From positions 1 to 64,000 of the forward strand of contig ASRH01000002.1 of NCBI GenBank assembly GCA_000565255.1: a stretch of DNA of 64,000 bases. The letters are read 5' to 3'. How positions within the stretch are numbered: the first letter of the stretch is position 1; each line of letters starts with the position of its first letter. This document shows, piece after piece, positions 1-64,000 of the stretch. Source of the DNA: Candidatus Aramenus sulfurataquae (GTDB lineage: Archaea; Thermoproteota; Thermoprotei_A; Sulfolobales; Sulfolobaceae). The position numbers were made by a program, and so were the translations under genes. Below the pieces are notes generated by a model, which worked only from the letters and a program-made list of their open reading frames with translations, was not told the origin of the DNA and made no database searches.

Positions 1-126
1 ATATCTTTTCCAATTTTTAATAGTTCAACAGAAACATCTCACTCAGTAAATTATTCATATATTTATCTTGTAATAGGTGCAATAGCATTTAGTATACTGT
101 TAACTGTTGTTAAACGATATAAGTAA
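1..126 (+). CDS. C-terminal end of a membrane-anchored protein (5' partial)
   Basis: An open frame runs from the first base to a TAA at 124-126 and encodes 41 residues. The visible tail has a polar Ser/Thr/Asn-rich stretch followed by one hydrophobic helix (starting YIYLVIGAIAF) and ends in a short basic tail, KRYK. This is the usual shape of an archaeal extracellular or S-layer-associated protein anchored by one C-terminal helix with the basic end in the cytoplasm. The rest lies outside the window, so the family cannot be named. It is followed after 35 bases by ribB on the same strand, which has its own TATA box, so the two are probably separate transcription units. Confidence 0.6.
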   Translation: MSFPIFNSSTETSHSVNYSYIYLVIGAIAFSILLTVVKRYK

Positions 127-131
127 ATACG

Positions 132-140
132 CTTATATAC
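132..140 (+). promoter_or_regulatory. TATA box of the riboflavin operon
   Basis: CTTATATAC lies 21-29 bases before the ribB ATG at 161. This is the normal archaeal TATA distance for a leaderless or nearly leaderless transcript. Confidence 0.6.
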
Positions 141-160
141 TAAACCAATGAATTTCCGTT

Positions 161-823
161 ATGACATCAAAAGAGGAGATAAGGAGAGCTCTCGAGTCCG
201 GCCTGCCGGTCTTGATCTACGACTTTGACGGGAGGGAAGAGGAAACTGACATGGTGTTCTACGCGGGGACGGCTAGCTGGAAGACCGTTTACACGTTAAG
301 GACTACCGCGGGAGGGCTCATATGCTACGCCACTGGGAACAGGGAAGCCAACGCGTTGGGTCTTAAGTTCCAGACCGACATCCTTAGGTTAGATCCCTTA
401 TACAAAGAGCTTGTAAAGGCCCCCTCGTACAAAGACGAACCGGCCTTCTCGCTCTGGGTGAATCACGTGGAAACAAGGACGGGGATATCTGATGCAGACA
501 GGGCTAAAACTGTGCAAGAACTCCACAATGTAGTCCAAGAGATCAGACGCGATCCCCAATCCGCCAAGGAGAGCTTCTACTCTAACTTCTATTCTCCAGG
601 CCACGTCCCTGTGTTGATCAGCAGAAATATAAGAAGTAGACGAGGTCACACTGAGCTCTCGATAGCCCTCATGGAGTATTTGGGTCTAGAGAGGAGCGTT
701 GTGTTCGCCGAGATGTTGGACGAAAAGGAAAGCCTAAAGAGGGAGAAGGCCATCGCCTTTAGCAAAAACAACGGTTTCATATTAATTGAGGGGAAGGAAA
801 TCCTGAAAATGGTGGTGGTATGA
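161..823 (+). CDS. ribB: 3,4-dihydroxy-2-butanone 4-phosphate synthase
   Basis: Converts ribulose 5-phosphate to formate and the four-carbon unit used to build the xylene ring of riboflavin. The 220 residues match the single-domain RibB family in length. Visible family motifs are the N-terminal acidic metal loop DFDGREEETD (residues 21-30), the TGISDADRAKT segment (about 107-117), SPGHVP (145-150) and RGHTELSIAL (161-170) with the metal-binding His163. It is first in an operon with overlapping genes; its TGA overlaps the ATG of ribC by four bases. No cyclohydrolase II domain is fused, as expected for an archaeon that uses GTP cyclohydrolase IIa, encoded three genes downstream. Confidence 0.95.
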   Translation: MTSKEEIRRALESGLPVLIYDFDGREEETDMVFYAGTASWKTVYTLRTTAGGLICYATGNREANALGLKFQTDILRLDPLYKELVKAPSYKDEPAFSLWVNHVETRTGISDADRAKTVQELHNVVQEIRRDPQSAKESFYSNFYSPGHVPVLISRNIRSRRGHTELSIALMEYLGLERSVVFAEMLDEKESLKREKAIAFSKNNGFILIEGKEILKMVVV

Positions 824-1284
824 GGAAGTACGGAGTAGCGGACACTACCTTCTCCAGAGTGGATATGGGTAGCGTGGCCATAAACACGATAAAGAAGGAG
901 GACCCAGAGGCGGAAATAGCGAGATATACCGTGCCCGGGATAAAAGATCTCCCTGTAGCTGCGAAGAGGTTAATAGAAGAAGGATGTGATGGGGTCATAA
1001 CCTTGGGCTGGGTTGGGAAGACTATGCTCGACAAATACAGCTACCTCGCGACCAGCATAGGACTAATTACTGTCCAGATCCTAACGTCGAAGCACGTAAT
1101 AGACGTTACGGTTCACGAGGACGAAAGCGAGGATCTAGAGAAGCTGAAGGAGATCGCCATTGATAGGGCTACGAAACACGCAAGGAACTTAGTTAAACTA
1201 GTAAGGGACGGGAAAAACTCTTTAACTCCTTTGGCCGGAAAGGGCTTGAGGCAGGGGTATAAAGATGCAGGACCAATCGATTAA
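820..1284 (+). CDS. ribC: Archaeal-type riboflavin synthase
   Basis: Catalyses dismutation of two 6,7-dimethyl-8-ribityllumazine molecules to riboflavin. The 154-residue protein belongs to the archaeal riboflavin synthase family, which resembles lumazine synthase and is unrelated to the two-barrel bacterial enzyme. The N-terminus [15 protein letters not shown] and the [21 protein letters not shown] segment are characteristic. The start overlaps ribB (ATGA) and its end overlaps ribH by 20 bases, which supports translational coupling. Its position directly before lumazine synthase, the enzyme that makes its substrate, supports the call. Confidence 0.93.
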
Positions 1285-1726
1285 ACTGGGAATAGTAGTA
1301 GCAGACTTCAACTACGATATAACGTCACTGATGCTACAGAAGGCCCTATCCCACGCTGAGTTCTTGGGGGCTCAAGTAAAGGTTGTATTCAAGGTCCCAG
1401 GGTCATTTGAAATACCAGTAGCCACTAAGCAATTGCTTAAGAGAGGGGACATAGACGCCGTTGTAGTCTTGGGGGCTATAATTAAGGGCGAGACAAAACA
1501 CGATGAAGTGATAGCTAACCAAATTGCGAGGCTCATTTCAGACATGGAACTGGAGTACGAGAAACCTATAGGGTTCGGAGTAATAGGTCCTGGAGCTTCT
1601 CACGAACAAGCTGTGGAAAGGATTGAGGAGTACGCCTCAAGAGCTGTGGAATCTGCAGTAAAGATGGTGAGAAGGCTTAGGAAGTTCAGGGAGGCTAGAG
1701 GGGACGAGATGGTGGTGGTTGAGTGA
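1265..1726 (+). CDS. ribH: 6,7-dimethyl-8-ribityllumazine synthase
   Basis: Condenses the pyrimidine intermediate with 3,4-dihydroxy-2-butanone 4-phosphate to form lumazine. The 153 residues show the family order: FNYDIT near the N-terminus, VPGSFEIP (44-51), the phosphate-binding GAIIKGET (70-77) followed by the conserved His79, and PIGFGVI. The start ATG lies inside the end of ribC and its TGA overlaps the GTG of the next gene (GTGA). An assembled 60-mer or pentamer shell is usual for the family but cannot be read from sequence. Confidence 0.95.
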
Positions 1727-2433
1727 AAGTCCTGGCAATAGAGCTCTACAAATACAAGGAGTGGACTGAAAGCCTAGGCTACGACAGAGAGTGGATTATC
1801 CAAAGCATCCAGCACGAATTAGCTATGAGGGTAAACAAGGTATCCGCAGAGCTTGGCGCATTTCTTCTCCCATTAAGGTATGACTTTTTCACTCTTCTAG
1901 TTGACGGGCTTAGGGAGAGCGAGTTGCGCTTCATCTTCAAGGAGATGGAAAGGGTGGCCCCTGTGCCCATTAGGGGATGCTTGGGCTACGGTGAGAGTTT
2001 CGCAGTAGCCCAAAGGCAAGCGTCTCTGTGTCTGTCTAACCTCTTACCTGGGGAGATAAAGGTTGGTGAGTACAAGGACGAAGAGGTCGTATCTGCGCAC
2101 TTTGACGTTGACGGGTTTACTAGCCTAACAAGAGTTACGTCTTTCTATGATGCCTTCCTTAACGTTAACAAGCTTTACTCGTCCCTCTCCGAGAAGGTAT
2201 ACGAGCTTGGGGGGATTTCCCAGTACTTGGGCGGGGATAACATAATAGCGTTTTTCGGAAGGAAAAACGTTAAGGACGTAATAGACCTAGCCCACTACAT
2301 TGATAACGTAAAGGTAGGCATAGGCGTCGGGCGAAACGCTAGGCTCTCGATGATGAACGCCACTGAGGCTTTAGAGAGGATAAGGCTATCGAGGAACGCG
2401 AGATGGGAGATGGTTCCAAGATATATAACGTGA
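1723..2433 (+). CDS. arfA: GTP cyclohydrolase IIa (GTP cyclohydrolase III type)
   Basis: First committed step of the archaeal riboflavin route: GTP to the formylated pyrimidine intermediate FAPy. The 236 residues carry the palm-like repeats of this family, including [12 protein letters not shown] in the second half and [12 protein letters not shown], which resemble nucleotide cyclase active sites. The start is the GTG that overlaps the ribH stop as GTGA; no ATG fits. The next gene starts 31 bases before its stop. Finding this step beside ribB, ribC and ribH completes most of the pathway except the deformylase, reductase and deaminase steps. Confidence 0.9.
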
Positions 2434-3539
2434 GGCTTGCGCTAGTAGGAAAGGACTTAGAGGTAAGAGAGGAAGTTAACGTTGAGGTAACTGACGGGAT
2501 AATTACGCACATAGGCAAAGGATTTGACAGCAGGGGCAGGGACTTTAGGACTGGAATAATGATGCCTGCCTTAGTGAATGCTCACGTTCACTCTGCGGAC
2601 TTCTCCTTTCCGGAGGCGGGAATTGACAAGCCAATTGCAGAGGTCGTGGGAGACCCCAATAGCCTTAAGTACTCCATGCTCAAGGGGCTTACGCCAGAGA
2701 AAGTAGCAGAGGGGATATTTAACTTCCTAGAGTACTCGAAGCGCATTGGAGTAAGGACAGTTATAGACTTCAGGGAGCAGGACATCCTAGGAAGTAAGAT
2801 CTCCAGAGAAGTTAAGGAGAGGGTAAGGGGGTTGACTTACGTAATTTTGGGGAGACTCGACGGTGAGCTCAGGGAGGAGAGGCTACTAGAGCTTTCAAAG
2901 TTCGCAGACGGTTACGGAGTTCCGAGCGTCAGTGGACACGACGAGGACGAGTTAAAGAGAATCAGAAAGGTCTTCAAGGGGAAAATTGTGGCTGTGCACT
3001 TTGCGGAGACTCTTAAACAAGGTTTGAGGGATAGCTTGGACCAAGTTATTTCTTCCCTAAGGCCAAACGCGATAATACACGGTACCAACTTATTTTTCGA
3101 CGACTTCTTACAGCTGAGAGAGCAAGGAATAAGCGTAGTGGCTTGCCCAAGGAGTAACATGTGGTTTTCTGTAGGCATGCCCAGGATAGACGAAATGATA
3201 GAGAGTGGAGTGAACCTCCTCTTAGGGACGGATAATGGGGCGTGGGTAAGTCCAGACATGTGGAAAGAAATGGAGGTCGCCTTACTTTTAACTAGGCTGA
3301 GGAGACCAATGTCAAACTTCTCCAGGGAGGTTCTTAAGGCTGCAACCACGAATGTGGCTGCCCTTTCTATAAAGAATTACCTTGAAGAAGGTAATAGGGC
3401 TAGCTTTATTATAGTAGAAGGCGAAAGGTCTGGAGTCTTCAATGCCAAGGACTTATACACTGGAATAATAAAAAGGGGAAATAACGTGTTATATTCTAGG
3501 GGCAACCCAGAATATCAGAGAAGCCCCGTTTTCTCCTGA
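2403..3539 (+). CDS. Amidohydrolase-superfamily deaminase, candidate riboflavin-pathway enzyme
   Basis: A 378-residue metal-dependent hydrolase of the amidohydrolase superfamily. Metal and catalytic residues visible are HVH (61-63), His199 in VAVHFAE with Glu202, His226 in IIHGTN and Asp277 in GTDNG. CPRSN (248-252) followed by a GTD motif is the signature of the ATZ/TRZ branch, which deaminates purine or pyrimidine rings. It overlaps the GTP cyclohydrolase gene by 31 bases and closes the riboflavin operon. The inference is that it deaminates, or removes formyl from, the pyrimidine intermediate; a nucleobase salvage role is the alternative. A GTG at 2430 (GTGA overlap) is a possible shorter start. 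Its 3' end overlaps the convergent PCNA gene by 51 bases. Confidence 0.8.
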   Translation: MGDGSKIYNVRLALVGKDLEVREEVNVEVTDGIITHIGKGFDSRGRDFRTGIMMPALVNAHVHSADFSFPEAGIDKPIAEVVGDPNSLKYSMLKGLTPEKVAEGIFNFLEYSKRIGVRTVIDFREQDILGSKISREVKERVRGLTYVILGRLDGELREERLLELSKFADGYGVPSVSGHDEDELKRIRKVFKGKIVAVHFAETLKQGLRDSLDQVISSLRPNAIIHGTNLFFDDFLQLREQGISVVACPRSNMWFSVGMPRIDEMIESGVNLLLGTDNGAWVSPDMWKEMEVALLLTRLRRPMSNFSREVLKAATTNVAALSIKNYLEEGNRASFIIVEGERSGVFNAKDLYTGIIKRGNNVLYSRGNPEYQRSPVFS

Positions 3540-4235
3540 CGCCTCTAACTTTAGAGGTAGATTGCTCCCAAATCCCATCCTCAAGTTATCTGTAAAGCTC
3601 GACACCGAAGCGGCAGTCTTGAGAACCTCGAGGCTATACGCTGATTTAGAAGGTTTATCTATCGATAAATCAGTTATTGGTTTATCCCTCCTGAGAATGG
3701 CCGTATAGCTTTTCCCTGACTCCTCAGCTGATATTTTAACTGAGTCCTCCTCCGCTTCAATGATAACTTCCTCTCCGATGGTTTCAGCGTCGTCTATTAC
3801 AGTCTTAAATACGTCCCCCGGCAAAGTAGCTAACACGGGCAAGGAGACGTTAGGTTCTTTAAGGGGTTGAGGTTCTCCCTTCTCGCCTTTGACGTATATG
3901 TTGCTTTTGGTGCCGGTCTTATTGTCGACTATTGTGATCTTAATTCCGGCGTCAGTTTCAGTTATTTCCACGCTCGATTTGCTAGACCTAGCCTTTCCCA
4001 AGAACTTCTTTACGTAGTTTAAGTCCAGCTTCACCGACATCTCTTTCTCTATCTCGTATTCTTCTAAGACGTCCTTTGGCAAGTTAAGGATTCCCATTAA
4101 TATCTTGTCTTCAGTGAGATATTTAGAATTTATACCATCTTTAGTGAAATTAAGGATAATAGTATCAGAAAGCTTACTCATTGCGTTTATTAAGTGGTAA
4201 AAATCCTTAGAATTTGAGTACTTAGCCCTGAGCAT
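3489..4235 (-). CDS. pcna1: DNA sliding clamp subunit PCNA1
   Basis: Processivity clamp subunit that encircles DNA and tethers polymerase, FEN1 and ligase. In Sulfolobales three different PCNA proteins form a heterotrimer. This one resembles PCNA1: it has SDTIILNFTKDGI near the N-terminus, LTEDKILM and the terminal FWVAPRI. An upstream GTG at 4244 adds four residues, but the ATG at 4235 gives MLRAKYSNSKDF, which lines up with the known PCNA1 N-terminus as I recall it, so I prefer 4235 (248 residues). It is downstream of rpo13 with the genes almost touching, an arrangement familiar in the order. It overlaps the convergent amidohydrolase by 51 bases. Confidence 0.93.
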   Translation of the reverse strand: MLRAKYSNSKDFYHLINAMSKLSDTIILNFTKDGINSKYLTEDKILMGILNLPKDVLEEYEIEKEMSVKLDLNYVKKFLGKARSSKSSVEITETDAGIKITIVDNKTGTKSNIYVKGEKGEPQPLKEPNVSLPVLATLPGDVFKTVIDDAETIGEEVIIEAEEDSVKISAEESGKSYTAILRRDKPITDLSIDKPSKSAYSLEVLKTAASVSSFTDNLRMGFGSNLPLKLEASGENGASLIFWVAPRI

Positions 4236-4240
4236 TAAGT

Positions 4241-4528
4241 TCACTTCTTGGCTCTTTCCTTTTTAACTTTTTTCTCAGGGCTCTTCTTCCTCTGTTTCTT
4301 TGAGGTGGAGCGCGATTCAAGTTGAGATGCGTTTTCCTCGAGGATCTTTTTGGCCTCTTCTACGCTTATCTTTCCCTTTAGTAGCTCGTGCCAGATCTCC
4401 GTGTTCTTCATGAGCAGTTCTATATCTTGCAATGACACTGCGGGGAACTCTGAGTCCTCTTCTTCCTCTGTCACTTTTTCCTCGGTTTCCTCCTGCGAAA
4501 CGTCAATCTCACTGTCCTCTTCTGACAT
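4241..4528 (-). CDS. rpo13: RNA polymerase subunit Rpo13
   Basis: Small crenarchaeal RNA polymerase subunit that sits near the downstream DNA channel. The protein has three parts: an acidic Glu/Ser-rich N-terminus, a central helical segment FPAVSLQDIELLMKNTEIW with GKISVEEAKKIL, and a lysine-rich tail ending KKERAKK that in the family contacts DNA. A GTG at 4537 is in frame, but GGTGG lies just before the ATG at 4528, so the ATG start (95 residues) is more likely. It forms a two-gene unit with pcna1, linking transcription and replication factors in one transcript. Confidence 0.88.
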   Translation of the reverse strand: MSEEDSEIDVSQEETEEKVTEEEEDSEFPAVSLQDIELLMKNTEIWHELLKGKISVEEAKKILEENASQLESRSTSKKQRKKSPEKKVKKERAKK

Positions 4529-4605
4529 GATTCCCACCTATTCGCTCACGTGAACCAAAAATATTTCATCGTGCAATATATTTCTTGTTATAATCATTCC
4601 CCTTT

Positions 4606-6204
4606 CTAACTTTCGCAAATTCTCATAGATAGCTTTATATACATCCTGATCTGCCCCACAATGAGCCTCGAGACGTATTCTACGTCCCCAGGCTCCACCA
4701 TGTTCAGTACAAATACATAAGCTGAGTTTGAGATCAGCTTTTTTACGTACTCCGTCGTCTGAGAGATGACGACAAACCCAAGACCAAACTTTCTACCCTC
4801 TGCGAAGAGTCTCTCCACAAGCTGTTCCCCGCTCTCCTTCGACAACACGAATGGCGCCTCGTCTAGGATGACTACTTTCTTTAGGTTAGACGTTTTACCC
4901 AAGTAAATGTAGGAAAGGAGGGCGCGAAGGAAGGTCTCCACCATGATGTATTTTACCTCTGGTATGGTTATGCTTGAGAAGTCGATCACGTAGCTTTCTC
5001 CGAATATTTCTTCAAAGTTTACGCTGTTGGAGAAGAACATGTTGTTTGCGACGAAATTGAGGTAGGGCTCAAGGGCGGTTATTTTGTTGAGCTCAGCTGA
5101 CGATGTGATGAACTTCTTCTTCCTCTCAGCTAGCACTACGACGTCCCTAAACGTTGGGGGCTGTATAGACCACGACCTCTGGTCATCTTCGTAGATTCCC
5201 TTCTCTTGGTAGGACTCAAAGATTAAGTTATACAGGTCTATCGTCTGGAGATTGCCTAGGTTAAACACCGATTTCAACATGTATGCGACCTCAAGCGCCC
5301 TTTGCCTAGGCGATTGGCCAAATAAGGACAGGGGATTTACGGAAATGGTAGAGGCGTCTAGTCTCTTTGCCTTCTCAAACTTGTACTCTCCGTGGACGTC
5401 GAAGACTAGGTAGCTCACGTCTAGCTTCTCGATTATTTTCTTGGCTAGGTGCGACTTACCCGAACCGCTGGTGCCCAATATAACAACGTTGTAGTTTTTT
5501 GCGTTTTCGAAGCTTAAGCAGTACTTTGCCTTTACCTTTTGCCAGCTGTACTTTACGTTCAGCCTGCTCCTGGAGAATGACGTCCTCCTCAAAACTCCCA
5601 GTATCTCTCCTATACATACTCCCTTATCTTCCCTGACCACGCCAAGTTGGGAGAGCACGTAAGGTAGCGAGAGCCAACTCGCCGCGCTAAGAGGTGAAAG
5701 TTGGATCTCTCCCACTAGGGATATTAGTACCACGTCCACGAGGGATCCCAGCGAGAGGAATGGAGAACGGAAGAGGAGAAACTGGGCCAACCAGAAGCCC
5801 ACGCTTACGGCAATTGTAGTTAAGTGGAACTTAGGTCTAAAGTTTCTGGCGTTGGTCACGAGGGTATCGCTGAAGCTCCTATTTACAATAAAGTAGATGA
5901 AAGAGGATATCGATATCCCTGCAATGAAAGAGGATAGGTAGGTAATAGAGAAGACGTCAATGCCTATATAGCTAAACGCCACAGCCAGAGAAAAGTAATA
6001 CGCGACATCAATAATTATAGAGGTAAATATAATAAAGGTCATAATTGAGTCCAGAAATAGCAGTACCGTTACTGTTACCTCCCTCTCTACTACTGTCACA
6101 AACCCCGACGAGGCGAAGAAGTAGTGTAGTCCAAGGACCTCTGCAACAATTACTGAAACTACAATAGCATGCCTAACTTCTTGCATACCTTTATAGCACT
6201 CCAA
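4606..6204 (-). CDS. Membrane-anchored HerA/FtsK-like P-loop ATPase
   Basis: The first about 190 residues hold several strongly hydrophobic segments (around 12-31, 43-70, 73-107 and 128-165, plus a weaker one near 172-188), followed by a cytoplasmic ATPase domain. Walker A is GTSGSGKS at 244-251 and Walker B is VVILDEAPF around 440-455, with a downstream EGRKFGLGFVVISQ segment typical of the DUF87/HerA group. HerA-like ATPases translocate DNA or act as motors; a membrane-embedded form could move DNA or protein at the membrane, but this is inference. The TTG at 6204 is the longest start; an ATG at 6188 (MQEVRHAIVV) is also plausible. It is divergent from the Lhr helicase across about 20-40 bases. 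Confidence 0.75.
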   Translation of the reverse strand: MECYKGMQEVRHAIVVSVIVAEVLGLHYFFASSGFVTVVEREVTVTVLLFLDSIMTFIIFTSIIIDVAYYFSLAVAFSYIGIDVFSITYLSSFIAGISISSFIYFIVNRSFSDTLVTNARNFRPKFHLTTIAVSVGFWLAQFLLFRSPFLSLGSLVDVVLISLVGEIQLSPLSAASWLSLPYVLSQLGVVREDKGVCIGEILGVLRRTSFSRSRLNVKYSWQKVKAKYCLSFENAKNYNVVILGTSGSGKSHLAKKIIEKLDVSYLVFDVHGEYKFEKAKRLDASTISVNPLSLFGQSPRQRALEVAYMLKSVFNLGNLQTIDLYNLIFESYQEKGIYEDDQRSWSIQPPTFRDVVVLAERKKKFITSSAELNKITALEPYLNFVANNMFFSNSVNFEEIFGESYVIDFSSITIPEVKYIMVETFLRALLSYIYLGKTSNLKKVVILDEAPFVLSKESGEQLVERLFAEGRKFGLGFVVISQTTEYVKKLISNSAYVFVLNMVEPGDVEYVSRLIVGQIRMYIKLSMRICES

Positions 6205-6224
6205 TTTTACATTTTAATTGCTTT

Positions 6225-8933
6225 ATGCTGACACCTTCTGATTTCGTAAAGGCGTTGAGGGAAATAGGCTATACCTCACTTACTCCAGTCCAGAAACTCG
6301 CTATGCCTAAGGTCCTCTCAGGAAAGGGCACGCTCATAGTAGCGCCCACGGGCTCTGGAAAGACTGAGGCGGCAATTATTCCCCTCTTTTACAAGATCTG
6401 GGAGAATAGACCCAGTAAAATATCGTTGCTCTACTTTACCCCGCTTAGGGCGCTTAACAGAGACCTAGAGATAAGACTAAAGAAGCTAGGGAACGCCCTT
6501 GGGATAACCGTGATGACGAGGCACGGGGACACTACGGAGAGGCAAAGGAAGGAAATACTGAAGTCGCCTCCAGATGCCCTAATAACCACGCCGGAGACCT
6601 TTCAGTACTTACTGGTAAACAAGAACTACTTACAGCTCTTCGATAACGTTAAGTGGGTCGTAGTAGACGAGCTGCAAGAGATGTTGGACGAGAAAAGGGG
6701 CTATGAGCTTTCCGTACTCCTCTATAGGCTAAAACGGGTATCTAAAAACAAGGTACAGACGATAGGTCTTTCCGCCACCATCGGCGACGTGGAATTGGCA
6801 AAGAGGTACCTCTCTAACTCTGACGTAGAGTTAGTTAAGGCTGACATAGCTAAGGAGTACCGCATTGACTTGGTAGTCCCTAAGGTCGACGAGAAGATGA
6901 TAGGAGAAATAGGGAATACAGATCCATACTTGTTCTCTCGGCTCGAGATGGTCAAGGAGATCGTCCAGTCGAACAGTCCAGTGCTTATATTTACTAACAC
7001 TAGAGAGACCGCAGAGTTCCTGGCGAGCGAACTGCAGTCTAGGTATAACCTCAAGGTTGCCGTCCACCACGGCTCATTATCAAGGGAAGTTAGGGAAGGC
7101 ATAGAGAGGGAGTTCAAAGAGGGGAACCTAGACGCCTTAGTGGCGACGTCTAGCCTTGAGCTAGGAATAGACATAGGCAGAATAGGTCTCGTAATACAGT
7201 ACATGTCCCCCAGACAGGTCATTAGGCTCCTGCAGAGGGTAGGGAGGAGTGGTCACTCCATAGGCAAAGTCTCGAGGGGCGTCGTGATACCTGGGGATTA
7301 CGTTTACGACGTTTTGGAGTGCAAGGCCATAATAGACTTATCAAGGGAGGGGTACTTGGAGAGTCCCTCAACAGAACAAAACCCCTTGGACGTCTTGGCT
7401 CACGAAATAGCCGGGATGGTACTCCAGGGGATGAGCGACTTATACGAGATAGTTTCCGTGGTAAAGGAGAGCGTCTACTTCAAGCACCTTACCGACGAGG
7501 AAGTGAGAAAAGTGTTAGACTACATGGAGTCTGCCAGGATAGTGAAACAAAGGGACGGCAGGCTAGTCCCGGGACATAGGCTTTGGAAGTACTATTACGG
7601 GACAAACATGATCCCGGACTCCATAAGGAGCTACTCCGTCGTCAACGTAGCCAACAACGCAGAGATTGGAAAACTGGACGAGGAGTTCGCAGCAATGCTT
7701 GAGGAGGACAGCGTTTTCATCTTGGGCGGTAAGCTCTGGAAGGTAGTGTCAGTGGAGAACGGCAGGATATTCGTGGACAAGGCTGAGCTGAAAAAGGGCG
7801 TCTTGCCAAGCTGGTTTGGAGAATCAATACCAGTTGAGAAGGAAGTGGCGAAGAGAGTCTACTCCTATCTAGTCGAGGCAATTTCAGGGAAGGGGAGTGA
7901 ACTTGAGGAAGTCAATAGGGTAGCGGAGGAGTACAAAAGAAGGGGTTACCCGGAGCTTAGGTATAACGACATACTCGTGGAAGTGATGGGAGACCTCTTG
8001 GTCGTCCATAGTCCCTTCGGCAGTAAAGGCAATAATACCCTTGGAGCACTCCTTTCCTTTTACCTTAGCAGGATAAAGGGAATTAGGAACTCATACAGGA
8101 ACGATCCGTATCATATCGTAATAGCGTCCGTCCTTCCCATTTCCAGGGAGGAGGTAGCCGAGGCCTTGAGCCGTTTAAAGGCGTTGAGGGACGAAGAAGC
8201 AGTTGAGATAGTCAAGAGGGCGATTATTGAGTCACCCCAATTCAAGTGGAAGCTTTACACTGAGGCTGAGAGGTTCGGTGCTATAGACCCAGACTCCGAG
8301 GCTGTAGTGAGTTCAACGCTTCTTAAGCAGTTCACGGATACGGTCATTGGAGAGGAAGCCGTAAAGGAGCTAATGGTGAAGAGCCATGACTTGAGCGTTA
8401 TCCATGACTTGAAGGAGTACAACTGGATAGTGGTGAACTCCCCCTCACCTTCGCCCTTAGCAAAGGAGTTCCTGGAGAGGCTCCTCGTTACAGACGCAGA
8501 GGAGACCCCCGTGATGCTCGAGGTGTTCAAGAGGAGGTTGCTAACGAAGCAGGTCAAGTTGATCTGCCTAGTCTGCGGGTGGAACAGGGAAGTAAAGGTA
8601 GAGAGTGCCCCAGAGAAGTGCGAGAAATGTGGTTCCGTCTTCTTAGCTGCGACGTACGTCGAAGACAAGGACTCCCTGGAAGTAGTGAGGAAGGCAATTA
8701 AGGGAGAGAAGATGAAGAGGGGGGAGGTAAAGAAGCTGGAAGAGCTGAGGACCGTGGCCTCTCTATTCTCCCAGTACAAGAGATCAGCCCTAATGGCCCT
8801 AGCTGTGAGAGGTGTAGGGCCCTCCAATTTGGGCAGGGCCTTAAGCAGGCTCTCAGACGGAGAGGAGGCCTTCCTTAAGGGGCTGTTAGAGGAGGAGAAA
8901 AGGTTTCTTAGAAATAGGAAGTACTGGCAGTAA
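6225..8933 (+). CDS. lhr: Lhr-family ATP-dependent helicase
   Basis: A 902-residue superfamily 2 helicase of the archaeal Lhr type, involved in nucleic acid unwinding or annealing in repair or RNA metabolism. Walker A is APTGSGKT (40-47). Motif II is DELQE, where many relatives have DELHE. LSATIG is motif III, and the second RecA domain has QRVGRSGH. Near the C-terminus a four-cysteine zinc ribbon is visible (Cys781, 784, 799 and 802), not present in all Lhr proteins. The ATG lies about 30 bases after a TTTATAG sequence shared with the divergent ATPase gene. Substrate preference (DNA or RNA) cannot be told from sequence. Confidence 0.9.
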   Translation: MLTPSDFVKALREIGYTSLTPVQKLAMPKVLSGKGTLIVAPTGSGKTEAAIIPLFYKIWENRPSKISLLYFTPLRALNRDLEIRLKKLGNALGITVMTRHGDTTERQRKEILKSPPDALITTPETFQYLLVNKNYLQLFDNVKWVVVDELQEMLDEKRGYELSVLLYRLKRVSKNKVQTIGLSATIGDVELAKRYLSNSDVELVKADIAKEYRIDLVVPKVDEKMIGEIGNTDPYLFSRLEMVKEIVQSNSPVLIFTNTRETAEFLASELQSRYNLKVAVHHGSLSREVREGIEREFKEGNLDALVATSSLELGIDIGRIGLVIQYMSPRQVIRLLQRVGRSGHSIGKVSRGVVIPGDYVYDVLECKAIIDLSREGYLESPSTEQNPLDVLAHEIAGMVLQGMSDLYEIVSVVKESVYFKHLTDEEVRKVLDYMESARIVKQRDGRLVPGHRLWKYYYGTNMIPDSIRSYSVVNVANNAEIGKLDEEFAAMLEEDSVFILGGKLWKVVSVENGRIFVDKAELKKGVLPSWFGESIPVEKEVAKRVYSYLVEAISGKGSELEEVNRVAEEYKRRGYPELRYNDILVEVMGDLLVVHSPFGSKGNNTLGALLSFYLSRIKGIRNSYRNDPYHIVIASVLPISREEVAEALSRLKALRDEEAVEIVKRAIIESPQFKWKLYTEAERFGAIDPDSEAVVSSTLLKQFTDTVIGEEAVKELMVKSHDLSVIHDLKEYNWIVVNSPSPSPLAKEFLERLLVTDAEETPVMLEVFKRRLLTKQVKLICLVCGWNREVKVESAPEKCEKCGSVFLAATYVEDKDSLEVVRKAIKGEKMKRGEVKKLEELRTVASLFSQYKRSALMALAVRGVGPSNLGRALSRLSDGEEAFLKGLLEEEKRFLRNRKYWQ

Positions 8934-8975
8934 GTTTAAATTACAGACATGAATTTGATTTTTAGGTAAGTCGTA

Positions 8976-9266
8976 ATGCCGGTCATTGAAACAGGAAGGA
9001 TATGTGTGAAAACTAGAGGTAGGGAAGCTGGGAAGAAATGCGTCATAGTCGACATAGTAGATAACAACTTTGTTCTAGTGACTGGGCCAAAGAAGTTGTC
9101 GGGAGTCAAGAGGAGGAGGATAAATATCCTCCACTTGGAGCCGACCGACAAGAAGGTAGACATACAGAAAGGCGCCTCAGATGAGGAAGTAGAGAAGAAG
9201 CTCCAGGAAGCAGGGCTAGCAGACTTTATGAAGGAGCAGCTTAAGGTAAGGATTCCAGTGATTTAA
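8976..9266 (+). CDS. rpl14e: Large ribosomal subunit protein L14e
   Basis: A 96-residue ribosomal protein. The N-terminus PVIETGRICVKTRGREAGKK followed by CVIVDIVDNNFVLVTGP is a KOW-type fold characteristic of L14e. It is preceded by a GTTTAAATT TATA-like element at about 8934-8942 and followed with no gap by cbf5 (TAA then ATG), the conserved archaeal L14e-Cbf5 pairing. That pairing joins a ribosomal protein with the rRNA pseudouridylation machinery. Confidence 0.95.
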   Translation: MPVIETGRICVKTRGREAGKKCVIVDIVDNNFVLVTGPKKLSGVKRRRINILHLEPTDKKVDIQKGASDEEVEKKLQEAGLADFMKEQLKVRIPVI

Positions 9267-10294
9267 ATGAATTTTTATGGCTTTATTTACAAGATAGATG
9301 AGTTTTGTTCGTACGACAACCCATGGAAGATAAGAAAGGAGGAGGAAACGTCAGAGAAGTACGGGGTCTACCCTGACAAGAGGAACGTTGAACAGCTGAT
9401 AAAGAACTCCATAATTAACTTGGACAAACCTCCTGGACCCACCAGTCACGAGGTCGCGTTCTGGGTGAAGAAGATGTTTAACGTTAACAAGGTAGGTCAT
9501 GGAGGGACCCTAGAGCCCCTCACTTGGGGCGGGGTAATCCCAAGGTAACTGGAGTACTTCCCATAGGCCTGGAGAACGCCACTAAGGTAATGAGCTACAC
9601 CACCAACGCCGGCAAGGAGTACGTCTGCGTAATGCAAGTCCACTGCGACGTGGACGAAAAGACCTTAGCCGAGGTAGTCAAGAAGTTCGAGGGAGAGATC
9701 TATCAGAGGCCCCCCGTTAGGTCGTCCGTGAAGAGGAGGTTGAGGATAAGGAGAGTGAAGGCAATAGACTTGATGGAGGTAAAGGGGAGGCTGGCGTTGC
9801 TGAGGATAGAGTCAGAGCCTGGCACGTATATGAGGAAGATATGTCACGACGCAGGGATACTGCTGGGCTGTGGGGCGCATATGAGGGAGCTCAGGAGAAC
9901 TAGGTCTGGGATCTTTACAGAGAAGGGTTTAGTGACCCTCCAGGAGGTCTCCGAGGCCCTCTACTTGTGGAGGAACTGCAAGGACGAAAGCGAGCTCAAG
10001 AGGATTCTGTTGCCAATGGAGTTCGCCCTATGCGGTATGCCAAAGATAATAGTAGACGACATGGCCGTGAACGCCATAGCTTACGGGGCCCAAGTAATGG
10101 CTCCAGGCGTAGTTGCGTATCAAAAGTTCAACAAGGGAGATCTAGTAGGGGTAATAACGCTTAAGGGGGAGGGGGTAGCAATAGGAGTGGCTGAGGTAAG
10201 CTCAGAGGAGCTGGAAAATATGGAAAAGGGAGAGGTCACCCGACTAAAGAGAGTTTTAATACCCAGAGACGTGTATCCTAAAGCTTGGAAATGA
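9267..10294 (+). CDS. cbf5: H/ACA RNP pseudouridine synthase Cbf5, split by an intron
   Basis: Catalytic subunit of the H/ACA ribonucleoprotein that makes pseudouridine in rRNA, and a guide-independent TruB-like enzyme on tRNA. Exon 1 is 9267-9513 and exon 2 is 9537-10294. Joined they give 334 residues with a restored GGTLDPKVTGVLPIG active-site loop; Asp83 is the catalytic aspartate and its codon GAT is itself split (G | AT). Without splicing exon 1 would read through to an early TAA. The C-terminal part contains a PUA domain (about residues 250-330). Start is the ATG abutting the L14e stop. Cbf5 introns at this position are known in Sulfolobales, so this is a real intron and not a frameshift. 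Confidence 0.95.
9514..9536 (+). other. Archaeal mRNA intron (23 nt) with bulge-helix-bulge splice site
   Basis: The sequence folds as a canonical splice motif. The outer exon helix pairs 9504-9507 with 9538-9541 (GGGA/TCCC). The central 4-bp helix pairs CCCT 9508-9511 with GGGG 9531-9534. The three-base bulges are AGA (9512-9514) and TAA (9535-9537). The inner helix pairs GCCCC 9515-9519 with GGGGC 9526-9530 around a six-base loop. Cutting after the second base of each bulge removes 9514-9536 and restores the Cbf5 reading frame. Excision would be by the tRNA-splicing endonuclease. Confidence 0.92.
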
Positions 10295-10836
10295 GCTTCT
10301 TTGTGGTTAATGAAGTAGTTAACGGTATCCCGCTGAGCCTAGTCAGCCATCCTGGTCTCTTTTCCAAGAAGAAGCTAGACCTAGGGACTAGAGTACTCCT
10401 GGAGAACTTGTTAATTCCTGAGAGCGGTACTGTGGCAGACGTAGGTTGTGGTTACGGTCCCATAGGGATATACGTTTCCCTTAGGAACCCCAAATTGAAG
10501 GTCTACATGGTGGACGTGAACCCTTTGGCAGTGAAGACGGCTAAGTACAACGTAGAGAGGTACGGGCTTAAGAACGTCACTGTCCTGAAGAGCGATGCGT
10601 TAGCCGAGGTAAACGAAAAGCTCGATGCCGTGTACTCCAACCCACCCCTATCCAGGGGAGTAGAGTTCATTGAAAAGCTAGCCAAACAGAGCAATGAAAA
10701 GGTCAAAGAGGGAGGGTTTGTCCAGCTAGTAGTTTACAAAGGGGAGAGCAACGCAGTAAAGGCATTTGGAGAGTTTTTCAGCGTAGAAGTATTAAAAAGG
10801 CAGAAGGGATACTCGTTAATAGTGGCCAGAAGGTAA
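10285..10836 (+). CDS. Class I SAM-dependent methyltransferase (RsmC-like)
   Basis: The 183 residues fold as a small Rossmann methyltransferase. Motif I is VADVGCGYGPIG, the acidic motif II is VYMVDVNPLA, and the catalytic NPP is in VYSNPPLSRG. The NPP motif marks N-methyltransferases of RNA bases; the nearest general class is the RsmC guanine-N2 family, so an rRNA or tRNA base target is likely. The TTG at 10285 is the longest start, but the ATG at 10291 overlaps the cbf5 stop as ATGA and is preferred. Linkage to cbf5 and L14e also suggests an RNA-modification role. The exact target is not known from sequence. Confidence 0.82.
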   Translation: MEMSFFVVNEVVNGIPLSLVSHPGLFSKKKLDLGTRVLLENLLIPESGTVADVGCGYGPIGIYVSLRNPKLKVYMVDVNPLAVKTAKYNVERYGLKNVTVLKSDALAEVNEKLDAVYSNPPLSRGVEFIEKLAKQSNEKVKEGGFVQLVVYKGESNAVKAFGEFFSVEVLKRQKGYSLIVARR

Positions 10837-10871
10837 ATTATTAATAGCTTCCATGGACATTATTTTTAGTT

Positions 10872-10956
<85 letters not shown>

Positions 10957-11489
10957 TTGTGCAATTAGGAGGTACCCCCTTAAGACCTCCACTGCTATTT
11001 TTCAATTCTAAGGTTGGTAAGGTTAGGGTAAGTAGGGATGTGAATGCGTGTACAGCAATTTAGTCGGTTTCGATTGAAACTTTTGTGAAAAAGTATGTGA
11101 GGACGAGTCTATTTTATGAGGGCGAGAACAAGTTTAGTTTCCTAACCTTCTGATCTCCTTAAGCTTAGGTTTCGCACTTTACACGAGATTGCCAAAAAAC
11201 GCTCCTTTACTTTTCTATGGCTTCTCTTTTTTCGTATCGAAAAACCAAGTAAGCTCTGCCTTAGGGAACCCTTTAACCTCAAGTTCTCGTCTATCGTGAT
11301 GCAGGACTCTCGTAGTTATAAATTACGAGTTTAAAATTTGTGGAGTTAAGTATTGAGATCTTCTTATACCTCCGGAACAATGCTATGAAGGATTTGGCAT
11401 CAATTCTACGACCACACTAGTTGAGGTCATGAATTCACTACAATAGGACTATGTGCCTCCACACCTAAGCTAAACGCGTAGTATCTTTA
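10957..11489 (+). other. Non-coding, degraded stretch downstream of tRNA-Ser
   Basis: No convincing gene is seen over about 530 bases. Directly after the tRNA a hairpin, GGAGGT paired with ACCTCC (10967-10989), is followed by a T-rich run that could end the tRNA transcript. The remainder is A/T-richer than flanking genes, has frequent stops in all frames and no recognisable protein fragments. It lies between the tRNA and vapC and is probably decayed accessory DNA. Confidence 0.4.
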
Positions 11490-11885
11490 TTATCTTAATA
11501 CTTCTACTCCGTACCTTTTAGCTAGACTAGACAACCTTTTATCAAAAGTCACTAAAGGCAGTTTCCTACTAATTGTATGTGCCAATACTACTGCATCATT
11601 ATACCTAGAGAGAGACAACTTTTCCTTGGTAATAATTTCGATAGCCTTCCTTACTACTTCATACTCTTCGCAGACCACCTCAGTCTTTGGGTTCTCTAGA
11701 TAAGCACTCACATATTCTATTTTCTCTAAGTTGTTACCCTTCAAGAACCAGACTAGCTCGTGAATAACTATAGTAGGTATTACCCAAGTATCAGCCTTAT
11801 CAAGTATCTCCTCAGCCTCTTTATGAAATTGGGAGTCCTCTACAAGGTCGTAGATAATTATGTTAGTGTCAACTAAGATTTTCAT
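11490..11885 (-). CDS. vapC: VapC-type PIN-domain toxin ribonuclease
   Basis: A 131-residue PIN-domain endoribonuclease. The four acidic residues expected for metal binding are present: Asp6 in VDTNIII, Glu43 in IHELVWF, Asp97 in SRYNDAVVLAHT and Asp115 in VTFDKRL. It is encoded just downstream of, and overlapping by 17 bases, an AbrB-type antitoxin, which is the standard VapBC layout. The toxin would cleave RNA (tRNA or rRNA in characterised relatives) unless held by VapB. The pair sits in the degraded island after tRNA-Ser and looks intact, unlike its surroundings. Confidence 0.9.
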   Translation of the reverse strand: MKILVDTNIIIYDLVEDSQFHKEAEEILDKADTWVIPTIVIHELVWFLKGNNLEKIEYVSAYLENPKTEVVCEEYEVVRKAIEIITKEKLSLSRYNDAVVLAHTISRKLPLVTFDKRLSSLAKRYGVEVLR

Positions 11886-12096
11886 TTAGACCTCTCTCTA
11901 TACTTTCGTCTATGTCTTCTATAGTCAGAGGTCTCCCAAGCCTTACTCTAGGTCTCTTAGACTCTACCTTTTTTACCACTATTGTGTTACCTTCAACGCG
12001 AAATTCTAGGATATCCCCTTCCTTGATACCTAAAATCTCCCTTATAGAGGAGGGTATAGTTATCTGATAATTCCTAGTTACCTTGGCCCTTTCCAC
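11869..12096 (-). CDS. vapB: VapB antitoxin with AbrB/SpoVT DNA-binding fold
   Basis: A 75-residue protein. The first 45 residues form a swapped-hairpin AbrB domain (VTRNYQITIPSSIREILGIK, then a GD-x-LEF segment). The tail PRVRLGRPLTIEDIDESIERG is the likely VapC-binding region. It neutralises the toxin and usually represses the shared promoter. The GTG start at 12096 is supported by a TATA-like CATATAAG at 12119-12126, about 27 bases upstream, which implies a leaderless transcript. The start overlaps no upstream gene. Confidence 0.88.
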   Translation of the reverse strand: MERAKVTRNYQITIPSSIREILGIKEGDILEFRVEGNTIVVKKVESKRPRVRLGRPLTIEDIDESIERGLNENLS

Positions 12097-12503
12097 ATTT
12101 TACAATTCAAGTTACTAGCATATAAGTATTGCTACTATATAACGGCATGCACATATCAACTTGGTTGTTTTGATATAAATTGAATTTTTAATGCAGAAAA
12201 GTATTTTTAGGGCGAGGGCGAAGTTTTTCCATGAAACTCGACAAGATGAGAGTCTTCCTCATAATCTACTCAAAATCTATTAGCATTAGTTTGAATGAAT
12301 TTGAATTTTATGCAGATTAATGAAAATGTTGACCAAAAACTGAAAAGTCGTGATAACATCTTCTTATTACCTTAACGTTCTCTCTTCCTTTAACATGGTA
12401 GTGAGACTAATTCAGATAAAATGACATAATATAGTATGTCGCACCTAGAAATTTTATATGTGGGAAATACTTATATAGGGGATAACAGAAGGGGAAACGT
12501 TTT
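12097..12503. other. A/T-rich intergenic stretch between two antitoxin genes
   Basis: About 400 bases with no supported gene. It contains the vapB TATA element near one end (12119-12126) and the TATA element of the orphan ribbon-helix-helix gene at the other (12470-12479). The middle has a 29-codon frame from 12231 that I do not consider a gene. Composition is lower in G+C than flanking housekeeping genes, consistent with island DNA. Confidence 0.4.
12470..12479 (+). promoter_or_regulatory. TATA box of the orphan antitoxin fragment
   Basis: CTTATATAGG is centred about 30 bases before the ATG at 12504, the expected distance for a leaderless archaeal transcript. The promoter looks intact although the gene behind it is short. 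Confidence 0.5.
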
Positions 12504-12617
12504 ATGAAGACTATTACAGTTGAGATCCGTGAAGATCTTTATAACAAGATGGAAGCCCACAAAGAAATAAATTGGAGTGAAGTAATTGTGAACGCTATTG
12601 AGAATAAATTAGATTAG
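12504..12617 (+). CDS. Orphan ribbon-helix-helix antitoxin (VapB-like), probably truncated
   Basis: A 37-residue frame beginning MKTITVEIREDLYNKM and continuing with INWSEVIVNAIENK. This is the ribbon-helix-helix DNA-binding part of VapB/CopG antitoxins: a beta strand, then two helices. Family members continue for about 40 more residues to bind the toxin; here a stop follows immediately and a TnpB remnant begins in the next frame. No partner PIN-domain toxin is present. It is likely the surviving stub of a toxin-antitoxin pair cut by a transposon event, though a free DNA-binding repressor remains possible. Confidence 0.55.
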   Translation: MKTITVEIREDLYNKMEAHKEINWSEVIVNAIENKLD

Positions 12618-12902
12618 TTGTTGAGTATAACACTTTGCGGTTCTACGCTTACCGCAGCGTTGAAGTTGATAGAAAGTCTAGGGGAGTAGTTAACTGTCCT
12701 TTTGGACACAAGTTACATAGCGACGTTAACGGAGCGTTAAACATTATGAATCATGGAGTAAAGAAGGTTGTCGACTGTTTGAGAAAACCAACTTTCTTTT
12801 CTCGTCACGTCTAACGGAGTAACTCCCTTAAAGGGGGAGTAACGCCCAAGACCCTAGCAGAATCCTTGCCCTTTAGGGCGGGGAGGGGGTCAGAGATCTG
12901 GT
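12614..12902 (+). pseudogene. C-terminal remnant of an IS605-family TnpB
   Basis: A frame from 12614 to the TAA at 12812-12814 encodes the RuvC/zinc-finger end of TnpB, with RGVVNCPFGHKLHSDVNGAL readable; the DVNGAL aspartate is the last RuvC catalytic residue. After a shift the same protein continues as VTPKTLAESLPF to a TGA at 12900-12902. At least two single-base indels (in the CTTTTC run and the G-run near 12835) break it. No N-terminal half and no TnpA are present, so it cannot move itself. A related but differently decayed copy is at 21562-22547. Confidence 0.85.
12812..12893 (+). mobile_element. IS605-family right end with terminal hairpin
   Basis: The 82 bases are nearly identical to the inverted block 21562-21642 at the other TnpB remnant, and identity stops abruptly after GGGTCAG at 12893. 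It includes a perfect hairpin GCCC-TTTA-GGGC at 12868-12879. In this family the right end overlaps the tnpB 3' end and encodes the omega-RNA scaffold; bases after the boundary serve as guide. Here the block also still encodes the TnpB tail, so conservation has two possible causes. Confidence 0.65.
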
Positions 12903-13173
12903 GAAATCTAATTCGTCAATAAGCTGAATGTAATTGATATTTTGACCTATGTAGTGGCAAAATGCGTGTGAGCTACGATTTCATTTATCTTCATAGAATT
13001 CAACTTTATATTCAAAAACAGCCAAATTGTTGTCCATACATTCTACAGACAACGGAAGTAGTAATTTCTGAATGCCTTTCTCCCCTCACGGGTTAAAAGA
13101 TTTCTGCGCACGTACAAAAAGCCCCCAGTAATATTAAAATTCTATATCTAGCTAAAATATAGCGGGGATTTAT

Positions 13174-14412
13174 TTGGTGATTAAAATAAACGACCTCGCA
13201 ATTCCCACCCTAGACGACGTGGATTTTTCAGCCAAGAAAGTCCTGGTTAGAATAGACGTCAACTCCCCAATAGACCCTAAAACAGGGAAGCTCCTCGACG
13301 ATTCCAGGCTTAGAGCGTACAATACCACTATCAAGGAGCTCGTCCAGCGAGGTAATTCCGTAGTCCTCATATCCCATCAAGGGAGGCCAGGAGATGACGA
13401 TTTCGTCTCTTTGAGGGAACACGCTGAGGTGCTCTCCAAGTACCTAGAGGTCAACGTTGAGTTCGTGGAGGATGTGATGGGGCCTTACGCTAGGGAGAGA
13501 ATAAAGAAGATGGGCAAAGGTGAAGTAATACTTCTAGACAACGTTAGGTTAGTATCAGAGGAGCTAATAGAAGCCTCCCCGGCACAGCATGCTAAGTCCT
13601 ACTTGGTTAGGAGGCTTTCTCCCCTTTTCGACGGTTACGTTAACGACGCCTTTGCCACAGCCCACAGAAGCCAAGCAAGTCTAGTCGGTTTTCCGATCGT
13701 GCTTAAGTCGAGTGCGGGCAGGCTCATGGAAAGGGAGATATTCGCGTTGGCTAAGATATTTAACCCTGAGGACTACCCTAAGGTCTTCGTCTTGGGAGGC
13801 GGGAAGGTCTTAGACAGCGTGAGGATTATAGAGAACTTGGTGAAGAAGAGGATGGCCGACAGGATCCTAACTGGAGGGCTTATAGCTGAGCTCTTCGCCG
13901 TGGCTAAGGGCCTGGACATAGGGAAGGAGAACATGAAAGTCCTAGAAAAGCTAGGCATTCTGTCCCTAGTCCCCAGGGCAAGGAAGATACTCCTTGCAGG
14001 GGGCCCAATAGAGATCCCGGTGGACTTTAAGGTAGAGAAGGACGGCAACGTGATAGAGGAGCCGGTAAACAGGATAACTGGGGTTATAAAGGACATAGGT
14101 AGCACAACGGTAGGGATATATTCCTCCTTCATTAAGGAGGCTAAGGTCATTGTAATGAGGGGGCCAATGGGCGTGATAGAGGATGAGAGGTTCAGGGAGG
14201 GGAGTAAGAAGTTGCTTGAGGACGCCCTTGAGAGCCCAGGGTACTTGATCATAGGTGGAGGCCACATGATAAGCGTGTTGGGTAACGCTAACGTAAACTC
14301 CTCCAAAGTGCACGTCTCTACTGGGGGAGGAGCACTGCTTTTATTCTTGGCCGGCGAAAAGCTACCAGCCTTAGAGGCTCTCTCAATTTCAAGTTCGGGG
14401 ATGAAAGTATGA
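13174..14412 (+). CDS. pgk: Phosphoglycerate kinase
   Basis: Interconverts 1,3-bisphosphoglycerate and 3-phosphoglycerate with ADP/ATP. The 412 residues carry the N-terminal RIDVNSPID substrate motif, [17 protein letters not shown] and the C-terminal nucleotide-domain glycine motif STGGGALL. Start is TTG 13174 or GTG 13177; TATA-like sequences lie in TCTATATC and AAAATATAG at 13141-13162. It forms a tightly overlapped unit with gap and a universal stress protein, the usual pairing in Sulfolobales, where these enzymes work mainly in gluconeogenesis beside non-phosphorylating GAP oxidation. Confidence 0.96.
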
Positions 14413-15428
14413 TAAGGGTAGCCGTAAACGGTTACGGGACGATAGGTAAGAGGGTAGCGGAGGCAGTAATGTTGCAGCCAGACATGCAACTTATAGGGGT
14501 GGGGAAGACTAGCCCAAACGCGGAAGCAATAGTCGCGCAAAGGAAGGGGATTAGGATTTTCGCCCCAGAGGATTCAGTGAAGAAGTTTGAGGAATCAGGG
14601 ATCAGAGTGGAGGGCAGCATACAAGACATGGTGAAGCTTGCCGACGTCGTAGTGGACGCCACCCCTAACGGCGTGGGCGCAGAGTACAAACCACTTTATG
14701 AATCTCAAGGTAAAAGAGCCGTATTCCAAGGGGGAGAGAAGCCAAACGTGGCAGAGGTATCCTTCTCCTCGCTATGTAACTACGACGAGGGTATAGGGAG
14801 GAAGTACATTAGGGTAGTTTCATGTAACACCACAGCGTTACTGAGGACCATCTGCACCCTCTCCAAGGTTGGAAAGGTAGAGAAGGTAAGGGCTACAATA
14901 ATTAGGAGGGCAGCAGACCCTAAAGAAATCAAGAGGGGTCCCATAAACTCCCTAGTGTTAGATCCAGCTTCTGTACCAAGTCATCACGCAAAGGACGTGA
15001 ACACCGTGCTGAAGGACCTTAACATAATTACCACCGCTGTAATAGCCCCCACGACGCTAATGCACGTCCACTCATTGAACGTTACCTTTAAGGAAAAGGT
15101 AAGCAAGGAAGACGTAATCAACGTGTTGCTCAACACTCCAAGGTTAGTAATGGTTAGTTCTAAGTCTAAGGTTTCCTCCACTGCCGAGGTAATAGAGACT
15201 GCAAGGGACTTAGGTAGGGCAAGGAACGACATAAAGGAGGTAGTTGTATTTGAGGACTCGGTCTACGTCAACGGAAACGAACTCATCTTAACGTATGCTG
15301 TACACCAGGAGTCCATAGTTGTCCCAGAGAACGTCGACGCAATAAGGGCAATGCACGGAATACCGGCTGAGGAGTCAATTAGTACAACTAATAAGACCCT
15401 AGGAATAATTGGGGGATACCTAATATGA
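14409..15428 (+). CDS. gap: Archaeal type II glyceraldehyde-3-phosphate dehydrogenase
   Basis: Phosphorylating, probably NADP-preferring dehydrogenase that forms 1,3-bisphosphoglycerate, the pgk substrate. The 339 residues start with the Rossmann motif GYGTIG (8-13) and have the catalytic Cys139 in [13 protein letters not shown] and the archaeal-type C-terminal half match the archaeal class rather than bacterial GapA. The start ATG overlaps the pgk stop (ATGA) and its TGA overlaps the next gene in the same way, so the three genes are translationally coupled. Confidence 0.96.
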
Positions 15429-15835
15429 CCTACGAGCCTACCTACAAGGTAAGCCTATGGTTTAGGAGGGTGCTAGTGCCCATCGACGGGTCAGAGAACA
15501 GCATGAGAGCGCTGGATCTAGCTGAGGACTTCAGCTTGAGATACGGCTCTAAGGTTACGGTGATCTACGTGTGTCATAACTGCGATGACGCTGAGGTCAT
15601 AAAGAAAAAGGTGGAGGAAAGGATTGGTAATAAGATAGAGTACGAACTCAAGGTCGTTAACGCTGGGAAGGACTCAAGCATAGCTAACGAGATATTGAAG
15701 GCAATTTCTGAGGACACTTACGATGCCGTGATACTGGGGGCCAGGGGTACATCGGTAAACAGCGACATTAACATAGGCTCTACGGCGTTGTCAATAGTAG
15801 CTAACGCTCCCATCACCGTTATAACTGTCAGATGA
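15425..15835 (+). CDS. Universal stress protein (UspA family)
   Basis: A 136-residue single-domain USP. It begins the core fold with [13 protein letters not shown] and ends with the ATP-binding signature GARG followed after nine residues by GST, in the G-2x-G-9x-G(S/T) spacing, so it probably binds ATP. The position as third gene of the pgk-gap unit suggests it responds to energy or carbon state, which is inference. A CXXC-like HNCDD segment gives no clear function. Its last eight bases overlap the convergent glyA end. Confidence 0.87.
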
Positions 15836-17114
15836 TCAATGGTATAGTCTTCGAGGACTTTAGGTCGACGTTGAAGGTGTACTTAACGTCAAGGAACTTG
15901 CTCCTAAGCTCCAAGACTTTTCTTTTTATTTCCTCGGGGTTCTTTCCTTCTACCGTCTGTTTCATGAGCTCAGCTATTTCTTCCATTTCCCCTTCCTTCA
16001 TTCCGTACCTTGTCATCTCCTGAACTCCTATCCTTATACCGCTTGGGTCGTTTACAGCTTCTGGCAGGTCATAAGGAAGGAGGTTCTTGTTGACGATTAT
16101 GTTGACGTTTTCGAGCATCTTTGCTACTTTAGCTCCTCCACCGAAGTTCTTCACGTCTACTGCTATCTGGTGGCTCTTAGTGAAGCCCAGATGCTCAGCG
16201 ATCACCTTGAACCCCCTCTCCACTAGGGCCGTCGCCAAGGCCTTAGCGTTCTTGACTATTTGGCTTGCGTAGTCCCTCCCAAAGTACTTCATTTCTATCG
16301 CGGTAACTGCTGTTGCTGGGAGCCTGTGCAAATGGTGGTTGCTTACAAACCACGGGAAGATCGTCCTAGATACTTGTTTATACAACTCCTCGTCGTTGGT
16401 AACCAACAGTCCTCCCTGGGGTCCTGGGAAGGTCTTGTGGGTAGACGCTGTCACCACGTCTGCTCCATCTTCCAGGGGATTTGGCCACACCTTTCCAACA
16501 ACTAATCCATAAACGTGGGCAGTGTCGTACACTAGCTTTGCGTTGACGGAATGGGCCGCGTCAGCTAGTTCCTTGGTAGGATGTGGGAAGAGGAAGAGGC
16601 TAGCTCCAAGGACTACAAACTTGGGCTTTATTTCTTCGATCATCTTCACTGCCTTGTCTACGTCTACGTTCATCTTGTCAACGTCAAAGGGCATTTCTAT
16701 GTGCTCTATTCCCAAGGCGCCAAGAGTTCCATACTTAGTGTGACTAACGTGAGCCCCGGCTTGCACCCTAGTTATCAAGGCCTTATCCCCTGGATTCGCC
16801 AGAACCCTGAAGACAGCTGCGTTGGCAATTGTCCCACTTGTGGCCCTTAAGTCGGAGTACTTACTGGGGGTAATCTCGTTTATTAGGTCCATGGTCATCG
16901 TCTCTATTTCGTCAACATACTTAGTCCCTTGGTAATACCTCTTGTACGGCTTTCCCTCAGCGTACCTTGACATAAAGTCGCTCATGTAGACGGCCTCAGC
17001 CAGTGGGCTCATGACGTTCTCAGAAGCGATAAGGTTTATTGTTTCAGTCCTCCTCCACTTGTTCTGTTCCCTCGTTATTTCAATTACCTTTTCCAGCTCC
17101 TTAGGAACATCCAT
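15828..17114 (-). CDS. glyA: Serine hydroxymethyltransferase
   Basis: PLP enzyme that interconverts serine and glycine and charges the one-carbon carrier, in Sulfolobales a modified pterin rather than folate. The 428 residues show [21 protein letters not shown] and the PLP lysine Lys227 in [13 protein letters not shown]. It follows hmgA after 24 bases on the same strand, so it may be the last gene of the mevalonate operon. FolE and MptG, pterin cofactor enzymes, are also encoded in this window. Convergent with the stress-protein gene. Confidence 0.95.
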
Positions 17115-17138
17115 GTGGAAAAAGGGGAAAGAAACAAA

Positions 17139-18372
17139 TTAAGCTTTTATGTTTCTGCCTAGTCTCTTGTGGGCTCTCCCCAGTTCTTTATTTGCCAGAG
17201 CTGCCAGCAAGTTCAACTCCCCTGCTAATACTGCTGCAGCTATGATTTCAGCGAACTTTTTGGCGTTAGCCCCTGGAGGATTACCGCTCCCTTCAACGCC
17301 CATGATGCTCAAGGCCTCTCTTTGGGTCGGTAGCCTAGTCCCGCCACCAACTGTGCCTACTTCGAGCGACGTCAACGTCACAGACACGTAGAGGTCTCCG
17401 TCTCTTACCTCAGTCCACGTGTAGCCAGAGCTACTTTCCACAACTTGTGCCATGTCCTGCCCCGTGGCAAGGAAGATTGCAGCTATTATGTTAGCGAAGT
17501 GAGCGTTAAACTGGAATATGTTCCCAGCCCTTGCGCTCCCCAGCCAGTTCTTCCTTAAGTTGACCTCGTGGATCTGTTCCGCGGTAGTATGAAGGTCTTT
17601 CTCCACCACCTCCTTGGGTATTGTTATCTCTGCTGACACCGTTTTTCCTCTCCCAAAAACGCTGTTTATCATGGACTGCTTCTTGTCACTGCACATATTT
17701 CCGCTTACTGCGATGCATTTTGCGCCTCTGAAGTTCTCCTCAATGTACCTGCACACTTCCTCTGAAGCTAAGGTGGCCATGTTCATCCCCATAGCGTCCC
17801 CGGTCTCAAACACTAGCCTTAACCACACGTTGTTGGCAAGGGAAAATACTTGGACGTCCTTTAGCTTACCGTGAGAAGTTGTGCTCTCCGCTACTTCCCT
17901 TATCTTTTCCATGGAAGAGTAGACCCACTTCACGAAGTCGTGGGCGTCTCTAATGGATTTAAACTTGAACACTGGGGCCCTAGCCATTCCGTCGAAGAAG
18001 ATTTTCGTAGTTACTTCTCCTGCCTCTCTAAGGGTCTTCATACCCCTGTTAACGCTGGCTATTAGAGCTCCTTCAGTAGTAGCCAATGGGACGAAAAAAA
18101 TCTCCCTTAGCGTAGTCCCCGTTTATTCTGACTGGGCCAGCGACTCCAAGGGGTACTTGGACTCCACCTATTACGTTTTCGGCGTTCCTGCCTTTCACTT
18201 CAGCGTAATCTATGATAGTGGATCCAATTGACGGTAGCTTCGCCCCCGTCATCCTCTCTAGGGCTAACCTTCTGGCTACCATGGCGGCGTTTGCTTCGAG
18301 GTAATTGTCGACTTCGTGTAGGGAAATTTCTCCCTTAACGACCTTTTCCACTATTTCATCTATTTGGCTCAT
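17139..18372 (-). CDS. hmgA: 3-hydroxy-3-methylglutaryl-CoA reductase, with apparent frameshift
   Basis: Makes mevalonate from HMG-CoA, essential for archaeal isoprenoid lipids. Two frames share the protein. Codons from ATG 18372 encode the first part, including the catalytic-Glu region ENVIGG and [10 protein letters not shown], up to GDFF. The rest ([10 protein letters not shown] through [17 protein letters not shown] and the terminal catalytic His in GRAHKR) is in another frame. The break is at a run of seven T on this strand (18094-18100). Removing one T gives [12 protein letters not shown] and an intact 410-residue enzyme. A sequencing error, a real mutation or slippage are the options; an error seems most likely. 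ATG 18372 overlaps the DUF35 gene by 17 bases. Confidence 0.9.
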
Positions 18373-18775
18373 TTTCCACCAACCTAAACTTGACGCCATA
18401 CTCTATTAAACCATTAGTGGAGTCTGCCCTAATCCTCCTTATGGTGGCCTCAACTCTAGCTCCCTCTCTTAAGTTTTCGTCTACGTCCGTTAACGGTGCC
18501 ACGATCTCAATTCCTTCGTCGAGCTTTATCAGCCCAATATAGCTTGGCTGCACCTTTTCCATTCCAGGAAGGGACTGGTAGTTGACGGTATAACTAATTA
18601 ACGTGCCCTTACCTGACAGCCTAACCTTTGTTACCTTAGTAGAGCCGCACTTATTACACACATCTCTAGCTGGGAACATTACGTTACCACATGATGTACA
18701 CTTGGCGGCAATTAGCCTATACATTGTTTCTTTATTTCTCCATACTTGGGGTGGGAAGATCTTCACCTTTCTCAC
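18356..18775 (-). CDS. DUF35 zinc-ribbon/OB-fold acyl-CoA-binding protein
   Basis: A 139-residue protein with an N-terminal four-cysteine zinc ribbon (CTSCG and CNKCG) and a C-terminal OB-fold ([10 protein letters not shown] through the VEATIRRI region). In archaea this family forms a complex with acetoacetyl-CoA thiolase and HMG-CoA synthase, where it holds a shared CoA-binding site that channels the intermediate. The gene lies between the thiolase-like and HMG-CoA reductase genes, overlapping both, so it most likely has that scaffold role here. It has no catalytic residues of its own. Confidence 0.9.
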
Positions 18776-19860
18776 CTGGAGAGATATGTTAAGAAGGAAC
18801 TGTAACCTAAGTCGTCAGTGGAGACCACTAGTGCCTTCTCTACTCCTTGGGCCCTCCTACCTGGAAATTCGCCGGAAAGCTGCATTGCAGCCTCTATCAG
18901 TTGGTATATTCCTGTAGCTCCGCCGGGATACCCCCTAGACTTAAGTCCTCCGCTGAAGTTAACTGGCACGCTCTCGATTTCCTCCAGCGACTTACCCCTA
19001 GTGAATCCCAGTTCCTCAAGTATTAGGGCAGCTTGTATGCTATAAGAGTCGTGGACCTCTAGGTAGTCGAATTTGGGCCTGCCCATCTTGGCGAAGGCAC
19101 CCCTTAGGCTTGGGATTCCATCCATCTCTAAGTGGCCCGAAGAAGAGGACACATCCTTGACCTTTACGTCGCTATCTCCTATTTTCTTCGCAACGTCTTC
19201 CGACGCCAATAGCACGGCTGCAGCCCCGTCTGCCCTAGCTGCGGTATCGAAGAGCCTCAAAGGCTCAGAGATTAGTTGGGAGTTCTTTACAGCGTCCTTG
19301 TCAACTTGGAACTTAAGATAGGCGTAGGGATTTTCGGAACCGTATTTGTGCATAAGGTAAGGCCAGTTGACGAAGTAGTCGTAATCGACGCCGTATTTTT
19401 TCATGTAAATTTTCATCCTAAGTGCCGAATAGGACTGGGGAAGTATCCCGACCCTGCTCTCGTACTCCTCCTCCATGTTCTGTAGAAGGATCTCGTTGAG
19501 GTAGGAGCTAGGAAAATCGGATAGCTTCTCTGCCCCAATAATTAGCACAGTCTTCACGCTGCCGCTCTTGATCATTTTATACGCAGCGTAGATCGAGGCT
19601 CCTCCGCTTGAGTCTCCGCTTTCAACTCTAAACGAGGGGGAAGCGAACCCAAGGGCTCTTGCGATCTTTGAGGACAATAGTACCTGGTTAGCGGTCTTCT
19701 CGGAGTAGCTGTTAGCTATTAGTACTACGTCTGGTTCAACTTTCTCCTTGAGGTTCTCGAATATGCTCTTTGCCGCTGCTAATCCTAGTTCAGTTAAACT
19801 GGCTTCATAATATCTGTCCACCCTTATCATCGAATACGAGGAAACAACTACTTCCATCAC
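18772..19860 (-). CDS. Thiolase-like protein of the mevalonate operon, lacking the catalytic cysteine
   Basis: A 362-residue thiolase-fold protein of the archaeal SCP2-like group. The position normally holding the nucleophilic Cys reads VESGDSSGG (79-87), with Asp83 where Cys is expected. The second motif reads [10 protein letters not shown], with Tyr311 where GHP normally supplies His. Only EVHD (His270) is kept. There is no cysteine anywhere in the protein. Gene order (HMG-CoA synthase, thiolase, DUF35, overlapping by four bases each) is that of the archaeal thiolase/HMG-CoA synthase complex. So the fold and context say acetoacetyl-CoA thiolase, but the chemistry looks lost or changed. Confidence 0.82.
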
Positions 19861-20903
19861 TCGTACACCTTGTACTTGTTAGTGTACTTAGCGTAAGTGG
19901 AGTAGCTCACTAATTTCTTGTTCTGTATGTAGTACTCTACCGATGGGCTCAGCTTCTGCCTCTCAAGCACTTTATCGGTTACTAGGAAGCTATAGGCATC
20001 CGCTCCGGCCCCGCTACCGAAGGGAGCCACCAGTATCCTCTGCCCGGGCTTTGCCACGTCAAGTACCTTAGCGAAACCAAGAAGAGCAGATGCATTGTAA
20101 GGGTTTCCTATATACGGGGAGACGAGCCCCTGTTTTACCTTCTCAGCTGGTACGCCCAGCTTTTTGGCAACTTGAAGTGGGAATTTGCCGTTCGGCTGGT
20201 GGAAAACAAAGTAGTCGAAGTCGGACAGCTTTAGTCCAGACTCTTCCAAGAGCTTGTTGACGGCGTTGATTATGTGGGCAAAGTATGCAGGCTCTCCTGT
20301 AAAGGCCTCTCCGTGGAGGGGATATGGCATTCCGTCCCTCCTCCAGAAGTCCGGCGTATCAGAGGTGTACGAGGCTACAGCCTCAGCTATAGCGACGGAC
20401 TCGTTTGCTCTTCCCACAACGAAGGACACCGCTGCCGCTCCAGATCCCAACTCTAAAATGTCACCAGGGTTTGACTGAGCCGTATCAGAGCCCACAACTA
20501 GAGCGTATTTGACTTGTCCTGCCTCTACCATCGAGAGTGCCATCTTTAGCCCAGCTGAGGCAGCCCTGCACGCGAACTCCAGGTCTGCTGATAGGGAAAA
20601 ATTAGAGATGCCAAGCGCGTCTACCAAGAAAGAGGAAGTCGGCTTGACCGCGTAAACCTTTGACTCTGAGCCGAAAAGTACTACCCCTATTTCCTCTGGG
20701 TTTACCCTAGCCCTGTTAATAGCGTTAATTGATGACTCAAACGCCATAGTAGTTGAGTCCTCATCTGGGCCTGGGACGGACTTTTCTGAAAACCCTAGTG
20801 TCTTAACAATCCCGGGCTCTTTTCCCCAAGTTGAGGCTATTTCATCGACTCTTACTCTGTATTTAGGAACGTAACTTCCCCAACCTACTATCCCGCTAGC
20901 CAT
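19857..20903 (-). CDS. hmgcs: Hydroxymethylglutaryl-CoA synthase
   Basis: Condenses acetyl-CoA and acetoacetyl-CoA to HMG-CoA. The 348 residues have the nucleophile Cys112 in [11 protein letters not shown], the [12 protein letters not shown] segment with His197, and His235 in FHQPNGK, all as expected for the archaeal enzyme. It is the first gene of the operon that continues with the thiolase-like, DUF35 and HMG-CoA reductase genes. ATG 20903 lies about 20-30 bases after a TTTTAAAAAA TATA-like element, and an inverted repeat sits just upstream of it. Confidence 0.95.
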
Positions 20904-20920
20904 CTTTTCTATTCTGGAAG

Positions 20921-20934
20921 CCGTTTTTTAAAAC
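20921..20934 (-). promoter_or_regulatory. TATA element of the mevalonate operon
   Basis: Read on the minus strand it is GTTTTAAAAAACGG, 18-31 bases before the hmgcs ATG at 20903, consistent with a short-leader or leaderless transcript. Confidence 0.5.
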
Positions 20935-20940
20935 TTTTCT

Positions 20941-20970
20941 ACAATTGTCTATACCCCTATAGACAGTTGT
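20941..20970 (-). promoter_or_regulatory. Operator-like inverted repeat before the mevalonate operon
   Basis: ACAATTGTCTATA and TATAGACAGTTGT form 13-base arms with one mismatch around CCCC. The repeat ends six bases upstream of the TATA element of hmgcs, where an archaeal activator or repressor could touch TBP/TFB. A terminator role is unlikely because no T-run follows on either strand. Confidence 0.55.
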
Positions 20971-20997
20971 CGATAAAAATAAAAACACTGGCAAATT

Positions 20998-21031
20998 AAA
21001 AAAACTCGATGATGAGTCCAAAAAACTCGAT
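20998..21031 (-). terminator. Tandem poly-T terminators of the decarboxylase gene
   Basis: On the minus strand, downstream of the stop at 21049, the block ATCGAG followed by six or seven T occurs twice (T runs at 21020-21025 and 20998-21004). Archaeal termination uses such T-tracts, and two in a row would give efficient release before the mevalonate operon. Confidence 0.6.
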
Positions 21032-21048
21032 TTGTGAGAGAGCCCAGC

Positions 21049-21444
21049 TCACTCTGAACTCCTATCAGCGTAGAACACTTGGTATTTCCTCGGTTTTAGG
21101 TTGTCCACTATAAACTTGAACGCCGCCTGAGGGTCGCTGTGCTCTCCGCACGTGTATACGTCAAGCGTGGCGTAGTTGTACTCGTTCCACGTATGGAGAG
21201 CTATATGGCTCTCTTCCACGAGCGCTATAACAGATACTCCGCCCTTCTTGCCTCCGAAACTCCAAGCCTTAACTTCCACTAGGTTCATATTAGCTATCTT
21301 TACTGCCTCTAGAACAAGTTCCCTTAAGTATTCCTTATCGTTAAGTATCGCGGGATCGATGCCGTATAGATTCCCAAAAACGTGCTTTCCTATTATTCTA
21401 TCTTCTCTGTAGAAAGGAGTTTGGAACGAGGCTTGTTCTGACAT
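21049..21444 (-). CDS. Pyruvoyl-dependent decarboxylase of the AdoMetDC/arginine decarboxylase family
   Basis: A proenzyme that cleaves itself at the Glu-Ser bond in [10 protein letters not shown], giving a beta chain and an alpha chain with an N-terminal pyruvoyl group. HTW and the YTCGEHSDP segment are family hallmarks. Sulfolobales carry two paralogues, an S-adenosylmethionine decarboxylase and an arginine decarboxylase that evolved from it. The [18 protein letters not shown] segment and the terminal YADRSSE lead me to favour arginine decarboxylase, but not with certainty. An in-frame ATG at 21483 lies upstream, but a TATA box at 21486-21494 puts transcription start near 21464, so ATG 21444 is chosen (131 residues). 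The product feeds polyamines. Confidence 0.85.
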
Positions 21445-21485
21445 CTTCTTTTCTTGTGCCCCCTTGCTAAGATTCAAAACCATGA

Positions 21486-21494
21486 TTTATAAAT
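21486..21494 (-). promoter_or_regulatory. TATA box of the pyruvoyl decarboxylase gene
   Basis: ATTTATAAA on the minus strand. Its position next to the distal in-frame ATG rules out that ATG as the usual start and supports initiation at 21444. Confidence 0.6.
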
Positions 21495-21561
21495 CTGACT
21501 TTCGTTTTTCTCCTTGGAGATAACGATTTCTAATCTAAGGTAGTATTACGAAATCCGTACA

Positions 21562-22547
21562 CTGACCCGCTCCCTGCCCTAAAGGGCGAGGGTTCTGCCA
21601 GGGTCTTGAGCGTTACCCCCCTTTAAGGGAGTTACTCCGTTACATATGACGAGGAAGGAAAGAGGCTCACTCAATGCGCCAACAATTTTCTTAGCTACTT
21701 GTTTCACGACGTTGAGAGCGCCATTAACGTCGCTGTGAATCTTATGACTAAAAGGACAGTCAGCTACTCCCCTAGGCTTCCTCAAACTTCAACGTTATGG
21801 TAAGCGCATAGCCGCGAGGTGTTGTACTCGACGACTAGAAACGTCTTTACGCCGTTACTCGTAAATCTTGTTCACTATTGTGTCTATTAACTTGCGATAA
21901 GTCCAGATATTTGAAGTAAACTCGTTGCCCACCACGTGGATCTCTAAACGTCCTTGAACGCCAAACCACCTTAATCTACCTTCAAAGGGTATCTTCATTT
22001 TCTAACCCTTCAGAAAGATTACTCACCTTACCTCATCAACTTCATAGTGATCTTGCCTAACTACTAGGATCAACTTCCTCTTTCCGCCTTCTTTCCAGTA
22101 GTCTGGCGGTGAGACGCGATTGATAAATGGTGATTTTTGTTTTAGCAACGAGAAGAAGGACGACTAAGCCTCGTTGTTCTTCTGTAAAACATCTTGTGCG
22201 TTAACCCCTAGAACGTTCTTGTACTTCTCGTAATACTTTTTCCACGTGTCCTTGAGGTCCACTTTCTTTTGTTGAAAGAATTGTTGCCTCCTTTCGTAGT
22301 TTGCCTCGTTCCACAGCTTTGCAGTCACGTCAGCTAATTTCGTCAATTTCCTTTGTTGGTACCCGTTAGGAAATAGTCTCATAACGATGGTTCTGACGCT
22401 TCCCCCTGGCATTGCGAGGGCAATCAGCTCCCGCTCCTTATCTTTAGGAAATTCACCAGAGAGAAGCGCCACAAAATGAATTTGTTTTTTAGTTGTTTAA
22501 AACATTTTGGTTTGCTTTTATAGTAACTTATCACGCCTTAGAAGGCG
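21562..22547 (-). mobile_element. Decayed IS605/IS1341-type TnpB element
   Basis: A nearly full-length but dead element. Its left end is marked by a perfect hairpin CGCCTT-AG-AAGGCG (22534-22547). The right end is marked by GCCC-TAAA-GGGC (21576-21587) and the boundary CTGAC at 21562-21566. The right end matches the block at 12812-12893 closely. No TnpA transposase is seen. The element lies between the decarboxylase gene and tRNA-Arg. Confidence 0.75.
21566..22472 (-). pseudogene. Degenerate tnpB
   Basis: The N-terminal part (22164-22472) includes RLFPNGYQQRKLTKLAD and NYERRQQFFQQKKVDLK, and ends at a TAG that replaces an expected Trp codon; the next codons still read SSFFSLLK. Pieces of the middle follow (KIPFEGRLRWFGV, then VVEYNTSRLCAYHNVEV), with shifts and a deletion. 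The C-terminal part reads ADCPFSHKIHSDVNGALNVV, keeping the last RuvC aspartate. At least one nonsense codon and more than one frameshift exclude an active nuclease. Confidence 0.85.
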
Positions 22548-22597
22548 AGGTCTGTCGTTCTTTTTATCGCTGTACCAGCAGTTTCAAAATAGTGTGG

Positions 22598-22687
<90 letters not shown>

Positions 22688-22723
22688 CCTCTAATAAAGA
22701 TGCTACCCGTTTTAAATGTTTTC

Positions 22724-23350
22724 TCAGCTAAGCAACGAGCTAATCTCGACCAATGGGATGTTGCTGTCCTTCAAGAAATCAAAGAGAAGGTTTGCTATCA
22801 TCTTGGACTTCATAGCTACGACGAAGTCGTTGCTTACTACAGCCTTGTTCCTCAGGATGACCTCTTTGTCCGTCTTTGTCGTAGTGAGCGCCCTAATGCC
22901 TCTCCTTCTGAGTTCATTTGCCATTTCCCCGCTGCGGCTCACTTGTGAATCTAGGAGTATCTCAAACCTAATCCTCTTCCACTCACAGTACTCAGAAAAA
23001 AGTATCAACATGTCAAGGACCCTACTGTCTCCCTTTTTCTTTCCTAATCCTAAATCCCGTATTAATCCATCGTCACATAGGAAGGCCATGTCGTTGTCAA
23101 GAACGTTGAGCAACGTGATCGCTACGTTAAAGCCATCAATTACCACTTCCTTCTCTTGTGTCATCTTTTTCCTAACTTGGGATATCTCTTCCTCGCTGTG
23201 GACGCATCTGTAAAGGAGTAGCCTCTGAAGCTCGTCCAAAAAATACCTTGAGGAAATGACGTTAAGGGCTACCTCCCTGCTGTAGCCCCTGTTCAGAAGG
23301 TACTTGTAGTCCTTAAGTGCTTCTCTTAACTCCCTGCTTAATAGCGTCAA
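22724..23350 (-). CDS. DUF434-family protein with PIN-like C-terminal domain
   Basis: A 208-residue conserved archaeal protein. The N-terminal about 65 residues match my memory of DUF434 ([20 protein letters not shown]). The remainder, with [14 protein letters not shown] near the start and [11 protein letters not shown] later, looks like a PIN/NYN-type domain, where IDGFN would supply a metal-binding Asp. That would suggest an RNA-processing nuclease, but the other acidic residues are not clear. It overlaps the end of alaS by 38 bases and is probably co-transcribed, which also hints at tRNA metabolism. Function not known. Confidence 0.7.
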
Positions 23351-26021
23351 TTACCTCACTTTCGTTGAGCTTGACAAAGCTCACGTTACAGTACGTTCCC
23401 TTTCCTCCTCCCTTTCCTCCCAGTTTCCTCAAGTTCTCGAGTATTCCGTCAACCTTTAAGTCGTTGGACGTGGCTACTTCTACTACGTATCTGCCGTTGA
23501 TGCTGTAGAAGTTAACAGCTACCTTGGAGGGCTCTAGCGTGAACCTCCTCATAACCTCCTTAGTGACCTCCTGGTCATCTACTCCCTTTAACACCATCAT
23601 CTGGACGCCGTTAAACACCTCCTTGCTGGAGTTCTGTAGGAGGTACTCTACGTACTTTCTTCTATACCCGCTCAGTAGCTCCTCTGTCCTCCTCTTTTCC
23701 TCAACGAACCTCTGTAACCTCAACTCTAGTTGGCTCTGATCTACTCCTAGGATCTCGGACACCTTGTTTACCTTTTCCTCGACCTTCCTCGCGTAATCGG
23801 ACACCATGTCTCCAGCTACGTACTCTAGCCTTATTACGCCGTCCTGGATTTTCTCCACGTTGATTACCTTGATTGCCCCTATTTCGCTAGTGTTGGATAC
23901 GTGAGTGCCTCCACAACTTTCTACGTCCCAGTCCTTAATCTCGAGTAGCCTTATTGTGGCCTTATTGGGGACTCCTCCTTCGTATATTGAGACCCCGAAC
24001 TTCATTTCAGCTTCCGTCCTGTTCATCTCAATGGGCTTTACTGGTCTCCTGTCGTTTACGACGAAGTTGGCCAGGTCCTCTAGCTTCTTCACTTCCTCTG
24101 GGGTCAGCATCTTGTAGTGGGTTATGTCAAGTCTAGCCTTTTCTGGACTCTTCTCAGCTCCCGCCTGCCATACGTGATCTCCTAGTAGCTTCTTCGCTGC
24201 CGCCAACACTACGTGTGTTGCTGTGTGGTGCCTCATTAGCCTATATCTCCTCTGCCAATCTATCTCTCCCTTTATAGAATCTCCTGGGGAAACCTTTGGC
24301 TCCCTGTCTAGTACGTGTACTACTACATCGCCCACCTTCTGCGTGTCCACAACGTTGTACTTCTCCTCACCTATAATTATTACCCCCTTGTCTCCCAGCT
24401 GTCCACCTCCCTCAGGGTAGAACACTGTTCTGTCCGCGACCAAGTAGTTCTTGTACACCCCTACTACCTTGCCCTCAAATGTCCTGAGGTATTGGTCTTC
24501 GTAGTAGAGCTTCCTCGTAGGTGGCAACTTAGATGCAAATTCGACGGCGTCTTTAGGTAGCCTAGCCTTTTCCTTATCTCCCTTTATAGGCGAGGTTTGA
24601 TGTTTCTTTGCCACTAGTGCGTAGAAGTTAAACGGTATCTGCACTTCCTTACCCTTCTTTTTGAGCTCCTCCGCCACGAACTCTGGGGGTATCCCTTGGG
24701 AATCGTAAAGCTGGATCAGATCTTCAGTAGTTATCTCCTGTTTCCTTACTAGGGAAGAGGCTATAGAGGACGCCCTATTCACCGTCTCCCTGAACTTCTC
24801 TTCCTCGTTCTCTATGACGTCAAGGATGTACTCTTTGTTCTTCAGGAGTTGCGGGAAGTCCTCTGCCCAGTAATTGATCTGCTCCAATACTAACTCGGAA
24901 AGTCTAGTGTCTGATCCAAGCATCTTAATCGTCCTTAAGGCCCTCCTAATCAGTAGCCTCCCTAGGTAGCCTTCACCGGAGCTTGAGGGAACCAGTCCAT
25001 CCGCTAGCATCATGGCGATGGTCTTCGTGTGGTCAAGTACTTGGAAGACCCTAGCTGCCCTAGTTAGTTCCAAGTCCACTTCCTCGTACTTCTCCCCCAC
25101 TGCCTTAGCCACTTCCTTCCGGTGGAGCTTTATGGTTTCCGGATGGTCTGTGTCTATCCTGCCAGCTAGCTTTGCAGCCACCTTAAGCATTTCCTCGTTG
25201 ACTGGGGGTTGACCGAGCTTCTTGAAGAACGTGTAGACCATGTTGCCGTATATGGCGTGGAATGAAGTTGGCGTCTTCTGCGTAAACCAAGCAATTCTCT
25301 CTATTCCGTATCCTGTGTCAACAATCTTCAGCTTTAAGGGAACGTACTGTCCGTCCCTTATCTCGTACTGCATGAACACTAGCGTAGCTAGCTCTAGACC
25401 TCCTACTGTGACCTCAAAGGAAGGGCCAGCGTTGCCCCCTCCTTCCCACCACGACTCCTTGAAATTTAGGAGCTCCTCCGGTATCTTAAGCTCCTGCGTA
25501 AAGAACTCCTTAGCGTACTCCACTGTCTCGTCCTTCCAGTACACGAATTTATCCGGATAATTGAAGGCGTGGTGGCCTCCCATTTCAAAGGTAGTCAAGT
25601 GTCTTCCAAAGGTTACCCCGACGTTGTCCACGTCTTCCAGCCTTATGCATGGCTGGGACACTACCAGGGGGTTTGCAGGAGGAGGGACTAGTCCACTGGT
25701 GACGTGAGGTTGGAAGTCCACTATGCTTGCAATGGTTAGGTAAAGGTCGTCCCTCCACCTTGCCAAGACAGGCTTAGGAGGTATCACCTCGTGGCCATGC
25801 TTTTTAAAGAAGTTAAGGAACAAGTTTCTCGCTTCTCTTACGCTCAACTTTAGGTCGGAAATGTTCATGTCAAGAAAGTCGTAGTCAGAGCAAGGTATGT
25901 CAGCGCAGTTATCTCTCTCTTTGTCCTTTGTCCAGAAAGGAGTCTTACATGACTTGCATATCTTTCTAGTGTAGTTGTTCTCGAACAGCCTGACCTTGTA
26001 CTCGCTTTCGCTTACGTGCAT
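23313..26021 (-). CDS. alaS: Alanyl-tRNA synthetase
   Basis: Charges tRNA-Ala and edits mischarged Ser/Gly. The 902-residue archaeal-type enzyme has an N-terminal zinc region (CKSCKTPFW and CADIPC), the class II catalytic core ([37 protein letters not shown]), the editing motifs RHHTATH and CGGTH, and a C-terminal glycine-rich DHHA1-like segment [12 protein letters not shown]. Length and order are normal. Minus strand, directly downstream of the ribosomal-protein cluster and overlapping the DUF434 gene. The matching tRNA-Ala(UGC), with its G3-U70 identity pair, is at 52368-52441. Confidence 0.97.
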
Positions 26022-26079
26022 GAAAGAAAGGTAACTAAACGAAAATTAAAAAGTATGCATAAAAAAGTGTGAACTCTTT

Positions 26080-26394
26080 TTAGCCGAATAGGGAGGATAA
26101 GCCTCCAGCGATCTCTTCTTCGCTTGGTCCTTTCTTCTCCTCTTCCTCTTTCTTCTCCTCTTTAGCTTCCTTCTTCTCCTCAGTCGCAGCAGGAGCTGGT
26201 GCAGCCGCTACTGGCATGGCTGCAGCGTTCTTCAGCACCTCGTCTATGTTTACTTCCTTTAACGCGGCAACGACAGCCTTTATCCTTACGTCATCAGCCT
26301 GGACGCCAGCAGCCGTTAAAACGTTCTTCAACGACTCTTCAGTTATCTCCTTCTTTGCTGCATGTAATAGTAAACTTGCATATATGTACTCCAT
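26080..26394 (-). CDS. rpl12: Large ribosomal subunit protein P1 (archaeal L12)
   Basis: A 104-residue stalk protein that recruits translation GTPases. It has the helical dimerisation domain [20 protein letters not shown], an Ala/Pro hinge, a charged [14 protein letters not shown] stretch and the conserved terminal GGLSSLFG that contacts elongation factors. The last 107 bases of coding DNA are identical to the end of the P0 gene upstream. It is the last gene of the L11-L1-P0-P1 block. Confidence 0.96.
26087..26193 (-). repeat. 107-bp perfect direct repeat, copy 1 (end of rpl12)
   Basis: Identical base for base with 26446-26552. It encodes the hinge, charged region and terminal GGLSSLFG of the stalk proteins, so shared function explains similar protein but not identical DNA. 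Confidence 0.9.
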
Positions 26395-26438
26395 ATCTTA
26401 TCACCTTAGTTAAGTTGGTGACCATATAAAAAGCTTTG

Positions 26439-27437
26439 TTATCCAAATAGGGAGGATAAGCCTCCAGCGATCTCTTCTTCGCTTGGTCCTTTCTTCTCCT
26501 CTTCCTCTTTCTTCTCCTCTTTAGCTTCCTTCTTCTCCTCAGTCGCAGCAGGCTTCTGTGTCACTTGTATGCCTAGGTTTGCCTTATCGTTGATAGCAGC
26601 TGCCAGAGCGTAGGCTTTAGCCATGGCCTTAGAGAACACAATGCTCGCCGTCTCCTTTGTCACGAAACCTATTTCCCCTGCCAAGTTCAAAGAGTACATC
26701 TGCGCCTTGGTTAAGCTTATCTTCAGCACCTCTGGTACTGGGTACGCAATCTCAACTCCTAGGCCTAGGGCATTCCTGTAAGCCTCTAGCACTTGCGCCT
26801 TGTAATCGTCTACTTTGATCACTAGTTGGTCTTTGGGGATCACTAACCCTTCGTGATAAGCGGCCTTTATTGCCAACTTTATGTAAACCGGCATTATACC
26901 CAGCTTTTGTAGTATGGGTATTGCCTCAGCCGGGATTGGGTCTCCTGGTTTGGCTATTACTGTGTCCTTTGCCACTGCTATTTTACCGTCCTGAACTCTG
27001 GTTTGTACCTTTAGCTTACCGAAAGTGCTCAGTATGGGACCTGCTGGCATTCCAGTGTCTCCTGCAGGGATTACCACTTCTTCCTCTGCTATGTCTCCTG
27101 GGACTGCGTATCTCTTCAGCTTAAACTTGTCTATGTTCAGCGCAAGTGTGAACGGGTTGTCGTTGCTGAACAAGAAACCGTTGGTTCCGGTCAAATATTG
27201 GTCTAACTTAGATACGTCTATACCAGCCTCCTTTGCAGCCAGTCTGAATAGGGTGTTCTTAGAGACCTTTATGACCGAGTTCTTCCTGAACTTTTTCCTT
27301 ATTTCGTGGAACTTATCAGCCGGAAACTTGTTGAGGTCTATGATGAGCACAGTATTATACGTCTTAAGGAGTTCAGTTAGCTCCCTTACTTCGTCCTTTT
27401 TCCACTGGGGGATTTTCCTCTGTTGTAAGGACATCAT
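26439..27437 (-). CDS. rpl10: Large ribosomal subunit protein P0 (archaeal L10)
   Basis: Stalk base protein that binds 23S rRNA and carries P1 dimers. The 332 residues start with an L10 rRNA-binding domain ([18 protein letters not shown]) and continue through the archaeal insertion with GDTGMPAGP. Long helices bind P1, and the end is the same charged tail and GGLSSLFG as in rpl12. Start codon choice is uncertain between ATG 27437 and the ATG two codons further on. Operon order L11-L1-P0-P1 is conserved in archaea. Confidence 0.96.
26446..26552 (-). repeat. 107-bp perfect direct repeat, copy 2 (end of rpl10)
   Basis: Second copy of the repeat at 26087-26193, starting 359 bases away in the same orientation. 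Flanking bases differ at once on both sides. Confidence 0.9.
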
Positions 27438-27443
27438 GAGCTA

Positions 27444-28106
27444 TCACTTTAGCTTGATCTCCACTGGTTTACCCATTGTGGTTTTTATGTATATAGCTCT
27501 TACGTTAGACGGACCCTTAATCTTGGCCTCTATAGCGTTTAGTACTGCAACGGCGTTCTGGGCGAGGGCTTCAGGCTTCTGGTCTTCTGTGCCTATGAAA
27601 ACTTGAGTCTGTGGTTGGTCTTTGGTCTTGACAATTGTAGACCTCTTGAACCTGAGAATGTACTCAGTAACATCTGAGGAGTTAGGTAAGGGAGTGGGGA
27701 ACTTACCCCTGGGACCTAAAGCAGGTCCCAAAACCCTTCCTGCGATCGCCATGGACTCTTGGGAGATGAGGAACCAGTCGTTACGTGACGCTAACTTTTT
27801 CACTGCCCTTTTCTGTCCAGCTAGCTTCTGGAGTTCCTCTTTGCTCAAGATTACCTCTGGCTCCGCTTTCTTTGCGGACTCAGTTTGCTCAAAGGACGGC
27901 ACCACTAGGACCTTCTTTGGCTTTGAAGGAGGGTTGGGCAAAACCACTATTTCCCTTAACTTTAGCTCTCCCTTTTTTATGTCAACGTCCTTAAACGTTA
28001 CTATAAGTTCCACGCTCTGCTTGAAACTCCTCTTTGGGTTGTTCTGCTCAGAAATGGCCAGGGAAACTGCCTCTGCTATTTTTTCCTGAGGAACGAGCAT
28101 GATCAA
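27444..28106 (-). CDS. rpl1: Large ribosomal subunit protein L1
   Basis: A 220-residue rRNA-binding protein of the L1 stalk that in many organisms also represses its own mRNA. The two-domain pattern is visible: an N-terminal region with [14 protein letters not shown], the central insertion domain ending in [11 protein letters not shown], and the return strand [15 protein letters not shown]. The start is probably ATG at 28106 or the in-frame ATG at 28100. It sits between L11 and P0 with gaps of six bases. Confidence 0.96.
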
Positions 28107-28112
28107 TCACCT

Positions 28113-28619
28113 TTAGCTACTTTCCCACTTCTCTTCATATTTAGATAATAAGTTATCGTATTTACCCTCCTCTACTTCCTTGACTAGGTCCTTAGGGCTC
28201 TTTCCGTCCACTGTGAGCCCTATGGTGTAGGCTGTGCCGAGTATTGACTTTACAGCGGACTTAAGCGTCTTGGCAGTAAGCGATGGTTTCTTAGTAATTG
28301 CCACGTCCAACACGTCCTCCATGGAGATGTTTCCTATTTTCTTGTGCATAGGGTCTCCTGAGGGCTCTTGTGCGCCAGCTTTCCTCAAGAGGAGGGAAGT
28401 GGTGGTCGGGATTCCAACGCTGACCTCGAAGTTCTTCGTGTCCGTGTCAATCTCTATTGTGACTGGAACTGACATACCCTTGAACTGGGCAGTGACTTCA
28501 TTTATCTTCTTTACTACCTCTCCTACGTTAAGCTTGTACTGTGAAAGGGTAGGGCCCAGAGGGGGGCCTGGCTTTGCGTTACCACCTTCAACTACTATTT
28601 TAAGCGTTTTTTTGGGCAT
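28113..28619 (-). CDS. rpl11: Large ribosomal subunit protein L11
   Basis: A 168-residue protein of the GTPase-associated centre. The N-terminal [20 protein letters not shown] is the classic L11 proline-rich motif, and the C-terminal rRNA-binding domain follows from [19 protein letters not shown]. It is slightly longer than bacterial L11 because of a short acidic C-terminal tail, as usual in archaea. Encoded between spt5 and rpl1. Confidence 0.97.
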
Positions 28620-28630
28620 ACATTATCACC

Positions 28631-29089
28631 TTAACTCCTCTTCGAGGGCTTAACCTGATCTACGGGCATAGTTACTTGTAATGGAAAAGCCGACTCTAAA
28701 ATATTTAACACTACTTCTCCCTTAGCTTGGTCGTATCTGACAACTTGCGCTTGCATCCCCCTGAAGGGGCCAGACACTACCTCTACGAGGTCCCCCTCCT
28801 TTACGCTCGGACCTGCGACCCTCTTAGCTATGAGCTTGGCTATGTCGTCCTTAGGTACAAGACCAGGGGCGATCCCCCTAACGTGCCTTATTCCAGTTAT
28901 GAGGAGCTTGATAACGTGGGGCCCCCCAGCTTCAATTACAACGTAACCCTTAAGCCTGGGAAGTACCAAGATGGAGTAAACGTCCTTTAAGTTGTTTGTC
29001 CTTATCCTCTCTTCTAGCATTAATGCTACGTTTACTTCCTGCCCCCCAGTTACCTTAACTGCGTAGTAGTTCCTTGTTTTAGTCTCCAA
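28631..29089 (-). CDS. spt5: Transcription elongation factor Spt5 (NusG family)
   Basis: A processivity factor that clamps RNA polymerase and links it to translation. The 152 residues contain an NGN domain (YYAVKVTGGQEVNVALMLEER, with LPRLKGYVVIEA) and a C-terminal KOW domain (VKEGDLVEVVSGPFRGMQAQ). The partner Spt4 is not in this window. Position between secE and rpl11 matches the conserved secE-nusG-rplK order shared by bacteria and archaea. Confidence 0.96.
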   Translation of the reverse strand: METKTRNYYAVKVTGGQEVNVALMLEERIRTNNLKDVYSILVLPRLKGYVVIEAGGPHVIKLLITGIRHVRGIAPGLVPKDDIAKLIAKRVAGPSVKEGDLVEVVSGPFRGMQAQVVRYDQAKGEVVLNILESAFPLQVTMPVDQVKPSKRS

Positions 29090-29095
29090 TTCCGT

Positions 29096-29293
29096 TCACC
29101 CAATGAGGTAAGTCACAGCCAATTGGATTAGGAAAGCTAGGACGCCCACGAATACCATGACGGCAAGGGTAACCTTTAAGTTCAGCATAAAGAGGTCTCT
29201 GTCGGGCTTTTTGGACACAGAGATTATCTTCCTCCACTCCTCTGGTAACTTTTTGATCTCCTCGATAATGTCCATATATAACTCATGGGGCAC
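29096..29293 (-). CDS. secE: Preprotein translocase subunit SecE (Sec61 gamma)
   Basis: A 65-residue single-span membrane protein that stabilises the SecY channel. An amphipathic N-terminal helix (EEIKKLPEEWRKIISVSKKP) is followed by a single hydrophobic helix, VTLAVMVFVGVLAFLIQLAV. The ATG at 29293 gives MPHELYMDII; the internal Met at residue 7 is a possible shorter start. It is directly downstream of ftsY, its partner in targeting to the membrane. Confidence 0.92.
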   Translation of the reverse strand: MPHELYMDIIEEIKKLPEEWRKIISVSKKPDRDLFMLNLKVTLAVMVFVGVLAFLIQLAVTYLIG

Positions 29294-29306
29294 TTAAATT
29301 ATTAAT

Positions 29307-30480
29307 TTAACGGAAAAGCCTTTCCAAAAACCAAGATGGACTAAAGGGAAATAGGTCATCGTACTCCTGGCCCACCCCTATGTAAATTACTGGTTTCTTC
29401 AACTCGTGGGCCAAGGAGAGCACTATTCCACCCTTAGCGTCTGCATCCACCTTAGTGAGGATGACCGCGTCGTACCCTACGGCCTCCTCGAAGAACTTAG
29501 CTTGTTGTAGGGCATCGTTTCCTGCCAGAGCGTCCAGTACTAGGATCCTGAAGTTGGGCTTAGCCACCCTCATTATCCTCTTTAGTTCCTCGGTGAGATC
29601 CTTATCTGTGTGCATCCTCCCCGCTGTGTCTATTAAAACTACGTCTATCCTCCTGCTCTTAGCTGATTGGATCGCGTCAAATGCAACAGAAGCGGGGTCA
29701 CTGCCGTACTTACCCTTGACAATGGGGACCTCAAGCTTCTTAGCGTGGATAGCCAGTTGTTCCTGGGCAGCCGCTCTGAAAGTGTCCGCTGCGGCTATTA
29801 TCACGGTTAGTCCGTTTTTCTTCAAGAGGTTCACGAACTTCGCTATGGTTGTAGTTTTTCCCACTCCGTTGACGCCAAAGAAAACCACCACGAAGGGCTT
29901 AGGCGAATTCTTAATCTTCTCTATCACGTCATAACCTAGGGTATTAGAGGAGAGGATCTCACTTAAGGACTTTTTTAACGACTTTTTTACTAGCTCTTCT
30001 ACGTCCTCGCTCCTGCTTACCTTCTGCCCTATTAATGAGTTCTTCAAGTCCTCTAGTATCTTGTCTGTAACCTCCATGGACACGTCGCTTTCCAGTAGCT
30101 CGAGCCTTAGTTCCTCTATTAGGTCAGCTATGTCCTCCTCCTTGATCTCCTTGAACCTCAGTCTGCTGAAGATGTTTATTCTGTCAGATAGTCTTTGCTT
30201 CTCTTGCTTAACTGGCTCCTCTTTCTTCACTTCAGGGGGAGTAGGTTCTGGTTGTAAAGTAGGTTGGACTACTTCTGCGTCCTTTTGCGAGGGGGATTTT
30301 TCTGGCGGCGCTTGCGCGTTAATTTCGCTCTTCTGTTCAACCTTTTCTTGCTCAACTTTCTGTTCGGTTATTTGAGGGGGCTGAGGGGCCTCTTTCTCTT
30401 CTGTCTTTTCAGTTTCTTCCTCTTTTCCAAGGAGTTTTCTAGAAAAATCAGAAAACGCTTTCTTTAGTTTGTCGAAACAA
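29307..30480 (-). CDS. ftsY: Signal recognition particle receptor FtsY, start codon unclear
   Basis: SRP receptor GTPase that delivers ribosomes to SecYE. The GTPase has Walker A GVNGVGKTTTIAK, DTAGRMHTDKD and TKVDADAKGG, after an NG-domain helix bundle. The first ordinary in-frame start is GTG 30230, giving 307 residues. Upstream codons stay open to 30482 and read FDKLKKAFSDFSRKLLGKEE followed by a Glu/Gln/Pro-rich acidic linker, the recognisable FtsY N-terminus. No start codon exists in that frame: a TTG at 30480 is one base out of frame, and one T fewer would give TTG-TTC-GAC (MFDKLKKAF) and a 390-residue protein. So a one-base error or odd initiation is likely. Confidence 0.9.
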
Positions 30481-30482
30481 AA

Positions 30483-30923
30483 TTATCCACCTTTTTGCTG
30501 TTGAGCTTGTATGCTGTTGAGGATTTCGGCTATCTGGGCGTAAGCGTTAGCGCTCTCCGTTAACCTCTTGTTAACTTCTTGAAGTGAGGCATTTAATTCG
30601 TTCTCTCTTTCAGATAAGATTTTGACCGCTACGTCAGGCGTGACCTCAGCGTAATATGAGAGGCCCAAGTACACCAAGACCTTGTCTATAGACACTTGGG
30701 ACGTCTTGAGCATTAGGAAGTTTCTCTTGTCCCCTGACAAATACATCTCCTTTTGCGGGTTCTTTAGCTCCTCGAGGGCGTCCTTTGCGCTCTTGATGGC
30801 TGAAAGGGAGTCCAAAAGCTCAGCTTGCAACTTCTGTAGCTCGTCTATCTGCCTCTTCAGGAGGTCGGCTTGAGCTAGCAAGTCCTCCAAGGATATTATA
30901 GTTCTTCCCTTTTCGTCTGACAT
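30483..30923 (-). CDS. pfdA: Prefoldin alpha subunit
   Basis: A subunit of the hexameric jellyfish-shaped chaperone that passes unfolded proteins to the thermosome. The 146 residues show two long coiled-coil helices (about 10-55 and 100-140) flanking a beta hairpin region with SGDKRNFLMLKTSQVSIDKV and LGLSYYAEV. It ends just at the FtsY N-terminal codons (stop 30483-30485) and starts seven bases after the LX gene, within the long minus-strand cluster. The beta subunit is not in the window. Confidence 0.93.
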   Translation of the reverse strand: MSDEKGRTIISLEDLLAQADLLKRQIDELQKLQAELLDSLSAIKSAKDALEELKNPQKEMYLSGDKRNFLMLKTSQVSIDKVLVYLGLSYYAEVTPDVAVKILSERENELNASLQEVNKRLTESANAYAQIAEILNSIQAQQQKGG

Positions 30924-30929
30924 GGCTTT

Positions 30930-31190
30930 TCACATAATAACTTTGTTTAACTTAGAAATATCTCTTATGTATTTATCTGGAACGTGTTCCGGGTTTACCT
31001 CTTTTACCTCTTCGATCTTAATGTTAGCCCTCTTGATCTTGTTCTTACTTCCAAAGTCGCTGTACAGCTTCTCTATTGCCTGTTTCTCGTTCAACGCTCT
31101 GATGTACTTCACGAACTTCTGCTTTGTCGGGAAATTGGTTACGTTAAATATCGCGGTTCCCCTTATTTCGTAAGTTTTCACTTCACTCAT
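30930..31190 (-). CDS. rplX: Large ribosomal subunit protein LX (L18Ae/L20a)
   Basis: A small archaeal ribosomal protein related to half of eukaryotic L20. It begins [15 protein letters not shown] and continues with [32 protein letters not shown], typical of LX. A longer frame begins at 31202 within the aIF6 gene; the ATG at 31190 (86 residues) is the more natural start because it follows the aIF6 stop at 31192-31194. Confidence 0.93.
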
Positions 31191-31191
31191 C

Positions 31192-31863
31192 TCAATCACC
31201 AAATGCTCTCTGGATTCTTAAAATCTCTGGACCCGTAGTAGATGTTCCTACCAACACCCCTTTATAGTTAGCGATTAATCCACTCCTTATGAACGCGCTA
31301 CCGAAGTTCACGGTGCCAACCTCTATTTTCACCTTAAACAGCTTTGAGAGCTCGTTAACTTCCTCGTCTGTGGCGTCTATGTGTACAAGCCCCCCTTTAG
31401 TGGTGACGACTCCAACCGAGCCCACGGTTATCACGTTGGCAATAGTGCCCCTCCTTATCTCGTCCACCTGGAGGGCCTCCTTTATCCCCTTTATCTCAGC
31501 GTCAGTGAGCTCCGGGTACACAAGAGCTCCCCTGTCGTTTGCCAAAATGATGTTACCTAAGGCTGTGGCCCTCAACTGGAGGACTTCAACCCTTACGTCC
31601 TTCGCCCTCTCCTTTATCTCCTTAATCTCCTCGTCCTTGGCTATCTTGGGCAGGAGTATGGCATTGGAATTTCCATTCATGAAAATGCCAAGTAAAAAAC
31701 TATTTGCTATGCTCGTCTCAATGATCTCGGTGTTAAGGTTGTTAACGATGGCCTCCTTAGTAGAGTTGTCGATGTTTTTTGGCACAAAAGTGTATTTATT
31801 GTTAGTAAATATGTAAACTCCTATGTTGTCCGTCCCAAAGACGCTAATCCTCTGGATATTCAT
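31192..31863 (-). CDS. eif6: Translation initiation factor aIF6
   Basis: Anti-association factor that binds the large ribosomal subunit and prevents early joining. The 223 residues form the pentein fold of five repeats; [31 protein letters not shown] and [16 protein letters not shown] are repeat segments. Its start overlaps the L31e stop by four bases. The L31e-aIF6-LX order is conserved in archaea. Confidence 0.96.
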
Positions 31864-32123
31864 TTCTCTTTAACTGCGTATTTCACTAAAAATGTTTTTT
31901 CTCCAACCTTTGTAACAACCACTCTGACCCTTGAGTCGACCTTCTCCTTGTTCCTTGCTATTATTGACGCCAGCACGGGATCCAAGATTACCTTCTCAGC
32001 GCCGAAGTGCCTAGCAACAGTCTCCCTTATTATGCGTAGGGCCCTCCTTGCCCTATTCGTCCTTTTTCCCATTATTACCTTTCTCAAATTTATGACCATT
32101 TCGAAGTTGTCCTTCTCCTTCAT
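31860..32123 (-). CDS. rpl31e: Large ribosomal subunit protein L31e
   Basis: An 87-residue rRNA-binding protein near the exit tunnel. The core [20 protein letters not shown] followed by [20 protein letters not shown] is the L31e signature. A short charged MKEKDNFEM extension precedes it; the internal Met before VINLRK could be the true start. Overlaps aIF6 and lies four bases downstream of L39e. Confidence 0.96.
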
Positions 32124-32127
32124 GGCG

Positions 32128-32283
32128 TTACACCTTTAGGTCGTTTCTCCTCCAATCCCTCCTAATGGGGTTTAACCTGAATTTTCCATTTGTCCTGATA
32201 ACCACCCACGCTGGAACGGGACTGTTCGACTTTAATGCCCTTGCCAACCTGTTCTTCTTTCCAGCTGGCTTGTTTCTGCTCAT
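32128..32283 (-). CDS. rpl39e: Large ribosomal subunit protein L39e
   Basis: A 51-residue, very basic protein lining the ribosomal exit tunnel. Translated from the minus strand it starts [20 protein letters not shown] and ends [15 protein letters not shown]. The ATG at 32283 overlaps the stop of the PDCD5 gene as ATGA. Too short for most gene finders, but the sequence, the overlap and the L39e-L31e order make it certain. Confidence 0.95.
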
Positions 32284-32636
32284 TTCCATCCCCTTTCCCT
32301 GATCTGTATTTTGAAGTCCTTTTTATTTTGATTGGCTATTTGGGCAAGTAGCTCCTTTAGCTCGTCGTCGGTAATGGGCACTTGAATCCTGCCAGCTTGA
32401 GCTAGGGCTATGAGCTGGTCTTCCAGGGAGGAAGCGATCTCTGGCCTCACTAGCTTTACGTTGTTTAGCCTTTGCCTGGCCTCAGGCGTTAAGATGACCC
32501 TAAGTATTGCCTCCTTTCTAGCCTCTAACTCAGCCTTTCTGCGCTGCTCTTCCGCTGCTCTCTTGCTCTCAACTTCTGCCCTCCTCCTCAACAATTCCTG
32601 AAGCTCCTGGTCTTCGTACTCGTCAGAGGAAGACAT
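32280..32636 (-). CDS. DNA-binding protein of the PDCD5 (TFAR19) family
   Basis: A 118-residue helical protein. A charged N-terminal helix ([21 protein letters not shown]) precedes the three-helix core with [18 protein letters not shown] and the C-terminal [13 protein letters not shown]. Archaeal members bind double-stranded DNA in vitro and are found beside S19e and L39e, as here; the cellular role is unsettled. It overlaps L39e by four bases. Confidence 0.9.
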
Positions 32637-32642
32637 AGCCTA

Positions 32643-33104
32643 TCACTCTAGGTATTTCTTCAAAGAAGGATTCTTGTCCGCCAAGTCTATAAATATTTCG
32701 TATGCTAACTTGTCTAAAAGCGACTTTCCTCTAGGCGAGAGCGCTCTTCCCTCCTTGGTCTTTACTACTAGCCCAGCTTTCTCCAGTTGTTGTAGTATCA
32801 GCCTTGCTGAATGCGTGGGAGCTCTAACTGTCCTAGGAGGACGAGTTCCCCTCCTCTTTAAACCTCCGTAGATTACCTGAGCTTTACTAAGGCCAAATGG
32901 ACCGTTTAAGTACAGTTTTCTCATTAAAGAAGCAGTCCTTATGTACCACCAGTTTTCTACGTCATCTGGCAGTCTTTCCTTGAAGCTTGCCGTCTTGGCA
33001 AAGTAACTCCATTCAGGAGGCTTAACTTCCCTTACGTTGTTCTTTATGTAATCAGCGACCTTGTTGATCAGAACGTCTGCTGGAACCATGTTAACCGTGA
33101 TCAT
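32643..33104 (-). CDS. rps19e: Small ribosomal subunit protein S19e
   Basis: A 153-residue small-subunit protein with a winged-helix fold. [35 protein letters not shown] and [15 protein letters not shown] are strong S19e signatures. It is the first gene of the 7-kb minus-strand cluster. The ATG at 33104 lies about 33 bases from a TTTAAAA element that also serves the divergent pncB gene. Confidence 0.96.
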
Positions 33105-33132
33105 TTTGTTTCATATCTAGCTCATCTCTAAG

Positions 33133-33141
33133 GTTTAAAAG
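33133..33141. promoter_or_regulatory. Shared TATA element between rps19e and pncB
   Basis: GTTTAAAAG is close to self-complementary and lies 33 bases from the S19e ATG and about 25 bases from the pncB ATG at 33162. No second TATA-like element is seen in this 54-base gap, so it may serve both directions. Confidence 0.45.
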
Positions 33142-33158
33142 TTAATCTCATACAATAC

Positions 33159-34317
33159 TTGATGATGAGGATCTACATACCTTCTGAAGAGGAGGTTTTG
33201 AAGGGGAAGATAACTGACGTTTACTTTGACAGGACTTTAAAGACCTTAACTCACCTCGGAATAAAGGACGCTAGGGTAAGGATGGAGGTTCACTCATATG
33301 GACTTCCCACAGGCTACTCGTGGGCCGTTTTTGCTGGGCTAGAGGAAGTACTCAAGATGTTCGAGGGTAAGCCAGTTGACGTCTACGCAATGCCAGAGGG
33401 TACCTTGTTTAAGGAAATTGAGCCCGTTATGATAATAGAGGGGAACTACTTGGACTTCGGCATTTTTGAGACGGCGTTCTTGGGGATATTGAGGCATGAG
33501 AGCAGTATAGCGACTAAGGCAGCTAGACTAAAGTCGTTGGCTTTAGACAAGCTTATGATATTCTTTGGCTTGAGGGCACTTCACCCTGCAGTCTCCGTAG
33601 TGGCTGATAGGTCTGCCTACATAGGGGGCATGGACGCAGTGTCAGGATTAATGAGCAAGGATTACTTGGGTCTAGAACCCTCAGGTACTATGCCTCACGC
33701 GCTTATGCTCATAGTTGGTGAGGACGAGAAGGCGTGGAAGGCCTTTGACGAGGCGATGCCCCCATCTGTTCCAAGGATAGCCCTAGTTGACACGTTCGAG
33801 GACGAGAGGTTCGCTTCCCTTAAGGCGGCGAAGCTTTTGGGCGATAGGCTTTACGGAGTTAGGCTTGACACTCCTTCCAGTAGGAGGGGTAACTTCAAGA
33901 AGATAGTCCAGGAAGTAAGGTGGACTTTAGACATAAACGGGTATAGGAACGTGAAGATAATAGTGAGCGGTGGAATAGACGAAGAAGACGTTATAGCCCT
34001 TAAGGACTACGTCGACGGGTTCGGAATAGGGACTAGCATAGCATTCCCTCCAAGCGTGGACTTCAGCGCGGACATTGTGGAGAAGTTTGTTGATGGCAGG
34101 TGGATCCCATTCACCAAGAGAGGAAAGTGGCCTGGAGCCAAGCAGGTATGGAGGTGCGGAGGACTAAACGACAGGATAACTATGCTCGAGGAGAAGGTAG
34201 AAGGCTGCAAGCCTTTACTTAAGAAGTACATGGAAAACGGGAAAATAATAGAGAGACTGCCATCCATTCACGAGATCAGAAAATACGTCCTAGATCAGCT
34301 TAAGGAGATCTCGGAAG

Positions 34318-34328
<11 letters not shown>
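33159..34328 (+). CDS. pncB: Nicotinate phosphoribosyltransferase
   Basis: Makes nicotinate mononucleotide from nicotinate and PRPP in NAD salvage. The 389 residues contain [14 protein letters not shown], the active-site region [29 protein letters not shown] and the phosphate-binding [12 protein letters not shown] with GFGIGTSI. The length is that of the shorter archaeal form. TTG 33159 and two ATG codons (33162, 33165) are possible starts; 33162 fits the TATA distance. It ends 11 bases past the convergent regulator stop. Confidence 0.92.
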
Positions 34329-35367
<1,039 letters not shown>

Positions 35368-35391
35368 GATGAATCTCTATATAATAGGAAG

Positions 35392-35401
35392 TATATAAAA
35401 G
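35392..35401 (-). promoter_or_regulatory. TATA box of the AbrB-PhoU gene
   Basis: On the minus strand CTTTTATATA, ending 25 bases before ATG 35367. A second A/T-rich element CTATATAATA at 35377-35386 is closer and could confuse start mapping. Confidence 0.55.
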
Positions 35402-35416
35402 TAATTTAAACTTAAT

Positions 35417-36406
35417 CTATACTACTTTAATGCTTGGTATTATCCCAAACTTTTCCGTTTTTATACTTTCCTCACCTCTAACGGGTATTATTCTAATAGC
35501 ATAAGGTCTTCTTTTTACGAATTGAATAGCTATTGAATCTTTTATTATGTTTTCAAAGAGCTCCCTGTCCTCTCTTACTCCCACCATGTCTATCCCAGAG
35601 GCGCAAGAGAAGGTCAGCTGGAAGAGGTTCGAAAGCGTAAGGGAGCCCTCCAGCACCCTTTGCCTTAACACGTTGTCCTCGGCTACGGGCAACATCGTCT
35701 CGGAGAAGCCTATTGGCGTTATCCTTGACTTCCACGCCTCAGTAAAGATCTCCCTATTTACTTCTCCAACCGCCCACGTGTTGCCAAGGGAAAATATTTT
35801 TCCGCTCCTCATCTCTATTAATTCTCCCACGCTCTCCTCCATCCAAGGGGACAAGGAGATGTCTATCCCAAGGAATCTGGCCTTCAAGATCTTTGAGACT
35901 TCGTAGCCGTACTGGTTTGCTGTCTGAAAGGCTTTAGAGGCCTCTCCCTTAGAGTAGTCCTTGACGTAAAGCAGGGCTAAGGCGAACGAGTCCACCACCA
36001 CGTTTGAGGTGGAGGCAGGGAAATAAGGTGTGTTCAAGAAGTCGTCGTTGATGAGGACTGCGAACCTAGTAGCCTCTTCTGGCTCCAGCTTTGTAAGCAG
36101 CCTGGCTACTTCCTTAGCTCCCTCAATAGTCCTAACTAGCACATTACAGAATACGTTGTCCCCTGACCTCAATGTATCCACTAAATCGTTTAATCTACTA
36201 TCTTTCTCCCTGAGACCACACAAGCTAACAAGTATTTCTCTGTCTTGTGGAACCATTTCAATTAGTCTAGAGACGCTAAGGTCGCTCTCGGGGAACGAGA
36301 TCCTCTTAGTCCACGCGTTCTTAACTTCCTTCAGTTTCTTTTCGTAGTGTTCCACTTTTTCCTTGCTCAAGGACGAGAGCAGCAGCGTGATTGCCCTTAT
36401 CTGCAC
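35417..36406 (-). CDS. DUF711-family protein
   Basis: A 329-residue conserved protein recognised as DUF711 by its N-terminus QIRAITLLL, FLGIDISLSPWMEESVGELIE in the middle and FSCASGIDMVGV near the end. DUF711 proteins are related to glycyl-radical-like or PFL-fold proteins but have no defined reaction that I can state. Start is GTG 36406 inside GAGGTGCAG, which has a Shine-Dalgarno-like GAGGTG overlapping it. It is divergent from the DsrE-like gene. Confidence 0.7.
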   Translation of the reverse strand: MQIRAITLLLSSLSKEKVEHYEKKLKEVKNAWTKRISFPESDLSVSRLIEMVPQDREILVSLCGLREKDSRLNDLVDTLRSGDNVFCNVLVRTIEGAKEVARLLTKLEPEEATRFAVLINDDFLNTPYFPASTSNVVVDSFALALLYVKDYSKGEASKAFQTANQYGYEVSKILKARFLGIDISLSPWMEESVGELIEMRSGKIFSLGNTWAVGEVNREIFTEAWKSRITPIGFSETMLPVAEDNVLRQRVLEGSLTLSNLFQLTFSCASGIDMVGVREDRELFENIIKDSIAIQFVKRRPYAIRIIPVRGEESIKTEKFGIIPSIKVV

Positions 36407-36507
36407 CTCGCGTTACCCCTTTCTTGTTCTAAAGTAGGGAGCATCGCCTAATATTTTAACCGTTTTTGTGATAGAGTTTTAAGGCTAGGATCTAAAGGAC
36501 TTTCAAC

Positions 36508-36909
36508 ATGACCAAACTTACAATTCTGTTAGCAGACGATAGTTTCCAGAAGTTCTACCACGCACTAGTTTTAGCCATAGACGGCAAGGCACTCAATTGG
36601 ACTGTGAAGTGCTTCGTGACGTCTCAAGCTGTTATCTTGTTCACTAAGAAGGTTAGGGGTAGAGCGAAGCTCAAGCTAGGTTTTCTAGCGAACCTATACG
36701 TGAGATGGAAGATGAAGGACGTAGGGGTTCAAGAGACTGAGAAGTTGCTTATGGACGCTATAAGGGAAGGAGTGGAGTTTTACGTCGACGAGGCCGGACT
36801 TAAGCTATCCGGTTTTAGCAAGGACGACCTGTTGGAGGGAGTCAAGCTAGCTGGAGCCGTTACGTTTCTTTTGGAGGCAAAGGACTCGGATTTAGTTATA
36901 ACTTTATGA
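36508..36909 (+). CDS. DsrE2-like sulfur-transfer protein
   Basis: A 133-residue protein of the DsrE superfamily. The N-terminal strand [22 protein letters not shown] and [14 protein letters not shown] resemble the DsrE2 subgroup, with the only cysteine at Cys35. In acidophilic archaea DsrE proteins pass thiosulfate or sulfane sulfur with TusA to the heterodisulfide reductase-like system. The next gene is TusA-like, supporting a sulfur role. The Hdr genes are not in this window. Confidence 0.75.
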
Positions 36910-36942
36910 AACGTTTTAACCACCTCTCCGTAATCTGTAGCT

Positions 36943-37164
36943 ATGAAGGAGATAGTAGTAACCGAGGCTTGTCCGTCAGGCTTTATAAAGATAATGGACG
37001 AGTGGAAAAAGGTGAAGGGAGAAGAGGAAATCATAGTTAGGACGCCGTGGGGAGGGATGGTGGAAGATCTCCAAAATTGGTGCAAGGAGACTGGAAACGT
37101 GTTTTTAGGTTACGAAAAGAAAGATAACGAAGTAATCATAAGACTAAAACTAATAGGAAGATAG
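36943..37164 (+). CDS. TusA-family sulfur carrier
   Basis: A 73-residue small protein with the TusA fold: a beta strand, then Cys10 in ACPSGFIK, a helix, and WCKETGNVFLGYEK (Cys47) near the end. The family active site is CPxP; here it is CPSG, so the second proline is lost but the persulfide-accepting cysteine is kept. It is 33 bases after the DsrE2-like gene and 37 bases before a cysteine synthase-like gene, suggesting a sulfur-trafficking unit. Confidence 0.78.
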   Translation: MKEIVVTEACPSGFIKIMDEWKKVKGEEEIIVRTPWGGMVEDLQNWCKETGNVFLGYEKKDNEVIIRLKLIGR

Positions 37165-37201
37165 CAATAAATATAACATTGCCCTATGATATCGTGGGTA
37201 G

Positions 37202-38095
37202 ATGTGTATTGTGTCAAGGGAGTACCACGTATTCGAGAACCCCATAGAGCTACTAGAGGGGATGTGGCCAACCCCTCTGCTAAAGTTAAGCCTAGGAAAG
37301 GAGTTATGGGCTAAATTAGAGTTCTATAACCCTTTTAGCAAGAGCGTCAAGGATAGGACAGCGTGGTACCTATTTAAGCAAGCGTTAAAGAGCGGGAAGG
37401 AAGAAGTAACTGAGGCAACTTCTGGAAATGTTGGAGTCTCTCTGTCGGCTTTTTCCGCAATATTCGGCAGGAAGTTTACGGCTTTTATTCCATCGCTTTC
37501 CCCGAAGACCTTTAAGGTTGCTATGAAGGTGTTGGGCGCCAACGTAATTCAAGCAGGTAGTAGCACAAACGAGTTGTTGCCCTTGGTGAAGAAGTACTCC
37601 GCCATGACCTCAGCCCTTCACTTAGACCAGTTCTCCAACCCGTTAAATGTTAAGGCCCACTATGAAACTACAGCAAGGGAGATAGACGAACAGTTGAAGT
37701 CAGTTGGAAGGAGAGTGGAAAGGATCATAGCCACTGCAGGAACTGGTGGTCACTTAACTGGACTATCCAAGTACTTTAAGGAGCGTTACCCAGACGTGGA
37801 GGTAATAGGCGTCCAACCTGCCAAGGGGAGCAGAATACCAGGGATAAAAAGGCAGGAAGGGGACGGATTCCTCTCTCAAGCCCTTGTAGACAGAATTATG
37901 GACATCACGTTGGAGGAGGCGTTTGAGGGGGTAAAGAAGGTGGCCAGAAGTTCTGGAATACTGATAGGGCTTAGTGCAGGCGCTACTGTAGCCGCTTACG
38001 AGAAAATAGCGGACGAAAGGGTAACGGTGCTAGTATTCCCAGACGATATGTTCAAATATGTTGACGAGATAGCGGAAATGCTGGACATAAAATAA
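37202..38095 (+). CDS. Cysteine synthase-family PLP enzyme
   Basis: A 297-residue fold-type II PLP enzyme. Lys50 in SKSVKDRTA holds [11 protein letters not shown] binds the substrate carboxylate, and GTGGHLTGL binds the PLP phosphate. It resembles O-acetylserine or O-phosphoserine sulfhydrylases, but an N-terminal [21 protein letters not shown] and lack of C-terminal regulatory domains leave the exact substrate open. Location after DsrE2 and TusA-like genes suggests it uses protein-bound or reduced sulfur to make cysteine. Start ATG 37202; a downstream TTG or ATG cannot be excluded. Confidence 0.82.
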
Positions 38096-38124
38096 ATACG
38101 TGGTCAGTCCTAACTTGAAGTTAT

Positions 38125-38790
38125 ATGAAAGTAGAAGAGTTTTTCAGGGAGGTATCGACTCAGTCTAAGGTCCTCAAGCTAGAGGAAGGCAGGTACGTCA
38201 AGAAGTGCTACGGCTCTGGCGTATCTCTAAAGTGGTACTTTATCCTCTCCATTTTTAAGTCCTATCCCTTTGTTGGGGATCCAAGGGAGAGGATGGGGAG
38301 GGAAATAGAGTTCTTTACTTACAACTGGAACGGAATTAAGGTTCCAAAGATCGTTGACTTCGATTACGATGAGGTGTGCCTACTGAGGGAGTTTGTTGAC
38401 GGTAGGGTCCCCGCTACCCTTGACGACGTAAGTAAGGTGGGGAAAGCGCTACGGTACATTCATGACTCAGGCTTCGTAATGGGAGACACAAAAGCGGAGA
38501 ACTTTCTCATAAACGACTACGTTTACGTAATTGACGCAGAGCAGTCCATTAGGACTGACTCAAAGGAGTACAGGGGGTGGGATCTGGCGGTCTTTCTCCT
38601 CTTCTTAAGCTATAAGTACTTGTACGACTTGAGGGACTTTGAGAGGTTAACGAAGTCCTTCCTACTAGCTTACTCTCCAGATAAAAGCGAGCTCTTAAGC
38701 ATAAACAACTTAAAAAACGTGACCTTACTTAGCCTCTTCCCCCCGATGCACCTAGCTACCATCAGGAAGACTATTGGAGAACTTTTATAG
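38125..38790 (+). CDS. Atypical protein-kinase-like protein (RIO/Bud32-like)
   Basis: A 221-residue small kinase fold. The catalytic loop reads IHDSGFVMGDTKAENFL with Asp121 and Asn126, and the metal-binding motif is IDAEQS with Asp137 (DFG equivalent). No clear glycine-rich loop is present. The likely ATP lysine is in RYVKKCYG and the paired Glu in REIEFF. This pattern resembles archaeal Bud32/RIO and lipopolysaccharide-kinase types. Substrate unknown. Its 3' end overlaps the convergent zinc-ribbon gene by 20 bases. Confidence 0.7.
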   Translation: MKVEEFFREVSTQSKVLKLEEGRYVKKCYGSGVSLKWYFILSIFKSYPFVGDPRERMGREIEFFTYNWNGIKVPKIVDFDYDEVCLLREFVDGRVPATLDDVSKVGKALRYIHDSGFVMGDTKAENFLINDYVYVIDAEQSIRTDSKEYRGWDLAVFLLFLSYKYLYDLRDFERLTKSFLLAYSPDKSELLSINNLKNVTLLSLFPPMHLATIRKTIGELL

Positions 38791-38956
38791 TCAACGAACC
38801 GTCCTTCCTCTCTATCGCTATTTCGGACTCGCTTATTTTAGTACCGCACGCTGGACACCGATAGAAGTACTTTATCTTCTTGCTGTTCCCGCTGACCTCA
38901 GCCTCTGCCATGAAGTCCATCCTTATTCCGCATTTAGGGCAAAGGACGTTTTTCAT
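38771..38956 (-). CDS. Small zinc-ribbon protein
   Basis: A 61-residue protein with two CXXC knuckles (CPKCG at 6-10 and CPACG at about 34-38) enclosing a short hydrophilic loop, then a C-terminal KISESEIAIERKDGSL. The two-knuckle zinc ribbon is found in many archaeal proteins that bind nucleic acids or partner proteins. The cysteine pattern supports a real gene although it overlaps the end of the convergent kinase-like gene. Function unknown. Confidence 0.65.
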   Translation of the reverse strand: MKNVLCPKCGIRMDFMAEAEVSGNSKKIKYFYRCPACGTKISESEIAIERKDGSLTIKVLQ

Positions 38957-39002
38957 ACAACTTTTTTATCGTAAAAAACAATTATAAAAGTAATGAATTG
39001 CG

Positions 39003-39950
39003 ATGAGCGACAGATACGGTAGACCGTTGGAGGACTTGAGAATAACTTTAACACATGTGTGCAACTTCTCGTGCTTCTTCTGTCACATGGAGGGGGAGGG
39101 ACTTGAAAAGCTACAAGGACTTGGATTGGAAGACATACTCCTAGTGGCCAAGGTCTCAAGGGAATTCGGAGTGAGGTCAGTAAAGCTGACCGGCGGGGAA
39201 CCAACGCTTAGGAAGGATTTGCTTGAGGTCGTGAGGGGCATTAAGGGCCTAGGTATTGGGGACGTCTCGATGACCACAAACGGAGTCCTCTTGGGCAGTT
39301 TAGCAGAGAAGTTAAAGGAAGCGGGCCTTGACAGAGTTAACGTAAGTCTTCACGCTGTTAGTAGGGAGAAGTTCAGGGAAATAACTGGGGTAGATGCTTT
39401 CGACAAGGTAATATATGGAATAAAAAGGGCAGTAGAAGTCGGCTTGAGGCCTGTTAAGCTGAACTACGTTGTCAACAAGAAGAATGAGGACGAGGTGTTC
39501 TCCTTCCTAGAGTTAGCCCAAGGACTTGGAGTGGACGAGGTCCACTTGATTGAGCTCCACCCAGTGGGACTGGGGAAGGAGTACTTCTCCTACCACGAAG
39601 GGTTGGGAAAAATAGAGGGGTTCCTAAAGCGCAACTCGCGTAGGGTAGAGGTGAGGAACAAACACTTTAGGCCAAGGTATTACTTAGACGGCGGGCTTGT
39701 CGTGGAGGTAGTGAAGCCTTACGCTAACCCTGTCTTCTGTGCTGGATGTAACAGGATAAGGTTGACCGCTGACGGCAAGCTAAAGACTTGTCTGTACAGG
39801 GATGATAAGGTAATAGACATAAGACACGCTTTCGACCCTAGTATGGACGAGTGGGAAAAGGAAGAGTTAGTTAGACACGCGTTTCAGATAGCAATGTCTA
39901 TTAGGGAGCCAAACTTCAAGTACATATATGAGACTAGACAAGCTCGCTAA
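39003..39950 (+). CDS. moaA: GTP 3',8-cyclase (molybdenum cofactor)
   Basis: Radical SAM enzyme that starts molybdopterin synthesis from GTP. The N-terminal cluster motif is CNFSCFFC (Cys20, 24, 27), followed by [11 protein letters not shown]. The second 4Fe-4S cluster is bound by [18 protein letters not shown] near residue 250. The length of 315 is normal. The last codons overlap the pepQ start by 23 bases. A molybdenum or tungsten enzyme is expected elsewhere in the genome. Confidence 0.95.
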
Positions 39951-40977
39951 GACAGTAGATAAGGGTTGCGGAGCGATTTTCGGCATTTCTAACGTTTTCT
40001 ACTTCACTGGGTACAGTGGAGCAGGCGTTCTCGTTTACTGTGACGGGGTCTTCACCCTACTCGTACCAGCCCTGGAGGAAAATAGGGCACTCGACACAAA
40101 GGGAGTAGAGGTTAAGGTGTACTACCCTGCCAAGATAAGGGGAGACATACAGTACTCCTCGGTCATGGAGGCTCTCGAGAAGATAGTTGGCAATAACCCA
40201 CTTTCTGTAGACGTAAGCTACATGGACGTCAATACCTACATAAGGCTGAGCAACAAGTTCCAGATAAGGGACATCTCACAGCAGGTCTCCTCGCTAAGGG
40301 CTGTTAAAGATCCAGACGAGCTGGAGAACATAAAGGTAGCAGGAGAGATAACGTCTATTGCCATGAAGATGGCAATGGAAAGGGCTACGGAGAAGGTAAG
40401 CGAGAAGCAGTTGTCTGGGTTTATAGACTACACAATGAAAAACGAAGGAGCTGAGGACTACGCCTTTCCTTCCATCGTGGCTTCTGGCGAAAACTCTGCA
40501 GAGCCCCATCACATTCCTACTAACAGAGTGATAAGGGAGGGAGACAGCGTTGTGGTGGACATTGGGGCAAAATTCAACGGCTATTGCTTCGACAGCACTA
40601 GGACTCTCCTCGTGAAGTCCTATTCTGAGGAGCTCAGGAAGGTATACGAGGTCGTGTTGGAAGCTCAGTTAGAGGCAATAGACGCTGTGACTGAAGGGAT
40701 TAAGGCATCTGAGATTGACAGGATAGCCAGGAAGGTGATAGAGAGGAGCGGATTCGGAAAATACTTTATCCACTCCACTGGCCACGGAGTTGGGATAGAC
40801 GTACACGAGAGTCCTTATGTTTCCTTTAACTCAAACGATGTACTAAAGGAGAACATGGTGATAACTGTGGAGCCCGGCATCTACATCAAGGGTAAGTTTG
40901 GAGTTAGAATTGAGGACACCTTGATAGTCACCAAGGGGAAGCCAGTAGTACTGGAGACCACTTATAAACTGTTGTGA
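39928..40977 (+). CDS. pepQ: Xaa-Pro dipeptidase (M24 family)
   Basis: A metallo-peptidase that cleaves dipeptides with C-terminal proline. The 349 residues have an N-terminal domain and a pita-bread catalytic domain. Metal ligands are visible in [41 protein letters not shown] and RIEDTLIV. It starts inside moaA and ends 52 bases before folE. The pairing with moaA has no obvious metabolic meaning. Confidence 0.93.
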
Positions 40978-40996
40978 AACTTCTTTTAAACCAATG

Positions 40997-41006
40997 TATT
41001 TATACT
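40997..41006 (+). promoter_or_regulatory. TATA box of folE
   Basis: TATTTATACT lies 24-33 bases before the ATG at 41030. A perfect 6-base inverted repeat CCCTAA-TTGT-TTAGGG (41013-41028) follows between it and the start. Confidence 0.55.
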
Positions 41007-41012
41007 ATACAT

Positions 41013-41028
41013 CCCTAATTGTTTAGGG
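41013..41028 (+). promoter_or_regulatory. Inverted repeat before the folE start
   Basis: CCCTAA (41013-41018) and TTAGGG (41023-41028) are exact complements around TTGT. The repeat covers the expected transcription start and ends one base before the ATG, so a bound protein would block the polymerase; an RNA hairpin is the other possibility. Confidence 0.4.
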
Positions 41029-41029
41029 T

Positions 41030-41659
41030 ATGGAGACATCAATAAATGAAGAAAAGCTAGTTGAAGAGATCTCGAAGAGGATAAGGGAGATCTTAGAACT
41101 TCTCGGAGAGGATCCGAACAGGGAGGGAATAAGGGAGACCCCAGTAAGGGTTGCTAAAGCATTGCTGGACATGACCTACGGACTTAGGAGCCCTCAGCCA
41201 TCAATAAAGGTGTTCAAGCTTAGGGACGAAGAAGGGCTGAACTACGACGATGAGCAGTTAATACTTGCGAAGGATATACAGTTCTCGTCACTGTGTGAGC
41301 ACCACCTCTTACCCTTCATAGGTAAGATACATATAGCCTACGTTGTTGGAGAGGAGGCAAGGGTAGCTGGGTTCAGTAAGCTGATAAGGATAGTTAACTA
41401 CTACGCGTCGAGGCCCCAGATCCAAGAGAGACTTGTAAACCAGATTGCAGACGCCATAATGAACAGTGAGATAAAGCCAAAGGGGGTTATCGTGATAGGT
41501 AACGCTATTCATATGTGCGTATACGTAAGGGGAGTAAAGGACAAAGAGGCAAAGTTGCTTTCTATTGCCACTAGAGGAGTGTTCAAGAAGAACAGGGCTT
41601 TGACTAACAGGGTTTTGAGGCTTCTAGAAACCTCAGAGAGAAGTTCAAGTTTAATATAA
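41030..41659 (+). CDS. folE: GTP cyclohydrolase I (FolE, type IA)
   Basis: Opens GTP to dihydroneopterin triphosphate for pterin synthesis. The 209 residues have the zinc-binding motif [11 protein letters not shown] and the second HMCVYVRGV, both typical of the classical FolE, whereas many archaea use the MptA (type IB) enzyme. [10 protein letters not shown] and the C-terminal [13 protein letters not shown] also fit. Together with MptG at 46483 it probably serves a methanopterin-like one-carbon carrier. Confidence 0.95.
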
Positions 41660-41680
41660 TGTTTTTCGTAAATTACCCTA

Positions 41681-42577
41681 ATGAAAGAAAAGGGGAAGGA
41701 CTTACTACTTAGGATACTTGCAGAACGCGGTTCACTTCCTCAGTCGGAGCTCGTGAGGCTCTCCGGCCTCTCCAAGAGCAGAGTATCTGAAATCCTTTCA
41801 GAGCTAGAGAGGGAGGGTTTAATAGACAAGAGGGTGCTTGCAGGGAAGAACTTAGAAATATCGCTAAAGAGGTCAATAAGGATAGGCATAATTAGGGCGG
41901 CTGAGTACCCATTTGTCATTCCCTTCTACAAGAAGCTGAAGGAAAACGGCTTCATTCCAAAGTTGGTGGTCTACGAGAACGGAGTAGAGCTAACAAAGGA
42001 CCTCGCCCTCGGTAAGATAGAAATAGGCTTCTCGCCAGTGGTGACCCAGCTGATCTTCTCTAAGGCCTTTCCTATAAAGATCGTGGCTGGAGGGGCAAAG
42101 GGGGGTGCAGGAGTTGTGGGCGAGGGTTGCAAGGTGGGATCTACTGTCCTTTCTAGCATGGAAGTGTGGACGCTTTCTGAGATAAAAAACGCCCAGATAG
42201 TACCCTTTAACTCGCCAGAGGAGATGATAAGGGCGCTGAGGGAAGGGAAGGTGGGATCTATAGCGATTTGGGAGCCCTTCTTCTCCACGCTTAGGGCTAA
42301 CGGCTTTAAGGTCTCCCACGTTTTCGAACCTATACACTGCTGTACTATGGGTGTAAGGGAGGGGGTAGACGACGAGAAGATAAAGAGGATTTACGAGGAG
42401 TCGTTTACTTGGTTTCTGGAGAGTAAGGACAGGTGGATTCCAGACTACGCTAATCTGCTAGGGGAGGACTACAATGTGATGGCTAAGGCAGTACAGAGCT
42501 ACACTTTCGATAGCTACCTAGATCTAAGAGAAGTGGAGAGGAACTTGAAAAAAAGCGGGATTTACATACCTTCTTAG
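41681..42577 (+). CDS. Winged-helix regulator fused to a substrate-binding domain
   Basis: Residues 1-60 form a winged helix (SQSELVR-type: [20 protein letters not shown], then a wing with [10 protein letters not shown]). Residues 65-298 resemble the NMT1/SsuA class of periplasmic binding proteins, with [29 protein letters not shown] and [15 protein letters not shown]. There is no signal peptide, so the ligand is probably sensed in the cytoplasm. This looks like a one-component sensor, with ligand unknown; a thiamine precursor or sulfonate-like molecule would be the family analogy. It converges on glnA with a four-base overlap, and folE is 22 bases upstream. Confidence 0.72.
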
Positions 42578-43989
42578 GAGTCTAAGTAGTAGTACAGCTC
42601 CATTGGGTGTGGATACATCTGAAGGGTCTTGGTCTCTTCTCTCTTTAAGTCTATGTAAGTGCTTAGTATTGACGAGTTGAAGACTGGCTTTAGGAACTCG
42701 TTGTCGCTCTCCAGTTCGTCCAGTGCTTCGTCCAACGACCTCGGTAGGTCCTTAATGCCCAAGGCTTTCTTCTTCTCTGGAGACAGATGGTAGATGTTCT
42801 CGTCTACTGGATCCCCTGGGTCTATCTTCTTGTTTACCCCGTCCATTGCCGCCATCAGAATGGCGCTGAACGCTAGGTATGGGTTGCACGAGGGGTCAGG
42901 AGCCCTGTACTCTAGTCTCTTTGCTTTCTCCATGCCCTTGTAGTAGGAGGGTATCCTAATTATGGCGCTCCTGTTACCCTTGCTCCAAGCTACGTACACA
43001 GGGGCTTCAAATCCTGGTACTAGCCTCCTGTAGCTGTTGACAGTAGGTGATACTATTGCCGACAAAGCCCTAGCGTGTGCCAATATACCTCCAACCGCGT
43101 ACCTACCGAACTGGCTCAGCTCTGCGTACTCGTCGTTTGGATCGTACATGAGGTTCTTCTTACCGTCCTTAGTCCACAAGCTGAGGTGGGTGTGCATCCC
43201 TGTTCCGTTATCGCCGAACATAGGCTTGGGCATAAAAGTGGCAATCATCCCGTGCTTAGCAGCCACGTTCTTCAAGACGTACTTGAGAGTCTGTACCTTG
43301 TCTGCAGTGTCAGCTAGCGTGGAGAACATAAAGTCTATTTCTCCTTGGCCTGCAGTTGCAACTTCGTGATGGGTAGCCTCTATGATGAACCCGAAGTACT
43401 TAGTCAACACGTTGATCGCTTCAAGCCTAACGTCAAATAGTTGGTCTACTGGGGGCGCAGGGTAGTAGCCTTCCTTGTACCTTATTAAGTGGCCGTTGGT
43501 GGTCTGCCAGGGGGCTTCCCTAGCGTAGATCTTGTAGCCAGTTCCGCTCTGCGGCAACGCTACGTTAAGCTCTACCTTGTCGAAGACGAAGAACTCGAGC
43601 TCTGGCCCGAAGTAAGAGAGGTAACCTTGTTCACTCTGGTACCTCTCGGCCTCCTCGGCAATGAACCTGGGGTCTCTTTCGAACCTGCCCCTTGCCCCTC
43701 CCCAGAATACTCTAGTCATAACCCTCGCTACTCCTTGGCTCCACGGTACTAGTGCCATGGTCTCCGGTATCGGCTGTAGGACCATGTCGCTCTCGTAGAT
43801 AGTAGTAAAGCCCTTTATGCTGCTACCGTCCAGCTTTCCGAAACCGGTCTTAAAGCTCTCTTCAGTGAAGTCAGCCGCAGGTATGGTGATGTGCTGGAGT
43901 CTTCCGGGTAGGTCGGTAAACTGGAGGTCTACCCACTGGATCTGGTTTTCCTTTAGGAATTTCAGTGCCTCTATTGCATTGGAAGGCAT
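42574..43989 (-). CDS. glnA: Glutamine synthetase
   Basis: Makes glutamine from glutamate, ammonia and ATP. The 471 residues contain [36 protein letters not shown] and the ATP loop NRSAIIRIP, with an N-terminal beta-grasp region. It has the length of the dodecameric type I enzyme. An in-frame TTG at 43998 is upstream, but a TATA box GCTTTTATA (44011-44019) lies 26 bases before ATG 43989, which is chosen. Overlaps the convergent regulator by four bases. Confidence 0.95.
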
Positions 43990-44010
43990 GTCTGACAATT
44001 CGTTAAAGAG

Positions 44011-44019
44011 TATAAAAGC
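44011..44019 (-). promoter_or_regulatory. TATA box of glnA
   Basis: Minus-strand GCTTTTATA centred 26 bases from ATG 43989, indicating a leaderless transcript and deciding the start between TTG 43998 and ATG 43989. Confidence 0.6.
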
Positions 44020-44109
44020 TTAAATGGAATATGTTATGAAAACTATTTATTTATTTATATGTTATTCTGAAAACTTATCTTAGCTCACAATAACTTGTTA
44101 AGGATATTG

Positions 44110-44715
44110 CTAGAAAGTTTTTTGCAAGACGCCCTGATGTATGACGTAATGTCTGTCGGCTAGTTCGGAGTCACTTGCGTCCTGGGTAGTGAATATCATC
44201 TCAATGCTGAGCTTTTTCAAGATGCCAATTACTCCTGCCACGATTTCCCTTTTTTCGCTTATGTTGGAGAAGGCTTCGTCCACTAGAATCGCCTTGGGCC
44301 TAGACAGTATTGCAGTGGCTATTGCAACCCTTTCCCTCTGCCCAAGGCTCAAGTTCTTGACCTTTCCAGAGAAGTTTATGTTTAAGGCTTCTCTAACTTC
44401 TTTGACCTCCTCTTCACTGACCTTAACTCCCCTTACCTTGGCCCCCCACAGGAGGTGGGACTCCACGCTCTTTTCCGGAATATAGCTCTCCTGGTTAACG
44501 AAGCTGATTCCCCTTTTTTCTGGGGGCAACTTAGTCACGTCTCTGCCTTCCACCTTTACGTAACCCTCGTCTGGCTTTAAAAACCCAGCCAACAAGTGAA
44601 GGAACGTAGTTTTCCCACTTCCGTTTTTCCCAGTGATACAAATAATTCCGGAGTCCTTGAAGTTAGCGTTTAGTTGAAAACTCCCCAACCTCTTCTTCAC
44701 GTTAGCCTCTATCAA
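44110..44715 (-). CDS. Orphan ABC-type ATP-binding protein
   Basis: A compact 201-residue ABC ATPase. Walker A is TGKNGSGKTT, signature LSLGQRERVAIA, Walker B ILVDEAF and a C-terminal His/Asp-type switch in TQDASDSELAD. The TTG at 44715 (MIEANVKKRL) overlaps the thioredoxin stop; the longer frame from 44775 lies within the thioredoxin gene and is not used. No permease or binding protein is near. The length suggests a ModC/WtpC-like core lacking the C-terminal regulatory domain. Its partner is unknown, so it may serve a permease encoded elsewhere or a non-transport role. Confidence 0.8.
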   Translation of the reverse strand: MIEANVKKRLGSFQLNANFKDSGIICITGKNGSGKTTFLHLLAGFLKPDEGYVKVEGRDVTKLPPEKRGISFVNQESYIPEKSVESHLLWGAKVRGVKVSEEEVKEVREALNINFSGKVKNLSLGQRERVAIATAILSRPKAILVDEAFSNISEKREIVAGVIGILKKLSIEMIFTTQDASDSELADRHYVIHQGVLQKTF

Positions 44716-45103
44716 GGTACTTCGCCAGAGTACCCTCCAGCGTTTCCTCATCCACTGCGCCCACCAGCGAGTCAACCAAGTTACCGTTGACGAAGATTAA
44801 GGTAGTGGGTATGTTGAGTACTTGGTACCTGTCGGCAGTCTTTGGATTCTCGTCTACGTTGAGCCTACCAAAGGTGGCCTTGTCGCTGTACTTTTCAGCC
44901 ACTTTCTCGAATATTGGCTCGTAGAGATGGCAAGGAGAACACCACTCGGCCCAGAAGTCAATAACTACCACTTTGTTCTCCTTAAGCACCTTGTCTACGT
45001 TGTCGTCTGTTATTTTGATTATCTTGCTCTTCTTCACGAATTCCTCTGACTTCTTTTCCAGCCTGCTCGAGATCTCCTTAATTAGGGCGTCTAGTTCACT
45101 CAA
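44702..45103 (-). CDS. Thioredoxin with N-terminal extension
   Basis: A 133-residue thioredoxin. The active site is WCSPC (Cys55, Cys58), a Ser variant of the usual WCGPC, followed by NIPTTLIF with the conserved cis-proline. A charged helical extension of about 28 residues precedes the fold. It starts eight bases inside the AMP-ligase gene and runs into the ABC ATPase gene, so the three are probably one transcript. Confidence 0.88.
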   Translation of the reverse strand: MSELDALIKEISSRLEKKSEEFVKKSKIIKITDDNVDKVLKENKVVVIDFWAEWCSPCHLYEPIFEKVAEKYSDKATFGRLNVDENPKTADRYQVLNIPTTLIFVNGNLVDSLVGAVDEETLEGTLAKYLDRG

Positions 45104-46460
45104 TTTTATCCACTATATACACTCTCTTTAACCTCTTATAAAATGCAACCTTGGAGTTGACGTAGTTTAGGAGCTCCTCCTCAAGTCCCTGCTTTTTCTC
45201 CTTTACGACTACCTTGGCGGACGGTTGTGCACCAGCGTTACCTGCGTCTTCTCCAAAGACGTAGGCGTCCACCACCAGCGGGTGCCCCTTCAGCATTAAC
45301 TCCAAGTCCTTGGGGAAAATTGGGTAGCCCTTGTACTTTATCATCCTCTTCTTCACGCCTTTGAAGTACAGGAGTCCTCTCTCGTCAGCTGAGACTAGGT
45401 CTCCTGTTTTCAACCAGCCGTCGTGGAAGACCTTCGCCGTCTCCTCCTTGTCCTTGTAGCCAAGCATTAGCCAAGGTGCCCTGACCCAGAGCTCCCCAAC
45501 CTCCCCTGGCTTTGCCTCCTTCCCGTCGTCCTTTACTACCTTTATCTCGGCGTTAGGCAGGGGCTTTCCGATGCTGATTACGTCTCCCATATCCTTAGGT
45601 TGATAAGTCACCACTAGGCCCTCAGTGAAACCGTACTGCTGGACGATGGTCTTGCCGAACTTTTGCTTAAACCCGTTAACCGTTGAAGGGAACAGGGGAG
45701 CTGCAGTGCTTATGCAAACCTCAAGTGAGTCGAGCTTACCCTGCTCGTTTATGAGGGCGTCGTAGACCATAGGGACAGTTGCCAGAAAGTTAATGGAGTA
45801 CTTGTTTATTGCCTCAATGGCTTCCTTTGCGTTGAACTTCCTCATCACGTAGATAGACCCGCCGTCCTCTATTACCTCTCCTAGTACGCTATTGCCCAAT
45901 ACGTGTGCTACTGGCACCGTCAAGATTGCTGAAACTCCCTTGAGGCCAATTGCTGTATAGAGGGCAGAGGCGTTTAGCCCAACCCTAGTTGCAGAGTGCA
46001 ATACTTGCATCGTCCTTCCAGCAATTCCCGCGTAATAGTAGATAAGCCCGACCTCGTTGTCCATGTACTCGTAAGGTTTATTAAATACCTCCTTCTTCAT
46101 CCCATCGCTCCACAGCCTGTACCCCTTGAGGACCTCTTTTTCCCTAGCGGAGGTCTCCTCGTCGGCGAAGACTATGTCTGGGTCCGAGTCCTCTAGGATG
46201 AATCTCAAGTCCTCGGCAGAAGTTAAGGGATCAACTGCCACCACCTTTGCCCCTGCCCAGAAGGAGGCTAGGTAGTGGATAATTGACTTGGGGCTGTTGA
46301 ACTCAAAGTGGCCCACCGTATTCCCGGGCGAGATGGCTGAGGCCACAGAGGCCGCTTCCCTGGCGACTTGCTCGTAAGTTAACGTCTCGCCTAGCATAAA
46401 TACCTTGTTCGGCCTCTTCTTATACCACTCGTAGAACTTAAGAGCAAAGCTCATAATCAA
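45096..46460 (-). CDS. Acyl-CoA synthetase-like protein lacking catalytic lysine motifs
   Basis: A 454-residue member of the adenylate-forming superfamily by overall sequence: IVQQYGFTEGLV, GELWVRAPWLMLGYKD and HDGWLKTGDL match core motifs. The phosphate loop normally reading TSGTTGxPKG is YYYAGIAGRTMQVLHS (141-156), without the lysine or the Ser/Thr-Gly pattern. The protein ends at YKRLKRVYIVDKIE, just before the usual PRTxSGK motif with the catalytic lysine. Both features suggest altered or absent adenylation activity. ATG 46454 is a possible start two codons in. Encoded with a thioredoxin and an ABC ATPase. Confidence 0.8.
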   Translation of the reverse strand: MIMSFALKFYEWYKKRPNKVFMLGETLTYEQVAREAASVASAISPGNTVGHFEFNSPKSIIHYLASFWAGAKVVAVDPLTSAEDLRFILEDSDPDIVFADEETSAREKEVLKGYRLWSDGMKKEVFNKPYEYMDNEVGLIYYYAGIAGRTMQVLHSATRVGLNASALYTAIGLKGVSAILTVPVAHVLGNSVLGEVIEDGGSIYVMRKFNAKEAIEAINKYSINFLATVPMVYDALINEQGKLDSLEVCISTAAPLFPSTVNGFKQKFGKTIVQQYGFTEGLVVTYQPKDMGDVISIGKPLPNAEIKVVKDDGKEAKPGEVGELWVRAPWLMLGYKDKEETAKVFHDGWLKTGDLVSADERGLLYFKGVKKRMIKYKGYPIFPKDLELMLKGHPLVVDAYVFGEDAGNAGAQPSAKVVVKEKKQGLEEELLNYVNSKVAFYKRLKRVYIVDKIE

Positions 46461-46482
46461 CTAAACGCCAGTTTGCTTAAAA

Positions 46483-47343
46483 ATGATAAAGGTCATTGGG
46501 CTATCAAGAGTTCACATCACCCTCTTTGACGTGGAGGGAAAGTACGGGAGACTAGACGGGGGTATGGGGGTCGGGCTTAAGTTCCCCAGGGTAGTAGTTA
46601 GGGAGGGGAACTGCGGGAGTTTTGAGGTGGAAGGAGTACCCAAGGTTGGCTACTGCGTCGAGGAGGACTACGAGGAGCACGTGGGGCTAGGTCACACTAC
46701 ACAGTTCCTGTTAGCGTTGGGGAAGCTAGCTTTCGAGAGCAGCTTCACGAGGAAGTCAGCTGTGGAGATAGCCAAGTTGCTGGGCAGAGGCTCTACCTCT
46801 GGGGTAGGAGTCCACGTGTTTGAGGTCGGGGGCTTCGTAGTGGACGGAGGGCATTCCAAGAAAGTGAAAAAGGAGTTCCTCCCCTCGGACTTCTCTAGGG
46901 CGCCTCCGCCTCCCCTCCTCATGAGGGTGGACTTCCCTTGGTACATTTACGTTAACGTTCCAAGGGGAGGGAGGAGGATCTTCGGGAAGGAGGAGCTACA
47001 AGCCTTTAAGGAGGCAAAGGTTGAGGGCGTAGACGCCTTGATGAGGGTAGCCTTCATGGAGTTTGTCCCATCAGTGGTGGAGGGAGACCTAGACGGCGTC
47101 CTTGAGGCCTTAGATGTAATACAGGGGCTTGGGTTCAAGAGAGTTGAATGGGGGTTGCAGACTGAGGAAGTGAGGTCGCTCTCAAAAGCCATGAGGTCGA
47201 AGGGCTTTCCCAACGGTCTCTCGTCCTTCGGCCCAGCCATCTTCACCTTCTGTAAGAAGAGGGAGTGCGAGGAGCTGAAGTCTACTTTTGGCGGTTTTTA
47301 TACCGAGCCTAACAACGAGGGTGCCAAGGTGGTATGGAGCTAG
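46483..47343 (+). CDS. mptG: Beta-ribofuranosylaminobenzene 5'-phosphate synthase
   Basis: Condenses 4-hydroxy- or 4-aminobenzoate with PRPP, the first arm of methanopterin-type cofactors. It belongs to the GHMP kinase superfamily: 286 residues with SRVHITLFDVEG at the start, GLGHTTQFLLALG, and RGSTSGVGVHVFE. The GHMP fold is used here for a C-C bond reaction rather than phosphorylation. With FolE and GlyA in the window it points to a sulfopterin-like one-carbon carrier. Its end overlaps the next gene by ten bases. Confidence 0.88.
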   Translation: MIKVIGLSRVHITLFDVEGKYGRLDGGMGVGLKFPRVVVREGNCGSFEVEGVPKVGYCVEEDYEEHVGLGHTTQFLLALGKLAFESSFTRKSAVEIAKLLGRGSTSGVGVHVFEVGGFVVDGGHSKKVKKEFLPSDFSRAPPPPLLMRVDFPWYIYVNVPRGGRRIFGKEELQAFKEAKVEGVDALMRVAFMEFVPSVVEGDLDGVLEALDVIQGLGFKRVEWGLQTEEVRSLSKAMRSKGFPNGLSSFGPAIFTFCKKRECEELKSTFGGFYTEPNNEGAKVVWS

Positions 47344-48374
47344 ATTACGACGAATTCGTAATGGAGGACCTCAAAGAGGTCTACGGCGATTACCTCAAGG
47401 ACTTTCTAGAGGCCTTGAGCAGACCTAACCCAAGACTTTACTTGAGGGTTAACACTCTAAAGACCACTAGGGAGGAGCTCCTAGAGAGGTTACCTCAGTT
47501 TAAACCTGACGAGGACTTCCCAGAAGCGATTTACGTCCCAGTGACTGGGCCCAACAAACTGGAAATGAGGGACTCATACGTGGTAGTCGACAAAAAGACG
47601 GCTGAGAGCGTCATGTTAGGCGCAAACGTGTATAGGCCAGGAGTAAAGAAGATAGTCGCAAAGGGCAAGGAGGTGTCCGTAGTAAGCGAAAACGGCGTCC
47701 TAGTAGGCGAAGGGGTACTAGTGAACTCGCCCACTGGAATAGTCGTAGAGGTAACTAGGTCGCTTTACTCCTCAGTAAAGGTTGGCGAGCTTAGTGAAGT
47801 AAAGGAGGGTCTTGTTTACTCCCAGGGTAAGGCGTCCATGCACGTGGCAAGACTCCTAGATCCACAGCCCGGAGAAACTATAGTGGACATGACCGCCTCC
47901 CCTGGCGGGAAGCTAACCCACGTTTATCAGCTGGAGCCAAGGGTGAGGTTAATTGGCCTAGACCATAGCGAGAAGAAGGTGGAGAGGATGAGAAGGCTTC
48001 TGACGGTAATGGGGGTTAAGGCTGAGCTCTACGTCAAGGACTCAAGGTACGCGAAGGATCTCGGCTTTAAGGACGTAGACAAGGTGTTAATAGACCCTCC
48101 CTGCTCGGCCTTAGGCGTTAGGCCAAAGGTCTACGACAGGAAGACCAAGAGGGACATAATGGTGCTCCACGACTATCAGAGGCAGTTCCTCAACTCAGCG
48201 TACGAGATACTAAAGAAGGGAGGGATAGTCATTTACTCCACGTGCACCGTAACGACGTGGGAGAACGAAAAGGTAATCGAACATCCAGGCTTTGAAGTGG
48301 AGTTTGCATTAAGGCTCCACCCACACCTCCAGGAGACTACTGGCTTTTTTATAGCCAAACTAATAAAAAAATAG
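47334..48374 (+). CDS. NSUN/RsmB-type RNA cytosine-5 methyltransferase with PUA domain
   Basis: A 346-residue enzyme that probably makes 5-methylcytosine in tRNA or rRNA. An N-terminal RNA-binding part with RLYLRVNTLKTT is followed by a PUA domain (about 80-155), then a methyltransferase core with DMTASPGGKLTHVYQ, LIDPPCSALGVRP and YSTCTV; the cysteines in PPC and STC are the catalytic pair. The domain order resembles NSUN6-like archaeal proteins. It starts inside mptG and touches the carbonic anhydrase gene. Confidence 0.9.
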   Translation: MELDYDEFVMEDLKEVYGDYLKDFLEALSRPNPRLYLRVNTLKTTREELLERLPQFKPDEDFPEAIYVPVTGPNKLEMRDSYVVVDKKTAESVMLGANVYRPGVKKIVAKGKEVSVVSENGVLVGEGVLVNSPTGIVVEVTRSLYSSVKVGELSEVKEGLVYSQGKASMHVARLLDPQPGETIVDMTASPGGKLTHVYQLEPRVRLIGLDHSEKKVERMRRLLTVMGVKAELYVKDSRYAKDLGFKDVDKVLIDPPCSALGVRPKVYDRKTKRDIMVLHDYQRQFLNSAYEILKKGGIVIYSTCTVTTWENEKVIEHPGFEVEFALRLHPHLQETTGFFIAKLIKK

Positions 48375-48892
48375 TGATGCCGATTCAATCCTATTTGGGC
48401 AAAAGGCCTAGAATCTCGGACAAGGCGTACCTACATGAAACAGCTTACGTGATAGGTGACGTCGAGATAGGGGATTTCACGAGCGTCTGGCACTACGTAG
48501 TGATCAGGGGGGACAACGACGCTATAAGGATAGGGAAAGAGAGTAACGTACAAGAGAACACGAGCATACACACAGACCCAGGGTATCCGGTGGAGATAGG
48601 GGACAGGGTAACCATAGGCCACAACGCAGTAATCCACGGGGCTAAGGTGTCCTCTAACGTGATAGTTGGTATGGGGGCAATCCTGCTGAATGGGGCGAGG
48701 GTGGGGGAGTACAGTATAATAGGGGCTGGGGCAGTAGTGCCCCAAAACGCCGAGATCCCCCCATATAGCGTAGCCCTAGGGGTTCCCGCAAAGGTTGTGA
48801 GGAAGGTCAAGGAGGAAGAAATAAAATTGATACAAGATAACGCCGAGGAGTACTTAAACCACGTCAGGAGGTTCCTGGGTGAGAGGCAGTGA
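48374..48892 (+). CDS. Gamma-class carbonic anhydrase-like protein
   Basis: A 172-residue left-handed beta-helix protein. Hexapeptide repeats run from YVIGDVEIGDFTSVWHYVVI to about residue 140 and a C-terminal helix follows. Three histidines expected to bind zinc are visible in NTSIHTD and in IGHNAVIHG. The active-site acidic loop of Cam-type enzymes is absent, as in Cam-H forms. CO2 hydration is likely, but ferripyochelin-binding-like relatives of unknown activity cannot be excluded. Confidence 0.85.
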   Translation: MMPIQSYLGKRPRISDKAYLHETAYVIGDVEIGDFTSVWHYVVIRGDNDAIRIGKESNVQENTSIHTDPGYPVEIGDRVTIGHNAVIHGAKVSSNVIVGMGAILLNGARVGEYSIIGAGAVVPQNAEIPPYSVALGVPAKVVRKVKEEEIKLIQDNAEEYLNHVRRFLGERQ

Positions 48893-49860
48893 ACAGGGAC
48901 TTGAAGGCTGTTAGATGGTTCCTCAAGACCCAAGTGCTCAGGGATCCCTTTAATCCAGGCTACGCCACGTTTAAGGTGACGTCAAGGTGCAACTTGAGGT
49001 GTACTTTCTGCAACCCAGACTACTACACTGGGGAGCTGGGCGAAGGGAGCACTGAGAGGATAAAGAGGATAATAGACAACTTGAGGGACTCGTCAATTGT
49101 AGTGCTCTCTTTTGAGGGGGGAGAGCCCACAATAAGGCCAGACATCCTAGAGCTCCTTGAGTACGCCCACGACGGTTCCTTTTACGTTATGCTCACTACC
49201 AATGGCTACAAGCTAAGGGACGAGGCTTTCCTCTCTAAGTTGGCGGACAGGATAGACTTCCTCCATTACTCTATTGACGAGTATCACTGGAACGTCAAGG
49301 CATTGGACGACTTGTGCAGGCTGAGGCAGTACGGGCTTAAGGTGAACGTCCAGACGGTGGTCACTAGGTACAACTTGCATAAGCTGGAGGAAAAGGTCAA
49401 GAAGGTAAGGGAATGCAATTACAAGATCTTAGTGTTGCCGGCAGTGGACTACCCAAACTCTAAGGTAAAACTAGCCCCGGACAACTACGAGCTGTACAAG
49501 GTTTTATCAGAGCTGAAGAAGAAGTACGGCCCCACCTTGAACAACTCCTGGGGCTTCATAAACGCGCTTATTGGGAAGGTTCCAAAGAGGTTGGTAAGCT
49601 ACGCAATAACCGTGTACCCTAACGGCGATTTACCTTATCCTGACGACGTTAACGGCGTGATTGTGGGAAACTTAGCAGAGGAGAAGTTGGAGAAGGTGCT
49701 GTCCTCACCCAAAGTGAAGGAACTACAGAGGAAAATGTTGGAAAACCAAGCCAGGTTCGAATACCTCCACCTCCAGACCGCGTCGTTCAACAGCGTCAAG
49801 GACTTAGCCAGCTACGTAAAGGACATGGTGAAGTGGAGGTTCACTGGGAAAGCGTCCTAA
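48889..49860 (+). CDS. Radical SAM protein with degenerate SPASM-like tail
   Basis: A 323-residue radical SAM protein. The cluster motif is TSRCNLRCTFC (Cys34, 38, 41) and the SAM-binding GGEP is in FEGGEPTIRPD. In the C-terminal part YAITVYPNGDLPYPDDVNG followed by VIVGNLAEEKL resembles the start of a SPASM or twitch domain, but no cysteines are present to hold an auxiliary cluster. The reaction is not known. The GTG start overlaps the carbonic anhydrase stop as GTGA. It ends four bases inside the convergent XerA gene. Confidence 0.78.
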   Translation: MNRDLKAVRWFLKTQVLRDPFNPGYATFKVTSRCNLRCTFCNPDYYTGELGEGSTERIKRIIDNLRDSSIVVLSFEGGEPTIRPDILELLEYAHDGSFYVMLTTNGYKLRDEAFLSKLADRIDFLHYSIDEYHWNVKALDDLCRLRQYGLKVNVQTVVTRYNLHKLEEKVKKVRECNYKILVLPAVDYPNSKVKLAPDNYELYKVLSELKKKYGPTLNNSWGFINALIGKVPKRLVSYAITVYPNGDLPYPDDVNGVIVGNLAEEKLEKVLSSPKVKELQRKMLENQARFEYLHLQTASFNSVKDLASYVKDMVKWRFTGKAS

Positions 49861-50672
49861 CTAGAGAACGCCTTTTTGTACGCCTCCTGCAAGTCCTCCA
49901 GGACTAGGTGGGTGTATATCTGAGTAGTCTTTATGTCCTTGTGGCCCAAGAGCCTCTGCACCGCTGGGAGGGGCATTCCTTTCCTTATTGCGTTAGTGGC
50001 AAAGGAGTGCCTCAACATGTGTGGCCTCAGACCCTTTATCCCGACCCTTTCCCCCAGCCTCCTTATGGTCTTGTACAAAGCTTGGTAGGTCATGGGGATG
50101 AGGAGTTCCGAATTCACTCTCTTCAAGTACTTCTCCAGAAGGGCCTTCGTCTCGTCAGTGAAGAATACTACTCTTTCTTCTCCGTTCTTGGTCACCCTCA
50201 GCCTTATCATGTTCCTTTCCAAGTCCACGTCATCCACCCTTACGTTGAGGAGCTCGTTGGCCCTCATTCCAGTCTCGCTTAAGAGCCTAACTATGAGCCT
50301 CGTCTTGAGGTTCCTGGCGGAGCTTATCAACAGCTTAATTTGTTCCTCATTCAACGCCCTCACCTCCTTTCTCCTTGCCCTTGGAACTGCTGGTCTAACG
50401 TTAACCCCAAGCCACTTCAAAAACGCTCTCACCGCTATGACGTAATACCTAACCGTGGTTGGGTTTGCCCTCTTCGCGAGGCTCAGCACCCATTTATTCA
50501 CGTCGTCTGAGTTGACCTTTCTCGGGTCTTTCCCCACGAAGTCCAGGAATTCCCTTACTGCAGTGCTGTAGAGCTTCACCGTCCCCTTACCTGCTCCGGT
50601 CACTTGAAGGGCAGTGATGAACGCCTCATAGGGGTCTCCTTCTTCTGGAGGGGAGCCGAGTTCCAGCTTCAC
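49857..50672 (-). CDS. xerA: XerA-type tyrosine recombinase
   Basis: A 271-residue tyrosine recombinase that resolves chromosome dimers at dif sites in archaea. The catalytic set is complete: Arg137 (TGMRANELL), Lys162, His218 and Arg221 (HMLRHSF), His244 (LLGHKDIKTT) and Tyr253 (QIYTHL). The N-terminal about 90 residues form a SAM-like core-binding domain. No integrase-associated genes, att repeats or element remnants are near, which favours the housekeeping role. I did not see a convincing dif sequence beside the gene. Confidence 0.9.
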   Translation of the reverse strand: MKLELGSPPEEGDPYEAFITALQVTGAGKGTVKLYSTAVREFLDFVGKDPRKVNSDDVNKWVLSLAKRANPTTVRYYVIAVRAFLKWLGVNVRPAVPRARRKEVRALNEEQIKLLISSARNLKTRLIVRLLSETGMRANELLNVRVDDVDLERNMIRLRVTKNGEERVVFFTDETKALLEKYLKRVNSELLIPMTYQALYKTIRRLGERVGIKGLRPHMLRHSFATNAIRKGMPLPAVQRLLGHKDIKTTQIYTHLVLEDLQEAYKKAFSS

Positions 50673-50730
50673 GTCTTACCCCTTGTCTGGGAAGGGTTAA
50701 AAGGTAAAAGACGCAAAAGATACTGGGAAC

Positions 50731-51627
50731 ATGATACTCATAGACAGGGAAAAGCTCGACCAGATAATGACCCCAGAGAGGGCAGTGCAGGCGGTAAAGG
50801 AGGCGTTCCTCCTCTACTCCTCTGGGAAGATAACTCAACCCTTGAGGCAGACAATGACTGTAAAGGGCAACTGGTGGGGCGTCATGCCCTCGCTCTCCGA
50901 CAACGCCTTCGTGGTAAAGGTGGTCAACGTAATAGAGGCAAACAGGGAGAGGGGGCTTCCACCAGTCCAAGCCGGGGTCTTAGTGTTCTCTCCAGACACT
51001 GGAGAGCCCCTAGCTTACGTGGACGGCACGGCGCTAACTGCTGTTAGGACTGCTGCCGCTAGCGTTCTCTCCACGGAGCTGTGTTACGGGAGGAAAGTGG
51101 GGACGCTAGGAATAATAGGGGCTGGGCTAGAGGCAGAGTACCACGCAAAGATAGCCCTAGGCTATCTCTCAGTGTCTAGGCTCCTCATAACGGCGAGGAA
51201 GAGGCACTTCGAATTGGCCAAGAGGGTGGGAGGGGAAGCTGTGGAGCTTGAGAGGCTACTGAAGGAGTCTGACGTGGTCTTCTCCCTGACTTCCTCTAAG
51301 ACTCCAGTGGTAATAGGCAAGTTGTTGAAGGAGGACTTCCACGTCTCCAGCATAGGAGCTTACACACCAGATGCTAGGGAACTCGACGACGACGTGATAA
51401 GGAGGGTGAGGACTTACGTGGTGGATTCTTTGGAGGCCGTGAGTAAGGAGAGCGGCGACTTCATTCAGCCGAAAGAGAGGGGGCTACTGGAGGGAAAGAG
51501 AGTAGTGGAGATAGGCAGGTTATTAGCGGAAGGAGGCAGGGTGGAAAGGCCTTCCCTCTTCAAGACCGTGGGGATAGCGGCACAAGACAACGTTACGGCT
51601 TATTACGCGTATAAGTACTACTTATGA
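50731..51627 (+). CDS. Ornithine cyclodeaminase/alanine dehydrogenase-family protein
   Basis: A 298-residue NAD-dependent enzyme of the OCD/mu-crystallin family. It has the substrate domain with [17 protein letters not shown], then a Rossmann motif [15 protein letters not shown], and [11 protein letters not shown] followed by [11 protein letters not shown]. Family members include ornithine cyclodeaminase, archaeal alanine dehydrogenase and ketimine reductases; residues alone do not choose among them. It is divergent from XerA and its end overlaps the convergent PduO gene by ten bases. Confidence 0.82.
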
Positions 51628-52145
51628 GCCCTCCCCTTCCACACGACGTTATTGTGACCAGTCTTGAGGTTTACCCAGAGGGCGAGAACGAAGAGGAGGC
51701 TAGAAAGCCTGTTCAAGTACTTCACGTGTACCTCCTTTGCCTTACCTTGGGTGTAGAGCTTCACCACTGACCTTTCCGCCCTCCTACACACTGCCCTAGA
51801 CAGGTGGAGGAAAGACGCTGGAAGCGAGCCCCCAGGGAGGACGAAGTTGTTCAGAGGTGGAAGTTCCTTGTCTAGCTTCGCTATGCCCTTCTCCAGCTTT
51901 TCGACTTCTGTATTGGAGAATCCCATGTCGAAGCCAGCTATCTCTGAGGAAATGGAGAACACGTCGTTTTGTACCTCCTCTAAGATCTCCTTGACCTCTG
52001 GGTAGAGGGAAGAGACCACTCCCAATAAGGAGTTGAGCTCATCTAAGTCGCCTAATGCCTCCACCACCTCGTCGTACTTCCACACGTTGCCCTCAGAGGG
52101 GACAAAGGTCTTGCCCGAGTCCCCAGTGCCAGTAAACCACTTCAT
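51618..52145 (-). CDS. PduO-type ATP:cob(I)alamin adenosyltransferase
   Basis: A 175-residue helical-bundle enzyme that makes adenosylcobalamin. The N-terminal ATP-binding segment is [15 protein letters not shown] (usually TGxGDxGxT), [11 protein letters not shown] follows, and [11 protein letters not shown] contains the conserved arginines. Adenosylcobalamin would serve methylmalonyl-CoA mutase or ribonucleotide reductase. Convergent with the OCD-family gene. Confidence 0.9.
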
Positions 52146-52175
52146 AGGATAACCGTAGATGAGGTGGTAAAAAAC

Positions 52176-52295
52176 ATGGTTGCTTTAAAAGCTAGGGAAG
52201 TGCAAGTGATCCAAGGGGTTTTACTTACTCAAGCTTTAATGTACTTGGTTGGGGCTAAAAGACAAGAAAACAGAAGGCGCCTTAACGTTGTTTAG
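52176..52295 (+). CDS. Possible small protein (39 residues)
   Basis: A short frame beginning [17 protein letters not shown] and ending ENRRRLNVV, with a hydrophobic middle and a basic tail. A good Shine-Dalgarno sequence GAGGTGG (52161-52167) lies eight bases before the ATG. No family is recognised. It could be a real small protein or chance; it lies in the gap between PduO and tRNA-Ala. Confidence 0.25.
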
Positions 52296-52365
52296 GGGCT
52301 GAAGTACCCATTGAGGTAAGAGGCTTGTTTTTACCTCTAGATGCAAGAAATGGTGAACAACGTGC

Positions 52366-52441
<76 letters not shown>

Positions 52442-52763
52442 AAGTTAGATTGGGGCAGAAATGGTAAAAAAGCGTTTTCCTCTTAATAGACTCTCCACCA
52501 GGACTATTCCCGCGACACTGAAGATCGTTTTCGAGCTTTTAAAAGGTAGTCCCTTTAGCCCTGAACGCAAATGTGTATAAACCTGCGGTGATTAGACCCC
52601 TGTTCACTCGTCAAGGCGTTATTACAGCGTGATCTAGAGATGGCTATCTGCGAAACCTTATGACACATAGCTGTTCCTATTTAGCGCATTCAAGGGCTAT
52701 AAGGATCCGAAGCTAGAGCTGCTCGAGCAACCAAAGAACCAACGCTTACGTAGCAATTTCATA

Positions 52764-52779
52764 GTATACATATGTATAC
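52764..52779 (+). promoter_or_regulatory. 16-bp perfect palindrome upstream of slaA
   Basis: GTATACATATGTATAC equals its own reverse complement. It ends nine bases before the slaA TATA box, next to the place where TFB contacts the BRE, so it is well placed as a regulator site. Confidence 0.55.
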
Positions 52780-52787
52780 ACCAACTC

Positions 52788-52796
52788 TTTTATACC
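52788..52796 (+). promoter_or_regulatory. TATA box of slaA
   Basis: TTTTATACC is centred about 34 bases before ATG 52826. Transcription would start near 52818, leaving a very short leader and excluding the longer frame that begins at 52772. Confidence 0.6.
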
Positions 52797-52825
52797 TTTT
52801 GGAAAATGAGTATTCCAGACCTAGT

Positions 52826-55741
52826 ATGGATATGAGTCGAAAGAAAAAGATAGGTTTAACTCTATTGTTGGTATACGCATTTAGCGTAGCGATATTTTTA
52901 ACGACTATAGTAAACGCTTCGAACAGTCAGCCACTGATATTGCAAGTGGTGAACCCAGTAACTGGTCAAAACCTTGCGTGGGGCAGAGAGAACATAACGC
53001 TAGAGTCTGAGTACGTTGCAGTACAGAATCTTAACTTAACCTACAGCCCGCAGACTGCTATACAAGTTACTTTCAAGGTAGTTGAGTCCTACATTAATAA
53101 TTATAAATTCGGTAGCTCCAACTATAACAGTACAGCAAAAGAGTTCGGAATATATACTAAGCCGTTAACCCCTGGTGTGACTTATACGATCTTGAGCACG
53201 TTTACAGCTACTACTACCGAGACCACATGGAGCAGCGACATTTCACCTTACACCTCAAGTGGAAACTTCTATTACGTACAGTTCAACGACACGCCTTCAA
53301 CACCCTTCTACTTCACCTATTCCTCCACTGACAGCTTAATTGGTACCTTGAAAGCTAGCTACGCAAATGTAACTGCCACTATAAGCCAGATACCAATAGA
53401 GGTGCAGGACCTAGGTATAAATAGCGGAGTAGTAGTCAACGTTACAATACAGCCAGTCCTAAAGAATTTACCTTCTATTGAAGTTCCCAACATAAACTTC
53501 TCGGTTCATTTAAACTACACTGAGGTTGGAAGCGATTACATAGTAAACGCCTCATATTACCAAGCTCCTAACACAAATACGTATCAATTCATCAATTACA
53601 TAGTAGATACCGTAACTTCTGTCCCAAGTAATGTTTCTCAGACTGAGGGCATAACTGTATCGTTTGTTGTAAACAAGATTGGTTACATAGCGCTAGTTGA
53701 CCTTGGTCTGTGGTCCAACACGACCACCGTATATGTGAAGGGTATAAACCCCACGCCGTCATCCAATACCGTAAGCTTCAGGCCAGTAGTAATTCCACCG
53801 TCCATGAACGTAGTCTATTCGATGTTCGGCCAGGGCAACGAGGTATTAGCTAACGTAACTGACAACTACATGGTTGCCAATATAACGATATACGCCCCCG
53901 ACGACATCTTAGACTGGTACTTGTCCTCTCCGAACGGAGGGCAAGCTTATGCTTCCCTCAACGAGCCAAGTTCCACTGGAAGTTGGGATCTCGTCAATAA
54001 CGCTGGTCTTTACATGACCCTTTACGTTAACGGCAATGCTGTAAAGTCTATCAACGTACCCCTAGAGCTCTACTACACTAACTCTGGCTACGTACCTTAC
54101 GTGTTCAAGGCGTACGTATCGTTCCTATTGTCTCCAACGAACAACATCGAGGTAGCTCCGAACGCTGTAAGCTCAGCTAGCGGCAGCAGCAGCATGGTTT
54201 ACGTGTTTATCAACCCTGCAGACTTGAAGAACGCTATGATAGTGGCCACCTTCAACGACAGCGACTACGCCGTTCAGTACTACTTCGGCCCAATAGGGAA
54301 AGCTTCCGTAAGTGATAACTTGGCCATAAACGCAACGGCTCCGGTGATACAGTTACCCTCAGTTGCCTCCTTAAGCCAGTCCTACATACCTGGCACCTTG
54401 ACTGATTACGACTACGGCTATCACTACGTTGTGGAGAACGTCACTACCGTAATGCCAAAGTACCCCGTGTTGATAAGCCCACAAGGGAACTCTGAGATAA
54501 TAATTGGGCAGACCGCCTCCCCAACTGAGGCCAGTGTAACTTTGTACTACCCCAACACTCCACCCAACTACAACCCGTCCAACGAGGTACAAGTAGCTAC
54601 GCTAACCTCCGTTACCATAAAGTTCCAGAACGGCACAACGTATAAGATATACCTGGCCTCCACTAACATATCTAGGCTATTCACCAGCTACACTTGGTAC
54701 CAGCTTGGTAACGTGCCACTCCAGCTATGGCAGTACGGGTTTGAGATAAGCTTGCCAGGACTAGAGCAGATATTAGGAATAACACCGCAGCAGGCTACAT
54801 ACGTGTTAAACAACTCTGTGCTATCCATCAATTACTACGATACTATAACTGGGCAGACCATAACTAAGAACATAAAGTTGGTATCCTTGCCAGTAGAGTT
54901 GCAGTTGATTCCACCGAACCAGGGCAAGATACCCATACAGACTATTGGAACACCAATAGCTGACCTACAGCCCGGAGTGAACTTAATATACAACGTCACT
55001 GCGACTACCGGATTTGCCGTTGAGGTGGAACTATCTGACCCAACCTACGGACAGACTGCGTCTGGAACCATATTAAGCGTGCCACTGACAAGCATAACGA
55101 TAATTGGCTGGACTGGTGCGAAGGCGGAGCTATTGTACAACGTCAACAGCACGTTGGCGCTAACTGAGACTGCTCCAGGTAGTGGGCTGTTCGTAGGGTA
55201 CATAATGTTCAACATATCTCCGTTAGGAGCTCCAATCAACGAGACCACGCTGTACGTGGATGGTGTTAAAGTAGGTACGTTATCCCAGTACATTGAAGCC
55301 GCAGAGACCATGACTCTTACCGTTACCATAGCTGGCTTAACATCAACGCCTTTGGTAGCATCTGTACCTATTACTGGAGAGGTCTATACTAACGTATTCG
55401 AGAACGTAACACCTCTAGTGTACAACCCTGTGACTAACCAGCTGTCCTTCTACATGAAGGCCACAATACCCTATAACTACTCCGGCTATGCGGCAATCCA
55501 GATAGTCAACGCTAGCGGAGTCACTGTGTTCGTATATGAGACCTTCTTCCAGCCTCTGCCTAATGAGACCATGAATGAGCTAATAGCCTTCGACTTGAGC
55601 TTAGCGCACTTGGCTCCAGGGACGTACAAGGTGTACGTCTCCGCGTTCACCATCCCAGTAGTGTATCCATCCACCGCTGTAGCTGCATCTGCCAAGCCTA
55701 TAGAGGTTGACTTCGTAATGACGCAGCTGACCATAACCTAA
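52826..55741 (+). CDS. slaA: S-layer protein SlaA
   Basis: The outer canopy protein of the S-layer, the cell's only wall. It has 971 residues from ATG 52826. A signal peptide (basic SRKKKIG, then a hydrophobic stretch starting LTLLLVYAFSVAIFL) ends near VNAS. The mature chain is rich in Ser, Thr, Asn, Tyr and Pro, with many N-x-S/T glycosylation sequons and almost no lysine or cysteine. There is no C-terminal membrane helix. The upstream frame to 52772 is excluded by the TATA position. slaB follows after a T-rich gap, as in other Sulfolobales. Sequence diverges fast between species, so the call rests on size, composition and slaB linkage. Confidence 0.9.
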   Translation: MDMSRKKKIGLTLLLVYAFSVAIFLTTIVNASNSQPLILQVVNPVTGQNLAWGRENITLESEYVAVQNLNLTYSPQTAIQVTFKVVESYINNYKFGSSNYNSTAKEFGIYTKPLTPGVTYTILSTFTATTTETTWSSDISPYTSSGNFYYVQFNDTPSTPFYFTYSSTDSLIGTLKASYANVTATISQIPIEVQDLGINSGVVVNVTIQPVLKNLPSIEVPNINFSVHLNYTEVGSDYIVNASYYQAPNTNTYQFINYIVDTVTSVPSNVSQTEGITVSFVVNKIGYIALVDLGLWSNTTTVYVKGINPTPSSNTVSFRPVVIPPSMNVVYSMFGQGNEVLANVTDNYMVANITIYAPDDILDWYLSSPNGGQAYASLNEPSSTGSWDLVNNAGLYMTLYVNGNAVKSINVPLELYYTNSGYVPYVFKAYVSFLLSPTNNIEVAPNAVSSASGSSSMVYVFINPADLKNAMIVATFNDSDYAVQYYFGPIGKASVSDNLAINATAPVIQLPSVASLSQSYIPGTLTDYDYGYHYVVENVTTVMPKYPVLISPQGNSEIIIGQTASPTEASVTLYYPNTPPNYNPSNEVQVATLTSVTIKFQNGTTYKIYLASTNISRLFTSYTWYQLGNVPLQLWQYGFEISLPGLEQILGITPQQATYVLNNSVLSINYYDTITGQTITKNIKLVSLPVELQLIPPNQGKIPIQTIGTPIADLQPGVNLIYNVTATTGFAVEVELSDPTYGQTASGTILSVPLTSITIIGWTGAKAELLYNVNSTLALTETAPGSGLFVGYIMFNISPLGAPINETTLYVDGVKVGTLSQYIEAAETMTLTVTIAGLTSTPLVASVPITGEVYTNVFENVTPLVYNPVTNQLSFYMKATIPYNYSGYAAIQIVNASGVTVFVYETFFQPLPNETMNELIAFDLSLAHLAPGTYKVYVSAFTIPVVYPSTAVAASAKPIEVDFVMTQLTIT

Positions 55742-55758
55742 AGTTTTTTAAATTTTTC
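55742..55758 (+). terminator. T-rich attenuating terminator between slaA and slaB
   Basis: Two T runs (55744-55749 and 55753-55757) follow the slaA stop. Partial termination here would explain the higher level of SlaA than SlaB seen in the order, which is inference. A TATA-like TTTTTTAAAT lies in the same place, so a separate slaB promoter is the alternative. Confidence 0.5.
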
Positions 55759-55789
55759 TTTAATGAGTACACTGAATGGTGGTGTGTCC

Positions 55790-57268
55790 ATGAAAAGAAA
55801 TGGCTTGTATAAACTAGTGTTGGCGATTTCTTTAGCTCTATACGCACTAAGCCTTATGTCTGTGAGTAGTATAACGAACGCCTCTACGGGAGTTATTATA
55901 TACTCTCCAACCCAGAACGAGCACATACCGTTGATTAATCCCAAACTGTTAGAGTTCAATGTGTCAATCTATGCTCCTCAGTATCCAGGGTATCCTGTCT
56001 CCCTCTACATATATGGCCCCGATGGCATCAAGATGAACGCGCCAGTAGGTATAGGTAACATAGGGTCCAATGGCGCGGAAAACTCCACAGTAATGTTATT
56101 ATCCTCATCCTTTGAGCAGAACGGCCAGCCCTTAGCTCAGTTCGTCCCAGGGGAGTACGTAGTAGTATTGACCATATCTGACGTATACACGGCTAACATA
56201 ACAATATACCTTACATCCGCTAACATAACAACCTTAGATGTCACAGCCTACTCTCAAGGTCAGCCATTGCCTGGCGCAACGATAGAGGTCTACAGCTCCA
56301 CTGGCGCCTACCTTAACCAAAGCGTAACTGGACCTAATGGAGCTGCTCTAATCCAAGTTCCCTACAACCCCACCACAGGGTCTACTTACAAGGTAGTGCT
56401 CACAAAGGCTGGATACGAGGAGAACTCCACCACGGTCACTGTGCCGCCTAACTTCTTTGGACAGTACATGGTCAAGATATACACTCAGCCAGTAGTGCTA
56501 GCAGCTACTCCAGTCTACTTCCAAGACATGGGAATTAGGGAGAACGTTACTACGCCAATTAACGGTGTGTACGCTGCAGGAGCGTTTGAGAACTCTACCT
56601 TCTCCACAATAGTCTACGTGACAATGATGGGAGAGCCAGTAACCAGCGCTACAGTTACTGCGACCTACAACGGGATGACGGTGACTGGTAAGAGTATTGG
56701 CAACGGTCTGTACAACGTATCCATAACAATACCCGTGTTGACCGATAACGTGCCTTACGTGCTTGACGTAAACGTGACCGCCACTTATCAAGGTACTACT
56801 GCGGAGTTTAGCGTACAAGTGGTGGCTACTCCAAACTTGTACCAGGAGATAGCCACGTTGCAGACTGAGGTATCCAACCTAGAGAACGAAGTATCCGTGT
56901 TGAAGTCGGAGTTATCCGGTAACGTGACCATCTTGGAGCAGAACATATCTACCTTGAAGACGCAGATATCTGTCTTGGAGAGTAACATATCTAACATCAA
57001 CTCCGAGCTAGCTACGTTGAAGAATGATGTCGCCAGCCTCAACAGTACTGTAGGTAGCTTGAGCAGTACTGTCAACAACCTTAAGAGCGAGGTAAGTAGC
57101 CTACAGACTGAAGTGAGCTCCCTGAACAGCACAGTTAGTAGCCTACAAAGTGAGGTCAACTCGCTAAATGGTATAAAGACACTAGTGTACGCAGGGTTGG
57201 CACTAGCCGTAATTGGCCTAATAATAGCCATAGTAGCAATAGTCCTAGTAATGAGAAAAGTAGCGTAA
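55790..57268 (+). CDS. slaB: S-layer anchor protein SlaB
   Basis: Stalk that holds the SlaA canopy to the membrane. From ATG 55790 it has 492 residues. A signal peptide (start MKRNGLYKLVLAISLALYAL) is followed by beta-sandwich domains (a carboxypeptidase-like GQPLPGATIEVYS segment is visible), then a long heptad coiled coil (about 350-465, repeated SLNSTVSSLQSEV-type units) and one C-terminal membrane helix (AGLALAVIGLIIAIVAIVL) ending in MRKVA. Many N-glycosylation sequons are present. GGTGGTG, six bases before the ATG, is a Shine-Dalgarno site and favours 55790 over the in-frame ATG at 55763. Confidence 0.93.
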   Translation: MKRNGLYKLVLAISLALYALSLMSVSSITNASTGVIIYSPTQNEHIPLINPKLLEFNVSIYAPQYPGYPVSLYIYGPDGIKMNAPVGIGNIGSNGAENSTVMLLSSSFEQNGQPLAQFVPGEYVVVLTISDVYTANITIYLTSANITTLDVTAYSQGQPLPGATIEVYSSTGAYLNQSVTGPNGAALIQVPYNPTTGSTYKVVLTKAGYEENSTTVTVPPNFFGQYMVKIYTQPVVLAATPVYFQDMGIRENVTTPINGVYAAGAFENSTFSTIVYVTMMGEPVTSATVTATYNGMTVTGKSIGNGLYNVSITIPVLTDNVPYVLDVNVTATYQGTTAEFSVQVVATPNLYQEIATLQTEVSNLENEVSVLKSELSGNVTILEQNISTLKTQISVLESNISNINSELATLKNDVASLNSTVGSLSSTVNNLKSEVSSLQTEVSSLNSTVSSLQSEVNSLNGIKTLVYAGLALAVIGLIIAIVAIVLVMRKVA

Positions 57269-57277
57269 GGTAACTTA

Positions 57278-57310
57278 TTTTTTCTCCCTTCTGTAGCTCT
57301 TTTTTCTTCT
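57278..57310 (+). terminator. Poly-T terminator of slaB
   Basis: T runs at 57278-57283 and 57300-57305 follow the slaB stop at 57266-57268, typical of archaeal T-tract termination. Confidence 0.55.
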
Positions 57311-57384
57311 ATCGTTCTCATAATCTATATGGATTTTACCTACTTTCTTAACAACTTCAGAATTAACATGTCTTCCAAGGGGTG

Positions 57385-57461
<77 letters not shown>

Positions 57462-57498
57462 ATGACTTATTATCTCGAACCCATAAAAATCTTTTCTG

Positions 57499-58215
57499 AT
57501 GGACGAGGACTTTGTAGTGGAGAACATAGGCAAGAGAATAGCCGGGGACGTAGTGTGGAGCAGGGACGTTGGGGCCTCCTTGCGTAAGTGGAGGGAGGTA
57601 TTTGGGGTCTCGCAATCGGAGTTAGCTAGGACGCTCGGGGTCTCCCAGTCAGTGGTGACGGACTACGAGAGGAACAAGAGGAATCCCGGCTCAGCTTTCA
57701 TTAGACGTTACATAGAGGCCCTTCTGAGCATAGACGCAAGGAGAGGGTATAAGGTCGTGAAGGAACTCGCAAAGGCCTTTGTCTTCAGTTTCCCCTTCAT
57801 AGTGGACATGAGGGACTTCGTTACCCCAGTAAAGCTACAAGAGGTAATAGTAGCGGTGGACGGAGTGCCGGTGAACTCCTCTTTGGGCAATATAGACGTC
57901 TACGGTTACGTCGTCACTGACAGCATTAAGGCCATAACCGCGTTGGACGGAATGGAGTTCTACCAGTTCCTATCAATTTCCCTGAACAAGGTAGTGGTCT
58001 TCACTAAGGTGACAAGCGGTAGGTCCCCAGCCATTGCCCTAAAAATTGCTCCAGTGAAGCCCAAGGTAGTGGTCCTTCACAGGCCAGCTAGGATGGACCC
58101 CCTTTCCATTTACTTAATGGATAAGGAGGGGGTAACGGTCATAGTCTCACTAAAAAGGACGGAAGAGGAGTTGATAGCCTCGCTCAAGAGGATTGTTCCT
58201 TCGTTAGGTTCATGA
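57499..58215 (+). CDS. XRE-family helix-turn-helix regulator with conserved archaeal C-terminal domain
   Basis: A 238-residue regulator. An XRE-type helix-turn-helix spans about 27-80 ([23 protein letters not shown]). The remainder is a conserved archaeal domain with [24 protein letters not shown], possibly a ligand or effector domain, with no enzymatic motif. It is divergent from tRNA-Pro and converges on the NAC gene with a 32-base overlap of coding sequence. Target genes unknown. Confidence 0.8.
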
Positions 58216-58540
58216 TAGCCTGCGCTATATCTCCATTAGCCTCAATTAAGGCCCTCCTAGCTTCATCTAGGCTCTTCCCAGTCTGTTCAGCCACGAACTT
58301 GACGTCCTCCTCCTTTATCTCTGGTCCACTTTCTCTCTCCTTTACCTCTTCTTCCCTCGCCTTTCCGCCCATCACTACTATGGCCTCTTGGCCCATGGCA
58401 ACAGTCTTAGTCACAGTAGGCTCCTCTATCACTATCCTTTTCCCATCCCTTGTCTCTATAGTTACTCTCGCTGCGTCTATGTTCTCTGCCTTTATTCCCA
58501 ACCTCTCGAGGTTTTTGAGGTCCTTTGGCTTAATCTTCAT
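58184..58540 (-). CDS. nac: Nascent polypeptide-associated complex protein
   Basis: Ribosome-bound homodimeric chaperone for nascent chains. The 118 residues have the basic N-terminus [17 protein letters not shown], the NAC barrel ([20 protein letters not shown]) and a C-terminal UBA domain ([30 protein letters not shown]). Length matches the archaeal form. Its end overlaps the convergent XRE regulator. Confidence 0.95.
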
Positions 58541-58596
58541 TAAAGGAAATTACGAAATACTCAAACTTAATATTTGCGGTTGACCAATTAATCAAA

Positions 58597-59862
58597 ATGA
58601 ACTATAAGATCAAAGTATTAGGTGGAGGACAAGAAGTAGGAAGGGCGGCCATTGAGGTCAGCAACGGTCAAGAGAGCTTAATACTCGACTACGGAGTTAA
58701 CTTTAACGCCGACGACACGCCCAACTTTCCCTTACAGGAGTCGCCTTCGAAGGTCTCGGCTTTTGTGGTCTCCCACGCTCACCTCGATCACGTGGGGGCT
58801 CTCCCCATTTACCAGATTTCTGGTTCCAAGCCAATTTACGGCACAAAGTTAACGAGGGAGATAGCTGAGCTCATAATAAAGGACTTCCTAAAGATCTCCG
58901 GCCCTAGAGTTCCTTACGAGTGGGTTGAGCTGAGGAAGGCAATGGACAATTTTAGGACTTTTAAGTATAACGAGGAGTTCCAAGTGGGCTCTTTTACGGT
59001 AAAGACGTCTAGCGCAGGACACATACCAGGTAGCGCCATAACCTTGGTTAAGACGGAGAAAGGAGACGTTGCCTACACTGGCGACATAAACTTGGCCAAC
59101 ACGAAGCTAATGAAGCCTGCAGAACTGGAGTTGATGAAGTCGGCTAAGGTAATCGTTACAGAGGCCACCTACGGTAGGTTCAACCACCCTGAGAGGAAAA
59201 ACGTGGTTGACGAGTTCTACAACTCAGTCATGGAAGTGCTTGAGGGAGGAGGTACAGTGCTCATCCCAGCGTTCTCCTTGGCAAGGAGTCAAGAGATCCT
59301 TGCAGTATTAGCTGAGAAGAACATACCCTACCCGGTCTACTACGACGGGATGGCCAGGACTATTATGGAGATAATGATGAGTAACCCAGAGTACCTAAAC
59401 GACGTGGAGAGCTTAAGGAAGGCGTACGATGAGTTCGTGTACGTCAGGGGCTGGGAGGACAGGAACAAGGCGTGGAAGAGCAACGGAGTGATAGTAGCGA
59501 GCGCTGGGATGCTGAAGGGAGGGCCAGCGGTCTACTACTTCAAGAAAATGGCCGACAACCCCAAGAACGCCATATTCCTAGTGAGCTACCAAGCTGAGAA
59601 CACTCCCGGGAGGAAGCTACTAGAGTTAGGCAAGTTCAGCGAAAGCTCTCCATTGCTCAAGGCGAGGTTCCAGCTCTTCGACTTCTCCAGTCACGCAGGG
59701 AAGGACAAGCTAATGGAGATTCTCAAGGCGTCAAGCTCTTTAGAAAAAGTGGTCATAGTACACGCTTCACCAGACAGCGGGCAATACTTTGCTGAAGTAG
59801 TTAAGCAGGAGCTCGGCGTAGAGGTTAAAGTCCCAGAGAACGGAGAAGAGATAGAAGTGTAA
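58597..59862 (+). CDS. Beta-CASP metallo-beta-lactamase ribonuclease (aCPSF2/aRNase J type)
   Basis: A 421-residue RNA nuclease. Metallo-beta-lactamase motifs are HAHLDH, the AGHIPGSA His and YTGDIN. The beta-CASP domain has [10 protein letters not shown], and the final histidines are in SSHAGKD and VHASPDS. It lacks the KH domains of aCPSF1, so it is the shorter aCPSF2 type with 5'-3' exonuclease and endonuclease activity in relatives. An AATATT-containing element (58565-58574) could act as TATA for this gene and for nac on the other strand. Confidence 0.88.
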
Positions 59863-59867
59863 GGGGA

Positions 59868-61007
59868 ATGATAATCCTCTTCATACACGCCGAGACTTTC
59901 TCCTTTCAAGTGAAGGAAAGGGCAATAAAGTCGGCAGAGGAGGACTTTTTAAACTCCTTGTCCAAGGAGAACGCACTTGTAGCCTTTACGACGGTGGAGA
60001 AGGAGGACGACGAACAAGTCGTGGAGATAGCAGTAGAGAGCATAATGGACGTTTATTCCCAAGTTAAGGCCTCGTGCGTTGTTATCTACCCCTACGCTCA
60101 CCTCTCCAACAACTTGGCCGACCCCAAGACAGCTGTAACGCTGCTGAGGAAAATGGAGGAAAAGCTAAAGGGAAGGGTAGAGGTGTACAGGGCGCCTTTT
60201 GGGTGGTACAAGTCCTTTTCCATCTCCTGTTACGGCCACCCCTTGAGCGAGCTATCCAGGAGGATAGGCAAGGAGAGGGAACTGGAGAAGAGCGAGGAGC
60301 TCTCAGTTTGCGAGAAGTTCGGCTTCCCGTATTCTCCTAAGGCAGTCTTCATGAAGAACGCCGTAGTGGAGTTCCTGAAGTACCTCGTGAAGCCAAAGGG
60401 GGTCATTATAGGCACAAGAGAGGTGCCCAAGGGATACATGTCTGTGGTCTACTCCAAGCCCTCAGGGAGGACGCTTCCCTGCGTAAATGAGGACCCCAGA
60501 ATAGAGGTTTACTACGAACGCTTTGAGCTGGAGTTCCCTAGGCAGTTCTCCGACTCCAAGAACACGCTTACTATCTGGGAAGAGCGGAGAGTGGACGTTG
60601 GGAACCTGGTCTATTACCTCCTTTTGAAGGCCAAGGCTATGGATACCCCAATCCTACCCCTTTGGATGTCTCCCATTCACGTTAGGATCCTACCGGTAAG
60701 GGCTGATTTGGTGGGGAAAGCTATGGAGTTTGCAGAAAGGCTTTACGAAAACGGTCTTAGGGTTGAGGTAGATAACAACGACGACAGTCTGGGGAACAAG
60801 ATAAGGAGGGCTGGGAGCGATTGGGTTCCCTTTGTTGGCGTCTTAGGCGACAGGGAGGTGAAGACAAACACCTTGACCGTTAGGGTGAGGGGCAACAACG
60901 AACAGAGGAGCATGACGCTAGAGGAGTTGGTAGAGGCGGTGAAGAAAGAGGACAAATTGCTTTTGAGGCAAAACTCCCCAGTGAAGATGAGAGATGATAG
61001 TAGCTGA
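59868..61007 (+). CDS. ThrRS editing subunit (ThrRS-ed), without catalytic core
   Basis: Crenarchaea split threonyl-tRNA synthetase into a charging protein and a separate editing protein. This 379-residue protein has the archaeal editing domain (about 1-140, starting [18 protein letters not shown] and containing [13 protein letters not shown] and a [14 protein letters not shown] end) and a class II anticodon-binding domain (about 280-370, [13 protein letters not shown]). The class II aminoacylation motifs between them are missing. It clears Ser-tRNA-Thr. Its end overlaps mvk by 14 bases. Confidence 0.9.
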
Positions 61008-61938
61008 AGTCCCCCTGAAGGTAACCCTGTTTGGGGAGCACGCCGTAGTCTACGGAGAGCCGGCCCTAGCAATGACCATATCCGAGAAGATGGTGGTGAG
61101 GGTTAGGGAGAGCGACAAGACCGTTATCAGCTCCCCTACCCTGTCGGTTAAGGGACTAAAGGTCTCGCTTAACGACCTAAAGGTGGAAAGCGAGGAAACG
61201 AACAGAATCCTGTCGTATGTAATTAAAGCCCTGGATTACTTTGGGAAGAAGAGGGATGCCCTCATAGAGATAGACTCCCCGGTTGAGCCTTCAGTTGGGT
61301 TGGGCACTAGCGCGGCTACCATAGTTGGCGTTGTGGCTGCCTACTCACGTTTTCTAGGTTACGAGCTCACAAAAGAGGAGATAGCCAAGATCTCAAGGGA
61401 GGTAGAGCTCTCAGTCCAGGGGTTGGGGAGTAGGATGGACACCTACACGATCTCCCTTGGAGGGATCATGTACTTCCCTAGGGGGGCGGAGGGATACGAG
61501 AGAGTTAAGGGCGATGTTAAGCTCGTAGTTGGCTACGTTAGGAGATATTCAACTACTAAGGACATACTGAGAAGGGTAAAAGGGTTAAAGGAGAGGAACG
61601 AATCTCTCTTTAAGGAAATAATCTCAACCATAGGAAAGGTAGTGGACGAGGCTAAGAAGGCCCTAGAAGAGGGTAACGAGGAAAAGATGGGGGAACTGAT
61701 GTACATTAACCACGGTCTCCTAATGAGCCTGGGCGTGACTTCCCCTACTGTGGACAACTTGGTCTCCACAGCGAGGCTACTAGGGATAAAAGGGTGCAAG
61801 ATGAGCGGAGGTGGAGGAGGTGGAGCTATTATTTGTACAAAGGACGTAAAGTCTGAAATCCTTTTAAACAGCATCGGAGCAGTTGTAGTAAGTTCTGAAA
61901 AGAGCAATGAAGGGGTAACGATAAAGGAAATAAGCTAG
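60994..61938 (+). CDS. mvk: Mevalonate kinase
   Basis: Phosphorylates mevalonate, the product of HMG-CoA reductase encoded at 17139-18372. The 314 residues have the GHMP kinase motifs: N-terminal [19 protein letters not shown] loop [11 protein letters not shown] and C-terminal [11 protein letters not shown], with the catalytic Asp/Lys pair in [11 protein letters not shown] and the N-terminal region. The start ATG lies inside the ThrRS-ed gene. Separation from the rest of the mevalonate operon by about 40 kb shows two regulatory units. Confidence 0.94.
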
Positions 61939-61957
61939 GACTTCCAGTTATTTGAAT

Positions 61958-63721
61958 GTGTGTGGAATAATAGGAATACTCTCCAAGGATCCTAGCCTTC
62001 CCTTGGCCACGATAACCTATGAGTGCTTGACTAGGTTAGAGTACAGGGGGTACGACAGCGTCGGTGTAGCCGCCTTAGGGGAAAAGGGAATTGAGGTGAG
62101 GAAGGCCAAGGGTTCAGTGGAGGAGTTCGCAAAGAAGTATAACGTCTTCAACATGAGAGGAGAGGTCTTCCTAGGCCACACAAGGTGGGCGACACACGGC
62201 CAGCCTACGGACTACAACGCTCACCCTCACTTAGACTGTTCCGGCTCCATTGCTGTAATCCACAACGGCACCATAAGGAACTTCGTTGAGCTAAAAGAGG
62301 AGCTCATCTCCTTAGGCCATAAGTTCAAGAGCGAGACAGACACAGAGGTAATCCCTCACTTGGTGGAGGAGTTCAAGAAGAGGGGCATGGACACCTTCAC
62401 TGCATTTAAGACAGCCATAAGCTCTTTGAAGGGTACCTATGCCGTCCTCGCGGTGGTTAAGGGCGAGAAGAGGATATACTTCGCAAAGAACTTCAATCCC
62501 CTAGTGATAGGCCTAGGAGAGAAGGCCATCTTTATATCGAGCGATATCCCCAGCTTCTTGCCCTACACTAAAACCATTGTGGCGGTACAGAACGGGGACG
62601 TAGGTTACGTAAGCGAAAATCAGATATACATAGAGAACAACGGCGTGGCAGTGGACGTGAGGGAGAGGGTACACCAAGTTGACTGGGACGCGTCCTCTGC
62701 GTCAAAGGAGGGCTACGAGCACTTCATGCTCAAGGAAATATACGAGAGCCCTGAAGCTGTCATGGACACTATATACGGTATGGACAGCGACAGGACAGTG
62801 GAGGAGGTAGTAAAAAGGCTGGAGGAGTCAAAGAGGGTGATCGTAGTCGCGGCAGGAACTAGTTACCACGCTGGACTGTACTTCTCCATGTTGCTGCAGA
62901 GGTACGGATACACCTCAATATCAGTGGTTGCGTCTGAGTTCTACAACGTTAAGACCAACCCAGACGACACGGTGATTGCCATAAGCCAGAGCGGCGAGAC
63001 CTTAGACGTGATATTGGCGATAAGGAGGTTCAAGGAGTACGGTAGCCTCGTTGTCTCATTAACCAACGTAATAGAGAGCGCAGTAGCTAGGGAGAGCGAC
63101 TTCAAGCTCTACACTAGGGCAGGCCCAGAAATAGGGGTGGCGGCGACCAAGACCTTCACCTCTCAGCTCGGGGCTTTAGTCTACCTCTGGGCAAAGCTTG
63201 TCGGAGAGAAGGTCAACTTGGAGAAGGTAGGGGAGGTCATAAGGGGCTCCCTGAACTTGAGCGGTGAGGCGAGGAAGGTGGGAGAGGAGCTCTCCAAGAA
63301 GGAGAACGCGTACTACTTGGGCAGGGGACTCGGAGTGCCGCTTGCCATGGAAGGGGCACTCAAGATAAAGGAGATAGCTTACATACACGCCGAGGCCTAC
63401 CCTGCTGGTGAGAGCAAGCACGGCCCAATAGCCCTCGTGAGTAAGGGGTTCCCGGTTGTCTTTGTGAACACTGGAGAGTTATTTGAGGAGCTCCAGAGCA
63501 ACGTTCAAGAAATGAAGGCAAGGGGTGCGGTGACCTTTGGGATCAGCGTTAACAGGAAGTTAAACACAGACAGGGAGATCTTGCTTAACGTGGAGGACGA
63601 GAGGCTGAACCCGTTTGCCGTCGCTCCCATAATTCAGTTAATAGCCTATTACGCTTCAGTTTCAAGGGGCCTCAACCCAGATAGGCCCAGGAACTTGGCC
63701 AAGACGGTGACCGTAGAGTGA
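61958..63721 (+). CDS. glmS: Glutamine:fructose-6-phosphate aminotransferase (isomerising)
   Basis: Makes glucosamine 6-phosphate, entry to UDP-GlcNAc. It has a glutaminase domain (about 1-220), with CGIIGIL at the N-terminus, and two sugar-isomerase domains (AGTSYHAGLYFS and SQSGETLDVI in the first; ESKHGPIALV in the second). The frame is open from TTG 61952, but the catalytic cysteine must be residue 1 after Met removal. Only the GTG at 61958 gives M-C-G-I-I, so that start is chosen (587 residues). The stop overlaps the next gene's GTG. Confidence 0.95.
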   Translation: MCGIIGILSKDPSLPLATITYECLTRLEYRGYDSVGVAALGEKGIEVRKAKGSVEEFAKKYNVFNMRGEVFLGHTRWATHGQPTDYNAHPHLDCSGSIAVIHNGTIRNFVELKEELISLGHKFKSETDTEVIPHLVEEFKKRGMDTFTAFKTAISSLKGTYAVLAVVKGEKRIYFAKNFNPLVIGLGEKAIFISSDIPSFLPYTKTIVAVQNGDVGYVSENQIYIENNGVAVDVRERVHQVDWDASSASKEGYEHFMLKEIYESPEAVMDTIYGMDSDRTVEEVVKRLEESKRVIVVAAGTSYHAGLYFSMLLQRYGYTSISVVASEFYNVKTNPDDTVIAISQSGETLDVILAIRRFKEYGSLVVSLTNVIESAVARESDFKLYTRAGPEIGVAATKTFTSQLGALVYLWAKLVGEKVNLEKVGEVIRGSLNLSGEARKVGEELSKKENAYYLGRGLGVPLAMEGALKIKEIAYIHAEAYPAGESKHGPIALVSKGFPVVFVNTGELFEELQSNVQEMKARGAVTFGISVNRKLNTDREILLNVEDERLNPFAVAPIIQLIAYYASVSRGLNPDRPRNLAKTVTVE

Positions 63722-64000
63722 AGGCAGTAGTCCTTGCAGCGGGGAAGGGAGAGGGACTCTTTCCCTTTACGCAGAAGGAACAAAAGGAGTCAATAACCGT
63801 TCTTGGGAAGTCAGTGATCTCCTACGTGTTAGAGGGGATAAAGAAGGCTGGAATAAGGGAGGCCGTGGTAGTTGTCAACGAGAACGGAAAACAAGTGCAG
63901 GAGAGCGTAAACGTCGACTTAAGCCTGGAATTCGTGGAACAAAAGAGACCCGGAATAACTGGGGCAGTTAAGGACGGCATGGAAAAGGTAGGGGAGGACT
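63718..64000 (+). CDS. Sugar nucleotidyltransferase, GlmU-like (3' partial)
   Basis: A frame from GTG 63718 (GTGA overlap with glmS) runs off the end of the window. It begins MKAVVLAAGKGEGLFPFT, the nucleotide-binding start of NTP transferases, and has LGKSVISYVLEGIKKAGI. The signature position normally holding Arg in GxGxRLxP reads GEGLFP, with Gly instead. Location after glmS suggests UDP-GlcNAc synthesis. Whether an acetyltransferase domain follows cannot be seen. Confidence 0.75.
   Translation, partial: MKAVVLAAGKGEGLFPFTQKEQKESITVLGKSVISYVLEGIKKAGIREAVVVVNENGKQVQESVNVDLSLEFVEQKRPGITGAVKDGMEKVGED

Follow-up and report, generated by a model that had tools for sequence, protein, structure and literature searches.

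The window, the whole 64,000-nucleotide stretch analysed, contained at 44110–46460 three genes on the minus strand, encoding a ligase-like protein, a thioredoxin and an ABC ATPase (Table 1). Their overlap, already claimed in the preliminary description, was borne out by the coordinates. The TTG start of the thioredoxin gene and the TGA stop of the ligase-like gene shared TTGAGTGA in an 8-nt overlap, and the thioredoxin and ABC ATPase genes overlapped by 14 nt. For the ATPase, the orthologues supported a TTG start at 44715; the start of the long open reading frame, at 44775, had no such support. We take the divergent GHMP-type gene to be beta-RFAP synthase-like. We also observed a MoaA-like radical SAM gene at 39003–39950, about 4 kb from the molybdate/tungstate-type ATPase, which would fit a molybdenum-cofactor neighbourhood. 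Two large secreted-looking proteins of 989 and 501 aa, encoded at 52772–57268, look like the S-layer proteins SlaA/SlaB; the 501-aa protein has a coiled coil, and a membrane segment at its C terminus.

Table 1. Features of the three-gene locus and its flanks.
Feature	Position	Strand	Family or structural match
ANL-fold pseudo-ligase, putatively adenylation-dead acyl-CoA synthetase paralogue, 454 aa	45096..46460	-	PF00501 + PF13193
Pseudo-ligase, alternative in-frame ATG start	46454	-	
Degenerate P-loop (A3) YYYAGIAGRTMQV, against canonical YTSGTTGxPKGV; Thr/Ser hydroxyls and Lys replaced	46002..46040	-	
A5 motif YGFTE, retained	45621..45635	-	
A7 Gly-Asp, retained; ribose-binding Asp354	45399..45404	-	
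A8/hinge segment FKGVKKRMIKYKGYPIFP, rewritten; Val at the canonical Arg, invariant Arg372 at the hinge Asp/Glu, invariant Tyr379	45312..45365	-	
Pseudo-ligase stop codon, before the A10 catalytic-lysine motif; overlaps thioredoxin start	45096..45098	-	
Thioredoxin, TrxA-1 orthologue, 133 aa	44702..45103	-	TIGR01068, PDB 3tco
WCSPC redox motif of the thioredoxin	44930..44944	-	
ABC ATPase, about 201 aa, Wtp/Mod-like	44110..~44715	-	best NCBIfam match WtpC
glnA, downstream; constant neighbour of the thioredoxin and ABC genes, ligase present or not	42574..43998	-	
Divergent GHMP-type gene, near-constant neighbour in the family	46483..47343	+	

The ligase-like protein (hereafter the pseudo-ligase) belongs to the ANL superfamily by fold and descent, its N-domain and C-domain both scoring above the curated Pfam cut-offs (PF00501, 168.6 bits against 29.9; PF13193, 36.6 bits against 24.5). 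It shares these AMP-binding and AMP-binding_C families, as well as the A5 and A7 motifs, with the ANL acyl/aryl-CoA ligases. Unlike them, it lacks the P-loop hydroxyls and Lys, the A8 Arg and the A10 Lys, has Arg in place of the hinge Asp/Glu, and is not expected to adenylate. We tabulated the residue switches in 52 intact degenerate proteins against 23 canonical ligases. The P-loop [ST]G[ST]TGxPK of functional acyl-CoA synthetases was absent from 52/52 pseudo-ligases, whereas the Thr hydroxyls and the Lys were present in 23/23 canonical ligases. In every pseudo-ligase, Thr residues were switched to Tyr143, to Ile/Val146 and to Ala/Ile/Val147, Pro/Ser/Leu was switched to Thr150, and the Lys was lost. 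The A8 Arg was replaced by Val, Ile, Leu or Met (52/52), and the hinge Asp/Glu by an invariant Arg372 (52/52). His155, Lys375, Lys377 and Tyr379 were newly invariant, and Lys371 was likewise present in all 52. The protein from the window ended in VDKIE, upstream of PRTxSGK, and so lacked the A10 lysine; all 52 intact pseudo-ligases examined ended before this motif.

The retained residues lay in the A5 motif (Tyr276, Gly277 and Glu280 in 52/52; T279 in 50/52) and in A7 (Gly353 and Asp354 in 52/52). The A7 Asp contacts the ribose hydroxyls in ANL enzymes (PMC3438747). The following glycine, at the tunnel, was Ala in 16 of the 52 proteins; since the A8 Arg, which also touches the adenylate, is gone as well, even AMP binding may be weak. 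Residues near the tunnel glycine join in CoA binding, and Tyr460 of MacsMa matters for CoA (PMC10455477); in an alignment by motif, the invariant Tyr379 corresponded to this tyrosine.

Orthologues were found in 21 of the 25 sampled Sulfolobaceae genomes (55–100% identity), and the 20 besides the window's own all had the degenerate loop type and the early stop. In wider scans, covering genomes of 84,980 species and 299 genomes of the phylum, the same form appeared in Acidilobaceae, Pyrodictiaceae, Caldisphaera, an Aeropyrum-like MAG, Vulcanisaeta, Pyrobaculum oguniense, Thermoproteaceae and Caldarchaeales/Calditenuaceae. Six copies (L084, L086, L093, L097, L101, L103), whose reading frame seems to be split at least once in the assemblies, were not counted as intact rows. 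The 299 genomes gave a clear score gap, with 45 loci in 43 genomes above 470 bits and the next match below 396. All 25 newly fetched matches above 470 bits had the degenerate loop, which in one of them reads GIASRT, and no A10 motif; all 11 sampled matches below 400 bits kept both lysines. Of the matches from a pattern scan, nine bacterial relatives proved canonical (L089, L091, L092, L094–L096, L098–L100), and L102 was only a fragment that kept the A10 motif. Searches of the literature on SSO0368 and on pseudo-ligases, and of the text of the essential-genome paper, yielded nothing on the pseudo-ligase gene.

In a tree calculated with the P-loop columns left out (quick search, midpoint root), the 52 degenerate proteins formed one clade apart from the 23 canonical ones, with SH-aLRT of 100. 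The clade spanned Thermoproteota and Caldarchaeales. P-loop loss mapped to one change, which made convergent loss unnecessary, and the pseudo-ligases almost certainly go back to a single ancient origin, as judged from these sequences. A frameshift or truncation artefact was ruled out by the identical ending of all orthologues. Moreover, both losses are common to all 52 intact relatives within one well-supported clade, and so reflect neither decay nor sequencing error. The loss of catalytic residues and the absence of the gene from two genera could be read as marks of a decaying pseudogene or a purely structural remnant. This is hardly credible, given dozens of invariant residues across a phylum-wide clade and a dN/dS of about 0.14 (NG86; 0.16 by YN00) against the nearest relative, a same-genus genome; at the codon level, this ratio demonstrates purifying selection.

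The alignment thus establishes the loss of the ATP-handling residues, and the pseudo-ligase is very likely adenylation-dead. The preliminary description had already noted that the P-loop lysine was lost and that the protein stopped before PRTxSGK, and had concluded that normal adenylation looked impossible, suggesting a role other than fatty-acid activation. Both losses extend to all 52 intact relatives, and no examined member of the degenerate family keeps both lysines. The apparent inability to adenylate is therefore a conserved trait of the whole family, which makes ordinary fatty-acid activation an unlikely role for the pseudo-ligase.

The AlphaFold model of the pseudo-ligase (37 relatives in the alignment) gave the fold with high confidence (pLDDT 92.9). 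It resembled thioester-forming structures, namely 4CL with AMP and CoA (5bsr; TMq 0.86, rmsd 3.8), MenE (5x8f; TMq 0.87) and 3a9v (TMq 0.88), but not the ATP-bound ones, Mg-ATP 4CL (5bsm; TMq 0.70, rmsd 11.6) and 4fut (TMq 0.73). The conformation of each PDB entry was taken from its title and from what is generally known of ANL enzymes. With MenE 5x8f and 4CL 5bsr the model shared the full-length fold except for the missing C-terminal tip (TMq 0.86–0.88). The model of a canonical control, L095 (pLDDT 84.2), behaved in reverse, fitting 5bsm (TMq 0.83, rmsd 2.7) better than 5bsr (TMq 0.68, rmsd 10.7). From the models we infer a thioester-forming (CoA-side) conformation for the pseudo-ligase and an adenylate-forming one for the control, but the contrast is suggestive only, as it comes from one control with a shallower alignment, and it may reflect model bias.

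The predicted conformation also bears on whether the family still adenylates by altered chemistry, in which Lys371, Arg372, Lys375 and Lys377 take over from the lost lysines or the phosphate comes from a different donor. The rewritten motifs do contain several basic residues that are newly invariant, as well as His155. Nevertheless, the P-loop hydroxyls, the P-loop Lys, the A8 Arg and the A10 Lys were all lost together, and the predicted CoA-side conformation does not favour adenylation either; we regard this explanation as distinctly unlikely.

The thioredoxin belongs to its family on two counts, scoring 108 bits against the TIGR01068 equivalog cut-off of 96.8 and carrying WCxxC. Its closest PDB match was TrxA-1 (3tco, E=3e-49), which aligned over the whole thioredoxin domain. 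Unlike 3tco, the window protein has a gene-encoded N-terminal extension of about 25 residues, which is conserved among the orthologues, and its active site is WCSPC against WCAPC in most of them; the motif and the extension reported in the preliminary description are thus both real. We are highly confident that this is an ordinary TrxA-1, and the genome encodes at least one other thioredoxin. The gene adjoined the ligase in 21/21 ligase-bearing Sulfolobaceae sampled, mostly with overlapping stop and start. In two genera without a ligase orthologue (g7 and g8; G007, G015, G008), thioredoxin and ABC genes were still adjacent, between the RFAP-synthase-like gene and glnA; with its flanks constant, the locus there simply misses the ligase. 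In other families, no thioredoxin of the TrxA-1 kind adjoined the pseudo-ligase.

The constant linkage could mean that the pseudo-ligase is a redox-controlled acyl-CoA sensor, with TrxA-1 as a dedicated partner whose target is either Cys249 or a mixed disulfide with CoA. Cys249, the single cysteine of the protein, was indeed conserved in the aligned trio orthologues, and the linkage in 21/21 genomes with mostly overlapping stop and start fits as well. However, Cys249 was also found in paralogues without a thioredoxin neighbour, two genera keep the thioredoxin although they have no ligase, and relatives elsewhere have no such neighbour, which makes a dedicated redox partnership unlikely. Nonetheless, most orthologues show the 8-nt coupling to the thioredoxin, and the two proteins may yet be functionally connected.

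The ABC ATPase had Walker A, signature and Walker B motifs and matched PF00005 with 91 bits. Its best NCBIfam match was WtpC, at 116.7 bits, far below the cut-off of 440. At about 201 aa against the 347 positions of the WtpC model, it lacks the C-terminal regulatory domain. The H-loop His was replaced by Gln (TTQD) here and in most Sulfolobaceae orthologues; L021 keeps the His, and L006 differs. The gene adjoined the thioredoxin and ligase genes in 16/21 genomes and lay elsewhere in two genera (5/21). In genus g4 (read in G004) and in G002, the orthologue stood beside a permease and a binding protein, whose best NCBIfam matches were WtpB and WtpA respectively, an arrangement that these two genera share with WtpABC/ModABC. 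The window ATPase differs from those systems in being split from wtpAB, in lacking the C-terminal regulatory domain and in the H-loop Gln.

In the genome of the window, the WtpB and WtpA relatives were found elsewhere (G000:C5, about 143.5–145 kb; L123, L127), with no ATPase within about 5 kb of them. The WtpB-like permease of other sampled genomes was likewise at a separate locus. Within about 5 kb on each side of ten WtpB-type loci, eight had no ABC-ATPase reading frame, and the other two (L130, L136) had a weak or distant ABC-like one 3–4 kb from wtpB. In G011 (L006), the local ABC protein was only 32% identical and may be a different one. The ATPase thus probably drives a molybdate/tungstate importer whose genes are split, with the substrate inferred, because every Wtp-like protein here scores below the curated Wtp cut-offs. 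Once the orthologues had been found beside WtpAB, we set aside a SufC-like or complex-specific ATPase.

The preliminary description had proposed that the three proteins form a new complex, perhaps with an acyl or thiol group carried on the ligase fold. The overlapping genes and the three-gene linkage in 16/21 genomes speak for such a complex. Against it, the ABC gene is unlinked in two genera and is accounted for by WtpAB, the thioredoxin–ABC pair survives loss of the ligase, and no family-wide cysteine or other obvious carrier residue was found across the pseudo-ligases. The complex with its carried group is therefore very unlikely, and an obligate assembly of the three probably does not exist. 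The trio is not a fixed unit: gene order demonstrates that the linkage is dissociable, since conservation in the sampled ligase-bearing Sulfolobaceae held for ligase and thioredoxin (21/21) and for all three genes only in 16/21, the ABC gene being found unlinked in 5/21. The supposed lack of a permease proved correct locally; genome-wide, a matching permease and binding protein were found elsewhere.

Outside the trio, the neighbourhoods point to acyl-CoA metabolism. A canonical acyl-CoA ligase lay within the fetched flank at 25 of 42 loci, a count that excludes the ligase piece at L086, a frameshifted part of the pseudo-ligase; some of the 42 loci are from close relatives, and a few of the flanks are cut. 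With about ten ANL genes in 1,700 and about twelve genes per locus, we roughly estimate that fewer than 10% of loci would have a canonical ligase by chance. Permeases of the HAAT (branched-chain amino acid) type occurred at 16/42. The pseudo-ligase gene was directly downstream of an acetate/propionate-CoA-ligase-like gene in Vulcanisaeta and Caldisphaera, co-directional with ligase-LivH-LivM in Calditenuaceae and Thermoproteaceae, and divergent to a ligase-LivH-LivM operon in Acidilobaceae and Pyrodictiaceae. Distant Sulfolobaceae paralogues adjoined a 3-hydroxyacyl-CoA dehydrogenase/enoyl-CoA hydratase fusion (FadJ), paralogues of 60% identity adjoined PaaX and a 4HBT thioesterase, and thiolase was also among the family neighbours.

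Some further proteins recurred in these flanks. In Acidilobaceae (L058, L060, L062; clusters 21 and 41), copies of a 465–475 aa protein flanked the pseudo-ligase on both sides; a Pfam scan of the L060 copy (cluster 21) and of a neighbour of ~213 aa gave no family match. At L075, L076 and L078 (cluster 31), a 500–590 aa protein was encoded directly downstream, near methylmalonyl-CoA mutase, and its L076 copy had no match in a Pfam scan. A 367–394 aa protein (cluster 23) recurred beside two different pseudo-ligase paralogues (L031–L035), its L034 copy having a lipoate-ligase-like LplA-B catalytic domain.

The ATP-handling parts have been lost in a conserved family, which must consequently have taken on another job. 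We somewhat favour an adenylation-dead ANL paralogue specialised for CoA or acyl-CoA binding, and linked, not obligately bound, to its neighbours. Such a protein would form no acyl-adenylate from ATP, while keeping the ANL fold, the A5/A7 nucleotide residues and those on the CoA-tunnel side, and would probably be held permanently in the thioester-forming conformation. CoA or acyl-CoA is a moderately likely ligand; acyl-AMP with CoA would be another. The protein may regulate acyl-CoA metabolism as a sensor, act as a partner in it, or catalyse just the second half-reaction. Its gene is translationally coupled in Sulfolobaceae to that of TrxA-1 and often to that of the putative split importer ATPase, both products being probably housekeeping neighbours and not subunits. 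A wider reading, which we consider possible if doubtful, is a phylum-wide ANL class that makes no use of ATP, performs the CoA half only and is locked in the thioester conformation, and that serves canonical acyl-CoA ligases and their uptake systems as a second subunit or an allosteric partner; it would take acyl-AMP and CoA as substrates, or acyl-CoA as a ligand.

Because the pseudo-ligases look like long-chain-fatty-acid CoA ligases and have their best scores against them, pathways reconstructed for archaea may include an enzyme that is unable to do the reaction. The probable split importer illustrates how a comparison of gene order between genera can account for an 'orphan' ABC ATPase. An old, conserved ANL clade that appears adenylation-dead would offer a natural test of the CoA half alone in a two-step machine.
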